Positions 1 through 59,600 of a DNA stretch of 59,600 nucleotides are shown here, piece by piece. Each line of letters starts with the position of its first letter. The stretch's first letter is position 1. A program made the translations under genes and the position numbers. Origin of the DNA: Actinobacteria bacterium HGW-Actinobacteria-7 (GTDB lineage: Bacteria; Actinomycetota; Coriobacteriia; Anaerosomatales; PHET01); assembly GCA_002841275.1 (NCBI GenBank), contig PHET01000014.1, positions 1-59,600 on the forward strand, given 5' to 3'. The notes below the pieces were generated by a model that was given only the letters and a program-made list of their open reading frames with translations, had not been told where the DNA came from and ran no database searches.

Positions 1-1014
1 TACAAGGTGTACGTGGGAGAAGGCAAGGACGAGCGTCTTCTGCCCAACGTCGTGCAGACAGCTCGCGCCATCTGGTTGATCTCGCTCGCCTACCTTGTTG
101 TGGGAACGCTCGCGCTGTGGGTCACTTCAGGTTTTCTCGGCATGAGTCCCGTAAGAGGCTTCCTGCACTCGCTGTGGGTATTCATGGGGGCGTGGTCGAC
201 GGGCGGCTTCGCTCCGCAGAGCTACAACACCATGTACTACCACTCACTTGTCTTCGAGGTCATCACCGTGATCATCATGATTGCGGGGTCGTTCAACTTC
301 GCCTTGCACTGGGCGGTGTGGACTGGCAGGCGGCGTGAGATCGTCCGCAACATCGAGACCGTGAGTTTCGCGATAACGCTGTCGGTGACCACGTTGGTGG
401 CGACGTTCTGGCTCGCGAAGGAGGGAATCTACCCGGATGCGATGTCGCTGTTCCGAAAGGCCTTCTATCAGCTGGCTTCCGGGCACACCACCACAGGCTT
501 CTCGACGATCTACTCCCGCGCGTTCGTCACGCAATGGGGGGTGGTGGGCTTGCTGACGACCAGCATCGCGATGGCAATCGGAGCCTCGGCTGCATCCACA
601 GGCGGCGGCATCAAAGGGATGCGCATGGGAGTCATGTTCAAGTCCCTTATCCTGGACGTTCGCAAGATGGTCGCGCCCGAGTCGGCGGTCATTCGCGAGC
701 GGTATCACCACATTCGCGACAACTGGCTTGGGGACGGAGTGATCAGGACAGCGATGACGATCACCATCGCCTACATGGCGATGTACCTACTCACTGCGCT
801 GGTGGGGACGATGCATGGCTATGACTTCGCACAAGCGCTGTTCGAAGGGGTCTCGGCGGGCTCCAATTCGGGGATGTCGTGCGGAGTTGTCGCACCTACG
901 ATGCCGTGGGACATGAAGGTGCTCTACATCGTCGCCATGTGGCTTGGAAGGCTCGAGTTCGTGAGCGTCTTCGCACTTCTGGGGTATGGCATCTCGATCG
1001 TGAGGGGACGCTAG
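1..1014 (+). CDS. trkH: TrkH/KtrB-family potassium uptake channel subunit (5' end outside window)
   Basis: Membrane pore subunit for K+ import, normally gated by a cytoplasmic TrkA/KtrA protein. The reading frame is open from base 1, so the N-terminal third lies upstream of the window. The 337 visible residues carry the repeated pore-loop filter motifs of the family: STGGF near residue 66 of the fragment, GHTTTGF near 161 and GSNSGMS near 287. There is also an ASTGGGIKG segment and many hydrophobic helices. The stop TAG shares its last base with the GTG start of the next gene, so the two are probably translationally coupled. No trkA is visible; it may lie upstream. Family assignment is secure; ion preference (K+ versus Na+-coupled) is not resolved. 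Confidence 0.95.
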   Translation, partial: YKVYVGEGKDERLLPNVVQTARAIWLISLAYLVVGTLALWVTSGFLGMSPVRGFLHSLWVFMGAWSTGGFAPQSYNTMYYHSLVFEVITVIIMIAGSFNFALHWAVWTGRRREIVRNIETVSFAITLSVTTLVATFWLAKEGIYPDAMSLFRKAFYQLASGHTTTGFSTIYSRAFVTQWGVVGLLTTSIAMAIGASAASTGGGIKGMRMGVMFKSLILDVRKMVAPESAVIRERYHHIRDNWLGDGVIRTAMTITIAYMAMYLLTALVGTMHGYDFAQALFEGVSAGSNSGMSCGVVAPTMPWDMKVLYIVAMWLGRLEFVSVFALLGYGISIVRGR

Positions 1015-1613
1015 TGTGCGGGCGGACCATCACACGGCTCGTGGCGCTGGGCGCCGTCTGCGGCGCGCTGCTGATCGCACCGGGGCTCTCGGCGGTGGCG
1101 TGGGCGTCGCCGCAAGTCTATTCGGCCCCTTCGAGTGTGGAGCTGGTCGAGCATCCCGGCACCTACGATGGCAAGACCGTGACGTTTCAGGGCGAGGCGA
1201 TCGGAGAGGCGATGGTGCGTGGCGATTACGCGTGGATTCATCTCAACGACGACGCATACATGCTCAAGAACGTCGAAGAAGGCGCAGCGCTGGGGGGATA
1301 CAACACCGGTATGCCCGTGTGGATTCCCGCCGATGAAGCTCGGTCGATTCAGGTTTTCGGTGACTACAAGCACGAAGGGGAGATCGTTCGAGTCGAGGGC
1401 ACGTTCAACGCGGCGTGCGCGCAGCACGGGGGAGACATGGACATCCATGCGACGAGCATAGAGCACGTTGCGCCTGGAAGAGACGCCAAGGACCCGGTTC
1501 ATCCCAACAAGGCGCTTCTCGCTGTCGTTCTCACATTGGCTGCCGGGGCGCTGTGGTGGGCCGAGGGGCATGCTGGCATCAGAGAGAGGGCCGGGCTGTC
1601 TCGGCGACGCTAG
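1014..1613 (+). CDS. Secreted or membrane-anchored protein with OB-like domain, unknown function
   Basis: 199 residues from a GTG that overlaps the trkH stop by one base. The N-terminus is a signal peptide or membrane anchor (hydrophobic residues about 8-28, ending near AWASP). A small beta-rich domain follows, with a segment resembling the cytochrome c/OB-fold type (YDGKTVTFQGEAIGEA, GEIVRVEGTFN). The C-terminus has a second hydrophobic helix (about 170-185) followed by arginines, suggesting an outward-facing domain held by one or two helices. Coupling to trkH suggests a membrane-associated accessory role, but that is inference from context. No catalytic motif was recognised. Confidence 0.75.
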   Translation: MCGRTITRLVALGAVCGALLIAPGLSAVAWASPQVYSAPSSVELVEHPGTYDGKTVTFQGEAIGEAMVRGDYAWIHLNDDAYMLKNVEEGAALGGYNTGMPVWIPADEARSIQVFGDYKHEGEIVRVEGTFNAACAQHGGDMDIHATSIEHVAPGRDAKDPVHPNKALLAVVLTLAAGALWWAEGHAGIRERAGLSRRR

Positions 1614-1629
1614 GAGGAAGGGTGGTTGT

Positions 1630-1658
1630 TTGCCCGCCGCCTGTGGCTGGGATAAACT
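1630..1658 (+). promoter_or_regulatory. Promoter of tRNA-Gly
   Basis: TTGCCC at 1630-1635 and TAAACT at 1653-1658 are separated by exactly 17 bases. The first base of the tRNA lies 10 bases downstream of the -10 element. Read by eye against the sigma-70 consensus. Confidence 0.6.
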
Positions 1659-1667
1659 GCACGGCGC

Positions 1668-1742
<75 letters not shown>

Positions 1743-1753
1743 TACGACACATG

Positions 1754-1792
1754 GATCGGCTGCCGGACGATTGGGCGGCCGATCTTTTCTTC
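1754..1792 (+). terminator. Rho-independent terminator after tRNA-Gly
   Basis: An 11-bp stem (1754-1764 with 1774-1784, one T-G wobble) encloses a 9-base loop. TTTTCTTC follows immediately, ending the tRNA transcript 12 bases past its CCA. Confidence 0.9.
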
Positions 1793-1823
1793 AAATCAAA
1801 GGCAGGAATTCCACCTTTGGTGT

Positions 1824-1837
1824 CGAACACCTGTTCG
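1824..1837. promoter_or_regulatory. LexA-type SOS box upstream of the M23 peptidase gene
   Basis: The sequence CGAAC-ACCT-GTTCG has perfect 5-bp arms and the 4-base spacing of the Gram-positive/actinobacterial LexA box (consensus CGAAC-N4-GTTCG). It ends 40 bases before the proposed GTG start of the peptidase gene, with no other gene between the tRNA terminator and that start. The site is therefore placed to repress this gene. It is assigned by motif only. Confidence 0.6.
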
Positions 1838-1877
1838 TAAGAAGCCCTTTCTCCCGCTTCCCACCGCGTGATGCGGG

Positions 1878-2969
1878 GTGTTTCGTGTGGTTCCGAAGTA
1901 TCTGACAACGGCCGTCCTTTCGATTGCGATCATGAGCGCCGTGCCAGGCTTGGCCTCTGCCGCGGCATGCTCGGGGCAAGTGAACCTGGGGTTCGGCGAT
2001 AGCTACCGCATGCCTGATGGCAGCACCAGGGTGCACCGTGGGCTTGATATCTCAGCTTCTGCGGGTGACGGGGTTCAATCCCCGGTTGAGGGCACCATCG
2101 GCTTCGTTGGCCGCATTCCGGGCAGCGCAGGGGGCACCGTGCTGGCGGTCAGCATTGACTGCGACGAGGGCAGGGTGACCCTGACTCCGCTCGAACGGGC
2201 AGAGGTGACGAGTGGGCAGCGTGTCGCTCAGGGCGAGGAGATCGGCACACTGGCCGCGGCCGGTGACCCCTCGAGCGAGGCGTCACATCTCCATATGAGT
2301 CTGCGCAGTGGTGATCTCTACCTGGATCCCATCGGGCTGTTGACTCCAGGCGGCATCGCATCTGAAGGAAACAGCCCGGAGATGGCATCGGAAGCTGCGG
2401 CCGAACCAAGACCAACCGCGCTGGGAGCTTCGGCTATGGCACAGGGCGTGTGTCTCTCCGCCACGGCGCGTCCGGGGGCCACTCAAATGACGGCGGCATC
2501 CGCGGGAGCGGCACTCTCTGCTGACGGCCCCCGCGTCGATGCCGCTACGCACAGGGTGGGCTCGTCGATGGGAGAGGGTGTCGAGCTGGCGCCGATGGGC
2601 ACGCCCGAGGCGCCGCTGTTGAGCCTCGCCGGTACAACAGATGGCGCACATGCGCCTGCCGCGGATGCCCCGATCGACTCGCTGAAGCGTGCGTCGGTGA
2701 CCCTCGCCCATACTGCGGCGAGGCAGGCATCCGCTGCGGGCCCGATCACCTACCTGGTCATCGTGGCTGCGCTCCTGAGTTCCGTATTCATCTTGAGCCT
2801 GCGGGCATTCGAGCGTCGATTGACCTCGCGTTCTCCAGTGTCAGACCGGTTGGGGAGACTGTTGCAGCAGCTGCGGACCGGTGCTACACTACGCGGGCTC
2901 ACATCCTGCCCCGGAGAAACTGCCTTCACAGTTCCGGGGCCGTCTAGCCCAGGGGAGGTGACAAAGTGA
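1878..2969 (+). CDS. M23-family (LytM-like) peptidoglycan peptidase, secreted and C-terminally anchored
   Basis: Probable zinc endopeptidase acting on cell-wall cross-links. Residues 1-30 form a signal peptide ending near ASAAA. The M23 domain spans about residues 30-155, with the metal-ligand motifs HRGLD (53-57) and HLHMS (137-141). A long low-complexity Ala/Gly/Ser/Pro region follows. A transmembrane helix lies at about 287-308, with a basic cytoplasmic tail. The GTG at 1878 gives a good signal peptide; a second GTG at 1887 is an alternative start. The stop overlaps the rpsF start (GTGA), and the rpsF promoter lies inside the 3' end of this gene. The SOS-like box upstream suggests induction by DNA damage. 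Domain identity is firm; substrate is not known. Confidence 0.85.
   Translation: MFRVVPKYLTTAVLSIAIMSAVPGLASAAACSGQVNLGFGDSYRMPDGSTRVHRGLDISASAGDGVQSPVEGTIGFVGRIPGSAGGTVLAVSIDCDEGRVTLTPLERAEVTSGQRVAQGEEIGTLAAAGDPSSEASHLHMSLRSGDLYLDPIGLLTPGGIASEGNSPEMASEAAAEPRPTALGASAMAQGVCLSATARPGATQMTAASAGAALSADGPRVDAATHRVGSSMGEGVELAPMGTPEAPLLSLAGTTDGAHAPAADAPIDSLKRASVTLAHTAARQASAAGPITYLVIVAALLSSVFILSLRAFERRLTSRSPVSDRLGRLLQQLRTGATLRGLTSCPGETAFTVPGPSSPGEVTK
2862..2890 (+). promoter_or_regulatory. Promoter of the rpsF operon, inside the M23 gene
   Basis: TTGCAG at 2862-2867 and TACACT at 2885-2890 have a 17-base spacer. They lie inside the last codons of the peptidase gene and about 75 bases before rpsF. This would let the ribosomal protein operon be transcribed independently of its upstream neighbour. 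Confidence 0.6.
2908..2940 (+). promoter_or_regulatory. Leader hairpin upstream of rpsF
   Basis: A 7-bp outer stem (2908-2914 with 2934-2940) continues, after an AGA bulge, into a 5-bp inner stem AACTG/CAGTT with loop CCTTCA. It sits between the putative promoter and the AGGGGAGG ribosome binding site. The S6:S18 complex is known to bind a structured leader of its own mRNA in many bacteria. Whether this hairpin is that motif is a guess. Confidence 0.45.
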
Positions 2970-3259
2970 AGGCTTACGAACTACTGCTTCTACTCAACCC
3001 CTCACTCGACGAGGAGTCTCGTGCTGCGCTCTTGGACAAGGTCCAGGGGCTCATCACTGCAGACGGGGGCGTGGTGGACAATTTCGACTCTTGGGGCAAG
3101 CGCAAGCTCGCTTTTGAGGTCGACAAGAACACCGAGGGTGACTACGCACTCATCGACTTCCACACGACGCCGGGCACCATCGCCGAGCTGGACCGCGTGC
3201 TGCACATCACAGATCCCGTGCTCCGCTATATGCTCCTGCATCGCGAGGATAGGGAGTAG
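2966..3259 (+). CDS. rpsF: 30S ribosomal protein S6
   Basis: Primary-binding protein of the 30S platform that pairs with S18. The 97-residue length and typical sequence (starts MKAYELLLLLNP, later SWGKRKLAFEV and LRYMLLHRED) match the family along its whole length. The GTG start lies 7 bases after AGGGGAGG and overlaps the preceding stop. It is the first gene of the conserved rpsF-ssb-rpsR-rplI block. Confidence 0.97.
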   Translation: MKAYELLLLLNPSLDEESRAALLDKVQGLITADGGVVDNFDSWGKRKLAFEVDKNTEGDYALIDFHTTPGTIAELDRVLHITDPVLRYMLLHREDRE

Positions 3260-3334
3260 TCCCGACCTCGCAGGACATCCGCGGATCGTGGATCAACCTG
3301 TCCAGGTCCGTGAACGTACGAAGGTGGTTTTGAG

Positions 3335-3763
3335 ATGAGCATCAATCGAGTAGTCATCACCGGTAATCTCACCCGTGATCCCGAGCTGACGTCGACCGGC
3401 AGCGGAATGGCCATCCTGAAGATGGGCATCGCCGTCAACGATCGTCGGAAGAACCAACAGAGCGGCGAGTGGGAAGACGTGCCCAACTTCTTTGACGTGG
3501 TCGTTTTCGGCCAGCGCGGAGAGTCGATCTCACGTTTTCTCTCCAAAGGCTCCAAGGTCGCGATCGAAGGCAAGCTCCGCTGGCGTTCTTGGGAGACCCC
3601 CGAGGGCGACAAGCGCAGCAAGATCGAGATCATCGCCGATGACATCGAGTTCATGTCATCTCGTGACGGCGGAAGTAACAGCGGTGGAGGCTACACAGCT
3701 CCTGCCGCCCCGGCGAAGAAGGCCGAGACTTCCGACACGTTCGAAGACGACATTCCGTTTTAA
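3335..3763 (+). CDS. ssb: Single-stranded DNA-binding protein
   Basis: Coats single-stranded DNA in replication, repair and recombination. An N-terminal OB fold spans about residues 1-108 (starts [18 protein letters not shown]). A short Gly/Ser/Ala-rich linker follows, then the acidic tail ending DDIPF that recruits partner enzymes. At 142 residues it is a standard length. It lies between the genes for S6 and S18, as in most Gram-positive genomes, which supports this being the main housekeeping SSB. The ribosome binding site is AAGGTGG. Confidence 0.97.
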
Positions 3764-3773
3764 GTGAACCACC

Positions 3774-3819
3774 GGCGCTCACAAGAGCGCCCGTTTCAAT
3801 CCCGCGAAACGATTCGCGG
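3774..3819 (+). promoter_or_regulatory. Two tandem hairpins in the ssb-rpsR spacer
   Basis: Two perfect 7-bp stem-loops stand back to back: GGCGCTC-ACAA-GAGCGCC at 3774-3791 and CCGCGAA-ACGA-TTCGCGG at 3802-3819. The second ends directly at the AAGGAGG ribosome binding site of rpsR, so it could affect translation of S18. Neither is followed by a good T-run, so simple termination is unlikely. Confidence 0.5.
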
Positions 3820-3834
3820 AAGGAGGGTCAGAAC

Positions 3835-4095
3835 ATGTCCGATTTTGGTCGTAAGCCCAGGCGCAAGTACTGCCAGTTCTGCAAAGACCACGCGGAGTAC
3901 ATCGACTACAAGGATTCGCAGTTGCTGCGCAAGTTCATGACCGACCGCGGCAAGATCAAGCCGCGTCGGGTTTCAGGTAACTGCGCCCAGCATCAGCACC
4001 GTCTTGCCACGGCCGTCAAGCGCGCCCGTGAGATGGCCCTGGTGCCGTACACCGTCCCGGTCGTCAGCGGTCGCGTGGGCGGCAAGGGCCGCTAG
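3835..4095 (+). CDS. rpsR: 30S ribosomal protein S18
   Basis: Partner of S6 on the 30S platform. 86 residues. It contains the zinc-binding type of N-terminus (CQFCKD at residues 11-16, later a GNCAQHQ segment), so it is likely the Cys-plus form. Typical S18 sequence ([21 protein letters not shown]) follows. A strong AAGGAGG lies upstream of the ATG. Confidence 0.97.
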
Positions 4096-4121
4096 GCCCG
4101 CGCGTCACTGGAGGGAATGCC

Positions 4122-4727
4122 ATGAAGGTCATCCTGTTGCATGAGCTCAAGGGTCGTGGTGGTGAGGGAGACGTTATCGACGTCGCCCAGGGTTTCGCCG
4201 TCAACTACCTGCTGCCCCGTAAGATCGCCATCCAGGCGACCCCGGGTAACGTCAAGCAGCTCGAGCACCGTATGCACAACATCAAGAAGCGTGAGGATCT
4301 GCGCATCGGCGACGCAAGTTCGCTGGCGGCGGCTCTCGCGGACAAGACCGTCACGATTGCAGCGAAGGCCGGCGAAGAAGGCCGTCTGTTCGGTTCGGTG
4401 ACCACGATGATGATCGAGGAAGCCATTCGCGAGCAGCTCGGCATCGAGCTGGATCGTCGCAAGATCGAGACGCACGGTCATATCAAGGAAGTCGGACCGC
4501 ATCTGGTGAACATCGCCATTTATCGCGATGTGAAGTCACAGCTGACCGTCAAGGTCGTTGCTGAGGGCGCACCGGTCGCCCCGACCGCCCCGACCACGGT
4601 TGTCGCCGAGGTCGAAGGCGTCACGGCCGAGGGCGAGCCGTTCGTCGAGGTGGTCGAGGAGACTGTAGAGCAGTCCGAGACCGATGTAGCACTCGAAGAG
4701 GCTGCCGACGAGGCCGCTGCGGAGTAG
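4122..4727 (+). CDS. rplI: 50S ribosomal protein L9 with acidic C-terminal extension
   Basis: Binds 23S rRNA at the base of the L1 stalk. Residues 1-50 are the N-terminal rRNA-binding domain (MKVILLHELKGRGGEGDV, NYLLPRKIA). A long connecting helix and the C-terminal domain follow, to about residue 147. The protein is 201 residues, some 50 longer than usual. The extra tail is made of Ala, Val, Pro and especially Glu/Asp (VVEETVEQSETDVALEEA) and looks disordered. Similar acidic tails occur in some Actinomycetota L9 proteins. A terminator follows the gene. Confidence 0.97.
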   Translation: MKVILLHELKGRGGEGDVIDVAQGFAVNYLLPRKIAIQATPGNVKQLEHRMHNIKKREDLRIGDASSLAAALADKTVTIAAKAGEEGRLFGSVTTMMIEEAIREQLGIELDRRKIETHGHIKEVGPHLVNIAIYRDVKSQLTVKVVAEGAPVAPTAPTTVVAEVEGVTAEGEPFVEVVEETVEQSETDVALEEAADEAAAE

Positions 4728-4746
4728 AGTTCTCCCGCGTTTCCTA

Positions 4747-4779
4747 GACGACGTCGCCCGGCCGGGTGGCGTCGTCTTT
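4747..4779 (+). terminator. Terminator after rplI
   Basis: A 12-bp stem (GACGACGTCGCC paired with GGTGGCGTCGTC, two wobbles) is followed by TTTG. It closes the ribosomal protein operon. The T-run is short, so efficiency is uncertain. Confidence 0.65.
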
Positions 4780-4817
4780 GCGTGTCCGGAAGTGACCTTG
4801 AAGGCAGCTGCTCGTTC

Positions 4818-4835
4818 TGTGGATAACGTGGATAA
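4818..4835. promoter_or_regulatory. Tandem DnaA boxes upstream of dnaB
   Basis: TGTGGATAA at 4818-4826 is a perfect reverse complement of the DnaA box TTATCCACA. The adjoining CGTGGATAA at 4827-4835 differs at one position. They stand head to tail about 145 bases before the dnaB start. The motif is seen; a role in dnaB control or as a DnaA titration site is inference. Confidence 0.55.
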
Positions 4836-4977
4836 CTCCAGTCTCCGCTGGCGGGAGGCGAGAATCGTCCACCTTGACTTGTGGACATGAGCTTGTGGGG
4901 CGCTCACATGTCGGTCCGCAAGGCTATCATCGGTAAGGCGTCGGTTATGACGCACCCTCGAAGGGACAGACACGCGC

Positions 4978-6348
4978 ATGGCAGATGTGATGGACACCGA
5001 AGTACGCCGGCAGCGAAATGATAGAGTGCCGCCGCAGAATATGGAGGCTGAGCAGGCAGTTCTCGGCGCCATGTTGCTATCTGGTGATGCCGTCGAGGGC
5101 GCGCTGGGCATGCTTGTCGACACCGATTTCTATCGGCCAGCACATGGGCGGATCTTCACGGCGATGAACGATCTCTACGCTCGTTCGGTTCCGGTCGACC
5201 ACCTTTCGGTCGCCGATCGTCTCGAGTCGACGGACATGCTCGAGGTCGCGGGGGGCAAGACATACCTGCTGGACCTCTCGGGAGCAGTACCCACAACCGC
5301 GAACTGGCAGCGCTACGCCGAGATCGTGAAGCGGTTGTCGATGTTGAGGCAACTTATCGGCGCCGCGACACAGATCGTGGCAATGGGTTATGACGCTCCA
5401 GACGACCTCAACGCGGTGGTGGAAGATGCCGAGCGGCTCATCTTCCAGGTGACCAACAAGCGCGTCTCAAGCAACTTCCGCGAGATGAACGATCTGCTCA
5501 AGGGCTCCTTCCAGCAGCTCGAGGAGATGTTCGAGCGCGGGGAGCACGTCGTTGGGGTCCCCACTGGATTCAAGGACCTCGACAAGCTCCTTGCGGGCCT
5601 GCACGCAGGCGATTTGGTGATCCTGGCCGCCCGCCCCTCGGTGGGCAAGACCGCGCTCGCCCTGAACATGGGGGTCAACGCTGCCAAAGAGGGAACGTCG
5701 GTGGCTGTGTTCTCGTTGGAGATGTCCGCCGAGCAGCTCGTTCAGCGAGTTCTGTGTGCCGAGGCGCGCATCAACCTTCAGGACGTTCGTGCCGGCTATC
5801 TCAAGGAGACCGACTGGCACGCGATCCACACCTCGATGGGCAAGCTTGCCAAGTTGGACTTCTGGGTCGACGACACACCGTCCATCTCTATCCTCGAGGT
5901 GCGAGCCAAAGCACGACGCCAGTTGCGTAACAAGGAAAAGGGCCTGATCATCGTCGACTACCTGCAGCTCATGCAGCCGCAGAACCGTCGCTCTGAGAAC
6001 CGTCAGGTGGAAATCTCCGAAATCTCGCGTGGTCTCAAGATTCTGGCGAAGGAGCTCAAGGTCCCGGTGGTAGCTCTCTCGCAGCTGTCACGTGCGGTCG
6101 AGCAGCGTGCCGGCAAGCGTCCACAACTCTCCGACTTGCGTGAGTCCGGTGCCATCGAGCAGGACGCGGACGTTGTCATGTTCCTCGACAGGAACACCAT
6201 GCCGGGCGGCGAGGACGAAGACGGGCGTCCGCCGCGAGGCACGGCCGAGCTCATCGTGGCCAAGCACCGCAACGGACCGCTCGATACGATTCCACTGGTG
6301 TTCATGGACCGGTTCACGAAGTTCGTCAACATGACTAACAAGGCGTAG
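4978..6348 (+). CDS. dnaB: Replicative DNA helicase DnaB
   Basis: Hexameric 5'-3' helicase that unwinds DNA at the replication fork. 456 residues, no intein. The N-terminal primase-interacting domain spans about residues 15-120 (PPQNMEAEQAVLGAML). The RecA-like ATPase domain has Walker A ARPSVGKTALAL at about 217-228, Walker B LIIVDYLQLM near 322 and the LSQLSR motif. The gene follows rplI after a terminator and a DnaA-box pair, so it probably has its own promoter, although none was clear by eye. Confidence 0.98.
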   Translation: MADVMDTEVRRQRNDRVPPQNMEAEQAVLGAMLLSGDAVEGALGMLVDTDFYRPAHGRIFTAMNDLYARSVPVDHLSVADRLESTDMLEVAGGKTYLLDLSGAVPTTANWQRYAEIVKRLSMLRQLIGAATQIVAMGYDAPDDLNAVVEDAERLIFQVTNKRVSSNFREMNDLLKGSFQQLEEMFERGEHVVGVPTGFKDLDKLLAGLHAGDLVILAARPSVGKTALALNMGVNAAKEGTSVAVFSLEMSAEQLVQRVLCAEARINLQDVRAGYLKETDWHAIHTSMGKLAKLDFWVDDTPSISILEVRAKARRQLRNKEKGLIIVDYLQLMQPQNRRSENRQVEISEISRGLKILAKELKVPVVALSQLSRAVEQRAGKRPQLSDLRESGAIEQDADVVMFLDRNTMPGGEDEDGRPPRGTAELIVAKHRNGPLDTIPLVFMDRFTKFVNMTNKA

Positions 6349-6363
6349 CCGGGGGGTCGGGAG

Positions 6364-6434
6364 GGGCACGGTCCTCGGAAACCCTTCGTGCACTGGCTTC
6401 GCGTGTTTATTGCGGGTTCCCGAGGACCGTGCCC
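6364..6434. repeat. Long inverted repeat downstream of dnaB
   Basis: Arms 6364-6384 and 6414-6434 pair as 15 perfect base pairs, one mismatch, then 5 more, with a 29-base loop. There is no T-run on either side. It lies in a 247-base non-coding stretch between dnaB and the FAD gene. It may act as a transcript-end or mRNA-stability structure. Confidence 0.8.
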
Positions 6435-6595
6435 TGCGAGTACGCGGCCACAGGAGCCTTTGAGAGCCTACACACTGCCGATTGTCGCCCAGACACGACC
6501 GTGCGTCGCCGTGTGCTTGACAGGGGGGATATGATACTCGGCGGTGCTTGGGCGCAGGAGGCGCTTGAGGAACCCGCGCTGAGAGGGTATTCCAC

Positions 6596-7969
6596 GTGTC
6601 ATCAACCTATGACGTCATCATCGTTGGTGCCGGTCCGGCCGGCATCTTCGCTGCACTCGAGCTTACCCGGCTGGGTGGGCGCTCCATTCTGATGGTCGAG
6701 AAGGGCCATTCGATCGCTAAACGGAAGTGCCCTGCACGCGAGACGTCGTGCGTGGGCTGCCGAACCTGCGACATCATGACCGGCTGGGGCGGTGCCGGGG
6801 CCTTCTCGGACGGCAAGCTGACGCTCACCACGGAGGTCGGCGGCTGGCTTGGTGACTACGTATCCAAGCCGGCGCTCGAGGAGTTGATCGAGTACTCGGA
6901 CCAGCTGTGGTTGGAGTTCGGGGCCACACGCGAGGTCCATGGAGCCGACGCGCAGACGGCATTGGAGCTGGAAAGGGAAGCGACGCTTGCGGGGATGAAG
7001 CTTGTGCCCATGCCCATCCGCCATCTGGGTACGGATCGTTCTCCTGAGGTGCTGGACGCCATGCGCGTGCACCTTGAGGCTGCGGGCGTCGAGGTACGGA
7101 CGGAACTCTCGGCCACGCAGATATTGGCTCAAGACGGCGCGGTGACCGGAGTGGAGCTAAGCGACGGCAGCGTAGTGAGTGCAACCACGGTCATTGCCGC
7201 TCCGGGAAGGGAGGGCGCGAACTGGCTCGCCGAGCAGGCGAAGCAACTGGGCATCCTGCTTTCCAATAACGCGGTCGACATCGGAGTGCGGGTCGAATGC
7301 CCTGCGCCGGTCATGGAGCGCCTCACCACGCCGCTCTACGAGGCCAAACTCGTCTATCACACCAAGTCGTTCGGCGATACAGTCCGCACCTTCTGCATGA
7401 ACCCCTACGGCGAGGTCACCACCGAGAGCTACGGCGACGTGGTCACCGTCAACGGCCATAGCTTCGCCGAGAGCCGCACCGCGAACACCAACTTCGCCGT
7501 GCTGGTGAGCACTCGCTTCACCGAGCCGTTCGACGACCCCATCACCTACGGGCGCTCAATTGCCAAGCTCGCGAACCTCTTAGGCGACGGCATTCTGGTT
7601 CAGCGCTACAGCGACCTGAAGGCCGGCCGCCGCTCCACTCCCGAGCGCCTCGCCCAGTCGATCATCGAGCCGAGTATGGGACACGCGACCCCGGGTGATC
7701 TCTCGGCGGTGCTGCCCTACCGCCACCTCACCGACATACTCGAGTTCATTGAGGCCATGGATACGCTGGTTCCGGGGCTCGCAGGGCCCAACACCCTGTT
7801 CTACGGCGTGGAGGTCAAGTTCTACTCCTCGCGCCTTGCGGTCGATGAGCATCTGGGGACGCAGGTAGCCGGCCTCTACGCCATCGGTGACGGCGCAGGC
7901 ATCACTCGTGGGCTGGTGCAGGCCGGCGCCAGCGGGGTTCTGGCGGCGAGAGCGATCGCGCGAACATAG
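6596..7969 (+). CDS. FAD-dependent dehydrogenase-like protein (COG2509 type)
   Basis: 457-residue flavoprotein of unknown substrate. The N-terminal dinucleotide-binding motif GAGPAG lies at residues 11-16. [14 protein letters not shown] segment follows, then a cluster of four Cys (about residues 43-56, spacing C-x7-C-x2-C-x2-C) next to [12 protein letters not shown]. The C-terminal GDGAG...GLVQAGASG segment closes the FAD site. This matches the conserved uncharacterised FAD-dependent dehydrogenase family found widely in anaerobes. The GTG start is the one immediately before the beta-strand of the FAD fold. The Cys cluster could hold an Fe-S centre, but this is inference. Confidence 0.85.
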
Positions 7970-8147
7970 CGCGATTCCGTTTGGGGCACGCGGCGCGCTG
8001 GCACTTCTCGGCGGTCTGCGGCATACTGCACCCGCACGCTTCACCACGCTGGAGCGTGCACGCGTGCCGCGCGGGAGCTGCGGCGTGCAGGGCTCGGGAG
8101 CGGCTAGAGTGTCCGCGGAGCCCCGCATTCATCGGGAGACACCTCAC

Positions 8148-9437
8148 ATGGCCGGAATCGTGCTTGTCGGCGCCCAATGGGGCGACGAAGGCAAGGGTAA
8201 GATCACCGACCTGATCGCCGACGACTTCGACTACGTCGTCCGGTACCAAGGCGGGAACAACGCGGGTCACACCGTCATCCACGGCGGCCGCACGCTCAAG
8301 CTGCATCTGATTCCCTCGGGGATCATGTACCCGCACATCACGCCGGTCATCGGCAACGGGTGCGTCATCGACCCCGGCGTGCTCATTGAAGAGATGGATC
8401 GCCTTGAGGCAGACGGCCTGTCCACGCACCGCCTCCTCATCAGCTGCAACGCGCACCTGATCATGCCGTACCACAAGGACCTCGACGGCGCCTCCGAGCA
8501 CCGCTTGGGCAAGGCCGAGATCGGCACGACGCGCCGTGGCATCGGCCCTGCCTACATGGACAAGGCGAGCCGCTTGGGCATCCGCGTCCAGGACCTGCAA
8601 GACGAGCACATCCTGGCCCAGAAGATCGAGGCGTCGCTGTCCGAGAAGAACGACATCCTCTCGAAGGTCTACGGGCTGCCCACCTACACCGTCGAGCAGA
8701 TCATGGAGGAGTTCCGGCCCTACGCCGAGCGCCTCAAGCCGCATATCGCCGAGACGAGCGCGATTCTCAACCGGGCGCTTGCTTCCGACCAGTGGGTGTT
8801 GCTCGAGGGCGCACAGGGGACACTGCTCGACCTCGACCATGGCACCTACCCGTTCGTGACCTCTTCGAGCCCGACGGCCGGCGGCGCGTGTGTGGGTTCA
8901 GGTGTGGGCCCTCGTCGCATCGATCGCGTGCTGGGAATCGCCAAGGCATACATCACTCGCGTGGGTTCGGGACCGTTCCCCACAGAGCTCGACGATACCG
9001 ACGGGCGCAAGCTCATCGAGGTCGGCAATGAGTACGGCACCACCACGGGCCGCGAACGTCGCCCCGGCTGGTACGACGCGGTCATCGTGAAGTACGCGGT
9101 GGAGATCAACGGGCTGACTGATCTCATCATCACCAAGCTCGATGTCCTCTCGGCTTTCGACACCATCAAGGTCTGCGTCGCCTACGAGTACGACGGGCAC
9201 CGCTACAACTCGCTGCCGTGCCACCAGACTGCCTTCCATCACGCCAAGCCCATCTACGACGAGCTGCCCGGCTGGAAGACCGATATCACCGGGTGCCGTA
9301 CGTTCGAAGAACTGCCCAAGGAAGCGCGCGACTACATCACGTACATCGAGGATCTGGCCGAGGTTCCGGTCGCGATGATCGCGGTTGGTCCGTCGAGGGA
9401 GCAGACGATCATGCGGCGCTGGGAATCGCGGCCGTAG
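8148..9437 (+). CDS. purA: Adenylosuccinate synthetase
   Basis: Joins IMP and aspartate with GTP to form adenylosuccinate, the first committed step to AMP. 429 residues. The P-loop [11 protein letters not shown] lies at residues 7-17, followed by NNAGHT (IMP/Mg binding). TSSSPTAGG and the C-terminal [12 protein letters not shown] segment are also present. The ATG at 8148 follows a GGGAGA ribosome binding site; the open frame continues upstream but without conserved sequence. With purD and purE nearby, this is a purine-synthesis neighbourhood. Confidence 0.98.
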
Positions 9438-9450
9438 GAATCTACCGAGT

Positions 9451-9557
9451 GGGGTGGGGCCGGAGGGTCCGGCGCTCAGACAGGCTTCGCTACGAAGGCC
9501 GCCCGGTGGGCGGCCTTCTTGCTGCAGAACTCGCGGCGGACCCTCCGGCCCCACCCC
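9451..9557 (+). terminator. Terminator after purA nested inside a perfect 21-bp inverted repeat
   Basis: Outer arms 9451-9471 and 9537-9557 are perfect reverse complements of 21 bases. Within the 65-base interior lies a second hairpin, 9494-9504 with 9508-9518 (11 perfect base pairs, GGT loop), followed by TT. The inner hairpin looks like a classical terminator for purA; the function of the outer arms is unknown. Confidence 0.8.
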
Positions 9558-9620
9558 GTGCAAATCACCATCCGGGGTCCGCTGGAGCCTCGGGAGCCAC
9601 GTCGCTTCGCTCGTGGCGTG

Positions 9621-9800
9621 TCAGTCCTTGGGCACCCATTTGCAGCGGACGGGGGACTCTATGTCGCCGGTCTTCTTGAGGGCGTCCATGGCCTTGTCGA
9701 CTGCTTTGCGCTCCAGGCCTGAGATCTCGGCGATCTTGCCTGCGGCAACCGGTTCGCCGGCTTCGCGCATCGCTGCAAGGACCTTCTCGGTATCGCTCAT
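9621..9800 (-). CDS. Small winged-helix-like protein
   Basis: 59 residues. The sequence reads as a single helix-turn-helix/winged-helix unit (TEKVLAAMREAGEPVAAGKIAEISG, then LERKAVDKAMDALKKTGDI). This type is common in small MarR- or ArsR-like DNA-binding proteins of anaerobes. The ATG at 9800 is preferred over one seven codons upstream because AAAGGAG lies 7 bases before it. It stands alone between converging purA and the cca gene on the same strand. Target unknown. Confidence 0.7.
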   Translation of the reverse strand: MSDTEKVLAAMREAGEPVAAGKIAEISGLERKAVDKAMDALKKTGDIESPVRCKWVPKD

Positions 9801-9850
9801 GTAGAACTCCTTTCGCAATTGGTGAGTGAGAAGATACCCAATTGTCGCTG

Positions 9851-11242
9851 CTACGGGCGGCGGAATCTCGAGATTGCGCCACGGGCTATCTCGAGTGCGC
9901 CGCTGCGGTCGTCGGGCGCGAGGGTACCGTCATCGATTGCGGCCACTATCGCGTTCGTGGCGATGCCGACGGCGGGGCCCTCGGCAAGGCCCAACGCTTG
10001 CATGAGCTCGGTGCCGCTGAGAGGCGAGCGGGTCTCGGCGTGGGTGCCGCGGGCGCGGGACTGGGCGATGACCTGTTCGAGCTGTGCGCGAACCGTCTCG
10101 GCCTCGCCGCGGTGAGCGGTCGCCGAGAAGTCCGCCAGCGTCAGTTCGAGCGCGTCTTCGGCGCTGACAAGTGGCGGGACGTCCGCTGCAGGGCCGAGAC
10201 GCAGATCGAGCTTGCGTACGGCTCGATCGACGGCGTGTGGGTTATCGGCATGCAGCTCGCCAAGACGCATGTGCTCGGCGACCAGATGCACGACTGCGGC
10301 ACGGTCGATATTCGAGAAGCGCAGGCGGGAGCAGACCTTCTGGGCGATTCGCGCGCTTTCGGGTGCGTGGCCCAAGAAGCGGATGCGGCCGTCTGGGTCG
10401 ACGGTGCGCGTGGGGGCCTTGCCGGTATCGTGCAGCAGCGCGGCCCAGCGCAGTGCTCGCGTGGGTGGAGCGGCTGAGACCGACTGGACGGTGTGTGCGA
10501 GCACGTCGAGGTCGTGAAAGCTCGGCTGGGTCACACCGTCGAGCGCAGCAACCTCGGGCAGGACCACGGCGAGTGCTCCGCTGGCATGCAACGCTGCGAG
10601 CCCATCAGCGACGTGGGGAGCGGTCAGGAGCTTGGTGAGCTCCTCCCGGACGCGTTCGACCGCCACGTCGGCCAGGCGGGCGGCGAGTGGCGGCATCGCA
10701 GCGGCCGTGACAGGATCGAGCGCGAACCCCAACTGTGCCACGAAGCGCGCGGCTCGCAGCACCCGGATGGGGTCCTCGGCGAACCGGTCGGCGGGGTCGC
10801 CGGGCGCTCGCAAGATGCAGCGGGTGAGGTCTTCTCGGCCATCCAACGGGTCGAGCAGCTCGCCTGATGCCAGATCGAGCCCCATCGCGTTGACGGTGAA
10901 GTCGCGAAGCGCGGCATCGGCCGCAAAGCGCTCAGCCAACGGGCCCTGTTCGGCGCGCAGTGTCGAGATCTCGAGGATCGTGCCGTCGTCGAGAGCCACC
11001 CCCACTGTGCCGAACCGCTCTCCCAGCGCGTAGACGCCTCGGATATCGGGGAGTTCGCGCAGGACTTCGCGCAGCTGGGCCGACGTCGCATCGGTTGCCA
11101 GATCGAGGTCAGGACCGGACTGTCCGAGAAGTGCGTCGCGGACCGCGCCGCCTACCAGCACCGCGTGATGGCCGGCACCTGCGAGAGCGGCCGCGACAGA
11201 CGCGACCTGCGGCGAGAGCTCGATGTGGGGGGAGAGAGTCAT
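9851..11242 (-). CDS. cca: CCA tRNA nucleotidyltransferase (class II, with HD domain)
   Basis: Adds or repairs the 3' CCA end of tRNAs. 463 residues from the ATG at 11242, which begins just before the conserved domain. The head domain carries GGAVRDALL and the catalytic DLDLAT near residues 30-50. RFAEDPIRVLRAARF is the family's neck motif. A C-terminal HD phosphohydrolase domain follows (ALLHDTGKAPT). Poly(A) polymerase I has a similar head, so activity is inferred. The encoded CCA on the tRNA-Gly here suggests a mainly repair role. It is divergent from purD. Confidence 0.9.
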   Translation of the reverse strand: MTLSPHIELSPQVASVAAALAGAGHHAVLVGGAVRDALLGQSGPDLDLATDATSAQLREVLRELPDIRGVYALGERFGTVGVALDDGTILEISTLRAEQGPLAERFAADAALRDFTVNAMGLDLASGELLDPLDGREDLTRCILRAPGDPADRFAEDPIRVLRAARFVAQLGFALDPVTAAAMPPLAARLADVAVERVREELTKLLTAPHVADGLAALHASGALAVVLPEVAALDGVTQPSFHDLDVLAHTVQSVSAAPPTRALRWAALLHDTGKAPTRTVDPDGRIRFLGHAPESARIAQKVCSRLRFSNIDRAAVVHLVAEHMRLGELHADNPHAVDRAVRKLDLRLGPAADVPPLVSAEDALELTLADFSATAHRGEAETVRAQLEQVIAQSRARGTHAETRSPLSGTELMQALGLAEGPAVGIATNAIVAAIDDGTLAPDDRSGALEIARGAISRFRRP

Positions 11243-11362
11243 GATGAGATGGTACCCGCAGGGCAGGGCACTCAGGCTGACGGCGGCACTGGCTCGACCT
11301 TCCAGCTGCCTCTTTCGGTACAATCACCAGCGGCCCCCATCATGTTTGTCGGAAGGTATCTC

Positions 11363-12658
11363 ATGGGCATGCGCATTCTGGTACTGGGATCGGGCGGACG
11401 CGAACATGCGCTCGTGAAGTCCTTGGCTGCTTCACCCCTTGTCGACTCCATCCTCGCTGCTCCCGGAAACGGCGGCACGGCGCTCGAGCGCGACACGACC
11501 AACATCTCGCTGGCGATCGAGGATCCCGCGGCGGTTGCTGCCTACGCGCGCGACAACGTGGTCGACCTCGTGGTGATCGGCCCGGAGGTCCCGTTGGTCG
11601 CGGGCGTGGCCGACGCCGTTCGCGCAGCTGGCATCCCCGCCTTCGGGCCCGGGGCGTCTGGTGCGCGCATCGAGGGCTCCAAGGTGTTCTCCAAGGCGCT
11701 CATGGAGCGCCACAGCATCGCGGCAGGTCGCTCCAAGTCCTTCGCGGTCAATGAGCGTGACGAGGCGTATCGCACGCTCGAACTGTGGGGCGCTCCCATC
11801 GTCATCAAGGCAGACGGGCTCGCTGCAGGCAAAGGCGTCACGGTTGCGATGGATCTCGACACCGCGCGCGCGGCGGTCGATGAATGCTTCGATGGTCGCT
11901 TTGGCGACGCCGGTGCGACCGTGCTGGTCGAGGAGTTCCTTGCCGGTCCGGAGTGCTCGCTGCTGGCGTTCGTCGACGGCGCCACGGTGCTGCCCATGGC
12001 GCCCGCGCAGGACCACAAGCGCGTGGGCGAGGGCGACACCGGCCCCAACACCGGCGGCATGGGCGTGTACTCGCCGGTGCCGCTCGTCTCGGCCGACCAG
12101 TACGGGCGCATGGTGGAGATCATGCAGAACTCGGCGCTGGCGATGGTCCGCGAGGACATCGAGTACCGCGGCGTGCTCTACGGAGGCTTCGTCCTTACCG
12201 AGGAGGGCCCCAAGCTCCTTGAGTTCAACGCGCGCTTCGGCGATCCGGAGACCCAGGTCATCCTGCCGCGTCTGCAGACCGATCTGGCCGAGGTACTACT
12301 GGCTTGCGCGACGGGTCGGCTGGGCGATCTCGACCTGTCCTGGAGCCCAGATGTTGCCGTGAGTGTCGTCGTCGCGAGCGCCGGCTATCCCGGTGAGTAC
12401 GCAACCGGCAGGCCGATCACCGGCATAGAGGCCGCTGAGGAGCTGCCGGGCGTGACCGTCTACCACGCGGGGACGCGTGTCACGGACGGAGTGCTGGTCA
12501 CAGCGGGCGGTCGGGTACTCAACGTCACGGCAGTGGCTCCGGACTTCGAGACCGCGATACAGACCGCGTACGCGGCGGTCGACCGCATTCATTTCGATGG
12601 CGCATTCGCGCGCCGCGACATCGGGCGCCGGGCACTTGCCGGTCGCACCGGCATCTAG
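11363..12658 (+). CDS. purD: Phosphoribosylamine-glycine ligase (GARS)
   Basis: Second step of purine synthesis: ATP-dependent joining of glycine to phosphoribosylamine. 431 residues. The N-terminal motif LVLGSGGREHALV is at residues 5-17. The ATP-grasp domain includes IKADGLAAGKGV, the family signature RFGDPETQ (about 290-300) and TGGMGVYSP. The ATG at 11363 follows GGAAGG by six bases; an ATG two codons later is an alternative. A TACAAT hexamer at 11319-11324 is a possible -10 element. Only 17 bases separate it from the next gene, so it may be co-transcribed with the radical-SAM gene. Confidence 0.97.
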   Translation: MGMRILVLGSGGREHALVKSLAASPLVDSILAAPGNGGTALERDTTNISLAIEDPAAVAAYARDNVVDLVVIGPEVPLVAGVADAVRAAGIPAFGPGASGARIEGSKVFSKALMERHSIAAGRSKSFAVNERDEAYRTLELWGAPIVIKADGLAAGKGVTVAMDLDTARAAVDECFDGRFGDAGATVLVEEFLAGPECSLLAFVDGATVLPMAPAQDHKRVGEGDTGPNTGGMGVYSPVPLVSADQYGRMVEIMQNSALAMVREDIEYRGVLYGGFVLTEEGPKLLEFNARFGDPETQVILPRLQTDLAEVLLACATGRLGDLDLSWSPDVAVSVVVASAGYPGEYATGRPITGIEAAEELPGVTVYHAGTRVTDGVLVTAGGRVLNVTAVAPDFETAIQTAYAAVDRIHFDGAFARRDIGRRALAGRTGI

Positions 12659-12675
12659 GAGGCGGGCGAACACAG

Positions 12676-14058
12676 ATGCTGTCCGAGCGACTGCTTACCA
12701 CCGTGATGCGCCATGGCGCGTCTCGCTACCTCGATCTCGCGATCCATGACGAGGCGACCCTGCCGGCGCCGATTCCCGGCAGGCCGTACCTGCTCTACGT
12801 TCACGTGCCTTTCTGCGAGAGGCTCTGCCCGTACTGCTCGTTCAACCGCTTTCCCTTCAACCAGGAGCGTGCGACCGCCTACTTCAAGCATCTTCGCGAG
12901 GAGATGCGACGTGTCGCCGATGCGGGCTACGATTTTGAATCCATGTATGTGGGAGGCGGCACGCCCACAGTCGATATCGACGAACTGTGCGAAACCATCG
13001 ATCTGGCCAAGCAACTCTTCTCGATTCGTGAGGTCTCCTCGGAAACGAATCCCAACCACCTGTACCCGAAGTGGGTCGAGCCGCTCCGGGGCCGTGTGGA
13101 CCGGTTGAGTGTTGGCGTGCAGTCGTTCGATGACGGGCTCCTCAAGCAGATGGACCGCTATGAGAAGTACGGTTCCGGTGCCCAGATAGTGGAGCGCATC
13201 GCGTCAATCCAAGACGTCTTCCATTCGATGAACGTCGACATGATATTCAACTTCCCTTCGCAGACCGCAGAAGGGCTGACCCGCGATCTTGAGATCCTCA
13301 AGGCCAGCGGATGCAACCAGACCACGTTCTACCCGCTCATGGCTTCCCCAGCCGTCGAGGAGTCGCTCAGGCGCACGGTGGGCAAGGTCGACTACGACCG
13401 TGAGGGTCGTTTCTACCAGCAGATCGTCGAGGGGCTCTCCGACCGGTTCACACCCGCCAGCGCATGGACTTTCTCGCGCACGGGTGGCGGGATGATCGAT
13501 GAGTACATCGTCGACTACGAGGACTACGTCGGCATCGGCTCCGGGGCGTTCAGTTTTCTGGACGGCACCCTGTACGTGAACACGTTCTCGCTCAAGGAGT
13601 ATGGCGAGCGCATCACAGCTGGCAAGACACCTGCGACCCAGAGGCGCGTCTTCCCGCGCGGTGACCTGATGCGTTACCGGCTGCTCATGTCGCTTTTCGG
13701 CATGTCGCTGGACAAGCGCCAGTTCGCTCGAGATTTCGGTGTGAACATCGAGAGGGGTTTGGCGGTCGAGCTGGCGTTCCTGCGCTCTTCGGGCGCCTTC
13801 TCGGTAGACAACTCCGAGGAGCTCGTACTCACCAAGAGGGGGCGCTACCTGCTCGTGGTGATGATGCGGGAATTCTTCATCAGTGTGAACAACCTGCGCG
13901 ACCAGGCCCGTGGCGCGCTTTCTGGGGCCGAGAAGAGTCTGTTGTTCGGCGACGGCGATCAGGCCGAGTGCTGCAGATCCGACGCGGAGCATCCTCTTGT
14001 CGAGGCGGTCGCCAAGACGGAGGACGCAGAGGTCACCCCGCTGGGACACCCCCGATGA
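12676..14058 (+). CDS. Radical SAM coproporphyrinogen III oxidase-like protein (HemN/HemW family)
   Basis: 460 residues with the HemN-type radical-SAM signature HVPFCERLCPYCSF, ligands C47, C51 and C54 for the 4Fe-4S cluster. The SAM-binding GGGTPT follows near residue 94, then the later SVGVQSFDD segment. The C-terminal HemN domain is present but divergent. Family members include coproporphyrinogen dehydrogenase, the heme chaperone HemW and methyltransferase-like relatives, so the exact reaction is open. The stop overlaps the following ATG (ATGA), showing coupling to a membrane protein. The last 40 residues are variable and probably not catalytic. Confidence 0.85.
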   Translation: MLSERLLTTVMRHGASRYLDLAIHDEATLPAPIPGRPYLLYVHVPFCERLCPYCSFNRFPFNQERATAYFKHLREEMRRVADAGYDFESMYVGGGTPTVDIDELCETIDLAKQLFSIREVSSETNPNHLYPKWVEPLRGRVDRLSVGVQSFDDGLLKQMDRYEKYGSGAQIVERIASIQDVFHSMNVDMIFNFPSQTAEGLTRDLEILKASGCNQTTFYPLMASPAVEESLRRTVGKVDYDREGRFYQQIVEGLSDRFTPASAWTFSRTGGGMIDEYIVDYEDYVGIGSGAFSFLDGTLYVNTFSLKEYGERITAGKTPATQRRVFPRGDLMRYRLLMSLFGMSLDKRQFARDFGVNIERGLAVELAFLRSSGAFSVDNSEELVLTKRGRYLLVVMMREFFISVNNLRDQARGALSGAEKSLLFGDGDQAECCRSDAEHPLVEAVAKTEDAEVTPLGHPR

Positions 14059-15056
14059 GGGCGTTCGTCGAGCGCTTCCTCCCTGTCGGCGAGCGTCGCA
14101 CGGCGCTGTGGCTTGCACTCGGCGGTACGGCAGTGATGTGGACCGTGGCGGAGTTCGGCTTCCAAGTGATGGAAAGAATGCCGGTCTACGAGGCCGAGAA
14201 CGCCGTGCCGCTGGTTGTCGCCTATGCAGTCCAGGCACTTGCACAGTTCGCAGCGGTGGCGCTGTTGCTGGCAGTCTTGATTCGGGTCGCACGAGCTCCC
14301 CGGGCACTTGCCCTCTTCGTCTCGTTGGGTGCTGTGGTGGCCGTGGTCCTCGAGTTCATCAACCTGGTGGGCAACCCGGTAGCAGAAGTCCTGGGATCGG
14401 CCGGCGCCGAACTCGGCACGGCACTTGGTGCGGTGGTGGGGGCCTGGGTGGCTTCGACGGTGACGCTCGCCCGCATGGCCGATACCGGCTTCTCCGGCGA
14501 TGACGAAGAGTCGGGCGCAGGTCTCAAGCGCAAGCCGGGCTCTCGCGGCTGGGGGTTCATTGGTTGGGAAGGGCGTCCGCTCACCGGTGACGCCCTGCTC
14601 GTGGTGGCGTTCGTTGCGCTCGCCATCATCCCGGCGTTGGTGACCGCAGCCCTGAATGTGGCGGTGGGGTTCATACCGATGGAGGCTGAGCCCAGCATCC
14701 TGGCTGATGCCCTCATGACGTATGGTGGTCCGCTGGTGGTCTTCATCGCCTGGTTCTTCTCGGCGAAACTGGTTTCCCAGCGAACGGGCGTCGTATCGCT
14801 GTGGACGGCCGCCCTGGGAAGCGTTCTGGTCTACGTCCTCATGGGCCTGTGGTACGGCGTCCCGATCTTGGGCGAGAGCCTAAGCGGGGGGTTGGTCGAG
14901 CTGGCTGGCAGCATGTCGGCCTTGGGTGTTCCGGCTGCCGCACTTCTGGGCACTGCACTCGCGCTGCGCACCAAACCCGCTACACTGTCCGCATCCGGCC
15001 AGCAGGACCCGGGCACGCGACCGTCCGACGACACCGCAGGAGGAACCGATGGCTGA
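14055..15056 (+). CDS. Polytopic membrane protein, unknown function
   Basis: 333 residues with about eight hydrophobic helices (first at about 17-35, last at about 285-305). A charged central loop near residues 150-180 contains acidic and Lys/Arg-rich stretches. A hydrophilic Gly/Asp/Thr-rich tail ends the protein. No known family was recognised. It begins within the stop of the radical-SAM gene and its end overlaps the purE start by eight bases, so it is part of one transcript, purD to purE. Function cannot be inferred beyond membrane location. Confidence 0.75.
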
Positions 15057-15510
15057 GACACCGCTGGTAGGCATCATCATGGGCTCGAAGTCAGACCTCG
15101 ATGTGATGCAGAAGTGCGCCGACCGTCTGACCGAGATGGGCGTCCCTTTCGAGCTGCTGGTCGCCAGCGCCCATCGCAACCCGGAGCGCGTCCACGAGTG
15201 GGCGTCGACCGCAACTGATCGCGGCATCAAGGTGATCATCGCTGCCGCCGGCAAGGCCGCGCATCTGGGCGGTGTTGTCGCCGCGTTCACACCGCTGCCG
15301 GTCATCACCGTGCCAATGAAGACGAGCGACTTGGGTGGCCTTGATTCGCTGCTTTCGATGGTTCAGATGCCCACAGGGGTGCCGGTGGCATGCGTGGCCA
15401 TCAACGGTGCGGACAACGCGGCGATTCTGGCATGCCAGATCCTTGGAACGTCCATGCCGGACTACCGCGAGCGCGTGGTCGACCTCAAGCGCGCCATGGC
15501 GCAGGGATAG
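15049..15510 (+). CDS. purE: N5-carboxyaminoimidazole ribonucleotide mutase
   Basis: Moves the carboxylate of N5-CAIR to C4 in purine synthesis. 153 residues, typical of class I PurE. It contains the conserved [13 protein letters not shown] at residues 7-19, the catalytic-loop SAHRNPER, and [15 protein letters not shown]. It has a strong AGGAGG five bases upstream of the ATG and overlaps the preceding membrane gene. No purK is adjacent. Confidence 0.97.
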
Positions 15511-15625
15511 TGCGTCAGTGACGGCGGGCCCGACGGCAGATAGGATGCTCATGTACGGGCATGATACTGCCGATAACCGACATGCCTGACCAGTCCTATC
15601 TGACGTGCGTCTGCTTGGGGGAGCC

Positions 15626-16033
15626 ATGACGCGTTCGCGCATCACCGATAGCGGGTTCACCATCGTCGAGCTGATGGTCGTTGTTGCGATCATCGCCATT
15701 CTGGTTGCGATGGCAGTTCCTATGTACATTTCCGTTCGTGTGAGGGCAGCTCAGAACACCTGTTACGCGAATCAGCGCATGATCGAAGGCGTAGTGGGCA
15801 CATGGGCATCCGGCGGCGACGGCCGGGACGTCGCGAACCTAGCCGGCGTCTTGAATGGAACCCACCCCTTGGTCGTCGCTCACATCATCGGGCGCGTTCC
15901 TCGGTGCCCTTCAGCCGGTGCCGTCGTCGATTCTCACAACCCCACGGCAGCGGAGGGCGCCTATACGCTCAACACCGTTGGCGTGCTTGCGCCCTGCCCC
16001 TTTGGCGAGTTGGGCCCGCACGGCCACTACTAG
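15626..16033 (+). CDS. Type IV pilin-like protein with prepilin signal
   Basis: 135 residues. The prepilin peptidase motif is at G10-F11 (short basic leader MTRSRITDSG, then FTIVELMVVVAIIAILVAMA), with Glu at mature position 5. The hydrophobic N-terminal helix continues into NTCYANQRMIEG, a segment common in pilin-like proteins. Two more Cys (PRCPSAG and LAPCPFG) could form a disulfide or metal site. GGGGGAG stands before the ATG. There are no pilus assembly genes nearby, so it is an orphan that depends on machinery elsewhere. It could be a minor pilin for adhesion or DNA uptake. Confidence 0.85.
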   Translation: MTRSRITDSGFTIVELMVVVAIIAILVAMAVPMYISVRVRAAQNTCYANQRMIEGVVGTWASGGDGRDVANLAGVLNGTHPLVVAHIIGRVPRCPSAGAVVDSHNPTAAEGAYTLNTVGVLAPCPFGELGPHGHY

Positions 16034-16122
16034 TCTGCCTTCGCTTCCCGCATCGCAGGTACTCGGCGATACTGTATTCGGCGTGCGCTTAAGCACGGCG
16101 TATCCGTAAGCGGGAGGACTTC

Positions 16123-17352
16123 ATGCAGCAGCGCGCGTTCGAGGACATCCGTATCGAGGGCCATCTCATCGATTCGGGCATCATGTCCACGGTCATGGAC
16201 CACATCATCGCCATGGGCGGCGAGTTCGAGAGTCTCGAGTTCACCGTGGGGCGCACCAACCAGGACGCCTCGGTGGCCGTGCTTCGCGTGAGTGCTCCGA
16301 CGCGCGTCCTGCTCGACGAGATACTGCTCGCGGTCCAAGAGCACGGCGCGGTCGCGTGTGAACCGTCCGACGCGGCGTTCGTCGCCGCCCCGCTGGACGG
16401 TGTCTTCCCCGAGGGCTTCTACTCAACAACCAACCTTGAGACCGACGTCCGCATCGCGGGTGCGTGGGCACGGGTCGCCAATCCGGAGATGGATCTGGGT
16501 GTGCGCGTCTCTTCGCAAACCGGCACGGCCGATGCGATTCCTATGGCGGATGTCCGTGCTGGAGAGCTCTATGTCGTGGGCCATTCGGGCATCCGGGTAC
16601 ACCCGCAGGAGCGCCCCCGCGACAGCCAGCAGTTCGAGTTCATGGCAAGCGCAGTCTCTTCCGAGAAGCCCAAGGCCCAGGTCGTGGCTGAAGTGGCTCG
16701 TATGCTGCGCGACACACGTGAGGCCGGCCGCGAGGTCATCGCGGTCGTGGGTCCCGCGGTCGTGCACACCGGTGCCGGTGACCACCTCGCACGCTTGGTC
16801 GCGCTGGGCTACGTGAGTGTCATGTTCGGCGGCAATGCGATAGCGGTCCACGATATCGAGTCCGCGATGTTCGGTACGTCGCTGGGCGTGTCGATGTCCG
16901 AGGGCACGCCAACGCACGGGGGCCACCAGCACCACCTCAAGGCCATCAACGCCGTCCGCGCCGCAGGGTCTATCGCGTCGGCCGTCGAGCAGGGGCTTAT
17001 CGGCAAGGGGCTGATGTACACGCTGGTCAAGACAGGTACGCCGTTCGTGCTGGCTGGCTCGATCCGCGACGACGGACCGCTTCCCGACGTCATCAGCGAT
17101 TCGATGGTCGCGCAGGCAGAGATGCGCACCTACGCGCAGCGGGCGGGCGCGTGTTTGATGCTCTCGACGATGTTGCACTCGATCGCCACGGGCAACATGT
17201 TGCCGGCGAGCGTGACCACGGTGTGCGTCGACATCAACCCTGCAGTGGTCACCAAGCTCGCGGACCGAGGCAGCTGGCAGACGATCGGTGTGGTGACCGA
17301 CGTTGGGTTGTTCCTCGAGCAGCTTGTTGGCGAGCTCGAGCGCAGGCCGTAG
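16123..17352 (+). CDS. TIGR00300/LOR-SDH-family protein, possible ornithine cyclodeaminase
   Basis: 409 residues matching the conserved TIGR00300 family. It has an N-terminal LOR/SDH-type beta domain (residues 1-100), then an NAD-binding fold with AVVGPAVVHTGAGDHLARLV and GGNAIAVHDIES, and the conserved THGGHQHHL near residue 265. Members of this family in methanogens and the C-terminal part of cyanobacterial AgrE have been linked to conversion of ornithine to proline. The name here rests on that knowledge, not on visible catalytic proof. GGGAGG precedes the ATG. An arginine deiminase gene exists 40 kb away, so a link to arginine/ornithine breakdown is conceivable. Confidence 0.75.
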   Translation: MQQRAFEDIRIEGHLIDSGIMSTVMDHIIAMGGEFESLEFTVGRTNQDASVAVLRVSAPTRVLLDEILLAVQEHGAVACEPSDAAFVAAPLDGVFPEGFYSTTNLETDVRIAGAWARVANPEMDLGVRVSSQTGTADAIPMADVRAGELYVVGHSGIRVHPQERPRDSQQFEFMASAVSSEKPKAQVVAEVARMLRDTREAGREVIAVVGPAVVHTGAGDHLARLVALGYVSVMFGGNAIAVHDIESAMFGTSLGVSMSEGTPTHGGHQHHLKAINAVRAAGSIASAVEQGLIGKGLMYTLVKTGTPFVLAGSIRDDGPLPDVISDSMVAQAEMRTYAQRAGACLMLSTMLHSIATGNMLPASVTTVCVDINPAVVTKLADRGSWQTIGVVTDVGLFLEQLVGELERRP

Positions 17353-17401
17353 CGCGGCACGAGGCACGTGACCCAGGTGGATCTTCCCGGTGGGTGCGCC
17401 G

Positions 17402-18625
17402 CTATGGCGTCGTTGTGGGAGTCCCCTGCACGACGTTGCCGATAAGCCCCGTGGGTGCCAGCGCGGCCTGGACGGCCTGTTGGCTGGTGGTCGACTCGCA
17501 GAAGCCGACTTCGATGCGTGGCGTGTCGGTGTAGGCGACCGCCCTCAGGGGGCTCGCCGCCTTGACCGCGTCGAAGAGCTTCTTGGCGTCTTGCTTGCTC
17601 GGCTTGCCGAGAAGCTCGAAGGTCACCGACTGACACGCATCACCCTGGGAGAACTCCTGGGAGAAGCCGTTGGGCACCTCCGTGACGCTTGAGGCGCTTT
17701 GGCTTGCCATGATGCCGGCCGCCACCGCTACCGTGATCAGCCCCGCGGTGATGATGAGCGCGGTGTTCGAGCCCTTCTTGGGTGTTGATTCGACTATGAG
17801 ATCGCGCTTCGGCGTGACGCGCGGGCTCTGTCCGGAATCTTCGGCCTCAGCGTCTCCCCAGGGATCGTCGTCGTCCTCGACATCATCCTCGGCGTCGCCG
17901 TTTGATGAGCGGAGCTTGAGCTTGCGGTTCACGGCCATGACGAACAGCGCACCGAGCACGACGACCAGCAGTACGATAAGTATCGGGAGGGCGCTGCTGC
18001 TCGGAGACGGAGTTGGTGCCTGTGGTGTTGAGGCTGCAGTGTAGTTGACTGAGAGCGTGACCTCCTGGCCCGCTTTGACGTTGCTGAACGACTGGTCCAC
18101 GTACTGCGCGTTCTGGTCGCCCTGAACCACCTTGGCCCCGGGTGACATCTGAGAGATCTGCGCACCGGCGGGGACCAGGATGCTCATTCGCAGCTGGTCG
18201 ACATCGTGCGCCAGCGACCAGGCGAGCAGGCCGGTGTTGAGCTTGCCGTCGAAAGAGAAGAACCGGGGCGCGACGACCTCGATCTGGCCGACACGGGACT
18301 TCGTCAGCGTGAATGAGTAGAGGTCGAGTCCGTCGGCGGTCTTCTTCTCGGGCGTGACCGAGGGGTCAAGTGATGGGTCCCCGCCCAGGATCTCCCCGCT
18401 CCACTGGATCTCGGCACCCGTGGGAACCGAGAGTTCGACCTGTGCGGGAAGCGGGGTCTCCTGTGGAAGCCGGCCAGTCACCATTAGTATCGAAGACGAG
18501 CCTTCGTCGTGGACGGTGATTTCGACCGAGCTCCACTGGGCTGTGGCGGCATGCGCAGAGGGCACGAACGCCAGCATCGCGAATGCGAGCGTGGCAGTAA
18601 GAAGGGACAGGTTCTTGGCTCTCAC
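17402..18625 (-). CDS. Membrane protein with degenerate HMA-like C-terminal domain
   Basis: 407 residues from the GTG at 18625, chosen because AGGAGG lies just upstream and a signal peptide then starts the protein (about residues 1-25, ending SAHAA). An extracellular beta-rich domain of about 200 residues follows. A transmembrane helix is near 217-240 and an acidic linker comes next ([17 protein letters not shown]). A second helix is near 290-310. The last 75 residues have a beta-alpha-beta-beta-alpha-beta pattern like a heavy-metal-associated fold ([12 protein letters not shown] ... RIEVGFCES) but without CxxC. The copper operon lies 0.6 kb away on the other strand. Function unknown. Confidence 0.7.
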
Positions 18626-18789
18626 AGAGTCCTCCTGTGGGGAGGCCGCGGGTTCGCGGCCGAGTCGATGTGGCATCTCGTCGCACGAGACGCAGTGTTC
18701 GGATGATAGCAAGTCCCGGGCTGCGAAGGGAACGCGGCGCGCGTCAGCCTCCGGCGAGTAGGGAATATGCACGCATGAAGGAGGTCGTC

Positions 18790-19191
18790 ATGGTTAGAAA
18801 CAGAGGGGTCAAGACCGACGACGAATGGCGCAAGATCCTCTCGGCCGAGCAGTTTCGGGTGTTGCGCCGCGCGGGAACGGAGCCGGCGTACTCGGGGGCG
18901 CTCACCGACAACACGGTGCAGGGGGAGTACCGTTGCGCTGGCTGCCATTCGTCGCTGTTCGGCAGCGACACCAAGTTCCACTCAGGTTGTGGGTGGCCCA
19001 GCTTCTACGAGCCTGTGGAGCCCGATGCGGTGGTCGAGGTCACAGACACCAGCTTCGACATGGTCCGCGTTGAGGTACGTTGCGCGGTCTGCGACGGCCA
19101 TCTGGGGCATGTGTTCACCGACGGACCGCCGCCCACCGGGCTCAGGTACTGCATCAACTCGGTCTCACTTGAATTCTTACAAAATGAGTAG
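18790..19191 (+). CDS. msrB: Peptide methionine-R-sulfoxide reductase
   Basis: Reduces methionine-R-sulfoxide in oxidised proteins. 133 residues. Two zinc-binding CxxC pairs are present (CAGCHSS and [12 protein letters not shown]). The substrate loop [12 protein letters not shown] is intact, and the catalytic Cys sits in RYCINSVSL (about C121), so it is a Cys form and not a selenoprotein. The ATG at 18790 is preferred because AAGGAGG lies five bases before it. It is divergent from the HMA-like membrane gene. An oxidative-repair role beside copper genes is sensible. Confidence 0.96.
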
Positions 19192-19195
19192 TGAT

Positions 19196-19207
19196 TGATT
19201 CGAATCA
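19196..19207. promoter_or_regulatory. 12-bp perfect palindrome before the copper operon
   Basis: TGATTCGAATCA reads the same on both strands. It lies five bases after the msrB stop and 39 bases before the first gene of the metal cluster. It could be a dimeric repressor operator, but the regulator is unknown. Confidence 0.4.
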
Positions 19208-19245
19208 GGCATGGGAGTTGCTTTGAGCATGCTACAAGGCGCTGA

Positions 19246-19632
19246 ATGAACCGTCCCGAGGAGCCCGTGAGCCACTTTCTCAACATCCGCAAGCCACTGA
19301 TCGTGCTGGCGATCACGGTCGCTCTTCTCGCGATCGTGGTTCCGACGTGTCGTATGGTCGGCTGCTCGATGGAGAACGGCTACATGGGCTTCATGCATTC
19401 CGGGTCCGCGCCGGGGCTCTTCTCGACCTGTGACGGCGAGTATCTCAGCACGGCCGGCCCTGCGGGCATCGTGCCTGCCGGCTCCAGCTCGTTGCTGCTG
19501 ATGATAGCTGGCGCGCTTGCAGTGGTTGTCGTGCGTCTGACCCCGCAGGTCGTTTCGCGACTGGCGCTGGTCGCCGACGCTACGCCCCCACCCCCGCCCG
19601 AAGACCCCTTGGGGCAGCGAATCCGAGTCTAA
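19246..19632 (+). CDS. Small membrane protein at the head of the copper cluster
   Basis: 128 residues with two clear hydrophobic helices (about 17-36 and 76-98). Between them lies an extracytoplasmic loop with three Cys and several Met (PTCRMVGCSMENGYMGFMHSG, then STCDGEY), ligands that suit soft metals such as copper. The C-terminal tail contains a proline run. The ATG has no strong ribosome binding site; GTG at 19267 is an alternative start. Function unknown. The Cys/Met loop and position next to cupredoxins and CopA suggest a role in copper handling. Confidence 0.65.
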   Translation: MNRPEEPVSHFLNIRKPLIVLAITVALLAIVVPTCRMVGCSMENGYMGFMHSGSAPGLFSTCDGEYLSTAGPAGIVPAGSSSLLLMIAGALAVVVVRLTPQVVSRLALVADATPPPPPEDPLGQRIRV

Positions 19633-19740
19633 TCAGCCCTCGTGCCTGTTTCAGCATGCTTGTGTGTATGCTGCGACGGGAATAGGCCGTCGTGCGACCG
19701 GTTGCGGTCGCCCCCTGACGCATCCACGAGGAGTCTAAAC

Positions 19741-21024
19741 GTGTTCGCATTCATCGTATCAATGTTCGTGCTCGGGCTGGGAACCAGCCTGCACTGCGTA
19801 TCCATGTGCGGTCCGCTCGTCTTGACCTATGCGGTCAAGGGCGAAGAGGACGGTCCGTGGTATCGCAAACTCACCCCCAACGTCGCCTACCAGGGCGCCA
19901 AGCTCGTGAGCTACATGATCGTAGGGCTGTTGCTGGGCGCCGTAGGTGGCCTGTTCAACCTCGACGCATTGCGCCCCTACGTGTATTACCTTGCGGGCGC
20001 CTTCATGATCGTTCTCGGGCTGGGCATGACCGGCAAGGTGCCGTGGGCTGCCCGCCTGACCCCGCGTCCTCCCAAGTGGCTCATGAACACCCTTCTGAAG
20101 ATGCGCCGCAAGTCGGTGACTGACGCCCAGGAAGGGCTGCACTCGCTCGCAACCCCCATCACCTTCGGTCTGATGACCGGTCTCTTGCCCTGTGGACCTC
20201 TCATGGCCGCGCAGGTCGCTGCCGCAGCCAGTGGTAATGCGATCAGTGGCGCACTAGGCATGGCGGCGTTCGCGCTGGGTACGGCGCCTCTTATGGTGGC
20301 GTTCGGCACGGCGGGATCGCTGATTCCGCGCGTGTGGAAGCAGCGCATGATGTTCGTACTGGCCATCGGCGTCATTCTATTTGGCGCGGTGTTCGTCAAC
20401 CGCGGCCTCATGGCAACGGGATCCCCCGTGACGTTCCAGACGCTCAAGTCGAGCGTTTCTGGCGACGTGGCCGCGCAGACATCCTCGTATGCGAAGGGCG
20501 CCGACGGTGTGGTCGAGATTCCGCTTCTGATACAGAACACCCAGTTCGTCCCACAGGTGGTACGAATCCCTGCCGATACACCCGTGCGCCTCGTGGTCGA
20601 TCGTCGCGAGGACGTTGGCTGCTCAGACCAGATTGCCCTGCCTCAGCTCAGCATCCTGCAAGACCTCGCACCCAACGCGGTGACGACGGTCGATGTCCCG
20701 GCGACGGCCGCTGGAACCTATACCCTCACGTGCGGCATGGGCATGATGTCCGGCCAGCTGGTGGTAGGTGAGGGTGGCGCGAGTTCACTCCTAGGCTCGC
20801 CGCTTCTGTGGGGCGTCCTCGCCCTTGCCGGCGCGGTGGCCTCGTTGGTGGTTGCGCAGCGCCGCGACAAGCGCGTGGAGGCTGCGAAGTCGACCAAGAA
20901 GAAGGGTGCGGTCGCCGCGCCCGCAGGTCTCTACGGCTTCACCCCGTCCGAACTAGCCATCATCGTCGCCACAGTGGCAGCCGCAGTTCTTGCGGGCCTG
21001 TCGCTCGGCGGAGTACTGAAGTAA
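19741..21024 (+). CDS. TauE/SafE-type (DsbD_2-like) transporter fused to a cupredoxin domain
   Basis: 427 residues from the GTG at 19741 (ACGAGGAG upstream). The first 220 residues are a six-helix membrane domain of the COG2836 type, with the hallmark GTSLHCVSMCGPLVL (C19 and C24 region) and GLLPCGPLMAAQ. A cupredoxin-like domain spans about residues 255-345, with C294 (GCSDQ) and the Cys-Met loop CGMGMMSG near C331. Two more helices close the protein. Such proteins are linked to export or assembly of copper. The downstream cupredoxin and CopA on the same strand support this. Whether Cu or electrons are moved is not shown. Confidence 0.85.
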   Translation: MFAFIVSMFVLGLGTSLHCVSMCGPLVLTYAVKGEEDGPWYRKLTPNVAYQGAKLVSYMIVGLLLGAVGGLFNLDALRPYVYYLAGAFMIVLGLGMTGKVPWAARLTPRPPKWLMNTLLKMRRKSVTDAQEGLHSLATPITFGLMTGLLPCGPLMAAQVAAAASGNAISGALGMAAFALGTAPLMVAFGTAGSLIPRVWKQRMMFVLAIGVILFGAVFVNRGLMATGSPVTFQTLKSSVSGDVAAQTSSYAKGADGVVEIPLLIQNTQFVPQVVRIPADTPVRLVVDRREDVGCSDQIALPQLSILQDLAPNAVTTVDVPATAAGTYTLTCGMGMMSGQLVVGEGGASSLLGSPLLWGVLALAGAVASLVVAQRRDKRVEAAKSTKKKGAVAAPAGLYGFTPSELAIIVATVAAAVLAGLSLGGVLK

Positions 21025-21051
21025 CGACCCCTCATCCAAGGAGCACCTGCA

Positions 21052-21567
21052 ATGACTGATACGAAGATGAAGAACCGGAACCTCATCCGCTCGATTCTTG
21101 TCCTGTCGATTATCGGAGTCGCGTTCTTCGGCGCGTTCCAGTTCGCTCAAGCACGCTCTGCCAATAACGCTGTGTCGACGGTGGCGGCTGCGAACGGCGC
21201 ACCGCAGCCGGCGTCCGCTGCAGGAGGTCCCGCCTGTGCCTGTTGCTCCTCGGGAGCCGCATCCGGAGCCGCAGGTGCTGTCAACAGGGACACAGCCAAG
21301 CTGTCCGGTGGCGTCCAGACGATAGCCGTCGATCTCTCGACGGGTACCTACAATCCAGGCGAGATAGTACTCAAGGCCGGCGTTCCTGCGGAGATCACGT
21401 TCGGGCAGTCCAGCGGCTGCACGGGCCAGGTCATGAGCAAGGATCTGAACTTCTTCGAGGACCTCACGACCGGCGCCAAGACCGTCAAGCTGCCCGCGTT
21501 GACTGCGGGAGAGTACTCGTTCTCCTGCGGGATGCAGATGGTCTTCGGCAAGATCGTCGTCGAGTAA
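21052..21567 (+). CDS. Membrane-anchored cupredoxin-like copper-binding protein
   Basis: 171 residues. An N-terminal signal anchor (about 12-34) is followed by a flexible Ala/Gly region containing a CACCSS cluster (C62, C64, C65). A cupredoxin-like domain follows (about 88-171) with C123 (SGCTG) and CGMQM (C159 plus two Met). The domain closely resembles the one fused to the preceding transporter, suggesting duplication. The CxCC cluster is an additional soft-metal site. It lies 27 bases after the transporter and 10 bases before copA, so it is clearly co-transcribed. It probably binds Cu(I) outside the membrane. Confidence 0.85.
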
Positions 21568-21577
21568 GGACACTGAC

Positions 21578-24577
21578 ATGACTACTGACACAACGCACAA
21601 GGTGCTGAGTCTCTCTGTAGTGGGGATGCACTGCGGCGCCTGCGAGAAGCTTGTAAGCATGAACGCCAGCAAGATCGACGGCGTCGTCTCGGTGAAGGCA
21701 GACGCTCAAACCGGCATCGTCATCGTCGAGGTCGAGCACGAGGTCAGCACTGACGACCTTATCGGCGCGGTGATAGATGCGGGGTTCACCCCAGGTGACC
21801 CGTTTGTGATGGAGGAGGCCGAAGCCGCCGAGGGCGAAACCGCGCCCGCGCAGGACGCCCTGCGAGGGGCGTCTTCGCCGGCGGAGCCGGTGGAGACTCC
21901 ACGAGCACCGGCGTCCGAAGAGGGTGCGGTTTCGCCCTCCGTGCCCGAACCAGTGCCTGAAAGCGACGAGCTTGAGGACACGACCTTCGCGGTGGGCGGC
22001 ATGACCTGCGCCAGTTGCGTGGCGGTCATCGAGAAGACGCTCGCCAAGACACCTGGCGTGTCTTCGAGTGCGGTCAATCTCGCAACCGAGCGGCTCGCCA
22101 CCACATTTGACCCTGCCATCATCACCGATGAGAAGATCGCACAGATCGTCGCGAACCTGGGCTACACCGCGACTCCCATGGAGGCGGCTGCTCCGCATAG
22201 CGATACGGGCAAGGTGACCTTGGTTCTGACAGGCATGCACTGCGCCAGTTGCTCGGGGCTCATAGAGAAGGTGCTCGGGAAGCTTGACGGCGTGAAGTCC
22301 GCCACGGTGAACCTCGCCATGGAGACCGGTGTTGTCGAGTTCGATCCCGCGATCGTGGGCGTCGACGAGATCATCGGTGCGGTTCTGGGTGCGGGCTATG
22401 GAGCGACGGTCAAGGTCGAGGCGACCTCCGGCATCGGCAGTGGCGCGGACCTGCAGCGTGAGTCGCAGGCCAAAGCCTATTCCGCCGAGAAGCGCATGTT
22501 CTTCTTCTCGGTAGCGATTTCGATTCCGCTTCTGCTCATCGCCATGATCCCGCCGTTCATGACCGAGGTGCCGCAGCGCCTGGCTGAGCTGCTTGCGGCT
22601 ACTGTCGGCGGGGCCTGGGCCCCGATGCTGCTGGGCAAGTATCTGATGTTCGTGCTTGCCACGGTGGTGCAGTTCACCGCCGGCCGCCGGTTCTACAAGG
22701 GGGCCTGGGGCGCGCTCAAGCAGCGCACGGGCAACATGGACACACTGATCGCGATTGGAACGTCCGCAGCGTACTTCTACAGTGTCGCCGCTACGTTCGT
22801 GCCGGCGCTCGAGATGGAGCCCGTCTTCTACGAGACCAGTGCACTGCTCATCACCTTCGTGTTGCTGGGCAAGCTGCTCGAGGCGCGGGCCAAGGGCCGC
22901 ACGAGCGATGCCATCAAAGCGCTCATGGGTCTTGCGGCCAAGACAGCGCGAGTTGTCCGCGGCGGGGAAGAGATCGACGTGCCGGTCGAGCAGGTTGTCG
23001 TTGGCGACGTGGTTGTCGTCCGGCCTGGCGAGAAGGTGCCGGTCGACGGCAAGCTCGTGGACGGCTCGTCGAGTGTGGATGAGTCGATGCTCACCGGCGA
23101 GTCCATCCCGGTAGAGAAGAACGCCGGCGATACTGTGATTGGTGCGACGATCAACAAGCTGGGATCGTTCCGCTTCCGCGCGACGAAGGTCGGAGCGGAT
23201 ACGGCGCTCGCACAGATCGTGAAGCTGGTCGAAGACGCTCAGGGCTCGAAAGCGCCCGTTCAGCGCTTCGCGGACCGAATCAGTGCGGTGTTCGTTCCCT
23301 TCGTCATCAGTGCGTCGCTCCTGACCTTCCTGTTCTGGGGATTCGCCGGTCCGGCCATCTTCGGAGCCAATCCTGATCCCAACGCCGCCGGTCTGCTGTT
23401 CGAGCCCGTTCTCATGTCGGCCGCCACCAACGGTTGGTGGATCGCTGCGCTGCTCGCAGGCATCGCTGTCGTGGTCATCGCGTGCCCGTGCGCTCTGGGG
23501 CTCGCAACGCCAACCGCCATCATGGTCGGCACCGGCAAGGGTGCCCAGAACGGCATCCTGATCAAGAGCGGCGACGCGCTTGAGAGCGCTTACAAGATCT
23601 CCGCGATCGTCTTCGACAAGACCGGTACGCTCACGCACGGCAAGCCAGAGGTCACCGATATCGTGCTCGCAGAAGGTCACGACGTGACCCGGGTGTTCAC
23701 CTTTGCAGCGGCGCTCGAGCGCAACTCCGAGCATCCGCTGGCCGAGGCGGTAGTGAATCGCGCCAAGTCCGACGGAATCGAGATTCCAGAGGTCGAGGGA
23801 TTCTCGGCGATTCCGGGTCACGGTGTCGAGGGCACGGTCATGGGGATGCGGGTCGCCTTTGGCAACCGCAAGCTCATGGCGCGCGAGAACATCAACATCG
23901 ACGCGTACGAGCCGGAGATATGCCGCCTCGAGGACGAGGGCAAGACGGTGATGCTGGTTGGCGTGAACGGCGCGAAGCTGGCTGGGATCGTGGCTGTGGC
24001 CGACACGCTCAAGGAGAACTCGGCCGAGGCGGTCGCCCGGCTGCAGAGCATGGGCGTCGAGACGTACATGATCACGGGGGACAACCGCCGCACTGCTGGC
24101 GCCATCGCTCGGCAGACCGGGCTCGACGACGCGCACGTGCTTGCCGAGGTACTACCCGAGAACAAGGCCGAGGAGGTCGCCAAGCTCCAGGCTGCCGGCA
24201 AGGTTGTCGCGATGGTAGGTGACGGCATCAACGACACGCCGGCGCTGGCGCAGGCCGATGTGGGCATCGCCATGGGCGCAGGCACCGATGTGGCCATGGA
24301 GACCGGTGGCATCGTGCTCATCAAGAACGACCTGCGCGATGTCGTCACCGCAATCCAGCTCTCTCGAGCGACCATGCGTAAGATCCGCCAGAACTTCGTC
24401 TGGGCCCTTGGCTACAACACCATCCTGATCCCGATCGCCATGGTGGGCCTGCTCTCGCAGGTGCCGTGGGTCGCGGGCGCTGCGATGGCGTTCTCGAGCG
24501 TGAGCGTCGTGACGAGTTCGCTGCTCCTGCGCCGGTTCAAGCCCTCGATGCCCGAACTTGCAAAGACCGCCGCCTAG
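21578..24577 (+). CDS. copA: Copper-translocating P1B-type ATPase with three HMA domains
   Basis: ATP-driven Cu+ exporter of the cytoplasmic membrane. 999 residues, longer than usual because it has three N-terminal metal-binding domains: GMHCGAC (C19/C22), GMTCASC (C144/C147) and GMHCASC (C222/C225). A Glu/Pro/Ala-rich linker separates the first from the second. The core has LTGES, the transmembrane CPC motif (C636-P-C638) that defines Cu/Ag pumps, the phosphorylation site DKTGTLT (D680), the HP motif SEHPLAEA, and GDGIND. It is the central enzyme of the operon with two cupredoxin proteins. No CsoR or CopY regulator is visible nearby. Confidence 0.97.
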
Positions 24578-24605
24578 CCGCGGCTTCATACGAAAGGTAA
24601 TGACG

Positions 24606-25073
24606 ATGAACCGAACGATCCTTGTAGTGGCTCTGGCCGCCCTGGGAGCCGCATCGCTAATGGTGACTGGTTGCGCGGGCGGTACGAGCGCCGCCGAGAA
24701 GCCGATGGGCGTCTGGGGGTACGTGGCTTCGGCGGACAACGCGAAGCTCGAAGTCGCCGACGTCCAGACGGGCGTGAACGACCTTGTGGTCGACAGTGTT
24801 CTGGCACCTGGCGATTCGTGGATCGTGGTGCACGCAGATGAGAACGGCAAACCGGGCAAGCGCGTCGGCCTGCAACATGTCAGCAAGGGCGAGAGCACGG
24901 CAGTGAAGGTCGCACTCAAGAACCTCACCACGTCTGATGTGATCGTCGCAGTCCATGCTGACCGAGGAACACCCGGGAAGTTCGACTTTGACATGATGAA
25001 GAAGGAGATGAGCCCGGACCGTCCCTACTTCGTGGGCGGGAAGGAATTGGCATCGGTGGTGGCGGTTCGGTAG
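24606..25073 (+). CDS. DUF7282-type lipoprotein in the copper operon
   Basis: 155 residues. A lipoprotein signal ends in the lipobox MVTGC at about residue 20. The mature part has the two-strand repeats of the DUF7282 fold (VDSVLAPGDSWIVVHADENGKPG and DVIVAVHADRGTPGKFDFD), also seen in extracellular proteins of anaerobes and archaea. It contains Met-rich FDMMKKEMS but no Cys after the lipobox. The start at 24606 is chosen for spacing to GAAAGG. It lies 28 bases after copA and is probably the last gene of that transcript. Function unknown. Confidence 0.75.
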   Translation: MNRTILVVALAALGAASLMVTGCAGGTSAAEKPMGVWGYVASADNAKLEVADVQTGVNDLVVDSVLAPGDSWIVVHADENGKPGKRVGLQHVSKGESTAVKVALKNLTTSDVIVAVHADRGTPGKFDFDMMKKEMSPDRPYFVGGKELASVVAVR

Positions 25074-25113
25074 CCGTACGATAATCGCAGTCACGCCATC
25101 GCAAAGGAGAACC

Positions 25114-25740
25114 ATGCACGTCCTCGTTCTTGGAGCCGCAGGTCGCACGGGAACACAGATCGTCTCGCAGGCGCTGAGCCACGGGCATCGCGTCAGGGCG
25201 CTGGTGCGCTCGACGCCGCTTGAGATGGTTCATGAGCATCTCGAGGTGGTCACAGGCGACGTGATGGATTTCGACTCGGTGAGTGCTGCCGTAGCCGGCG
25301 TGGACACGGTCATCTCGGCATTGGGCTCGGGCGGTGGCCGAGACGTGCGGGTGTTCTCGGAAGGCGCGGGCAATGTGGTGCACGCGATGGCGGTCCACGA
25401 GGTATCCAAACTGGTCGTCCTCAGCGCGGCCGGGGTGTTTGCTCGCAGCGACCCCCGGCTGTCGCTGGGGTTTCGCGCCATGATCGCGACGGTGCTCAAG
25501 CCGGTCTACGACGATCTCGAGCGCATGGAGCAGCGCGTGGCGGCCTCCGGCCTCGATTGGACGATCATCCGACCCGCGGGGCTCTCCGAGGGCCCGCTCA
25601 CCGGAAACTACCGAGTCTCGCTGGACGGCTCTCTCTTGAGCAAGGCCAATAGAGTGTCTCGGGCGGACGTCGCATCAGCGTGCCTCAAGGCCGCGACCAC
25701 CCCGGTCTATTCACGGGCGACGATCGTGATTGCCGACTGA
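25114..25740 (+). CDS. NAD(P)-binding atypical SDR / NmrA-like protein
   Basis: 208 residues with an N-terminal Rossmann fold: GAAGRTG at residues 7-13, RALVRS at the end of the second strand, then GDVMDFDSV. A conserved TIIRPAGLSEGP segment is present near residue 150. This is the atypical short-chain dehydrogenase group (NmrA/biliverdin reductase B-like). These proteins often bind NADPH and act as redox sensors or reductases. Its own AAGGAG ribosome binding site is present. Substrate not inferable. Confidence 0.85.
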   Translation: MHVLVLGAAGRTGTQIVSQALSHGHRVRALVRSTPLEMVHEHLEVVTGDVMDFDSVSAAVAGVDTVISALGSGGGRDVRVFSEGAGNVVHAMAVHEVSKLVVLSAAGVFARSDPRLSLGFRAMIATVLKPVYDDLERMEQRVAASGLDWTIIRPAGLSEGPLTGNYRVSLDGSLLSKANRVSRADVASACLKAATTPVYSRATIVIAD

Positions 25741-25817
25741 GCAGCGTGCCGTGCTGTGGTACCGTAATCTCGGTTCATCTTTGACCATGGTCGGGGGGGT
25801 CGGGAGGCGCACGCACG

Positions 25818-27077
25818 TTGGATGAGGTCGCAACGCTCAGCACCCTGTCGACCATCCGCAATTACCTTGCGCTCATCATCATGGTGCCCGCCCTGGTAGT
25901 CGCCGTGATAGTTGGAGCGGCGGTGCGCGGCGTCGTGGTCGGTGGCTACGGTCGCATGAATGCGACCAGCATCAACGGGCACATCGCGGGAAGCTACACG
26001 CCGGACGATTTCACCAACCCTTCAACAGCGCACGGGGATCAGTTCCGACAGACGATCCACAACCTCGTTAACCAGGACGTGCTCACGAATGTGACTCTAT
26101 TGGCACCTGATGGGACGGTGGTCTTCTCAAGCGAGGCCGCTACTTCCCGGACACGCCGTCTGATGGGCAGGCGCGAAACTGCGGCGCTCAAGGGCAAGGT
26201 CTCCGCGGTGCTCCAACACAACGGGACCCATTCAGAGCTCACGTACTGGGCACCCGTTCAACTGGGCGATCCTGTACACACGGTGGGCGTCGTGATCGCG
26301 CAACGTGCGGCTGGACAGGTCGAGTTGAGCGTCCGAGGTGCCGTTCTGGCGATTGCGGCGGTCGTCGTGTTCGGTGGGCTGTTCGCGTACCTCCTTGCTT
26401 GGTGGCTGATCCGCCAGGCCGAGAAGGAGATACATCACCATCAGAACCAGACCGAGAAGGTCAACCAACGCCTCGCGGTCTCCCTGAATTCGCTGGAGCG
26501 TCATTCGGTTGGCACGCTTCAGGCGCTGACTCAGGCGGTCGATGCGAAGGATAGCTACACCGCCAGCCACTCGGTCAACGTGGCCGACTATGCGTGCGCT
26601 ATCGCGAAACGGGTGGGCATGGCCAGCGAGGCGCTCGACATCGAACGCGCGGGCCTGCTGCACGATATCGGCAAGATCGGCGTCCCCGAGGCGCTTCTGC
26701 TGAAGCCCTCGACCCTGACGCCCGAGGAGTTCAGGCAGGTGCAGGAGCACAGTGTCATGGGTGCCCGAATCATCGAGTCGATGCCGTTTCTGAAAGAGGC
26801 GGTCGTTCCGGTTCTGTACCACCACGAGCACTGGGACGGCAACGGTTATCCCGACGGGTTGACCGCCGAGGAGATTCCCAAAGGCGCGCGGGTGCTCGCA
26901 GTTGCCGACGCGTTCGACGCCATGACGACCGATCGTCCCTACCGCAAGGCTATGACGGTCGATCAGGCCACTTACCAGCTGCGCCTGGGCAGCGGCATCC
27001 AGTTCGATCCCGAGTGCGTCGAAGCGCTCCTCGCGCTGCTCGACGACGGGACGCTATCCCCGCGCCGGCACCGCTGA
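25818..27077 (+). CDS. HD-GYP-domain protein, probable cyclic-di-GMP phosphodiesterase
   Basis: 419 residues. An N-terminal transmembrane helix (about 15-40) precedes an extracytoplasmic sensor region of about 130 residues, then a second helix (about 175-198). A His/Gln-rich coiled coil follows and a C-terminal HD-GYP domain (about 230-415). The catalytic signatures are intact: HDIGKIG (H282-D283) and HHEHWDGNGYP (H335 onward). It therefore probably hydrolyses c-di-GMP in response to an outside signal. The TTG start is preceded by GGGAGG at a spacing of ten; no GGDEF domain is attached. The c-di-GMP system may relate to the pilin-like gene at 15.6 kb. Confidence 0.93.
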   Translation: MDEVATLSTLSTIRNYLALIIMVPALVVAVIVGAAVRGVVVGGYGRMNATSINGHIAGSYTPDDFTNPSTAHGDQFRQTIHNLVNQDVLTNVTLLAPDGTVVFSSEAATSRTRRLMGRRETAALKGKVSAVLQHNGTHSELTYWAPVQLGDPVHTVGVVIAQRAAGQVELSVRGAVLAIAAVVVFGGLFAYLLAWWLIRQAEKEIHHHQNQTEKVNQRLAVSLNSLERHSVGTLQALTQAVDAKDSYTASHSVNVADYACAIAKRVGMASEALDIERAGLLHDIGKIGVPEALLLKPSTLTPEEFRQVQEHSVMGARIIESMPFLKEAVVPVLYHHEHWDGNGYPDGLTAEEIPKGARVLAVADAFDAMTTDRPYRKAMTVDQATYQLRLGSGIQFDPECVEALLALLDDGTLSPRRHR

Positions 27078-27084
27078 GCGGCGG

Positions 27085-28008
27085 CTACCTCGGCAGCTGA
27101 CAGGCGGTCGTCTCGGCGGCGTCTCTTAGGGCCGAGAGCACGGCTGCGATGCCCGGGTTGGTGCCGCTGCCACGGCGGATCGCCGCCCAGATGGAGCGGT
27201 TGAGGTCGAGGTCGGCCAGATCGCGCACTGCGACGTGCGAGACATCGCCCACCAGTGCCAGCGCGGGCCCCAGCGCTACTCCCAGCCCTGCCGCCACCGC
27301 CGCGAGGATGACCTCGAAGTCCATCGAGTGGAAGTCGGTTTTGGGCTCGAAGCCCGAGCGGCGTGCTGCGGCAGCCACCAGATCGAGCATGGAGGTCGAG
27401 TCACGCCCCACGATCCATTCCTCCTCAGCGAACTCGGCCATGGTGACCGGGCCCTGCCGCAGAGCCGCGGGATGGTCCAGGGGCAAGATGAGGTAGACCG
27501 GCTCGGCGAAGAGCTCCTCGCGCTCGACCCCGGCGTCCTCGAGCGTGGGCAGCAGGTCCCACTCGTAGGTGAGGACCACGTCGAGCTCGCGAGCCTTCAG
27601 GGCGGGGACCGACTCCTCGGGCTCGAGGTCGATCATCGAGATGCGCAGGTTAGGATGGCGCTCGCGAAGGGTCACGAGGGCGGGGACGAGCACGTTGCGA
27701 GCCGCCGTGGGAAACGCCGAGACCCGTACGTGGCCCACGATGCCTTGGGAAGCGGACGCGAGATCCGCTTCGGCGTGCTCGAGGGCGGCGAGCACGTGCT
27801 CGGTGTTCTCCACGAGCCTTCGCCCCGCATCGGTCAGCTGTACGCCGCGGCCCATACGCTCGAGCAACGGCACGCCGGCCTCCCGTTCGAGCACCCCCAT
27901 CTGCTGCGAGACCGCTGAGGGCGACATGAACAGCGCGTCCGCCGCGGCGGCGATCGTGCCGCGCCCCGCGACCTCTCTGAGCATCTTCAATCGGTTGACG
28001 TTCAACAT
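27085..28008 (-). CDS. LysR-family transcriptional regulator
   Basis: 307 residues. An N-terminal winged helix-turn-helix (about 4-62; LREVAGRGTIAAAADALFMSPSAVSQQM) precedes a LysR substrate-binding domain (about 90-300). The effector is unknown. It converges with the HD-GYP gene and is divergent from a tiny membrane ORF, which LysR regulators often control. An inverted repeat at 28026-28049 lies between them. Confidence 0.93.
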   Translation of the reverse strand: MLNVNRLKMLREVAGRGTIAAAADALFMSPSAVSQQMGVLEREAGVPLLERMGRGVQLTDAGRRLVENTEHVLAALEHAEADLASASQGIVGHVRVSAFPTAARNVLVPALVTLRERHPNLRISMIDLEPEESVPALKARELDVVLTYEWDLLPTLEDAGVEREELFAEPVYLILPLDHPAALRQGPVTMAEFAEEEWIVGRDSTSMLDLVAAAARRSGFEPKTDFHSMDFEVILAAVAAGLGVALGPALALVGDVSHVAVRDLADLDLNRSIWAAIRRGSGTNPGIAAVLSALRDAAETTACQLPR

Positions 28009-28025
28009 GAAGCACAGCTTACGCT

Positions 28026-28049
28026 ATACATAAGGAAGCGACAATGTAT
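28026..28049. promoter_or_regulatory. Inverted repeat between lysR gene and small membrane ORF
   Basis: ATACAT and ATGTAT form perfect 6-bp arms separated by 12 bases, 18 bases upstream of the lysR start. LysR-type proteins bind interrupted dyads in such divergent spacers. This one is AT-rich in a GC-rich genome. Binding is inferred. Confidence 0.4.
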
Positions 28050-28142
28050 CTTTCGCGTTGAGGGTACGATGATACGTATAGAAGGAACGAGAGATGAAAC
28101 CCACGGTGACAGCGATGCGCCGAGAATGAAGGAGGAACCATC

Positions 28143-28241
28143 ATGTATGACAGCTTCAGCGAAGGCGGAGTGTTCTACGGACGCGGACTGGCCCTTCTTG
28201 CCGGCGTAATCGTTCTGGCGATGTTCCTGCACCTCCTCTAG
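28143..28241 (+). CDS. 32-residue single-helix membrane protein
   Basis: The ORF encodes a short polar start (MYDSFSEGG) and one hydrophobic helix (LALLAGVIVLAMFLHLL) with a stop right after it. AAGGAGG, a perfect Shine-Dalgarno sequence, lies seven bases before the ATG. That strength is unusual for chance ORFs and is the main evidence. It lies divergent from the LysR gene. Function unknown; small membrane proteins of this size often modulate transporters or sensors. Confidence 0.6.
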   Translation: MYDSFSEGGVFYGRGLALLAGVIVLAMFLHLL

Positions 28242-28444
28242 CCCCCCTTGCAGCTGCCGCCGGCATCCCCCGGCGGTGGTCGCTTCGCACTAACTGACGC
28301 CCCGTGCTCCCCCGCGCGGGGCGTCCGCGTATTCCCGGGCAAACACGCCCGGCCAAAGTGCGGTTCTGTGCGATTGCGCACCGGACTGTCAGTCGGGCAG
28401 GTGGAACGGGTATCGTGTCAACGACACCTTCGAGGGGAGAGATC

Positions 28445-28849
28445 GTGCCGGGCCGAGGAAACCAGACCGAGATGCCGCGTGCGGCGTTGCCGCGATCCGG
28501 CGACAGCGGACCGGCGATCGTCATGCTCATCGCCTTTGGCGTGGCCTCGCTGTTCGTCGCAGTCCAGATCGGATTCGCACTCACCTTCTCGCCGCTGATG
28601 CTCTCGCTGTTCGTGCGCGCGGGCCTCGATCTGCCGTTCACTTTGGTGTGGGCTCAGGCGCTGGGGCCGCTGGGCATCTTCGCCGTTCTGGGCATCCTGG
28701 ATGCGATCATCTTCGCGCTGTGCGTGTGGGCCTCTCGGCGGTTCTGGGTGGGGCTGCTGTTCCTGCCGCCCGCACTCTACGTCGTGATCACCTTCGCGCT
28801 GTTCATCGGGTTGATGGGCGGATCGGCAGCAGCGGGGCTCGTGGGCTAG
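28445..28849 (+). CDS. Small polytopic membrane protein
   Basis: 134 residues from the GTG at 28445 (GAGGGGAGAG upstream); ATG at 28472 is possible. Three hydrophobic helices are visible at about 20-45, 62-88 and 95-122. No conserved motif was recognised. It sits just before hisG but has no obvious link to histidine synthesis. The 200 bases before it hold two GC-rich hairpins (CCGCCGG/CCGGCGG and ACGCCCCG/CGGGGCGT) without T-runs, so they are not clear terminators. Confidence 0.6.
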   Translation: MPGRGNQTEMPRAALPRSGDSGPAIVMLIAFGVASLFVAVQIGFALTFSPLMLSLFVRAGLDLPFTLVWAQALGPLGIFAVLGILDAIIFALCVWASRRFWVGLLFLPPALYVVITFALFIGLMGGSAAAGLVG

Positions 28850-28950
28850 CGACGCCCGGCCAGCGGCGACTTCCCTCACGCGCTTCAGCGCGGTAGAGTG
28901 ATGGAGCGCGACGGACGCACGAGGCGTTCGCGCAGCCCTCGGAGGTCGCC

Positions 28951-29823
28951 ATGCTGTCGATTGCCCTGCCCAAAGGCTCGCTCGAAGAGCAGACCCTGCT
29001 GCTGTTCTCTCAGGCCGACATCGCCATCAAGAAGTCGAGCCGGGAGTACAACCCGACCTGTGAGGACCCGCGCATCGAGCGCGTGAAGATCCTGCGGCCT
29101 CAGGAGATCCCGGTCTACGTGCAGCAGGGGTACTTCGACATCGGCATCTCGGGCCATGACTGGGTGCGCGAGAGCGGCGCCGATGTGGTCGAGGTCGCCG
29201 AGCTCCCCTACGCCAAGACCGGCACCGGCGTGGTGCAGATGGTACTCGCCGTGCCGCAGGAGTCCCCGATCTCCTCGGCAAGAGACATTCCCTCCGGTAG
29301 CCGGATTACGACCGAGTTTCCCAAGGCCACACGGGAGTTCTTCGACGGGCTGGGAATCGATGTCGAGGTGCACTTCAGCTACGGCGCGACCGAGGCCAAG
29401 GTGCCCGAGATGATGGACGCGCTGGTGGACCTCACCGAGACCGGCTCGACGCTGCGCCGCAACGGCCTGAAGATCGTCGACGTGATCCTGACCTCGACCA
29501 CCAGGCTGGTCGCGAGCAAGGAGGCGTGGGCGAATCCTGAGAAGCGCCGCGAGATCGAGGAGATCCGCACGCTGTTGCTGGGCGTGATCGAGGCGCGCGG
29601 GCGCGTGCTGCTGTCGCTGAACTGCGCGCACGACAAGCTCGAGGCGGTCATTGGCGTGCTGCCTGCCATGAAGCGCCCCACGGTGAGCAAGCTCTACGGC
29701 TCCGAGGATTACGAGGTCACCACGGTCGCCGACAAGTGCGAGGTCAACGTACTGATCCCAAGACTGAAGGCCGCCGGGGCCGAGGATATCCTGGAGATGC
29801 CTATCAGCAAGATCGTGCGCTGA
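28951..29823 (+). CDS. hisG: ATP phosphoribosyltransferase, long form
   Basis: First enzyme of histidine synthesis: joins ATP and PRPP. 290 residues is the long (HisGL) form with its own C-terminal regulatory ACT-like domain (about 215-290), so no HisZ subunit is expected. Typical segments are LPKGSLEEQTL (7-17), GISGHDWV, and VVDLTETGSTLRRNGL-type residues for PRPP binding. The regulatory domain suggests feedback inhibition by histidine. No other his genes are adjacent. Confidence 0.95.
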   Translation: MLSIALPKGSLEEQTLLLFSQADIAIKKSSREYNPTCEDPRIERVKILRPQEIPVYVQQGYFDIGISGHDWVRESGADVVEVAELPYAKTGTGVVQMVLAVPQESPISSARDIPSGSRITTEFPKATREFFDGLGIDVEVHFSYGATEAKVPEMMDALVDLTETGSTLRRNGLKIVDVILTSTTRLVASKEAWANPEKRREIEEIRTLLLGVIEARGRVLLSLNCAHDKLEAVIGVLPAMKRPTVSKLYGSEDYEVTTVADKCEVNVLIPRLKAAGAEDILEMPISKIVR

Positions 29824-29904
29824 TCCGACCGACTGTAACCTGCCCATCACGCATCGTGCGCTCTCGTGTGGCACACTGTCTCTCTGGCGATCAAGGAGCA
29901 GTAG

Positions 29905-30639
29905 ATGCCGCGAGCTGGTTGGTGCCGCGAGTGCGGTGAATGGGTGTGGGTCGACCCTGAAGGGGCGTGCCAGAACGGGCACGGTCCCGAGTGCGTCGGC
30001 GGGATCTACGACGCCGAGGAGAAGCTGCCCTCTGTCGAGCCGGTTGAAGCCGACTTCGGCGAGGGTGATCTGCCCATCGGCCTCCACCGATTCAACTGGG
30101 GAGCCTTCTTGCTGCCGTTGCCGTGGGGCGTGGGCTTTGGCGCCTGGTCGGTCGTCACGTTGTGGATGCTCATGACCATGGTGCCGATCGGCCTGTCCGT
30201 GATCGTGGGGTCGTTCGGCCAAGACGTGTTCACCGCCAACATTCTCACGATCGGCATCGTCTCCGAGGTGATCTCCGGCGGAATCCGATTGTGGATCGGG
30301 GCGAATGCGAATCGGCTGCTGTGGGTTCGCGAGCACATGCGCCTGAAGTTCGTTGAAGGCTCGCACCCCCGTTTCAGCATCGCCAAGTACCTGGGCCGTC
30401 AGCGCATGTGGACGCACATCGGTATCTGGCTCACAGGATTCATACTGATGAGCCTTGCCTTTGTCGGGCTCTCGTCGGATCCGATCATCCTGCAGGCGCG
30501 CGAACAGTGGAACATCGGCCCTCGTGATGCGGCGCTCTCAGCCTTCTGGTTGGTCGCCGAGGCCGGACTAGGACTGTGGCTTGCGGGGAAGATGCGAGAT
30601 GAGAGGACTGTTCAGCTTCCGCCGACGCAGGAGGTCTAG
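29905..30639 (+). CDS. Membrane protein with N-terminal zinc-ribbon-like segment
   Basis: 244 residues. The first 30 contain WCRECGEW and GACQNGHGPEC, a probable zinc knuckle. Four or so hydrophobic helices follow, from residue 65 on (GAFLLPLPWGVGFGAWSVVTLW, then others near 105-130, 175-195 and 210-230). An NRLLW-type segment separates the helices. The stop overlaps the GTG of the aldo/keto reductase gene by one base, so the two are coupled. Function unknown. Confidence 0.7.
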   Translation: MPRAGWCRECGEWVWVDPEGACQNGHGPECVGGIYDAEEKLPSVEPVEADFGEGDLPIGLHRFNWGAFLLPLPWGVGFGAWSVVTLWMLMTMVPIGLSVIVGSFGQDVFTANILTIGIVSEVISGGIRLWIGANANRLLWVREHMRLKFVEGSHPRFSIAKYLGRQRMWTHIGIWLTGFILMSLAFVGLSSDPIILQAREQWNIGPRDAALSAFWLVAEAGLGLWLAGKMRDERTVQLPPTQEV

Positions 30640-31475
30640 TGGCCCCGGTGCTCACTATAGGATCGACCGTCATGCTTGCCGAGCGCGTGGAGATGCCGCG
30701 CTTCGGTTTGGGGACGTACAAGTCCCTCCCGGGTGAAGAGGTCGAGCACTCGGCCCGGTTCGCGCTCACACACGGATACCGCCTGATCGACACGGCGTCG
30801 CTCTACGACAACGAAGAGGGGGTGGGCGCGGCCGTCCGTGCCAGCGGTCTGTCTCGCGACCAACTCTTCGTCACCACTAAGCTCTGGAACGACGACCAGG
30901 GCTACGAGCGCACCAGGGAGGCCTTCGATCTCTCGCTCTCCAAGCTCGGCACGGGATACGTTGACCTCTACCTCATCCACTGGCCCATGAGGGAACACCT
31001 TAAGGGCACATGGCGCGCGATGGAGGAGCTGCGGGCCGAGGGCCGAACCCGAGCGATCGGGGTGTGCAACTTCCTGCGTCCTCATCTCGAGGAGTTGCTC
31101 CGCATAGCGGACGTGCCGCCGGCGCTCAATCAGTTCGAGTTCCACCCGTGGCTGCAACAGCCCGAGCTGCAGGCCTACATGGCCAGCAACCGCATCACGC
31201 TTCAAGCATGGGCTCCCATCATGCGCGGGCGTGTGAGCGAGATCGCCGAGCTCATCTCAATCGGTGGAGTGCACGGCAAGTCGCCGGCGCAGATCGCCAT
31301 CCGCTGGGTGCTGCAGAAGGGTTACTCGGCGATCCCGAAGTCCGTGCATGACGCACGTATCGCCGAGAACGCCGATGTCTTCGACTTCGAGCTCACCGAA
31401 GATCAGATGGCCACGATCGATTCTCTCGACCGTGGCCATCGATTGGGCAAGGATCCCCACACCTACGTCTGGTAG
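30639..31475 (+). CDS. Aldo/keto reductase
   Basis: NADPH-dependent carbonyl reductase of the AKR superfamily. 278 residues from a GTG overlapping the preceding stop; ATG at 30672 is an alternative. The catalytic tetrad is visible: D and Y in RLIDTASLYDNEE, K in TTKLW, and H in LIHWP. Substrate-side and cofactor segments (GVCNF, NQFEFHPW, IPKSVHDARIAEN) match. Likely role is detoxification or reduction of small aldehydes; the physiological substrate is unknown. Confidence 0.94.
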   Translation: MAPVLTIGSTVMLAERVEMPRFGLGTYKSLPGEEVEHSARFALTHGYRLIDTASLYDNEEGVGAAVRASGLSRDQLFVTTKLWNDDQGYERTREAFDLSLSKLGTGYVDLYLIHWPMREHLKGTWRAMEELRAEGRTRAIGVCNFLRPHLEELLRIADVPPALNQFEFHPWLQQPELQAYMASNRITLQAWAPIMRGRVSEIAELISIGGVHGKSPAQIAIRWVLQKGYSAIPKSVHDARIAENADVFDFELTEDQMATIDSLDRGHRLGKDPHTYVW

Positions 31476-31487
31476 GTCGTGCGGGGC

Positions 31488-32063
31488 CTACAGGCAGTCG
31501 CAGTAGATCTCGTAGTAGGCCTGCGGATGCTTGCAGGCAGGGCAGAGTTCCGGTGCCGAGGGACCTTCGTGCACATAGCCGCAGTTGCGGCACTTCCAGC
31601 GCACCAGTGTCTCTCGGGCGAACACGCGCCGGTTCTCGACGTTCTCGAGCAGCTTGCGGTAGCGGCGCTCGTGCCAGCTTTCGACATCGGCGATCTCACG
31701 CCACGAGGTCGCTATCTCCGGGAAGCCTTCTTCATCAGCGATAGCGGCGAAGCCGGGGTAGAGCTCGCCCCACTCTTCCTTCTCGCCTTCAGCGGAGGCG
31801 AGAAGGTTCTCGGCGGTAGTGCCTATCCGACCGGCCGGATACATGGCCGTGATCTCGACCGGACCACCTTCGAGGTACTTGAAGAAGACCTTCGCGTGCT
31901 CCTTCTCGTTGTCCGCCGTCTCGGTGAACAGCGCAGCGATCTGCTCGAAGCCCTCCTTCTTCGCCGCCGAAGCGAAGTAGTTGTAGCGCATCCGGGCCTG
32001 GCTCTCGCCCGCGAATGACTTGAGAAGGTTGCCTTCGGTACGTGTGCCCTTAATGCTTGCCAT
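31488..32063 (-). CDS. Rubrerythrin
   Basis: Peroxide-scavenging non-heme iron protein of anaerobes. 191 residues from the ATG at 32063, picked for the AAGGAG site (spacing nine) and family start (MASIKGTRTEGNLL). An N-terminal ferritin-like di-iron domain carries E-x6-Y and ExxH motifs (GESQARMRYNYF, NEKEHAKVF, and ESWHERRY). A C-terminal rubredoxin domain has CRNCGYVHEG and CPACKHP. It converges on the aldo/keto reductase and is divergent from a small membrane protein. It signals an anaerobic, oxygen-defended lifestyle. Confidence 0.96.
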   Translation of the reverse strand: MASIKGTRTEGNLLKSFAGESQARMRYNYFASAAKKEGFEQIAALFTETADNEKEHAKVFFKYLEGGPVEITAMYPAGRIGTTAENLLASAEGEKEEWGELYPGFAAIADEEGFPEIATSWREIADVESWHERRYRKLLENVENRRVFARETLVRWKCRNCGYVHEGPSAPELCPACKHPQAYYEIYCDCL

Positions 32064-32238
32064 CGTGTGTGCTCCTTCATCCGGCATCTGTTACTCAGTA
32101 GGGATACCCCAAAGGGCAGTTGCGCAACACCTTTCGTCTCGTATCGGTGAGACAACGATCGAGCGACGGCTTGGCGAGTGAGTGGCGCCCTTGCCGCCGC
32201 GAGCGCATCCTGAGCATGGATGGGGAGGGAGTGGCCGT

Positions 32239-32661
32239 ATGACCGAGACGAAGCGGCTCGACCGCCGGGCGCTGTGGGTGGTGTTGGCGCTGGTCGATCT
32301 GGTGGCGGTGGGCGCGGGCATGGGCGTGCCGCTGTTCGCGATTCTGTGGGGGTTCCCTGTGGGTTGGTGGCTCGCACGAAGTAGGGGACTACACGAAGCG
32401 CTCGGGGGCGGAGCGCTGCTGGCGGGACTCACGGCGGCGGTGATGCTGGCTCTCTGGGGACCTCAGCTGCGGTTTCTTGCCGACCCAGGGTTCGACGCGA
32501 AGGCGTGGGGGATTCCGCTAGTGCTCTACACCTCGCGTGCGAGCTTCATCGGCTGGGAGATACTGATGATGGTGATATCGCCGGTGCTGCAGTTCATGGC
32601 TTCGGCGACCGCCGCCGCACTCACGGTGTTGCCGAATGCCGAGCCGCGGACTACTCGATGA
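32239..32661 (+). CDS. Small membrane protein, unknown
   Basis: 140 residues with four hydrophobic helices (about 13-28, 28-45, 55-72 and 95-125). GGGGAGGGAG precedes the ATG at 32239. It is divergent from rubrerythrin. Its 3' end overlaps the converging DUF169 gene by 11 bases. No family recognised. Confidence 0.6.
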   Translation: MTETKRLDRRALWVVLALVDLVAVGAGMGVPLFAILWGFPVGWWLARSRGLHEALGGGALLAGLTAAVMLALWGPQLRFLADPGFDAKAWGIPLVLYTSRASFIGWEILMMVISPVLQFMASATAAALTVLPNAEPRTTR

Positions 32662-33424
32662 AGTAGCTCGAGCCCAGCTCGATGTCGGCGTCCGGCGGGT
32701 CCAGGGCGATCTCCCGCTTGCGGCTGTCCGGCTCGCACGGGTTGATCGTCTGCAGCACGCCGTCGACGGTCACCGCGAACAAAGAACCGGGCAGGCTCGT
32801 GGCGACCTCGTCGTCGTCCCACTTCGCATAGAACCGCGTTCCCGAGCACAGCAGCGAGACGTTCAGGGTGCCTGACAGGATCGGCTCGGCAGTGCTTTCC
32901 GAGCAGATGCCGTGTTGGCCCACGCTGCGCAGTGCGGGCACCTCGCCCTGGTGGAACGTGTAGCCCTGCATCATCCGCATGGACTGGTACGCGTTTCCCA
33001 TGACGATCACCACGTCCGGGCCGCGGTCTGTGAACAGCGCCACCGGCTGAACCACGATGCCCAGCACGGTTCGTGGCACGACCGCCATGTCGCCCACCAC
33101 TCCGCCGCTCACGTGCTTGTCGCGGTGCAGGCCGCACTCGCTGTAGCTCGCCGAGTAGTACGGCTCATGCGGTAGCGCCTCGAGCCCCAGGATCTGCCGA
33201 GAGGACTCGCAGCGGAACTGCTCGGGGCCGAGCTTGAACGCCCGCCCGTTGCTCGCCTGCTTCACGGCCGCGCAGTAGTAGGTCGCGGCGCGCGCGTCTT
33301 CGACGTCCCATGAATCGAACTCGGCGGCGGAACGGAGCAGTTTGATGCCCACAGGCTGACGGGAGAGCCCGATGGCTTTGGTGAGTTCCGAGGCCACGTG
33401 TGCCCAGTTGGTCTTTGCGATCAC
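32651..33424 (-). CDS. DUF169-family protein at the end of the ABC operon
   Basis: 257 residues of the DUF169 family, typical of anaerobes. Family members carry several conserved Cys, and here Cys occur in TYYCAAV, RCESSRQ, YSECGLH, GICSEST, LLCSGTR and INPCEPD, so a metal or Fe-S role is possible but unproven. The GTG start at 33424 follows directly on the stop codon of the permease gene with no gap, so the two are translationally coupled. No enzymatic function has been assigned to this family to my knowledge. Confidence 0.8.
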   Translation of the reverse strand: MIAKTNWAHVASELTKAIGLSRQPVGIKLLRSAAEFDSWDVEDARAATYYCAAVKQASNGRAFKLGPEQFRCESSRQILGLEALPHEPYYSASYSECGLHRDKHVSGGVVGDMAVVPRTVLGIVVQPVALFTDRGPDVVIVMGNAYQSMRMMQGYTFHQGEVPALRSVGQHGICSESTAEPILSGTLNVSLLCSGTRFYAKWDDDEVATSLPGSLFAVTVDGVLQTINPCEPDSRKREIALDPPDADIELGSSYFIE

Positions 33425-34138
33425 CTAGAGAGTCCTGTCTATGATGAGGGCCAGAAACGCCGACGGGATAGCGCCCTCGAGCACAAGCGCCGGCTTGAAC
33501 TGGTTCGCTCCCGCCATGATGGGAACGCCCAGACCGCCAGCACCCACGATGGCGCCTAACGTCGCAGCGCCCACGGCGATCACGAGCATGTTCTTAACAC
33601 CGCCCAGAATGATGGGCATGGCCAGCGGCAGCTGCACGGCGAGGAACCGCTGTCGAGCGTTCATGCCGGTGCCCTGGGCCGCGTCGACCATCGCAGGGGG
33701 TACGTTCTCGATGCCGGCCACCACGTTGAGCATGACCGGCAGGACGCTGTAGATCACGAGTGCAACCACCACCGGCTTCCAGCCGTAGCCCATGATGGGC
33801 ACGAGCAACGCCATGACCGCGATCGAGGGGAACGTCTGTCCGAAGTTGGCGATGCTGACCACGAGGTCTCTGAAGCTCGCGCCAGCGGGGGTGATCAGCA
33901 TGAGTCCCAGCGCCACGCCGATCACGAGCGCGAGTGCTCCCGAGACTCCGGCGAGCACCAGATGCTGACCCATGAGAGTCGCAAGCGTCTCGCGTTCGTA
34001 GAGCAGCGTGGTCTCATCGGGGAGAAGGAATCCCAGGAGCCGTCCGAACCCAGCCTGATCGAGTGTCATCCAGACCAGCGCCGCGATCATCAGCGAAACG
34101 ATGGGCCAGTTTCGCCTTATGCCCAGTGACTCGCCCAT
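33425..34138 (-). CDS. Glycine betaine/choline-type ABC transporter permease (second)
   Basis: 237 residues from the ATG at 34138, two bases after the ATPase stop and preceded by AAGGAG. A BPD-type permease domain spans about residues 45-230 with five or six helices. The EAA-like loop is the contact with the ATPase, and its sequence VDAAQGTGMNARQRFLAVQLPLAMPIILGG shows the family form. It is paired with the longer permease upstream. Together with the ATPase and lipoprotein it forms an OpuC/ProU-like importer for osmoprotectants. Confidence 0.9.
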   Translation of the reverse strand: MGESLGIRRNWPIVSLMIAALVWMTLDQAGFGRLLGFLLPDETTLLYERETLATLMGQHLVLAGVSGALALVIGVALGLMLITPAGASFRDLVVSIANFGQTFPSIAVMALLVPIMGYGWKPVVVALVIYSVLPVMLNVVAGIENVPPAMVDAAQGTGMNARQRFLAVQLPLAMPIILGGVKNMLVIAVGAATLGAIVGAGGLGVPIMAGANQFKPALVLEGAIPSAFLALIIDRTL

Positions 34139-34140
34139 GG

Positions 34141-35076
34141 CTACTCCTTCACCGCGTGGACCAGCGCCGAGAAGGTCAGCACGCCAGCCGAGCCGCCCAG
34201 CCCGTCGGAGACGCTGAGAGCGTCGCGCCCCGAGGACACCATCGTGGCCAGCGCGTCTTTGAGCGAGGTCTCTGCGGTGACCTGAGCCAACCCGTCGGGG
34301 CTGACGCGTTCGAGCGCGATACCGAAGACGGTGTGGCGCGAGAGGATCTTGAGCGCGAACTCCTCGCCGAAGAAGCTCGAGACGAAGGGAGTGGCGGGCG
34401 AGAGCCACAGCGTTTCGGGGCGGTCGAACTGGATGAGCCTGCCGTGGTCCATCAGTGCGATGCGATCGCCCAGCAGTACGGCTTCCTCGATGTCGTGGGT
34501 GACGAACACCACCGTGGTGCCCAGTTCGCGCTGGAGCGCCCTGAACTCGACCTGCAGCCGCTGCCGCGAGAGGGGATCGAGCGCCCCGAACGGTTCGTCC
34601 ATCAGCAGCACTGCAGGGTCTGCGGCGAGTGCGCGGGCGACCCCCACTCGCTGCTGCTCGCCGCCGGAGAGTTCGCGCGGGTGCTTCATCGCGTAGAGTG
34701 CCGGGTCGAGCCCCACCATTTCGAGCAGCTCGTTGACGCGCTTGTTGGTGCGTTCGGCGTCCCAGCCCAGAAGGCGGGGGACGGTGGCCACGTTGCGGGC
34801 GATCGTCAGGTGTGGGAAAAGCCCTATCGACTGGATGACATAGCCGATGCGGCGCCGGAGCTCGTCGGGCTGCTGCTCGAGTACGTTGATGTCGTCGACG
34901 AAGATCGTGCCGGAGTCGATGTCGGTCATACGGTTGATGGAGCGCAGCGTGGTGGTCTTACCGCAGCCGCTTGGGCCCAGAAGGATGGCGAGTTCGCCCG
35001 CCTTGATCTCGAGGGAGACATCATCGACCGCGGTATTCTCGGCGAAGCACTTGGTGACGTGCTCGAGCCTGATCAC
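34141..35076 (-). CDS. Glycine betaine/choline-type ABC transporter ATP-binding protein
   Basis: 311 residues. Walker A GPSGCGKTT lies at about residues 34-42, Q-loop IQSIGLFPHL, signature LSGGEQQRV, Walker B LLMDEPFGALD and H-loop THD. After the ATPase core (about 235 residues) comes a C-terminal region of the CBS type (TSLKDALATMV), which senses ionic strength in OpuA/ProV transporters. The start overlaps the upstream permease stop (ATGA). The transporter therefore probably answers osmotic stress. Confidence 0.94.
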   Translation of the reverse strand: MIRLEHVTKCFAENTAVDDVSLEIKAGELAILLGPSGCGKTTTLRSINRMTDIDSGTIFVDDINVLEQQPDELRRRIGYVIQSIGLFPHLTIARNVATVPRLLGWDAERTNKRVNELLEMVGLDPALYAMKHPRELSGGEQQRVGVARALAADPAVLLMDEPFGALDPLSRQRLQVEFRALQRELGTTVVFVTHDIEEAVLLGDRIALMDHGRLIQFDRPETLWLSPATPFVSSFFGEEFALKILSRHTVFGIALERVSPDGLAQVTAETSLKDALATMVSSGRDALSVSDGLGGSAGVLTFSALVHAVKE

Positions 35077-36269
35077 GTCAGACCCCCTTCTTGGGCGGTG
35101 CGTACGAGGGTTTCGACGAACCTCAGCGACGCGTCGATGGTCAGCGACAGGGCAACGATGGGGATGACGCCCAGCAAGATGAGGTCGGTTGCGGTCTGTT
35201 GCACGCCGAAGAACACGATCTGCCCCAGCCCTCCGCCACCCACGAGCGCTGCAAGGATCGCTGCAGCGGTGGTCTGCACCGCAGCTATGCGCACGCCCGC
35301 GATGATGACCGGGAAGGCGAGCGGCAGCTCGACGGTGAACAGCCGCTGGATCGGCTTCATACCCATGCCGCGGGCGGCGTCGGTGATGCTCTCATCGAGT
35401 GTCTTGAGCGAGGTGTAGACGTTTCGGGTGATGGGATACAGCGCGTAGGAGAGCAGCACCACGAAGACAGGCGCCCAGCCGATGCCTGAGACACCAAGCG
35501 CCTTGAGCGCGGGGAAGTTCAGCCCCAGCCAGCCCATGGGGACGATGAGCAGGCCGATGAACGACAGCGAGGGCAGGACCTGGGCGATATTGAGCGTGGC
35601 GAACACGGGTCCTTCGAGGCGCGGGTTCTTGGCTGCGCCCACTCCTGCGAGCAGCCCGATGACCAGCGCGATTCCGGTGGCGCCCAGCGTGTAGCTCAGT
35701 TGCTGGACGAGCGCCTTGTTGAACGAGTCGGCGTTCACCGCGTATTCGACCAGTATCGACAGTGAGTTCAACTGGCCGGTGAATAGCAGGCCCGCGATCA
35801 TCACGATGCCCGGCAGGCTCACGAGTGCACGCGCATTCCGGCTCTTCGCCCGGGGCAATGCCGAGAAGATCACGATGTAGGCGGCGCCCAGTGAAAGCCA
35901 GAACGAGATACCCAAAGAGGCGCGGGCGACGTCTCCGCTTTGGGCGACGAACGCTGTGGCCCGTCGCGCCACGAGCAGCACCGAGACGACCATAGTGGTG
36001 TTGGCCACCAGGCCGCGCACCATCGCACCCGTTCGCCCGGTGCCCGGCAGACAGGCCGCGAACATGAGCGCCCACAGTCCGAGAAGCGCCCACGCCCCCG
36101 GTCCGAAGGCTGCGATGGCGGTGACCGAATCACCGCCCAGGATACGGTTGGGCCTCAGCTCGAGGTAGGTGCCTACGGCAGTGACGAGGGCCCCCAAGAG
36201 GGCCCCCGCCATTCCGACGATCTGATCTCCAGAGAGCCGAAGGGTGCCGGTGTTACTTGAGGAAGCCAT
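35073..36269 (-). CDS. Glycine betaine/choline-type ABC transporter permease (first, long)
   Basis: 398 residues from the ATG at 36269, overlapping the end of the lipoprotein gene by 17 bases. The N-terminal 180 residues hold extra helices not usual in short permeases. The BPD domain is at about 190-395, with the EAA-type loop ITDAARGMGMKPIQRLFTVELPLAFPVIIAG. The last residues overlap the ATPase start. The extra membrane region may serve regulation or stability. Substrate inferred from the operon. Confidence 0.9.
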   Translation of the reverse strand: MASSSNTGTLRLSGDQIVGMAGALLGALVTAVGTYLELRPNRILGGDSVTAIAAFGPGAWALLGLWALMFAACLPGTGRTGAMVRGLVANTTMVVSVLLVARRATAFVAQSGDVARASLGISFWLSLGAAYIVIFSALPRAKSRNARALVSLPGIVMIAGLLFTGQLNSLSILVEYAVNADSFNKALVQQLSYTLGATGIALVIGLLAGVGAAKNPRLEGPVFATLNIAQVLPSLSFIGLLIVPMGWLGLNFPALKALGVSGIGWAPVFVVLLSYALYPITRNVYTSLKTLDESITDAARGMGMKPIQRLFTVELPLAFPVIIAGVRIAAVQTTAAAILAALVGGGGLGQIVFFGVQQTATDLILLGVIPIVALSLTIDASLRFVETLVRTAQEGGLT

Positions 36270-37221
36270 TCGCGACGAGGTACTCCTTCGCAACCACCTT
36301 GGGGTCTTTGCCGGCGAATGCCACTTCAGCATTGAGCTTCTGCAGCGTGGCCTGATCGAGTGTCTCGAAGATCGGGTTCAGGATGCCCGGGATCTCAGGG
36401 GCGGCATCGATGATCTCGCCGCGGAAGATGGGCGTGGGCTCGTAGACGGGCGGGACGCTCTTGGGGTCTTCGATAATCGTCAGGCCCAAGTCGGCGAGCT
36501 GGCCGTCGGTGCCGTAGGCGAGCGAGAAGTTGACGCCGTCCGTGCCCTCGGCGACTGCCTTGAGCATCTGGGCGGTGACGCCGTCGGAGAGCGGGATGAT
36601 CTGGCTCTTGGTGAGTTTGAAGCCGTAGGCCTTCTCCATGCTGGGCAGGCCGCCCACCTTGTCGGCCCACGTCTGCGAACAGATGACCTTGGTCTTCCCG
36701 CCGTCATTCACGTACTTCGCGAAGTCCGCCATGGTCACGATGTTGTTCGCCGTGAGGAAGTCGGTCTTGCCGCAGACGAGCTCGGTGTTGTTTGCCGGTG
36801 CCGGCGCGAGCCACACCAGATTGTTCTGCTCCTTGTCGAGCTTGGCGATGGTGTCGTAGCCGCCCTTGGCATCGTTCCACACGGGTAGGCCCTCTTGGCC
36901 GGCGATGTAGAACTGGCCAGAACCGGTGTAGTCGATGGTCGCGTCGACTTCGCCCTCGAGGAGCGCTTTGCGCACGACGTCAGGGGTGCCCAGCTTGGTC
37001 TTGTCGACGGTCTCGAAGCCGTTGGCGTCGAGCATCTGGATGACCATGGAACCCAGGACCGCGCCTTCTGAGTCAAGCAGAGAGCCAACCTTGATGGCAG
37101 GGACGTCCTTCTTGGCGGGTTCCGCCGGGACCGGGGCCGCGGGAGGCTTTGTGGCACAGCCGCCCAGAACGATAGCGGCGACGGAGAACGCCGCCAGAGC
37201 GAGCAGGAACGTGCGCTTCAT
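36253..37221 (-). CDS. Substrate-binding lipoprotein of the glycine betaine/choline-type transporter
   Basis: 322 residues. A lipoprotein signal peptide ends with the lipobox LGGC at about 22. The OpuAC-type binding domain follows, with the conserved DYTGSGQF segment near residue 95 and VNFSLAYGTDGQL. It is first in the operon, so its expression is highest, as expected for a binding protein. The 159-base spacer upstream should hold the promoter, but no consensus pair was clear by eye. The ligand (betaine, choline, carnitine or other quaternary amine) is not fixed. Confidence 0.92.
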   Translation of the reverse strand: MKRTFLLALAAFSVAAIVLGGCATKPPAAPVPAEPAKKDVPAIKVGSLLDSEGAVLGSMVIQMLDANGFETVDKTKLGTPDVVRKALLEGEVDATIDYTGSGQFYIAGQEGLPVWNDAKGGYDTIAKLDKEQNNLVWLAPAPANNTELVCGKTDFLTANNIVTMADFAKYVNDGGKTKVICSQTWADKVGGLPSMEKAYGFKLTKSQIIPLSDGVTAQMLKAVAEGTDGVNFSLAYGTDGQLADLGLTIIEDPKSVPPVYEPTPIFRGEIIDAAPEIPGILNPIFETLDQATLQKLNAEVAFAGKDPKVVAKEYLVANGFLK

Positions 37222-37380
37222 GGAGTTTCTCCTTCATGGGAGTGCGACAAGACGGTGGCCGTAAGGGGGGTATACCCGTCCTCGGGCTGCTCTAGCATAA
37301 CCTTTGGTGATAGAGGATGCGAGCAAATGTTATGTCTGCAGCATGCGGGCGCAGGGGGTCGGCGTCAGCACAGCTCGCAA

Positions 37381-38112
37381 TCACTCCTCGATGACGCGGG
37401 CTTCGCCGTTCTCGACCAGTGCGTAGCGAACCGCCGGGTCGCCATGGGCGCGCGGGTGACCGCCGGGCTCGATGAGAAGCCACCCGCGGGAGTTCAGTGT
37501 CGCGAGGTGTTGCTGGCCCATGCTCGTGGGAGGAGTGTGTCCCACGATCTGGCGCAGGCCGCTGGGGATGTGAGCCGGGTTCATGGGGCGGAACCACAGC
37601 GGCCCCAGCTCCCCTCCGATCAACCGGTACTGTGCTATTTGGTCATTGTCGAGGGGCATGCGCCGCACTGCGCTGGAGATCTCGTCTCTGAACTGTGTGT
37701 TGAGTATCTCGGCGAGTGAATTCACGTCGGCGCCTGCCGTGTCGATGATGTCGCTGAGCGCTGTGGACACGCCGGCGTGGGTCACCAGCCAGCCGTCGAT
37801 GGCGACTGCCAAGGGCCATTCGCCACTCGCGAACCTCCGAGCGAGTTCCGGCGCCATGGTGCGTGTCTCAGGGTTCTGCGGCTTGATGCGCAGGCCGATG
37901 GCCGCTGCCACCTCGTGATTGCCCGCAAGTATCGTCGCGCCCAGCGATTCGGTGAGCTCGATCATCTCGTCGGTGCCCACATCCAGCAGGTCGCCGGCGA
38001 CGATCAGCCGATCGTCTGCCGAGAAGCCCGCGTGCGTGAGGATGTCGGCCAGCAGGCGGGCATTGCCATGGAGGTCAGAGACGATGATCGTTCTGGGCAC
38101 GGGCTCTCCCAC
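37381..38112 (-). CDS. Calcineurin-like (PPP superfamily) metallophosphoesterase
   Basis: 243 residues with the complete metal-binding signature: DLHGN near residue 13, GDLLDVG, GNHE, then VTHAGVS and GHTPP. This is the PPP-type protein phosphatase/diadenosine tetraphosphatase group. Two Mn/Fe ions would be coordinated. Substrate not inferable. The gene stands alone, with no close partner. Confidence 0.92.
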   Translation of the reverse strand: MGEPVPRTIIVSDLHGNARLLADILTHAGFSADDRLIVAGDLLDVGTDEMIELTESLGATILAGNHEVAAAIGLRIKPQNPETRTMAPELARRFASGEWPLAVAIDGWLVTHAGVSTALSDIIDTAGADVNSLAEILNTQFRDEISSAVRRMPLDNDQIAQYRLIGGELGPLWFRPMNPAHIPSGLRQIVGHTPPTSMGQQHLATLNSRGWLLIEPGGHPRAHGDPAVRYALVENGEARVIEE

Positions 38113-38202
38113 GTCTGTTCCGGACAGGGTTGCGAATCGAAGTGTAGCCGAGTGGTCCGACTCGCGTGCAGGGGCCCTGCAGTGTGCAGCGAGCGGCTCG
38201 GA

Positions 38203-39042
38203 TCAGCGGCGCTCGCGCTCCAGCAGCACCCGCTTGCGCTCGACGCCCCAGCGGTAGCCGGTGAGCGTGCCGTCGGCACCGATCACGCGATGGCAGGGAA
38301 CGGCGACAGCCACCGGGTTCGAGCCGCACGCCTGCGCGACCGCACGGACCGCACTTGGGCTGCCGATGCGCCGCGCGAGTTCGCCGTAGGTCACGGTCTC
38401 GCCTGGCGCGATGCGGGTGAGCGCTCGCCAGACCCGCTGCTGGAAAGCGGTACCGCGTACGTCCAATGGGAGGTCCGGCGCGTGCGCCGGGTCGTCCACC
38501 AGCGTGATCACGGCTGAGACGAGCTGGGCATCGCCTGGGTGTGCCGGTGCGATCTCAGCGCGCGGGAAGCGGGTCGCCAGGTCGTCGAGGAGTGTCGCGT
38601 CGTCATCGCCGAATGCGATGAAGCACACACCACCGGTGGCCAGCCCCACGATCACGCGACCCAGCGCACTCGTGGCAAGCGCGTAGCGGATCGTCTCGCC
38701 TGGCGCGCCCTTGCGGTACGCGGCCGGCGTCATGCCGAGAAGGTCGCCGTGCCGTTCGTAGACCCGGCTGGTCGAGCCGAAGCCGGCACCGTAGAGCGCA
38801 TCTGTCACTGGCGAACCGGTGGCGAGCGAATCGCGCAGTAGCTCGGCTTTGCGTGCGTCGGTATAGGCCTTCGGCGTCAGTCCGGTCTGTGCGAGGAAGG
38901 CCCTGCGCAGCTGGTCGGGGGCTACCGCGGCCGTGCGTGCGAGCACCGCAAGCGACGGTACGCGCTGCGAGTCCGCCAGTGCGGAGTCGATGGCAGCGAT
39001 CGCCAAGACGACGGCATCGGTGATGTCAGCTGAGTTGGGCAT
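38203..39042 (-). CDS. Ada-like methylated-DNA-cysteine S-methyltransferase with AraC-type HTH
   Basis: 279 residues. The N-terminal AraC-type helix-turn-helix spans about 5-100 (DQLRRAFLAQTGLTPKAY). The C-terminal Ogt/MGMT domain is at about 115-275, with active-site motif PCHRV (C250) that accepts the alkyl group from O6-alkylguanine. The N-terminal zinc domain of E. coli Ada that senses methyl phosphotriesters is absent. It may act as repair enzyme plus regulator, but its sensing mode would differ. Single gene, 60 bases after the GT2 gene on the same strand. Confidence 0.93.
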   Translation of the reverse strand: MPNSADITDAVVLAIAAIDSALADSQRVPSLAVLARTAAVAPDQLRRAFLAQTGLTPKAYTDARKAELLRDSLATGSPVTDALYGAGFGSTSRVYERHGDLLGMTPAAYRKGAPGETIRYALATSALGRVIVGLATGGVCFIAFGDDDATLLDDLATRFPRAEIAPAHPGDAQLVSAVITLVDDPAHAPDLPLDVRGTAFQQRVWRALTRIAPGETVTYGELARRIGSPSAVRAVAQACGSNPVAVAVPCHRVIGADGTLTGYRWGVERKRVLLERERR

Positions 39043-39105
39043 ACGACCAGTGTAGGCGGTCTACCGCTGCCGCTCTATCCGATATCAGCAGCGCGCGGCG
39101 CGATC

Positions 39106-40275
39106 TCACAGCTCGAAGCGGCGCGATTCGTGAATCTCATCGAGCGGGTGGAACGTGCCGCGCCACACGACCCCGCCGCGCATGCGCACGAGCCACGTTG
39201 AACGCGCGAGCCCCCACCCCAGTAGGCCCGAGCCCAGCGGCCACGCCAGGGCAGGCAACCAACGCCCGGTGTTGAGACGCAGGGCGTACGCGTTGATCGC
39301 TGTCATCGACGCGAAGGTGATGGCGCTCAACGCGGCGAGCCACGGCAGGCCAGCCGTCAGGCCGACCGCCACCCCCATGAGCGGCGCCCAATCGACCGCC
39401 AGGAAGGCGAGTATCCCAGCGGTGAACCGGTACGGGTGGGCCGCGCTGGTTCCGCCGTTCTTCTCGATGCCGCGCAGAAGCTCGCCGAAGTCCCGGTAGA
39501 TGTCGACGCAGGCACAGCCGCGTCCGTCCATGAGTTCGAGCCGGCCGCCGTGGTGCTTGACCATGATCGCGAGCGACACATCGTCACCGGTCTCGAGGCG
39601 CAGCCACTCGAAGCCCGGCGTGCGGTCGAGCGCGCTACGGCGGACCAAGTTGAACGCCCCCGAGCCCAGAGCCTGTTTCGAGCCCGGATCGCGGATCGCC
39701 TTGGGCGAGAGCACCACTCCGATGATGCGCAGGAACACCGTCCACGCGATGACCACCAAGGGACTATGCGCACCGTACTCGGGCACCAGCGCGATCATGT
39801 CGAGCCCGTCGCTCTCGGCCAACGCGATGGCGTGGCGCAACGCGCCCGGTGTCATGTAGACATCCGCGTCCGAGAACAGCAGCCACTCGCCGGACGTCGC
39901 CTCGGTGCCTGCCTGCAATGCATGCACCTTGCCCAGCCAGCCGTCCGGCAGCGCGTCGATGCGCAGCACGCGCACGCGCTCGTCTGCGCCCGCGACCGCG
40001 CGTGCGACATCGCCAGTGCCGTCGGTGGAGCGGTCATCGATGACGAGAATCTCGAGGTCGGGGTAGTCGTCGGCCAGCCGAGAAGCCAGGGCCGGCCCGA
40101 TATCGCGGGCTTCATCGCGCGCGGGCACGATGACGCTCACGTGCGGCCAGTGTGCCGGCTCAGGCGGGGAGAGCCGGGCGAGCGTCCTGAGCTGCGGCAC
40201 CCTCACGGCGAACAGAACGACCTCGAGAAGCGAGATCGCGCAGAGTGCGGCGAGTGTCCAGGCGAATGCGGTCAC
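39106..40275 (-). CDS. Family 2 glycosyltransferase with membrane helices (HpnB/CrtQ-like)
   Basis: 389 residues. An N-terminal helix (about 4-24) precedes a GT-A domain: VSVIVPARDEA at about 46-56, DDRSTDGT, the DAD motif in LFSDADVYM, and GDDVSLA. Three C-terminal helices follow. This topology and sequence pattern resemble membrane glycosyltransferases of the HpnB/CrtQ type, acting on lipid-linked or isoprenoid substrates. The substrate is not shown by neighbours. It is divergent from the PadR operon, separated by a 227-base regulatory region. Confidence 0.88.
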   Translation of the reverse strand: MTAFAWTLAALCAISLLEVVLFAVRVPQLRTLARLSPPEPAHWPHVSVIVPARDEARDIGPALASRLADDYPDLEILVIDDRSTDGTGDVARAVAGADERVRVLRIDALPDGWLGKVHALQAGTEATSGEWLLFSDADVYMTPGALRHAIALAESDGLDMIALVPEYGAHSPLVVIAWTVFLRIIGVVLSPKAIRDPGSKQALGSGAFNLVRRSALDRTPGFEWLRLETGDDVSLAIMVKHHGGRLELMDGRGCACVDIYRDFGELLRGIEKNGGTSAAHPYRFTAGILAFLAVDWAPLMGVAVGLTAGLPWLAALSAITFASMTAINAYALRLNTGRWLPALAWPLGSGLLGWGLARSTWLVRMRGGVVWRGTFHPLDEIHESRRFEL

Positions 40276-40403
40276 GGTGGATCTTTCTCGGTGAGTGCTG
40301 TGGGTATCGTGCGCTACGCGACGGGTGTGCGCCAGCCCCGGTGGCGCTCCATGTCGACGGCAGGGGTTCTTCTGCGCATAGAGAGACTCCCGAAATGAAT
40401 GAC

Positions 40404-40473
40404 TAGTGTGATGTTGACACTACTGTGAGATGTGGGTAGTATCAACTTCGTACTAGTACCAGATTGATACTAC
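40404..40473 (+). promoter_or_regulatory. Promoter and 38-bp dyad operator of the padR operon
   Basis: TTGACA at 40414-40419 and TAGTAT at 40437-40442 have a 17-base spacer, a near-consensus sigma-70 promoter. Over the -10 lies a perfect 10-bp inverted repeat, GTAGTATCAA (40436-40445) and TTGATACTAC (40464-40473). Its exact centre is the 10-bp palindrome GTACTAGTAC (40450-40459). A third half-site TTGACACTAC overlaps the -35 (40414-40423), and TAGTGT/ACACTA is a smaller dyad over it (40404-40422). The layout fits autorepression by the PadR protein encoded downstream. Confidence 0.75.
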
Positions 40474-40502
40474 CGACACGGAATTCGAAGGGGAGGTGGG
40501 CC

Positions 40503-40868
40503 ATGTCCGAGTACGAGCAGATGCTCCGCAAGTTCCAGAAGGAACTCAATGCGGGCACCGTATCGCTCGTGCTGCTGGCCATACTCGATCGCACGGCTGA
40601 GCCGCTCTACGGCTATCAGATCGCCAAGCGAATCGAGGAGGGCTGGCAGGTGGGCACCCCCGTCAAGCAGGGCACGCTCTACCCGGTGCTGCGCTCGATG
40701 GAGGAGAACGGGCTGCTGACGTCGTCAGTGGAACCCAGCGTGGCGGGACCGCCGCGCAAGTACTACACGATCACCGACGCCGGCCGAGGCGTACTGGGGG
40801 AATGGAAGAGCCACTGGACGCGTACGCGCGACTTCGTGGATGCGACTTTGGAGGGTAACGTTGGATAG
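40503..40868 (+). CDS. PadR-family transcriptional regulator
   Basis: 121 residues. A winged helix-turn-helix domain (about 14-90) has the PadR signature LLAILDRTAEPLYGYQIAKRI and GTLYPVLRSMEENGLL; the C-terminal part supports dimerisation. The ATG at 40503 follows GGGGAGGTGG. It is first in an operon with membrane and lipoprotein genes, and the dyad operator directly upstream implies autoregulation. PadR proteins typically repress envelope-stress or drug-response genes. The signal here is unknown. Confidence 0.95.
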   Translation: MSEYEQMLRKFQKELNAGTVSLVLLAILDRTAEPLYGYQIAKRIEEGWQVGTPVKQGTLYPVLRSMEENGLLTSSVEPSVAGPPRKYYTITDAGRGVLGEWKSHWTRTRDFVDATLEGNVG

Positions 40869-41766
40869 GACGGTCGAGGGATTCCTCGCTGAACTCAGGG
40901 TACGACTGGCCGGAGCAGACCCGGCACTGGTTCAAGACGCCATCTACGACGCCGACGAGTACCTGCGCAGTGCGATCGCCGAGAAGGGCGACGACCCGGC
41001 AGCGTTTGACACCGCGGTCGAGGCATACGGCACACCCGAAGAGGTCGCTGCGGCCTACATCGACACGGAGCACACGGTCACTGTGGCGCTCCGGGCGCCC
41101 AGGCCGGCAGCGCAGCGTAGCGCCAACCCGCTCGCGCGGTTCTTTGGTGTGGTCGCCGATCCGCAGGCGTGGGGCGCACTGTTCTACCTGCTGCTCGCGC
41201 TTGCCAGCGGTGTTGCGTACTTCACGATCGTGGTGACGGGCGTCTCGGTGACGCTTGGGACACTCATCCTGATCGTCGGGGTGCCGATGGCGCTGCTCAC
41301 GCTGGCTGTGGTGCGTGCGATTTCGCTCGCCGAGGGACGCATCGTCGAAGGACTGCTGGGCGTGCGTATGCCCAGGAGGCCGCGGACGGTAGTCGGCGCG
41401 CAGGGAGACATCTGGACACGCATCAAGAGCTGGCTCACCGACTGGCGCACGTGGACGACGATGCTGTACATGGTGCTGCAGCTCCCGCTGGGCATCGTGT
41501 ACTTCACCATCGTGGTCACGGCGATCGCACTGTCGACTTCGCTGATCGCGCTGCCGGTGGTGCAGGTCATCGCGGACACTCCGGTTATCCGTATCGGAGC
41601 GTACGGCTACCTGATCGACACGTGGGCGTTCCCGCTGTTCGTGGCTGGTGGCCTGCTGGGTTACGTCATCACGCTGTGGGTCGCCAAAGGCATCGGCTAC
41701 CTGCACGGAAACTACGCCAAGGCGATGCTCGTGGGTCGCTCGGCGAGTGAGGGAGGGGAGCTGTGA
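40861..41766 (+). CDS. HAAS-type signalling protein with sensor membrane domain
   Basis: 301 residues from a TTG that overlaps the padR stop. The N-terminal 60 residues form an HAAS-type helical domain (FLAELRVRLAGADPALVQDAIYDADEYL), typically found next to PadR regulators. Two repeats of a membrane sensor unit follow, each with the motif YFTIVVTGVSVTLGT- or YFTIVVTAIALSTSL-like, at about 105-150 and 210-260. This matches the Putative Sensor family seen fused to histidine kinases. It may transmit an envelope signal to PadR. Confidence 0.85.
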   Translation: MDRTVEGFLAELRVRLAGADPALVQDAIYDADEYLRSAIAEKGDDPAAFDTAVEAYGTPEEVAAAYIDTEHTVTVALRAPRPAAQRSANPLARFFGVVADPQAWGALFYLLLALASGVAYFTIVVTGVSVTLGTLILIVGVPMALLTLAVVRAISLAEGRIVEGLLGVRMPRRPRTVVGAQGDIWTRIKSWLTDWRTWTTMLYMVLQLPLGIVYFTIVVTAIALSTSLIALPVVQVIADTPVIRIGAYGYLIDTWAFPLFVAGGLLGYVITLWVAKGIGYLHGNYAKAMLVGRSASEGGEL

Positions 41767-42509
41767 TGCGCAAGGGACTGGTGATCGCAGGCCTGCTGGT
41801 CGTTCTGTTTGCAGGCGTGCTTGGCACGACCGGGTGCACACGGGTGTTGCTCGAAGACGTAGAAGGACCATCGGGTGTCGAGACCAAGAATGCCTCGATC
41901 CCGTTGGACGGTGCTGAGCGGCTGGACGCCCGGATAACCATGCCTGTGGGGGAGTTCACACTCACCGGAGGCGGCACCGGTGCGATGGATGCCGTCTTCA
42001 CGCACTCTCGAGACTGGGTACCGCGCACCGAGTATTCGGTTGAGTCGTCGACGGGCGTGCTCCGGGTGGATCAGCCCGCCGTGAGTGAGCGTATTCCGTT
42101 CGGCCAGAAGGCAAACCAGTGGGACATCCGGCTTGCCTCCGCTATCCCGGTCGATCTGAACGTGGAGCTGGGTGCGGGGCAAAGCGAGATCGACCTGCGT
42201 GATGTCGATGTGGACAAGCTGGACGTACTGACCGGCGTGGGCGAAACGACGATCGATCTGTCGGGTGCACGCACACACGACGTGACTGCTCGCATCGAAG
42301 CGGGCCTGGGACAGCTCACCGTGCGCGTACCGCGCGGAATCGGCGTGCGCCTTACGTCGATCAGTGACGGAATCGGGGACTTCTCGGCAGAGGGGTTGCA
42401 TCGGGACGGCAGCGACTACGTCAACGACGCCTACGCCACGAGCACGACCAAGATGGAGATAACGCTGCACCGGGGAATCGGCGAGGTCAGGGTGGTCTCG
42501 GTTCCGTAA
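41766..42509 (+). CDS. Toastrack/DUF2154-type lipoprotein
   Basis: 247 residues. A lipoprotein signal peptide ends GTTGC at about residue 25. The mature part is a right-handed beta-helix-like set of repeats (ELGAGQSEIDLRDVDV, LTGVGETTIDLSGA, EAGLGQLTVRVP), the hallmark of the toastrack/LiaF-like adhesin domain. The ATG overlaps the upstream stop. Such domains accompany PadR/PspC/LiaF envelope-stress systems. It is the third gene of the PadR operon. Confidence 0.85.
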   Translation: MRKGLVIAGLLVVLFAGVLGTTGCTRVLLEDVEGPSGVETKNASIPLDGAERLDARITMPVGEFTLTGGGTGAMDAVFTHSRDWVPRTEYSVESSTGVLRVDQPAVSERIPFGQKANQWDIRLASAIPVDLNVELGAGQSEIDLRDVDVDKLDVLTGVGETTIDLSGARTHDVTARIEAGLGQLTVRVPRGIGVRLTSISDGIGDFSAEGLHRDGSDYVNDAYATSTTKMEITLHRGIGEVRVVSVP

Positions 42510-42575
42510 GACCGGAGCCACAGCACATACACTCGCGGGCGGTGCGTACCGCTCGCGCTAAGGAAGGAGCTTCTG

Positions 42576-42857
42576 ATGTTCGAATTCATCGCAGGGATCT
42601 TCGCTCTGGGAATCGTGGCCCAGGTCGTCTTCTGGACAGTAGCCGGGCTGCTGTTCCCGCTGTTCTGGCTGTGGATGCTCGTCGATGCCGCGTTGCGCAC
42701 CGATGCCGAGTACCCCACCCGCGGACCCAACGAGAAGGTCGTCTGGATCCTGCTGATAGCGTTCTTCCAGATCGTCTCGGTGTTCTACTTCTTCATGGTG
42801 TTCCGCAAGCTCTCGCGCGGCTCGTCGCCAGCGCCGGTGTCTGCAGCGGTCGCATAG
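42576..42857 (+). CDS. Small membrane protein with PLDc_N-like domain
   Basis: 93 residues with two hydrophobic helices (about 5-37 and 55-75). The connecting segment FWLWMLVDAALRTDAEYP and NEKVVWILLIAFF are typical of the phospholipase D N-terminal-like membrane module. AAGGAG is present upstream. Spacing of 66 bases from the lipoprotein gene makes it the probable last gene of the PadR operon. Function unknown. Confidence 0.75.
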   Translation: MFEFIAGIFALGIVAQVVFWTVAGLLFPLFWLWMLVDAALRTDAEYPTRGPNEKVVWILLIAFFQIVSVFYFFMVFRKLSRGSSPAPVSAAVA

Positions 42858-42986
42858 CGCCAGAGACATCGCACGACCCGCGTCACACAGTCGGCCTCGG
42901 CATCAGTCACTGGTGTCGGGGCTGACCGCGTGGGGGGTAGTAACTTCTGGGCGGGCACTCTCGCCCATGCCTGCCGAGGAGAGCCG

Positions 42987-43928
42987 ATGTCACCTGAGAA
43001 CACCAGCCCGCGCATCGTGGTCGTGGGCGGTGCGAACACCGACATGGTGGGCCGTCCGTTCGCCCGCCTGGTCGAGCATGACTCGAATCCGGGCTACGTG
43101 AAGATCAGCTCGGGTGGCGTAGGGCGCAACGTCGCCGAGAACCTCGCGTCACTGGGGTTCGACGTCGAGTTGGTGACCGCCCTGGGAGGCGACCACAACG
43201 CCGCCGAGCTCACCGCACGCTGTCGCCGGGCAGGTATCGGGCTGAGTTACGCGCTTGTCGCCCAAGAGCTGCCGGGCTCGCTGTACGTCGCGATCCTCGA
43301 TGACGGCGGTGAGATGGCGGTTGCCCTCAACGACATGCGTGCGCTGGACCGCCTCACGCCCCGCGCGCTCGAGGACCGCGCGGAGGTGTTCGAGTCCGCC
43401 GACCTTGTGGTGGCCGATGCGAACCTCGCGGCCGACTCGCTGGCGTGGCTCGCCCAGCGCGTTTCCGCGCCGCTGGTGCTCGATCCCGTCTCCGCGGCGA
43501 AGGCACCACGGGCCCGCGGTGTGGTGGGCTCGCTGGCGGCGCTCAAGTGTAACGCGCTCGAAGCCGCCGCCCTACTGGGCACCGATGTTCCACACACCAC
43601 CGCCGGGTTGGCCGAGATGGCGGATGCGCTGCGTACGATCGGTGCTCAGCGCGTGTTTCTCACCGCCGGGCCCCAGGGCACGTTCTTCTCGGCCGAGGAG
43701 GAGAGCGGGCACGTGCGGGCGCCTCGGGTGGGCGTGGCCAACGCGACGGGTGCAGGCGATGCGTTCACGGCGGGGGTGGCCGCGGGCCTGCTCGAGGGCA
43801 TGGGCGTGCGGAACTGTGCGGCATTCGGTACGGTGATGGCCGGACTCGCGCTGGAAAGCGAGCACACGGTGAGCGATCGCGTGGGCCGCAGTGCGGTGCG
43901 CGCTGTAATGGAGGCGATCGAAGCGTGA
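42987..43928 (+). CDS. psuK: PfkB-family sugar kinase, probable pseudouridine kinase
   Basis: 313 residues. The N-terminal PfkB signature region is GGANTD at about 13-18 and GGVGRNVAENL at about 43-53. The C-terminal ATP/anion-hole motif is NATGAGDAFTAGV (about 266-278). The stop overlaps the psuG start (GTGA). Pairing with PsuG strongly suggests phosphorylation of pseudouridine to its 5'-phosphate, the first step of its breakdown. The ATG at 42987 follows GAGGAGAG; the open frame upstream is not conserved. Confidence 0.88.
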   Translation: MSPENTSPRIVVVGGANTDMVGRPFARLVEHDSNPGYVKISSGGVGRNVAENLASLGFDVELVTALGGDHNAAELTARCRRAGIGLSYALVAQELPGSLYVAILDDGGEMAVALNDMRALDRLTPRALEDRAEVFESADLVVADANLAADSLAWLAQRVSAPLVLDPVSAAKAPRARGVVGSLAALKCNALEAAALLGTDVPHTTAGLAEMADALRTIGAQRVFLTAGPQGTFFSAEEESGHVRAPRVGVANATGAGDAFTAGVAAGLLEGMGVRNCAAFGTVMAGLALESEHTVSDRVGRSAVRAVMEAIEA

Positions 43929-44860
43929 CGAACACGAGCCACACCAGCGGCCTGATAGCGCATCTCGACGTGGCGCCCGAGGTCGCCGAGGCGCTCTTCG
44001 CCGGTCAGCCGGTCGTCGCACTCGAGTCCACCATCATCAGCCACGGTTTCCCGTATCCGGCAGGCGTCGAATGCGCGCTCGAGGCCGAGAAGAACGTGCG
44101 CGACAACGGCGCGACACCCGCGACCATCGCGATCCTGAACGGCAGGCTGAAGGTAGGCCTGTCCGCTGAACAGATCGAGTACCTCGCGACCGCCGGCTCG
44201 GCGGGCGTCGCCAAGGCATCCCGGCGCGACATCGGCGTGTTGGTCGCTCGGGGGGCCGACGGGGCGACCACGGTGGCAGGCACGATGCTCGTGGCATCGC
44301 TCGCCGGCATCCGGGTCTTCGCGACCGGCGGTATCGGCGGCGTGCACCGGGGAGCGCAGACGAGCTTCGATGTCTCTGCCGACCTGCTGGAACTCGCCGC
44401 AACGGACGTGTGCGTGGTGTGCGCGGGCGCCAAGTCGATACTCGATATCGGCCTGACGCTGGAAGTGCTCGAGACACACGGCGTGCCGGTGCTGGGTTAT
44501 CGGACCGATGACTTCCCTGCGTTCTACGCTCGCACGAGCGGCTTTGGCGTCGATGCCCGCTTCGACTCTGCCGCCGACATCGCTGCTGTGCTGCGTGCGC
44601 GGCGCGAGCTGGGACTCCGGGGCGGGACGCTGGTGGCCAACCCGATCACAGCCGAGCACGCTATCGACCCGGGAGTGCTGGACGGGTGGACTACCACAGC
44701 GCTTGCCGAGGCGGACGCAGCGGGGGTGCACGGCAAGGACATCACACCGTTTCTGCTGGCGCGCCTGCACGAACTGTCCGGAGGGGCGACGGAGCAGGCC
44801 AACAAGGAGCTCGTGTACAGCAATGCGCGCCTGGCAGCGCTCGTGGCGGCCGCGCTCTAG
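43925..44860 (+). CDS. psuG: Pseudouridine-5'-phosphate glycosidase
   Basis: Cleaves the C-C glycosidic bond of pseudouridine 5'-phosphate to uracil and ribose 5-phosphate. 311 residues. Family sequences are clear: ALESTIISHGFPYP at residues 32-45, ATGGIGGVHRGA near 137, a conserved CAGAKSILDIG, and NPITAEHAID. With psuK it forms a two-gene salvage operon for pseudouridine from RNA turnover. The 3' end overlaps the converging teichoic-acid ABC gene by four bases. Confidence 0.96.
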   Translation: MTNTSHTSGLIAHLDVAPEVAEALFAGQPVVALESTIISHGFPYPAGVECALEAEKNVRDNGATPATIAILNGRLKVGLSAEQIEYLATAGSAGVAKASRRDIGVLVARGADGATTVAGTMLVASLAGIRVFATGGIGGVHRGAQTSFDVSADLLELAATDVCVVCAGAKSILDIGLTLEVLETHGVPVLGYRTDDFPAFYARTSGFGVDARFDSAADIAAVLRARRELGLRGGTLVANPITAEHAIDPGVLDGWTTTALAEADAAGVHGKDITPFLLARLHELSGGATEQANKELVYSNARLAALVAAAL

Positions 44861-45630
44861 ATGTCGGTGATGACCACGTCGGTGTCGCGTGCGCCGGGGT
44901 CACGCGGACCCTCGTAGAAGTCGATCGCTTCGCTGATGGGACCGTCGAAGGCGAGCTTGCCCTTCTTGAGCACCAGACCGCGGTGGCAGATGGACTCGGC
45001 TGCGCCGGACGAGTGGGTGACGAAGATGACGGTGACGCCGTCGGTCTCCATGATCTCGCGGATCTTCTCGTCGCACTTCTGGCGAAACGCCTTGTCACCG
45101 ACGCTCAACGCTTCGTCGACGACCAGTATCTCCGGGTTGATGTGCGCGCTGATGGCGAACCCGACTCGCGCCTTCATACCGCTGGAATACGTGCGCATGG
45201 GCTGGTCGATGTAGTCGCCGATATCGGCGAAGTCCACGACCTTGGCCTCGAGGTCGGTTATCTCGGCAGCTTCGAGTCCCCAGATCTGACCGCGCAGGTG
45301 CACGTTCTCGCGCCCCGTGAACTCCAGGTCGAAGCCCGCGGTGAGCTCGAGCAGGGCGCTGACGCGCCCGTTGACGATGACCTCGCCGCTGGAAGGGAAG
45401 ACCACGCCGGTGATCATCTTGAGCATGGTGGACTTGCCAGCGCCGTTCTTGCCCATGACCGCGACCGACTCGCCACGCCTGATGGTGAAGTTGAGGTTCT
45501 GGTTCGCGTAGACCTCTTTGAACGGGATCTTGCTGGAGAAGATCCCGGCGAAGCGGTGCTTGTCGCTGCGGTACAGGCGGTATCGCTTGGATACCTTCCT
45601 GAACTCGATGGCTATCTGGTCGGACTTCAT
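44857..45630 (-). CDS. tagH: Teichoic-acid (polysaccharide) ABC exporter ATP-binding protein, TagH-like
   Basis: 257 residues. Walker A is GKNGAGKST at about 60-68, a C-loop of the RTYSSGMKARVGFAISA form, and Walker B ILVVDEALSVGD, which is typical of TagH/RfbB-like exporters. With TagG it would flip undecaprenyl-linked polymer across the membrane. The C-terminal wzt-type carbohydrate domain is absent; it is the short form. Last gene of the six-gene teichoic-acid operon, 12 bases after tagG. Confidence 0.92.
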   Translation of the reverse strand: MKSDQIAIEFRKVSKRYRLYRSDKHRFAGIFSSKIPFKEVYANQNLNFTIRRGESVAVMGKNGAGKSTMLKMITGVVFPSSGEVIVNGRVSALLELTAGFDLEFTGRENVHLRGQIWGLEAAEITDLEAKVVDFADIGDYIDQPMRTYSSGMKARVGFAISAHINPEILVVDEALSVGDKAFRQKCDEKIREIMETDGVTVIFVTHSSGAAESICHRGLVLKKGKLAFDGPISEAIDFYEGPRDPGARDTDVVITDI

Positions 45631-45642
45631 AGTGTGCTCCGC

Positions 45643-46482
45643 TTAGAGGACATCGGCGATCTCATGCCGAAGCTTCTCGTAGGTGTACAGGGCGAGCAGG
45701 GCCATGCCCAACAGCATGACGGTGAAGGCGGCAAGCGCGAACTGGTCTTCCCAGAACCACTGCTTGTAGATGAAGACGTTGCGGTATCCGGTCGCGAGGA
45801 AGGTGACCGGGTTGAACAGGAGGATCTTCTTCATCAGCGGGCTGCCGATCCGGTTGACGTCCCACATGATGCCCGACATCCAGAAGATGGCCGTGACAAA
45901 CGAGCTGATCACATTCGCGAAGTCCTTGCTTACCGCTGCAAGCGGCGCGGCGAACAGCGTCCACAGCGTGAAGAAGAAGAACATCAGGAACAGGTAGACC
46001 GGTAGCTGCAGGTAGTAGATATCAATGGGGTAGCCGAATGCGAGGAAGAGCACTACGACAACGCCCATGAGTGCGAGATGCACATAGAGCTTCGAGAGGC
46101 TCACGAAGGTGGAGATCGTGGATACCGGGAACTTGATCTTGGTCACCAGGTAGTTGTACCTGCTGAGGCTCTTCGAACCCTGGGTGAGCATCTCGCTCAT
46201 GTAGAACCACGGAACGATTCCCGAGACGAGCCACAGGAAGAACGGATAGCCGTTTACCGGCTTGCCCGATCTCAGGCCGATGGTGAACGCGAACCAGAAC
46301 ACGAAGATGGTCACGCTCGGCTTGATGACGGCCCACAGCCATCCCAGCGCCGACCCGCGATAGGTCTTGACGATGTCGGCGCGGGCGAGCTGGAGGATCT
46401 GGACACGGAACTCGATGTGCTCGCGGACGATCTGTCCGAGTGCGCTTCGGTAGTGCCGGATGTTGTTGAAGAAGGAGTTCAC
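45643..46482 (-). CDS. tagG: Teichoic-acid (polysaccharide) ABC exporter permease, TagG-like
   Basis: 279 residues with six membrane helices, ABC-2 type. The first helix (IVKTYRGSALGWLWAVIKPSV) and GLRSGKPVNGYPFFLWLVSGI are the family pattern. The start overlaps the tagD stop (ATGA). Forms the transmembrane pore for TagH. Direction and polymer come from operon context. Confidence 0.92.
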   Translation of the reverse strand: MNSFFNNIRHYRSALGQIVREHIEFRVQILQLARADIVKTYRGSALGWLWAVIKPSVTIFVFWFAFTIGLRSGKPVNGYPFFLWLVSGIVPWFYMSEMLTQGSKSLSRYNYLVTKIKFPVSTISTFVSLSKLYVHLALMGVVVVLFLAFGYPIDIYYLQLPVYLFLMFFFFTLWTLFAAPLAAVSKDFANVISSFVTAIFWMSGIMWDVNRIGSPLMKKILLFNPVTFLATGYRNVFIYKQWFWEDQFALAAFTVMLLGMALLALYTYEKLRHEIADVL

Positions 46483-46880
46483 TGACCGCCTCGGCCCAGG
46501 TCTTCTTTGATCTCCGTGGTGGAGATGCCCTCGGTGCGGGGCAGGAACACGAGTTCGCAGTGGTCCTTGAGGTAGTCGAAGCGGTCGCTACCGGCCCAGT
46601 CATCGCCCATTGCAACGATGTCGATGTCGTAGCGCTTCACGTCGTCGAGCTTCTGCTCCCAGCTCTCCTCCGGAATGACGAGATCCACGTAGCGGATGGC
46701 CTCGACGATCTCCTTGCGGGTCTCGTAGTCGTGGAACGACTTCTTGCCCTTGCCCGCGTTGAACTCGTCTGTGGAGATGGCGACGACCAAGAAGTCCCCG
46801 AGCGCCTTCGCGCGCTTGAGGATCCTTATGTGACCGTGGTGGAGCAGGTCGAATGTGCCGTACGTCAGGACCCGTCGCAC
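46479..46880 (-). CDS. tagD: Glycerol-3-phosphate cytidylyltransferase
   Basis: Makes CDP-glycerol from CTP and glycerol 3-phosphate, the donor for the glycerophosphate transferases upstream. 133 residues, standard for TagD, with GTFDLLHHGHIRIL near residues 8-21 and RTEGISTTEIK near 110-120. The GTG at 46880 is chosen for fit to the family and for GGAGG four bases earlier. An ATG at 46937 that overlaps the preceding stop (ATGA) would add 19 non-conserved residues and cannot be excluded. Confidence 0.93.
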   Translation of the reverse strand: MRRVLTYGTFDLLHHGHIRILKRAKALGDFLVVAISTDEFNAGKGKKSFHDYETRKEIVEAIRYVDLVIPEESWEQKLDDVKRYDIDIVAMGDDWAGSDRFDYLKDHCELVFLPRTEGISTTEIKEDLGRGGQ

Positions 46881-46933
46881 CTTTCCTCCATCCTCTCGTT
46901 CCCGATCGTCGATCGCCGTGCGTGGGAGCGAGG

Positions 46934-48574
46934 TCATACCATCTGGTCGCGTGTCATCATCTCGATGAGACGCTGCGTGTTGTGACCGTCTTTGAACTCG
47001 ACGATCTGCTCGTATCGACGCAGGTGCTCCGGGGTTTGTGGCTCCGTGAATGAGGAGCCGATGGCGTCGCTCAGAGCGGCAGCATCGTAGCATACAGGCC
47101 CGAAAGCCGTGCCTTCGTCGAGCATGAGATGACCGCCGTAACGGTCCATGCATTCGTCTTTGTCCTTCCACCAGAACACGACGTTCGCACCCCGGTAGAA
47201 GGCGTCATAGGCGATGGACGAGTAGTCCGTGACCAGCACTCTTCCCCGACGCAGCGCAGCGTCGAAGGAATCGCCGGCCCACACGTGAGTGCCCAGCGAG
47301 GTCGACTTGAGTGACTCCCGCACGAGCGGATGAGGCAGTATCCACGCCCGGTCCTTGAGGTGGTCGGGAACCGCTTCGTACATCTGCCGCAGCATCGCGA
47401 AGTACCCGGACTTCTCAGAGTTCGTACGGATAGTGTTGTACTCCCACGGACGCCATGTCGGCATGATCAGGATGCGGTCCGCGTCGTCGTCGAGCGTGGC
47501 GTGGTCGAACTTCGGCAGCCCGGACACGTACATGTTCTCAGGGCTGAACCCTGCCAGTTCGACGAAGTGACGTTTCTCGAGTTCGGACGAACAGACGATC
47601 CGCGTCTTGTCGGGGAATGTCGCATCCGAGCGGAAGAAGCTTCGCTGAGTCGAGCTCAGCGCGACCATGTACATGACGCCGTGCTGGAGGAAGACGAACC
47701 CGAACTTCCCGGCGCTCAGATGCTGAAGCAGAAACCGGTTGATGGTCCGCAGCTCGATGGCGTGTGCGAGCAGCTCGGTGCCGATGAACGTTCTGGCCGC
47801 GAAGAAGTGATAGAAGTGCCTGAAGGAGAAGCGCTTGATCACCCGCGACCGGTAGCGCTCGGGGACCGAATCGATCTTCTCGGCCGCGAGCAGGAAATAG
47901 ACGTCGTGGTGCCCGCCGTCGACGAGCGCTTCGAAGACCACGGCCGCGCTCTCTTCGTACCGGGACGACTCCTTCTCGTAGAGCAGCACCGTGTTCTTCC
48001 GATGCACCAGTGCTGCGATTCGCGCTGCGAGTATCTTGACCCCGCACCAGACGGTATCGGTGACGTTGTTCTCGCGCACGGTCAGGAACATCCGGTTCTT
48101 ACCGCTCTGGCGGACGAACAGTCTGGAAGAGCCCTCATGGATGGGGAACAACCGGCTGTGACGGGCAAGCAGCGTTCTGCTCAACTGCGAGTATCCCAGC
48201 GCGACATCGAACCCCTGGCTGTCGGGCGACGAATACACCAGACGAACGGCCGTCTGGGCCGGTAGTATCTCGAGCGCTTCCCGAGCCACACGCATGCGGT
48301 AGAAGGCGAACCTCAGGCCTCGCGGGCCGGGCACGCGGATGCCGCGGCGGGGGAAGAAGTCCGCGGTGGAGCCTGCCCCGTTGGCGCCGAAACTCAGGCC
48401 GGAGAAGGCGAATTCGTCGGTTCGGTCGCGAACGACCAGCAGCCCCCAGATCGAGAGGGCCGTGGCCGATAGGTTGCTGGCGAGATACTCGTTGGCGACC
48501 CGCATCCGCTCGGGTTCCGGCACGCCGGTCTCGGGCTGCTGAGTCTGCTGCGTCTCGTCGATGACGCTTCTCAT
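46934..48574 (-). CDS. CDP-glycerol glycerophosphotransferase family protein
   Basis: 546 residues. The C-terminal two thirds match the TagB/TagF family: VFLQHGVMYMV (catalytic-type His), PHPLVRESLK (second His) and VLVTDYSSIAYDAFYRG. About 190 N-terminal residues are extra and unlike typical TagB (beta-rich, from ALSIWGLLVV on). It may be a primase or polymerase of poly(glycerol phosphate). The start overlaps the upstream gene (ATGA). Confidence 0.9.
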   Translation of the reverse strand: MRSVIDETQQTQQPETGVPEPERMRVANEYLASNLSATALSIWGLLVVRDRTDEFAFSGLSFGANGAGSTADFFPRRGIRVPGPRGLRFAFYRMRVAREALEILPAQTAVRLVYSSPDSQGFDVALGYSQLSRTLLARHSRLFPIHEGSSRLFVRQSGKNRMFLTVRENNVTDTVWCGVKILAARIAALVHRKNTVLLYEKESSRYEESAAVVFEALVDGGHHDVYFLLAAEKIDSVPERYRSRVIKRFSFRHFYHFFAARTFIGTELLAHAIELRTINRFLLQHLSAGKFGFVFLQHGVMYMVALSSTQRSFFRSDATFPDKTRIVCSSELEKRHFVELAGFSPENMYVSGLPKFDHATLDDDADRILIMPTWRPWEYNTIRTNSEKSGYFAMLRQMYEAVPDHLKDRAWILPHPLVRESLKSTSLGTHVWAGDSFDAALRRGRVLVTDYSSIAYDAFYRGANVVFWWKDKDECMDRYGGHLMLDEGTAFGPVCYDAAALSDAIGSSFTEPQTPEHLRRYEQIVEFKDGHNTQRLIEMMTRDQMV

Positions 48575-51138
48575 CGGGGGCCCTCGTGTCCGGGTGAAGC
48601 GAGCATGTGTGCCAGCACTCGCTCGCTCGCGTGTCCGTCATCGAGCGATGTGAAGCGGTCTGCGAAGCCGTTGAGTCGCCGCAGTGCTTCGTCGTCCGGT
48701 GACTTCGAGGCGAGAATCGCGCTGATCAGATCCTCCTGGTGTTCGACGATGGGCCCGGGCAACTCGGAGAGGTCGAGGTAGAACCCCCTGATCTGCTCGG
48801 CGTAGCTCTGAAGGTCGTACATGTAGAACAGGATAGGCCGACGCAGGTTGGCGTAGTCGAAGAATACGCTGGAGTAGTCGGTGATGAGCAGGTCACTCGC
48901 CACGTAGAGTTCGTTGATGTCGTCGATCTGGGAGACATCGCGCACGAAACCACCGTAGCGCTCGAACTTGAACGAGTTCGCGATCAGGTAGTGCGCCCTG
49001 AAGAGGATGACGTGCGTGTCGCCCAGTTCCCGCTTCAGAGCGTCGAAGTCAGCCCCGAGGTCGAGGGTGTAGCCCACTCCGGCCTGGTGCTGGTCGTCGC
49101 GCCACGTGGGGGCGTAGAGCACGATCGTCTTGTCGTCGGGCAGGTCCAGTTCTCGGCGGATGCGAGCAGCATCCTCATCGGTGTAGTTGAGCAGGAAGTC
49201 GTTGCGCGGGTAGCCCTCCTGAAGCACGGCGTCTGCGCGACCCGAGCCTTTGAGGTCGAAGGCCGATTCGAGCGCCCTGGCGGCGAAGGGGGACTGGGCC
49301 AGAAGGAACGTGAAGCGCCGGCCTTCCGCCTCGTACCAGCTGCGCTTCTCCTCGGCGTCGATCTTCACGCCATCCTTGAGCTTGACCTCGATGTCGCACC
49401 CCAGACGCTTGAGGGGCGTGCCATGCCACGTCTGGACGTAGACCTGTCCGTCTCGCAGTTTCATATGGGGGAAGACCACCGAGTTGGACACCCAGTACCT
49501 CGCCTGTGCGTGATGTGCGTAGTACGCCTGCGACCCGTAGCGGACGAGCGTCGCTCGGCCAAGATCGGGCACGTCGCGGTAGTCGCCGGGGCTCTTGAAC
49601 GCCCAGACCAGCGTGAAATCGTCGAAGGCAGGGTCGCGCAGCACCGCCTCATACAGGGCGCGAGGGTTGCACGAGTACTTCCACCCGACAAACGACTCGA
49701 AGATCATCATCTTGGAGTTCACGGGGCTTGCGTTGCAGTGCTTCCGGTAGTTCAGGGTCCGCTTGATCCGCAACGACGTGCGGGAGAGCGCGCGCAGCGC
49801 CGAGTTGCGCTTGCTCGCCGAGAGGACCGAGCGCTTGAGCTTGCGTATCCCCGTGCGCAGCCGACTGCGAGTGCGCTGCGCAAGGGAGCGAGGCGCAACG
49901 ATTCGGGGGTCGTCGAACGCGATCCGGTCCAGGGTCCTCTGGGCGGCACTGCCGTCTGCCAGAGGGCTGAAGCGCCGGCTGAAGTCGGCGTGGAGCTGCG
50001 GGTCCGGCGGCACCGGGCCAACGTCGTGCAGCGCGTCGATCAACTCGCGGGTGGTCGATACCGAGCCGCCGGGCAGCTCGAGCGGGTCGAGGTTCAGTTC
50101 GCAACCGGGCGCGACGTCGTGCTGCGCCGCGCCGACGTATCGGACGATGGGGCGGTGCAGGTTCGCGTAGTCCACCACCGCGCTCGAGTTGTCGGTGACC
50201 AACACGTCGCTGACCAGAAACAGGTCGTTGATGTCCGAGACGCCCGTGACGTCTCTGGCGAAGTGGCCGTCAGTGACGCAGCCGGCCTCGCGCGCGAGGA
50301 GCACATACTGGTCCGCGAGCGCTTCTCGCATCATTTCGAGATCGAGTGGTGCGCTCGCCTTCGCAGACGGCGCCCAGAGGACGACCTGCTTGCCGAGGGG
50401 CAGCGAGAGCCGTTCTCGGATCGCCGCGATCTCTTGAGCCGAGGCGGTGATCAGCGAATCGGTACCGGGGCTGCCTGTCTGGAGAATCGCCGATGTGCGC
50501 TTGGTTCGTCCCAGACAAAACGCTCCGATGAACGTCTCGGAGGCGAACTGCGACGGGGAGACCAGATAGGTCAGGCGTCGGCCCTCGAACTCAAGCCGGT
50601 CGTGCGAGGATGAGCCGTCTTCTGCAGGACTGTCGCACTCGATCCGATTCACCGGGGTCCCGCGCCACGTCTGCACCATGACCTGGCACTTGCGGGGGAC
50701 GAGGTAGTGCGGGAGCAGCGAATCGGTGACCCAATACCCGGCGCGGGCGTAGGCGCGCAGGTAGGCATCCGTCCCGCGTACGACGATGGTCGCGCGGCGC
50801 AGCTCGGCGAGGGATTCCGAACCGAAGACGGTGTCCAGGTCTATGCCGTCGGCGGAGACTTCGGTCGCCTCCAGCCCCTCGACGTCGTAGCCGCTCGCGG
50901 CCAACGCTGCGGCGATAGGGGGGTCGAGCGCCCAGATGAAGGTGTGGTCGGCGAAGCGCGCAGATCCCAGGAACGCGCGGTAGATCGCCCGCGGGCTGCC
51001 GGCATAGGCAGCGCCGTCGAGCGCCTCGAACAGCGCGATGCGCTGGTCGACGGATGTACGGTTGCGAACCCGCACATACTGTCGGGCCTGCGCTGCTGGT
51101 TTCGTTCGAGTCACCATCTTGGGCATGTCCGCCGTCAT
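48571..51138 (-). CDS. Two-domain CDP-glycerol glycerophosphotransferase with a degenerate first domain
   Basis: 855 residues from the ATG at 51138 (overlap ATGA with the upstream stop). It contains two tandem transferase domains (about 30-400 and 450-850). The second has all motifs: TWHGTP near 570, RAHYLI, and LITDYSSVFFDY. The first has TWRGTP (about 158-162, Arg in place of His), lacks RxHY (it reads AREAGCV), and TDNSSAVVDY replaces TDYSS. So the N-terminal half is probably catalytically inactive, perhaps for polymer binding. TagF proteins normally have one catalytic domain. It is the central polymerase candidate of the operon. Confidence 0.9.
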   Translation of the reverse strand: MTADMPKMVTRTKPAAQARQYVRVRNRTSVDQRIALFEALDGAAYAGSPRAIYRAFLGSARFADHTFIWALDPPIAAALAASGYDVEGLEATEVSADGIDLDTVFGSESLAELRRATIVVRGTDAYLRAYARAGYWVTDSLLPHYLVPRKCQVMVQTWRGTPVNRIECDSPAEDGSSSHDRLEFEGRRLTYLVSPSQFASETFIGAFCLGRTKRTSAILQTGSPGTDSLITASAQEIAAIRERLSLPLGKQVVLWAPSAKASAPLDLEMMREALADQYVLLAREAGCVTDGHFARDVTGVSDINDLFLVSDVLVTDNSSAVVDYANLHRPIVRYVGAAQHDVAPGCELNLDPLELPGGSVSTTRELIDALHDVGPVPPDPQLHADFSRRFSPLADGSAAQRTLDRIAFDDPRIVAPRSLAQRTRSRLRTGIRKLKRSVLSASKRNSALRALSRTSLRIKRTLNYRKHCNASPVNSKMMIFESFVGWKYSCNPRALYEAVLRDPAFDDFTLVWAFKSPGDYRDVPDLGRATLVRYGSQAYYAHHAQARYWVSNSVVFPHMKLRDGQVYVQTWHGTPLKRLGCDIEVKLKDGVKIDAEEKRSWYEAEGRRFTFLLAQSPFAARALESAFDLKGSGRADAVLQEGYPRNDFLLNYTDEDAARIRRELDLPDDKTIVLYAPTWRDDQHQAGVGYTLDLGADFDALKRELGDTHVILFRAHYLIANSFKFERYGGFVRDVSQIDDINELYVASDLLITDYSSVFFDYANLRRPILFYMYDLQSYAEQIRGFYLDLSELPGPIVEHQEDLISAILASKSPDDEALRRLNGFADRFTSLDDGHASERVLAHMLASPGHEGPR

Positions 51139-52283
51139 CGGGAGGTTGGCAGTTTCGAGAGGATCAGTTGGGTGATGCGAGGAGTACATGCGACGTCACG
51201 GGGAGGCACGAAGCTCTCACGAAACGCCGCCGCAGCCTCAGCATTATAGTCGAGCGTTTCTATCCGACCGACCAGCTCATCGATACTCCGGGAGGACACC
51301 GAAGGGAGCACCTCAAGCGGGTCGATGTTCAGGCCGGGGGCTGCCCGGTATTCGTCGATGTCGTACACGTAGTAGAAGACAGGCTTCTCGATGCAGGCCG
51401 CCTCAAACGCCACGGCCGAGTAGTCCGTCAGCACGACATCGCAGATGGGCAGCAGATCGAGCACGCCGACGCCGGTGGCATCGACGACGTGGGCGTCGTT
51501 CATGGTCGCTGACTCCAGGTCGTGCGGCTTGATGATCAACGTGAATGCGTCGCGAGCCGCGAACGCTCGAGCGACCTCCTCGTACGCCGCTTTCATGTGC
51601 CAACGGAATGTGGGTGCGTAGAGAACGATGGTCTTGCTCTGGTCGGCCAGCCGAGGATACCGAGATCTCAGTGATTCGAGCGCTGCGGGGGGCGCCGCTG
51701 AATCCTTGGCCGCGTCCAACTGCCGAAGGTAGTCCACTCGCGGCAGTCCCAGCGGCAGTACGGAGTTCGCAGCGACGTCGAACGCGGCAGCGAAGGTCTC
51801 CACCGACCCGACGCCACCGCACAGCACGACGTCGTAGTTGCGATGCATGTGCATCGAGCGTGCGACCGCCGCAGACCGGCCACCCGGTTGTCCGATCGAC
51901 TGGTACCCGAACTGCTTGAACCCACCCAATGCGTGCCAGAGCTGAACGACGAACAACTCGCCGCGGTGGTTCAGGATGCTCAGCGGAATGCTGTAGCCGT
52001 CGAGAACGCAGACGCTCGCGGTGGCCAGGTGATACATCTGGACGAGGACTTCGCCCAGGTATGCCACGCGCGCTGCGAGACCGCGCTTGATGAAGCGGCA
52101 ACGCATGACGATCTCCAGCGACGGGTCGGAGCGTTTCAGGTCCTCGGCCAAAAGGACGAAGTCCCGCGATGGCGTGTCGGCCTGGCGGCTGAGCATCAGG
52201 ACCTTGCGCCGGCGAGGAAGCAGCTCGAGCACGGCGTACAGTGCTCGGGCGACGTATATCGCAGCTGTGATCAAGATGCGCAT
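51135..52283 (-). CDS. CDP-glycerol glycerophosphotransferase family protein, first gene of operon
   Basis: 382 residues from the ATG at 52283 (GTG at 52292 is possible). TagB-like domain with QLWHALGGFK (His), LIIKPHDLES (second His) and VVLTDYSAVAFEAA. An N-terminal membrane-contacting segment precedes it (RILITAAIYVARALYAVLELL). A good candidate for the priming transferase, as in TagB. It is the first gene of the teichoic-acid operon; the region before it carries the terminator of the convergently oriented neighbour's transcript. Confidence 0.9.
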   Translation of the reverse strand: MRILITAAIYVARALYAVLELLPRRRKVLMLSRQADTPSRDFVLLAEDLKRSDPSLEIVMRCRFIKRGLAARVAYLGEVLVQMYHLATASVCVLDGYSIPLSILNHRGELFVVQLWHALGGFKQFGYQSIGQPGGRSAAVARSMHMHRNYDVVLCGGVGSVETFAAAFDVAANSVLPLGLPRVDYLRQLDAAKDSAAPPAALESLRSRYPRLADQSKTIVLYAPTFRWHMKAAYEEVARAFAARDAFTLIIKPHDLESATMNDAHVVDATGVGVLDLLPICDVVLTDYSAVAFEAACIEKPVFYYVYDIDEYRAAPGLNIDPLEVLPSVSSRSIDELVGRIETLDYNAEAAAAFRESFVPPRDVACTPRITQLILSKLPTSR

Positions 52284-52346
52284 CGGTGCAGACACCTCAG
52301 GACCGGTCGGGACGGGGACGGATACCAGCGGGTTCCCAGCCGACCA

Positions 52347-52382
52347 ATGATAAACCTGCCACGCCTTGGAAGGCGGGCAGGT
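52347..52382 (-). terminator. Terminator after the phospholipase C-like gene
   Basis: On the minus strand a stem of seven pairs (ACCTGCC/GGCAGGT), a one-base bulge and five or six more pairs is followed by TTATCATT. It stands between the phospholipase C-like gene and the downstream teichoic-acid operon, separating two minus-strand transcripts. Confidence 0.65.
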
Positions 52383-52430
52383 CATCAAACAGACACCTTG
52401 TCGATTGGGTTGAGGACAGCGCTCGCAGGC

Positions 52431-53792
52431 CTACCGGGGGACGAACGACGCCGAGCTGTTGCGCGTCTGGCGGCCGGAGTATGCCCGCGTCCGCACGTAG
52501 ACGCGGTACCCCTTGGCGCTGTTCCCGAGGTACTTGGAGGCGTACGCGTAGCCGTTGGCGTTGGTGAGCGATGTCACCCGGTAGGTGGTGGACTTGAAGT
52601 ACCACGAGAAGGTGACGGGCAGCCCCACGACCGGATTCCCTGCCGTGTCCCGCACTCGAGTCCATGACTTGACCGTGGTATAGCGCTTCGGAGAAGTGCT
52701 CGAGACGCTGGTCTTCATCCCCGGGGTGCTATAGGCCAGTGTCGGTGTCGGCATGTACCACGTCGACGAAGTCGCCTCCTGGCCACTCTGCACTGTGGTG
52801 GCGGTGATGGTGCGCTTCCGCATAAGCGGCACGCCGTAGCCGGGCGCCTGCCAGCTGTACGCGAGCCCGTTGGCGTCGGTGTACGCCAGAGCGGACTTCA
52901 GCCCGGTCGACAGGGGCCACGTAAAGGTGACAGCCAAGCCCTGCATGGGCTTTCCGGACGCGTCGTAGCAGTAGACCTGCGTACGTATCGTGTCACTGGT
53001 CCGGGTTCCCTTGCGGGGGAAGTGGTACGTCATCTTCTGCATGCCGTGCTTCATGGTCGTGGGCGCGATCGCAAGGCCCTCGCCCTGGGGGACAGCCTGG
53101 ATGATGTCTGCGAGGTCGTTGATACCACGGTTGAGTACGTAGCCGGTCGAGTAGTTCGCATACCGTCCCGATGCGACGCCGTAGCTCTTGTACGACGAGT
53201 CGATGCCGGAGTACTTGCTGCGTGCATAGAGGGCAGCAGTGACGGCGCGCTGGCGGATATCGGTGACGTCTGTGCGCCCCAGCGAGCGGACCCAGCTGCT
53301 CTGGCGGCTGTAGCTGCTGGTCATGTCTGAGACAGCGAGTTCGTAAGGGAAGTGGCGGCTGTTCACCGAGATCGAGCCGCGAACATCGTCGTGATACGGC
53401 TGGCAGATGTCCATGTAGTAGTGGGACATGGTGCCCAACAGGCGGCTGGCCTCTTTGTAGTTGCCGGCGTCGTAGGCCCGCATCAGCTTGTAGTACTCGT
53501 CGGCGACGGCCTGAGGACCGCCCTGCGAGGCGCCGGTGGTGTTCTTGTACGAATGCAGGTCGCCGGACGTGGCCGTGGCGCCATAGTCGGGGTCGTCGGT
53601 AGCGAGCAGCGCGGTCTGGACGTCGATCCAGCTGGCGCTTTGACCGGCAAGGTTGATTGCGTGCTCGAGAGCCCAGTCGTGGGTGCCGTAGCCATTGCCG
53701 TCATTCGGACCGTTGCCCCAGCCGAACGCGGGTGCAGCGACAAGAAGGGCAAGCGCGACAGTTGCTACGATAGTTGCTACTCGGCGAAGCAT
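52431..53792 (-). CDS. Secreted zinc-dependent phospholipase C-like protein with two Ig-like domains
   Basis: 453 residues. The signal peptide ends APAFG, leaving Trp as the mature N-terminus, which in zinc phospholipase C is itself a metal ligand. Likely further ligands are THDWALEHA, the Asp of TDDPDYG, the His of DLHSYKN, and SHYYMDICQPYHDD. The enzyme domain covers about residues 25-240. Two repeated beta domains follow (about 250-345 and 360-450), each with a TDANGLAY- or TNANGYAY-type loop. Extracellular phospholipid or polymer hydrolysis is expected. The ATG at 53792 follows GGGAG; it has a Crp-like site 110 bases upstream. Confidence 0.85.
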   Translation of the reverse strand: MLRRVATIVATVALALLVAAPAFGWGNGPNDGNGYGTHDWALEHAINLAGQSASWIDVQTALLATDDPDYGATATSGDLHSYKNTTGASQGGPQAVADEYYKLMRAYDAGNYKEASRLLGTMSHYYMDICQPYHDDVRGSISVNSRHFPYELAVSDMTSSYSRQSSWVRSLGRTDVTDIRQRAVTAALYARSKYSGIDSSYKSYGVASGRYANYSTGYVLNRGINDLADIIQAVPQGEGLAIAPTTMKHGMQKMTYHFPRKGTRTSDTIRTQVYCYDASGKPMQGLAVTFTWPLSTGLKSALAYTDANGLAYSWQAPGYGVPLMRKRTITATTVQSGQEATSSTWYMPTPTLAYSTPGMKTSVSSTSPKRYTTVKSWTRVRDTAGNPVVGLPVTFSWYFKSTTYRVTSLTNANGYAYASKYLGNSAKGYRVYVRTRAYSGRQTRNSSASFVPR

Positions 53793-54095
53793 GTACTCAC
53801 TCCCTGGTGCTGCGAGGTCTTGCCTTCTTAATCGAGCTATCGGCACGACATCGGCCCAATCTTAGCGCTTGGCGCTCATACGTCGAGGAAAACGTCGTCA
53901 TATTGTGACCTCCGTCACACATTTCGCCGAGGGTAGCCAGCTGGGTTGCCCCGTTTGGGCGACCACGCGGCGCGGCTGTGGGCCGGGTGCTACTCGTTCG
54001 CCACACCCAGCCGATGCCAATCCGTGTTATGCTTCTACGTTCGTGCTCGCGCGCGACAGTAGTAGTGCCCCTTAGTGCATCGGAGTTTGAGCCTC
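53793..54095. other. Intergenic region between phospholipase C-like gene and typA
   Basis: 303 bases between two divergent genes, so both promoters should lie here. The only clear motif is the Crp/Fnr-type dyad at 53904-53919. A hexamer TATGCT at about 54027-54032 is a possible typA -10, without a good -35. No small ORF was convincing. Confidence 0.6.
53904..53919. promoter_or_regulatory. Crp/Fnr-family binding site
   Basis: TGTGA-CCTCCG-TCACA matches the Crp consensus half-sites exactly with the 6-base spacer. It lies 112 bases upstream of the phospholipase C-like gene and 177 upstream of typA. Control of the secreted enzyme is more likely, but direction is not proved. Confidence 0.55.
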
Positions 54096-55910
<1,815 letters not shown>

Positions 55911-55988
55911 ATACGCACCCCGGTTCCCCCTCTTTTATGCATCCGCGCTATGATGCGGCGGTGACTTCCTGAGAGAGTAAGGGGAACC

Positions 55989-57254
55989 ATGGGGCGCTTT
56001 GGCGTGCATTCCGAGGTTGGCAAGCTGCGTAGCGTGCTGATGCACCGTCCGGGCCTGGGCCTAGAGCGGCTAACGCCGGCGAACCGGCACGAATTCCTCT
56101 ACGACGATGTGGTCTCAGTCGAGCTGGCCGCCGCGCAGCACGCAGAGTTCGCCGAGGCGTTCACCAGCCGCGGCGTCGAGGTGCTCTACCTGCAGGATCT
56201 CCTTGCCGAGGCGCTCGAGGCCTCCGTGGATGCCCGGCATCACATCGTGGACCGGGCCGTGTCCGGCTACACCGTGGGGCTCTCGATGGTGGGCGAGCTG
56301 CGCTCGTGGCTGTTCGCGCTGAGCAGTCAGCGACTGGCCGAGGTGCTGGTGGGCGGTCTGCTGATCTGCGAACTCGATGGCGTGGACATCGAGCGGCTCA
56401 CGCGCCATTCGCTGGGCGCCGTGATGGCCGAGCCGACCTCATTCGTGCTGCCACCACTTCCCAACACGATCTTCACGCGCGATTCGAGCGCCTGGCTCTT
56501 CGACGGCGTGGTCCTGCCGCCGCTGTTCTGGCACGCACGCCGCCTGGAAGTCGCCAACATGTCGGCGATCTACCGACACCACCCGATGTTTGCCGACGAG
56601 GAGTTCAACTTCTGGTACCCGCCCGCAGGTGACGCGGGCCGGTTCGCCGTAGAGGACTTTGGCCAGGTGGCGTCGCTCGAGGGCGGCGACCTGATGGTCA
56701 TCGGCAATAAGACCGTGCTTGTGGGCATGGGTGAGCGCTCGACGGGCCGCATGGTCGAGCACATCGCGCGAGCCCTGTTCGACAGCGGCGCCGCCGAGCG
56801 GGTCATCGCCGCACGTATGCAGGTTGACCGCTCGTATATGCATATCGACACTGTGTTCAACCTCGTCGACTACGATGCCGCGACCGTGTTCGAGCCGGTG
56901 ATCGACTCGATGGGTGTGTACAGCATCCGCCCGGGTGCGCGCGACAGGTTCGACATCACCCAAGAAGAGGGACTGCTGCCGGCCGTGGCAAGCGCACTAG
57001 GGGTCAAGAAGCTCCGCGCGATCCCCACCGGCGGCGACGCCTTCCAGCGGGCGCGCGAGCAGTGGGACGACGCCAACAACGTGGTCGCGCTCGAGCCCGG
57101 CGTGGTGGTCGCGTACGCCCGCAACACCCGCACCAACGCGAACCTGCGCGCCGCCGGCATCGAGGTCATCGAGTTCGAAGGCTCCGAGCTGGGCAAAGGC
57201 CGCGGCGGCTGCCACTGCATGACGTGTCCCGTGGCCCGTGACGGGCTGGGGTAG
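55989..57254 (+). CDS. arcA: Arginine deiminase
   Basis: Hydrolyses arginine to citrulline and ammonia, an energy and acid-tolerance step in anaerobes. 421 residues. Catalytic sites are visible: PNTIFTRDSSAW (Asp), the ASLEGGDL segment (Glu), H285 in MHIDTVF, and the nucleophile C408 in GGCHCMTCP. No arcB, arcC or arginine transporter is next to it, so the pathway must be completed elsewhere. AAGGGGAA lies before the ATG. Confidence 0.97.
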   Translation: MGRFGVHSEVGKLRSVLMHRPGLGLERLTPANRHEFLYDDVVSVELAAAQHAEFAEAFTSRGVEVLYLQDLLAEALEASVDARHHIVDRAVSGYTVGLSMVGELRSWLFALSSQRLAEVLVGGLLICELDGVDIERLTRHSLGAVMAEPTSFVLPPLPNTIFTRDSSAWLFDGVVLPPLFWHARRLEVANMSAIYRHHPMFADEEFNFWYPPAGDAGRFAVEDFGQVASLEGGDLMVIGNKTVLVGMGERSTGRMVEHIARALFDSGAAERVIAARMQVDRSYMHIDTVFNLVDYDAATVFEPVIDSMGVYSIRPGARDRFDITQEEGLLPAVASALGVKKLRAIPTGGDAFQRAREQWDDANNVVALEPGVVVAYARNTRTNANLRAAGIEVIEFEGSELGKGRGGCHCMTCPVARDGLG

Positions 57255-57277
57255 GGCGCGACGAGATGGGGGAACAC

Positions 57278-57886
57278 ATGAATCACGACCTGGTGCTCGC
57301 CGAATACAACTCTCTGCGCGGTGAGATTCTCCAGATCAACCAGCAGATCAAACACCTATTTCAGATCACCATGACCGCGGTCTTGGCCATCCTGGCCTGG
57401 GGAATCTCGGCGAAGGATTGGATTATTCTGCTTACGCCCGCCCCGATAATGCTTGTGTCTGTGCTGATGATGCTTTCCGAGATGGAGTCCATGTTTCGCA
57501 TTGCGACGTACATCATGGTGTTCATCGAGTCAGAGCACCCGGAGCTGAACTGGGAGACCCGAATTCAGCACGCCGGTGGCGAGCGCGGACGGGCCGAAAA
57601 GTATAATAACGTCGCCATCATGGTCTCGTACCTGGCATCCGCCGTTGTGAGCCTCTACATGTCCTACTCCATCGCCACCAACAGCTCACCTGTCAAGGAT
57701 GACGCGAGTGGCTGGGTCGTGCTTGCCGTGGCGGCAGGGACAGTGGCGCTCGCCCTTCTTGCAGGCTGGCGCATAGCGCGCAACCGCGTGGGAGTCGAGG
57801 ATGTTCACGTGAAGGTCTGGGAGACGGTCAAACACCGCGAGAAGCATGCGCTTAGGGACGCAGCAGAACACGCTGGCGATTCCTAG
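57278..57886 (+). CDS. Membrane protein of unknown function beside the integron integrase
   Basis: 202 residues from the ATG at 57278 (GGGGGA six bases earlier); an ATG four codons upstream is possible. A charged N-terminus (NSLRGEILQINQQIKHLFQ) resembles a coiled coil. Two helices follow (about 30-65), then an extended soluble part, and two helices in the C-terminal half (about 110-165). The DNA is less GC-rich and uses more AT-ending codons than the flanking arcA, as is common in transferred genes. Proteins of this general pattern are often found in mobile gene cassettes, but no attC was found around it. Family not recognised. Confidence 0.65.
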   Translation: MNHDLVLAEYNSLRGEILQINQQIKHLFQITMTAVLAILAWGISAKDWIILLTPAPIMLVSVLMMLSEMESMFRIATYIMVFIESEHPELNWETRIQHAGGERGRAEKYNNVAIMVSYLASAVVSLYMSYSIATNSSPVKDDASGWVVLAVAAGTVALALLAGWRIARNRVGVEDVHVKVWETVKHREKHALRDAAEHAGDS

Positions 57887-57898
57887 GTTTGGACCTAG
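57883..57898. repeat. Small perfect hairpin between the membrane gene and intI
   Basis: CTAGGT-TTGG-ACCTAG is a perfect 6-bp stem with a tetraloop that includes the stop codon of the membrane gene. There is no T-run. Its role is unknown. Confidence 0.4.
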
Positions 57899-57990
57899 CT
57901 GGCAAGATAGTGGCAAGCGACGGGTAAGTAGGCGGGCGCATGCTGACGGGTACGCGCCCCGTGCCAAGCACCTCGAAAGCGACCCCGCCG

Positions 57991-58974
57991 ATGAGCCCGT
58001 ACGACTGCCCGGCCGAGAAGCCCCGCCTGATGGAGCAGCTGCACCGCCTCGCTCGCGCACGTCACTACAGCCCCCGGACCGAGCAGGCGTACTGCCGCTG
58101 GGTGAAGCGGTACATCCGCTTTCACGGCATGCGCCATCCAGCAGAGATGGGTGCCGAGGAGGTCAACGCGTTTCTGGGCCATCTGGCGGTTGACCAGAAG
58201 GTGAGCGCCTCAACGCAAACCCAGGCGCTCAGCGCGCTGATCTTCCTGTACAGCGGGGCCTTTGGGATCGAGTTGGGCGACCTGGGGCAGGTGGTGCGGG
58301 CCCGGAAGTCCGACAGGCTGCCGGTGGTGATGACACGCGACGAGGTGCGGCAGGTGCTCGAGCAGCTCGACGGGGAGCACTGGCTGATGGCGTCGTTGAT
58401 GTACGGGTGCGGGCTGCGGCTGATGGAGTGTCTGAGCCTGCGCGTGAAGGATCTCGATTTCGACGGCAACGAGATCACCGTCCGCAACGGCAAGGGCGCC
58501 AAGGACCGTGTGACGATGCTGCCGAACTCGCTCAAGCCGGAGCTGAAGGAACAACTGAGCCGGGCCAAGGCGGTTCACGAGCGGGACCTCGCCGACGGGT
58601 GGGGCCGTGTGGTGTTGCCCGACGCGCTCGACCGCAAGTTCCCGGCGGCGGGTGCGTCGTGGGGCTGGCAGTGGGTCTTTCCACAGATGAACCGGTGGCA
58701 CGACTCGAAGACCGGAAACCAAGGGCGACATCACGTCCACGAGACGATCCTGCAACGGGCCGTGAAGGAAGCGGTTCGGCGCACGGGGTTGCCCAAGCCC
58801 ATCGGGTGCCACACGTTTCGCCACTCGTTTGCGACGCACCTGCTTGCGGCGGGTTACGACATCCGGACGATCCAGGAGTTGCTGGGTCACAAGGACGTGG
58901 GGACGACGATGATCTACACCCATGTTCTCAACAAAGGAGGGCATGGTGTGCGCAGTCCGATGGATGGACTGTGA
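57991..58974 (+). CDS. intI: Integron integrase (IntI-type tyrosine recombinase)
   Basis: Site-specific tyrosine recombinase that inserts and excises gene cassettes at attI and attC. 327 residues from the ATG at 57991; a longer start at 57940 adds 17 non-conserved residues. Catalytic residues are in place: R143 (GCGLRLME), K168 (GKGAKDR), H274-x2-R277 (HTFRHSF), H300 (GHKDV) and nucleophile Y309 (IYTHV). The IntI-specific insert before the HxxR box, the one XerC/D lack, is present ([25 protein letters not shown]). The C-terminus [14 protein letters not shown] also fits IntI. All motifs are intact, so it should be active. It is followed by a thioredoxin-like selenoprotein gene. Confidence 0.96.
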
Positions 58975-59042
58975 TGGCGGGGCCGCAGGCTGCTACCATC
59001 GGGGCGACGAGCACCTACCGACCATGCCGATCAGGAGCGCCC

Positions 59043-59357
59043 GTGACCAGCACGATAACCATCCTGCACACGAACGGCTGCGGCGGAGCGCCGCTCGCCA
59101 TCGAGGCCGGCACGGCCGTGGCCGCCCAGCACGACGATGTCGTGGTCGAGACGGTCCTGATCGAGGAGAGCGCCGATGCCATCGAGCGCGGATTCCGAGG
59201 CTCGCCGACCGTGCTGGTCAACGGTAGCGATGTGGAGCCAGACTCACAGACGCCCGTGGGATCGATGGGTTGACGACGCTACCGAGTGCCCGGTCAGGGC
59301 ATCAAGACCTATCCAAGTGCCGAGATGATCGCCGAGGCGCTCACCCGCAGCCGATAG
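59043..59357 (+). CDS. Thioredoxin-like protein with in-frame UGA, probable selenoprotein
   Basis: 104 residues if the UGA at 59271-59273 (residue 77) is read as selenocysteine, 76 if it stops. The N-terminal part matches small thioredoxin-fold proteins (GCGGAPLA with an early Cys, then GFRGSPTVLVNGSDVEPD). The frame stays open for 27 codons after the UGA and reads RRYRVPGQG...YPSAEMIAEALTRSR, the C-terminal end that the family needs. The UGA lies where relatives have a conserved Cys (CR-Y). A SECIS-type hairpin follows (59287-59301). CAGGAG is upstream of the GTG start. Function is likely redox, substrate unknown. Confidence 0.8.
59287..59301 (+). promoter_or_regulatory. Candidate bacterial SECIS element
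   Basis: The 5-bp stem TGCCC/GGGCA, extended by a G-T pair at its base, encloses the loop GGTCA. The first loop G lies 18 bases after the UGA. Bacterial SECIS hairpins place a short loop with a G at its start about 16 to 37 bases after the UGA, and the E. coli fdhF loop contains GGUC as here. This is direct support for selenocysteine insertion by SelB. Confidence 0.7.
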
Positions 59358-59405
59358 GCGCACGCCGCGCCGCCGCGCGCAGCCCCGCCTTCAGCCGGCT
59401 TATGC

Positions 59406-59520
59406 AGACTGTACATGCCAATAACGAGCCACCAACTCGTGTGGCGCGTCGCCACCGCGTGACGGATATCAAAGAAAGCGCCATGCTGCTCACTGGGGCT
59501 TTTGAAGACTGTATACATGC
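59406..59520. repeat. Pair of near-identical direct repeats 100 bp apart
   Basis: AGACTGTACATGC at 59406-59418 and AGACTGTATACATGC at 59506-59520 differ by a TA insertion. Their starts are exactly 100 bases apart. Such spaced repeats occur in integron attI sites, but this is only an association. Confidence 0.5.
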
Positions 59521-59521
59521 A

Positions 59522-59528
59522 GTTAGAC
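59522..59528 (+). other. GTTAGAC core-like recombination site
   Basis: GTTAGAC matches the integron core consensus GTTRRRY and directly follows the second repeat. No matching inverse core (GTCTAAC or another RYYYAAC) lies within 140 bases upstream. It could therefore be an attI-type simple site or a chance match; a 7-base degenerate motif has low weight alone. Confidence 0.3.
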
Positions 59529-59600
59529 GGAGTTGTCCCGGTGCGGGCTTGTCACTCCACCTGCTCTCGAGATTCCATGGATAGTCATCGGCTCGCTCAT

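Follow-up and report, generated by a model that had tools for sequence, protein, structure and literature searches.

The locus analyzed here raises the question of how genes needing special decoding may spread on an element which hands genes to any host. The window, as the whole 59,600-nt stretch of Actinobacteria bacterium HGW-Actinobacteria-7 DNA is called below, carries an integron integrase gene, intI, and, 68 nt past the end of intI at 58974, the frame of a small thioredoxin-like protein interrupted by one UGA (Table 1). Whether this UGA is read as selenocysteine (Sec), and whether the gene owes its place to the integron, are the two parts of the question.

Table 1. Features at the intI end of the window, with positions in the window.
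Feature	Position	Strand	Remarks
intI, integron integrase (344 aa)	57940..58974	+	TIGR02249, 478 bits vs. cut-off 265
AGGAG, probable ribosome-binding site	59033..59037	+	5 nt before the GTG start; read from the sequence
DF-like selenoprotein gene (predicted)	59043..59357	+	GTG start codon at 59043; 104 residues, Sec at codon 77; 76 aa if UGA stops
In-frame UGA, read as selenocysteine (predicted)	59271..59273	+	relatives have Cys at the same position
bSECIS hairpin GUGCCC[GGUCA]GGGCAU	59286..59302	+	loop begins 18 nt past the UGA
Deduced attI	59397..59528	+	direct repeat and same elements in order-mates; deduced from motifs
attI element GGCTTATGCAGACTGTA	59397-59413; second copy 59497-59513		core GTTAGAC at 59522-59528
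Probable start of first cassette	59529..59600	+	putative; contig C19 ends at 59600

The frame is arranged as in the original prediction, a single in-frame TGA at codon 77 being followed by 27 open codons and by a TAG at 59355-59357, and the product would indeed stop at 76 residues if no recoding took place. Translated through the UGA, the frame gives VTSTITILHTNGCGGAPL...GFRGSPTVLVNGSDVEPDSQTPVGSMG-U-RRYRVPGQGIKTYPSAEMIAEALTRSR. The GGUCA-loop hairpin described eighteen bases past the UGA is also found, and falls within the limits of the bSECIS model (loop of 3-9 nt, stem of 4-16 bp, G in the first two loop positions, spacing of 16-37 nt, MFE at or below -7.5; PMC13188914), having a loop of 5 nt, a stem of 6 bp, a spacing of 18 nt and a free energy of -9.6 kcal/mol. 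The window is rich in GC, and similar features are common in it. The frame stays open for at least 27 codons past the stop in 58% of TGA-terminated ORFs, and 11% of all TGAs in the window are followed by a bSECIS-like hairpin of -7.5 kcal/mol or lower; the strict form of the hairpin (GGU loop, stem of at least 6 bp, 16-21 nt away) follows 3 out of 1632 TGAs, that of the window gene included. The hairpin alone was rejected as proof once this background had been measured, and because of the abundance of both open frames and generic hairpins the case for a selenoprotein rests on the relatives.

No relatives were found by a protein-only search of genome contigs, and nothing was found in viral contigs. 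A DNA pattern in which TGA was fixed at the Sec codon gave 16 matches in genome contigs, 12 of which are chance matches, and four are true and whole relatives. The UGA resides at the same codon as in the window gene in L057 (UBA2272) and L052 (Thermoleophilia UBA2241), and two UGAs are present in the DF-like genes of L046 (Coriobacteriia Kmv32) and L049 (Actinomycetes SKS1.bin6). A profile search of 396 genomes of the phylum gave matches in 91 genomes. In this sample an internal TGA is found at the two Cys positions in 19 matches, TAA in one match, which has a broken frame, and TAG in none. TGA matches are 20 when G509 is included, but its L144 was not counted, as the TGA there is where the gene ordinarily ends; similarly, the U assigned to the N-terminal site of L155 proved to be a false match, and not a Sec position. 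L033 (G004), which features a GSMGU motif, is cut short on both sides, is not a full member, and was treated as a remnant. This remnant (1501-1710, motif GSMG-UGA-RRYRV) sits inside what appears to be another thioredoxin-like gene.

True TGAs are located only at residue 13 (as in TGU-P) or at residue 77 (as in GU-RxY), both being conserved Cys positions. Residue 77 is encoded by UGA in 15 relatives, window gene included, and is Cys in 48. No aligned relative has anything other than Cys or UGA at this place, in agreement with the Cys given for the family in the prediction, and no homologue ends at the UGA point. Among 63 rows (62 distinct), 39 are Cys/Cys, 10 Cys/Sec, 9 Sec/Cys and 5 Sec/Sec at the two positions. 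On a tree of these 63 rows, built on few columns and with many open forks, the position states need 4 changes, vs. a mean of 22.6 when shuffled. L057 and L052, the nearest relatives of the window protein, share a clade with it that has a support of 100/99. A whole group of DF-like genes, L145-L152, from genomes of one family (G487, G477, G526, G432, G507, G418, G727 and G555), has UGA at the N-terminal Cys (GU-P), mostly lacking, under the model used, a strong hairpin.

The nearest named family is DF, described by the NCBIfam profile NF049942 ('DF family (seleno)protein'). The window protein aligns to it over the whole length, residues 5-99 to profile positions 1-96, both Cys/Sec positions included, and scores 65.1 bits, below the cut-off of 70. 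The score decreases to 59.0 without Cys77, to 58.3 without Cys13, and to 44.8 when the sequence is cut at the UGA, in line with the earlier claim that the part past the UGA is the family C-terminus. The best of 15 aligned members scores little higher than the window protein by E-value, and no match at the cut-off was found in 398 genomes of the class. Since no match reaches the cut-off, the branch to which the window protein can be assigned by sequence is called DF-like, and is not taken as a formal member. Pfam matches of the window protein are to thioredoxins, all sub-threshold. TsoX, the HSGNPxU motif (seleno)protein (NF045809), is likewise a small thioredoxin-like (seleno)protein, but it matches weakly, and only the first two thirds of the window protein (17 bits vs. 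a cut-off of 52), leaving out the second Cys/Sec site. The protein had been described simply as thioredoxin-like, a description which holds for the fold; the family already had a name, of which the prediction was unaware.

DF was introduced as hypothetical protein DF by Xiao & Zhang 2025 in the deep-Sep paper, with one Sec member, from Desulfosediminicola flagellatus, and without further homologues containing TGA (PMC12013277), and is listed in a 2026 review (PMC13188914). In contrast, many UGA members are found here in Actinomycetota, with Sec predicted at either or both positions. Known in 2025 from one bacterium, DF becomes in this way a group found widely among actinobacteria, in which Cys and Sec can replace each other at two positions, and a single small protein is therefore enough to test what Sec offers over Cys.

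The genome to which the window belongs (2.53 Mb, 38 contigs, completeness 100) was checked for the sel genes, and all are present. The tRNA-Sec gene, with anticodon TCA, maps at C2:32383-32475 (69.3 bits, cut-off 47). Contig C34 carries selA (595.8 bits) and selD (372 bits), the latter with an in-frame UGA of its own (AGU-AAKWG). The selB gene runs off the end of C34 and continues on C2, the two parts sharing 25 identical overlapping residues; SelB scores 317 bits on the first of the two contigs. A tRNA-Sec over the cut-off was detected in five of six related genomes tested. No tRNA-Sec over the cut-off was found in the L049 genome (43.5 bits), and since the second hairpin of this two-UGA gene is also weak, L049 may be an exception, or may result from misassembly or misbinning. 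In genome G401, selB (L156 11-1699) is followed, about 765 nt downstream, by a DF-like gene whose UGA is at the N-terminal site (L156 2464-2763).

The UGA might be a true stop, the locus encoding a 76-residue thioredoxin-like protein followed by a fossil of the former C-terminus. The base composition of the window, with the frequencies of open frames and generic hairpins reported above, speaks for such a reading. Yet residues R78, Y80, P83, G84, G86 and P91 are conserved with the relatives across the 27 codons downstream of the UGA, and the UGA recurs at the same codon, with the hairpin, in several lineages. Further, the stem varies in a concerted manner at synonymous sites, the pair 59288/59300, made up by the third positions of a Val and a Gly codon, being G-C in the window, U-G in L057 and U-A in L052. 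A true stop is thus highly improbable. Just as improbable is that near-cognate tRNAs misread the UGA as Cys or Trp, or that a sequencing error hit a Cys codon. TGA is one base away from TGC and TGT, but such events would hardly confine UGA to residues 13 and 77, both conserved as Cys, across the 24 of 63 rows that have it, with neither TAA nor TAG in intact frames; independent assemblies agree on the UGA, and the full Sec machinery is encoded in the genome. Hairpins, moreover, are found after UGA and not after Cys. When the first 25 nt past the residue-77 site were searched for hairpins of -7 kcal/mol or lower with a G early in the loop, 13 of 15 UGA members and 3 of 48 Cys members scored positive, in a test for which distance and loop range were chosen and the p-value is overstated, because the relatives are not independent. 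SECIS evidence is weak at the N-terminal site, where 3 hairpins at or below -7 kcal/mol were counted, and Sec at this site is therefore assigned mainly by position.

Taken together with the relatives, these data indicate that the window gene almost certainly reads its internal UGA as selenocysteine, Sec insertion itself being predicted from the sequence. The observations named beforehand as contrary to a selenoprotein (a genome devoid of sel genes, homologues ending at the UGA point, homologues having neither Cys nor Sec there) were all looked for, and none was made. According to the mechanism proposed, SelB with Sec-tRNA(Sec) would be recruited by the GGUCA-loop hairpin, and the ribosome would read the UGA at 59271-59273 as selenocysteine. 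Standard gene callers cut or miss DF-like Sec genes.

The integrase features the Pfam Phage_integrase and SAM-like N-terminal domains, and intI genes over the cut-off were detected in 46 of 69 genomes of the order. Directly upstream of intI, the region 57266-57886 (+) encodes a 206-aa protein, apparently membrane-spanning, with no Pfam or NCBIfam match. In order-mates, an element of the type GGCTTA-CAGACTG is found downstream of intI, mostly 14-53 nt past the stop codon, followed further downstream by a motif such as GACTGTATAATCATT, and then by GTTAGAC. The corresponding element of the window is at 59397, 425 nt past the integrase match. By comparison with the order-mates, the region 59397-59528 is a putative attI, and about 390 nt, including the selenoprotein gene, appear to have been inserted between intI and attI, as sampled relatives lack them. 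No attC site was found in the window by a covariance model built on the attC sites of UBA2272 and Kmv32. The same model detects attC arrays elsewhere in this genome, on C10, C25 and C6. The window gene was initially regarded as an ordinary cassette, an idea rejected because no attC follows, and the order-mates place the gene before attI. The integron setting first described is consequently right as to the position directly downstream of intI, and subtler than it seemed, the gene being no attC cassette and lying between intI and the deduced attI. Such a location is not unique to the window, since L104 and L097, too, have ORFs after the intI stop and before the attI core which, read by eye, resemble a BrnT/BrnA-type toxin-antitoxin pair (L104) or the antitoxin of such a pair (L097).

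Relatives from the same order reside in integron cassettes. The UBA2272 contig has attC sites at L057 730-826, 1571-1672, 2515-2609 and 3042-3135, and the DF-like gene is located between the last two, on the strand opposite to the attC sites. The Kmv32 DF-like gene is located between attC sites at L046 2837-2939 and 859-955, and is followed in the same cassette by a gene encoding a glutathione-reductase/MerA-like oxidoreductase (L046 996-2324, minus strand). A UGA at 2181-2183 replaces the second Cys of the active-site motif of this enzyme (GGTCALRG-UGA-DPKK); it is a probable third Sec codon, and three would be predicted in this one cassette.

The gene could be a selenoprotein gene lying next to intI by coincidence, with no link to the integron. 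Both the absence of an attC after the gene in the window and the location of L034 (G095), the fourth DF-like gene of the order, which is not flanked by attC sites and sits between permease genes, would fit. However, three of the four DF-like genes found in 69 genomes of the order (those of the window, UBA2272 and Kmv32) are linked to integrons, and the window gene fills the insertion of about 390 nt which separates the intI stop from an element found 14-53 nt past intI in most relatives. Coincidence is accordingly judged unlikely. An integron-linked origin is preferred: given the position of the window gene between intI and attI and the cassettes of same-order relatives, this kind of gene would owe at least some of its spread among Sec-using bacteria to integron recombination, and the window gene may have reached its present place in this manner. 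More broadly, Coriobacteriia integrons probably collect and spread Sec-encoding genes, a cargo usable only by hosts endowed with the Sec machinery. The Kmv32 cassette, with its three predicted Sec codons, illustrates this best. The genome of the window resembles known integron platforms in having IntI, attC arrays and an attI-like site, and differs from them by a Sec-encoding gene between intI and attI, as its relatives do by Sec-encoding cassettes. The occurrence of Sec-encoding genes next to and inside Coriobacteriia integrons appears to be new. No report of Sec-encoding cassettes was found in the open-access literature on integrons with selenoproteins or selenocysteine; a Vibrio integron paper mentioning selenocysteine deals with a selenocysteine lyase cassette, not with a Sec-containing protein. 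Sec cassettes would be under-counted, since standard gene callers cut or miss such genes.

The model predicted for the window protein from a five-row alignment has a thioredoxin fold (pLDDT 92.2, pTM 0.86), matched by PDB thioredoxins at a TM of about 0.6, with Foldseek E-values of only about 3e-3. Fold, N-terminal Cys and cis-Pro loop are shared with classical and small archaeal thioredoxins (PDB 1fo5, 1nho). Unlike in classical thioredoxins, there is no CXXC (or CXXU/UXXC) motif, the N-terminal motif being C13-G-G-A, and the second redox residue is found 64 residues downstream, past the cis-Pro loop. Cys13 takes the place of the first Cys of the thioredoxin CXXC, and Sec77 lies past the cis-Pro loop (GSPT). 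As neither position is ever anything but Cys or Sec, and Sec occurs at each of them, Cys13 and Sec77 are likely to form a thiol/selenol pair, which may reduce an oxidised substrate or a metal(loid), or bind it and pass it on.

Neighbours of the relatives point to redox or metal(loid) handling. A heavy-metal MerR-type regulator and an NAD(P)/FAD oxidoreductase adjoin Cys homologues on four plasmids, and metal-sensitive regulators are found near Cys homologues on other plasmids. ArsP_1 permease and LMWP/ArsC-like proteins are encoded next to L155, an ArsP_1/SaoE-like permease next to L034, an ArsC-like protein next to L052, and ArsR next to L158, to which the glutathione-reductase-like enzyme of the Kmv32 cassette can be added. 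In L148, L146 and L161 housekeeping genes are found alongside. No metal(loid) neighbour was found around the window gene itself, and a metal(loid) role of DF-like proteins, being deduced for this reason from the relatives, is rated at about even chances. The Sec gene of the Thermoleophilia relative lies, within L052 272-5193, near genes for a tyrosine integrase, a phage replication protein O-like and an arsenate-reductase-like protein, which suggests a further mobile element as carrier.
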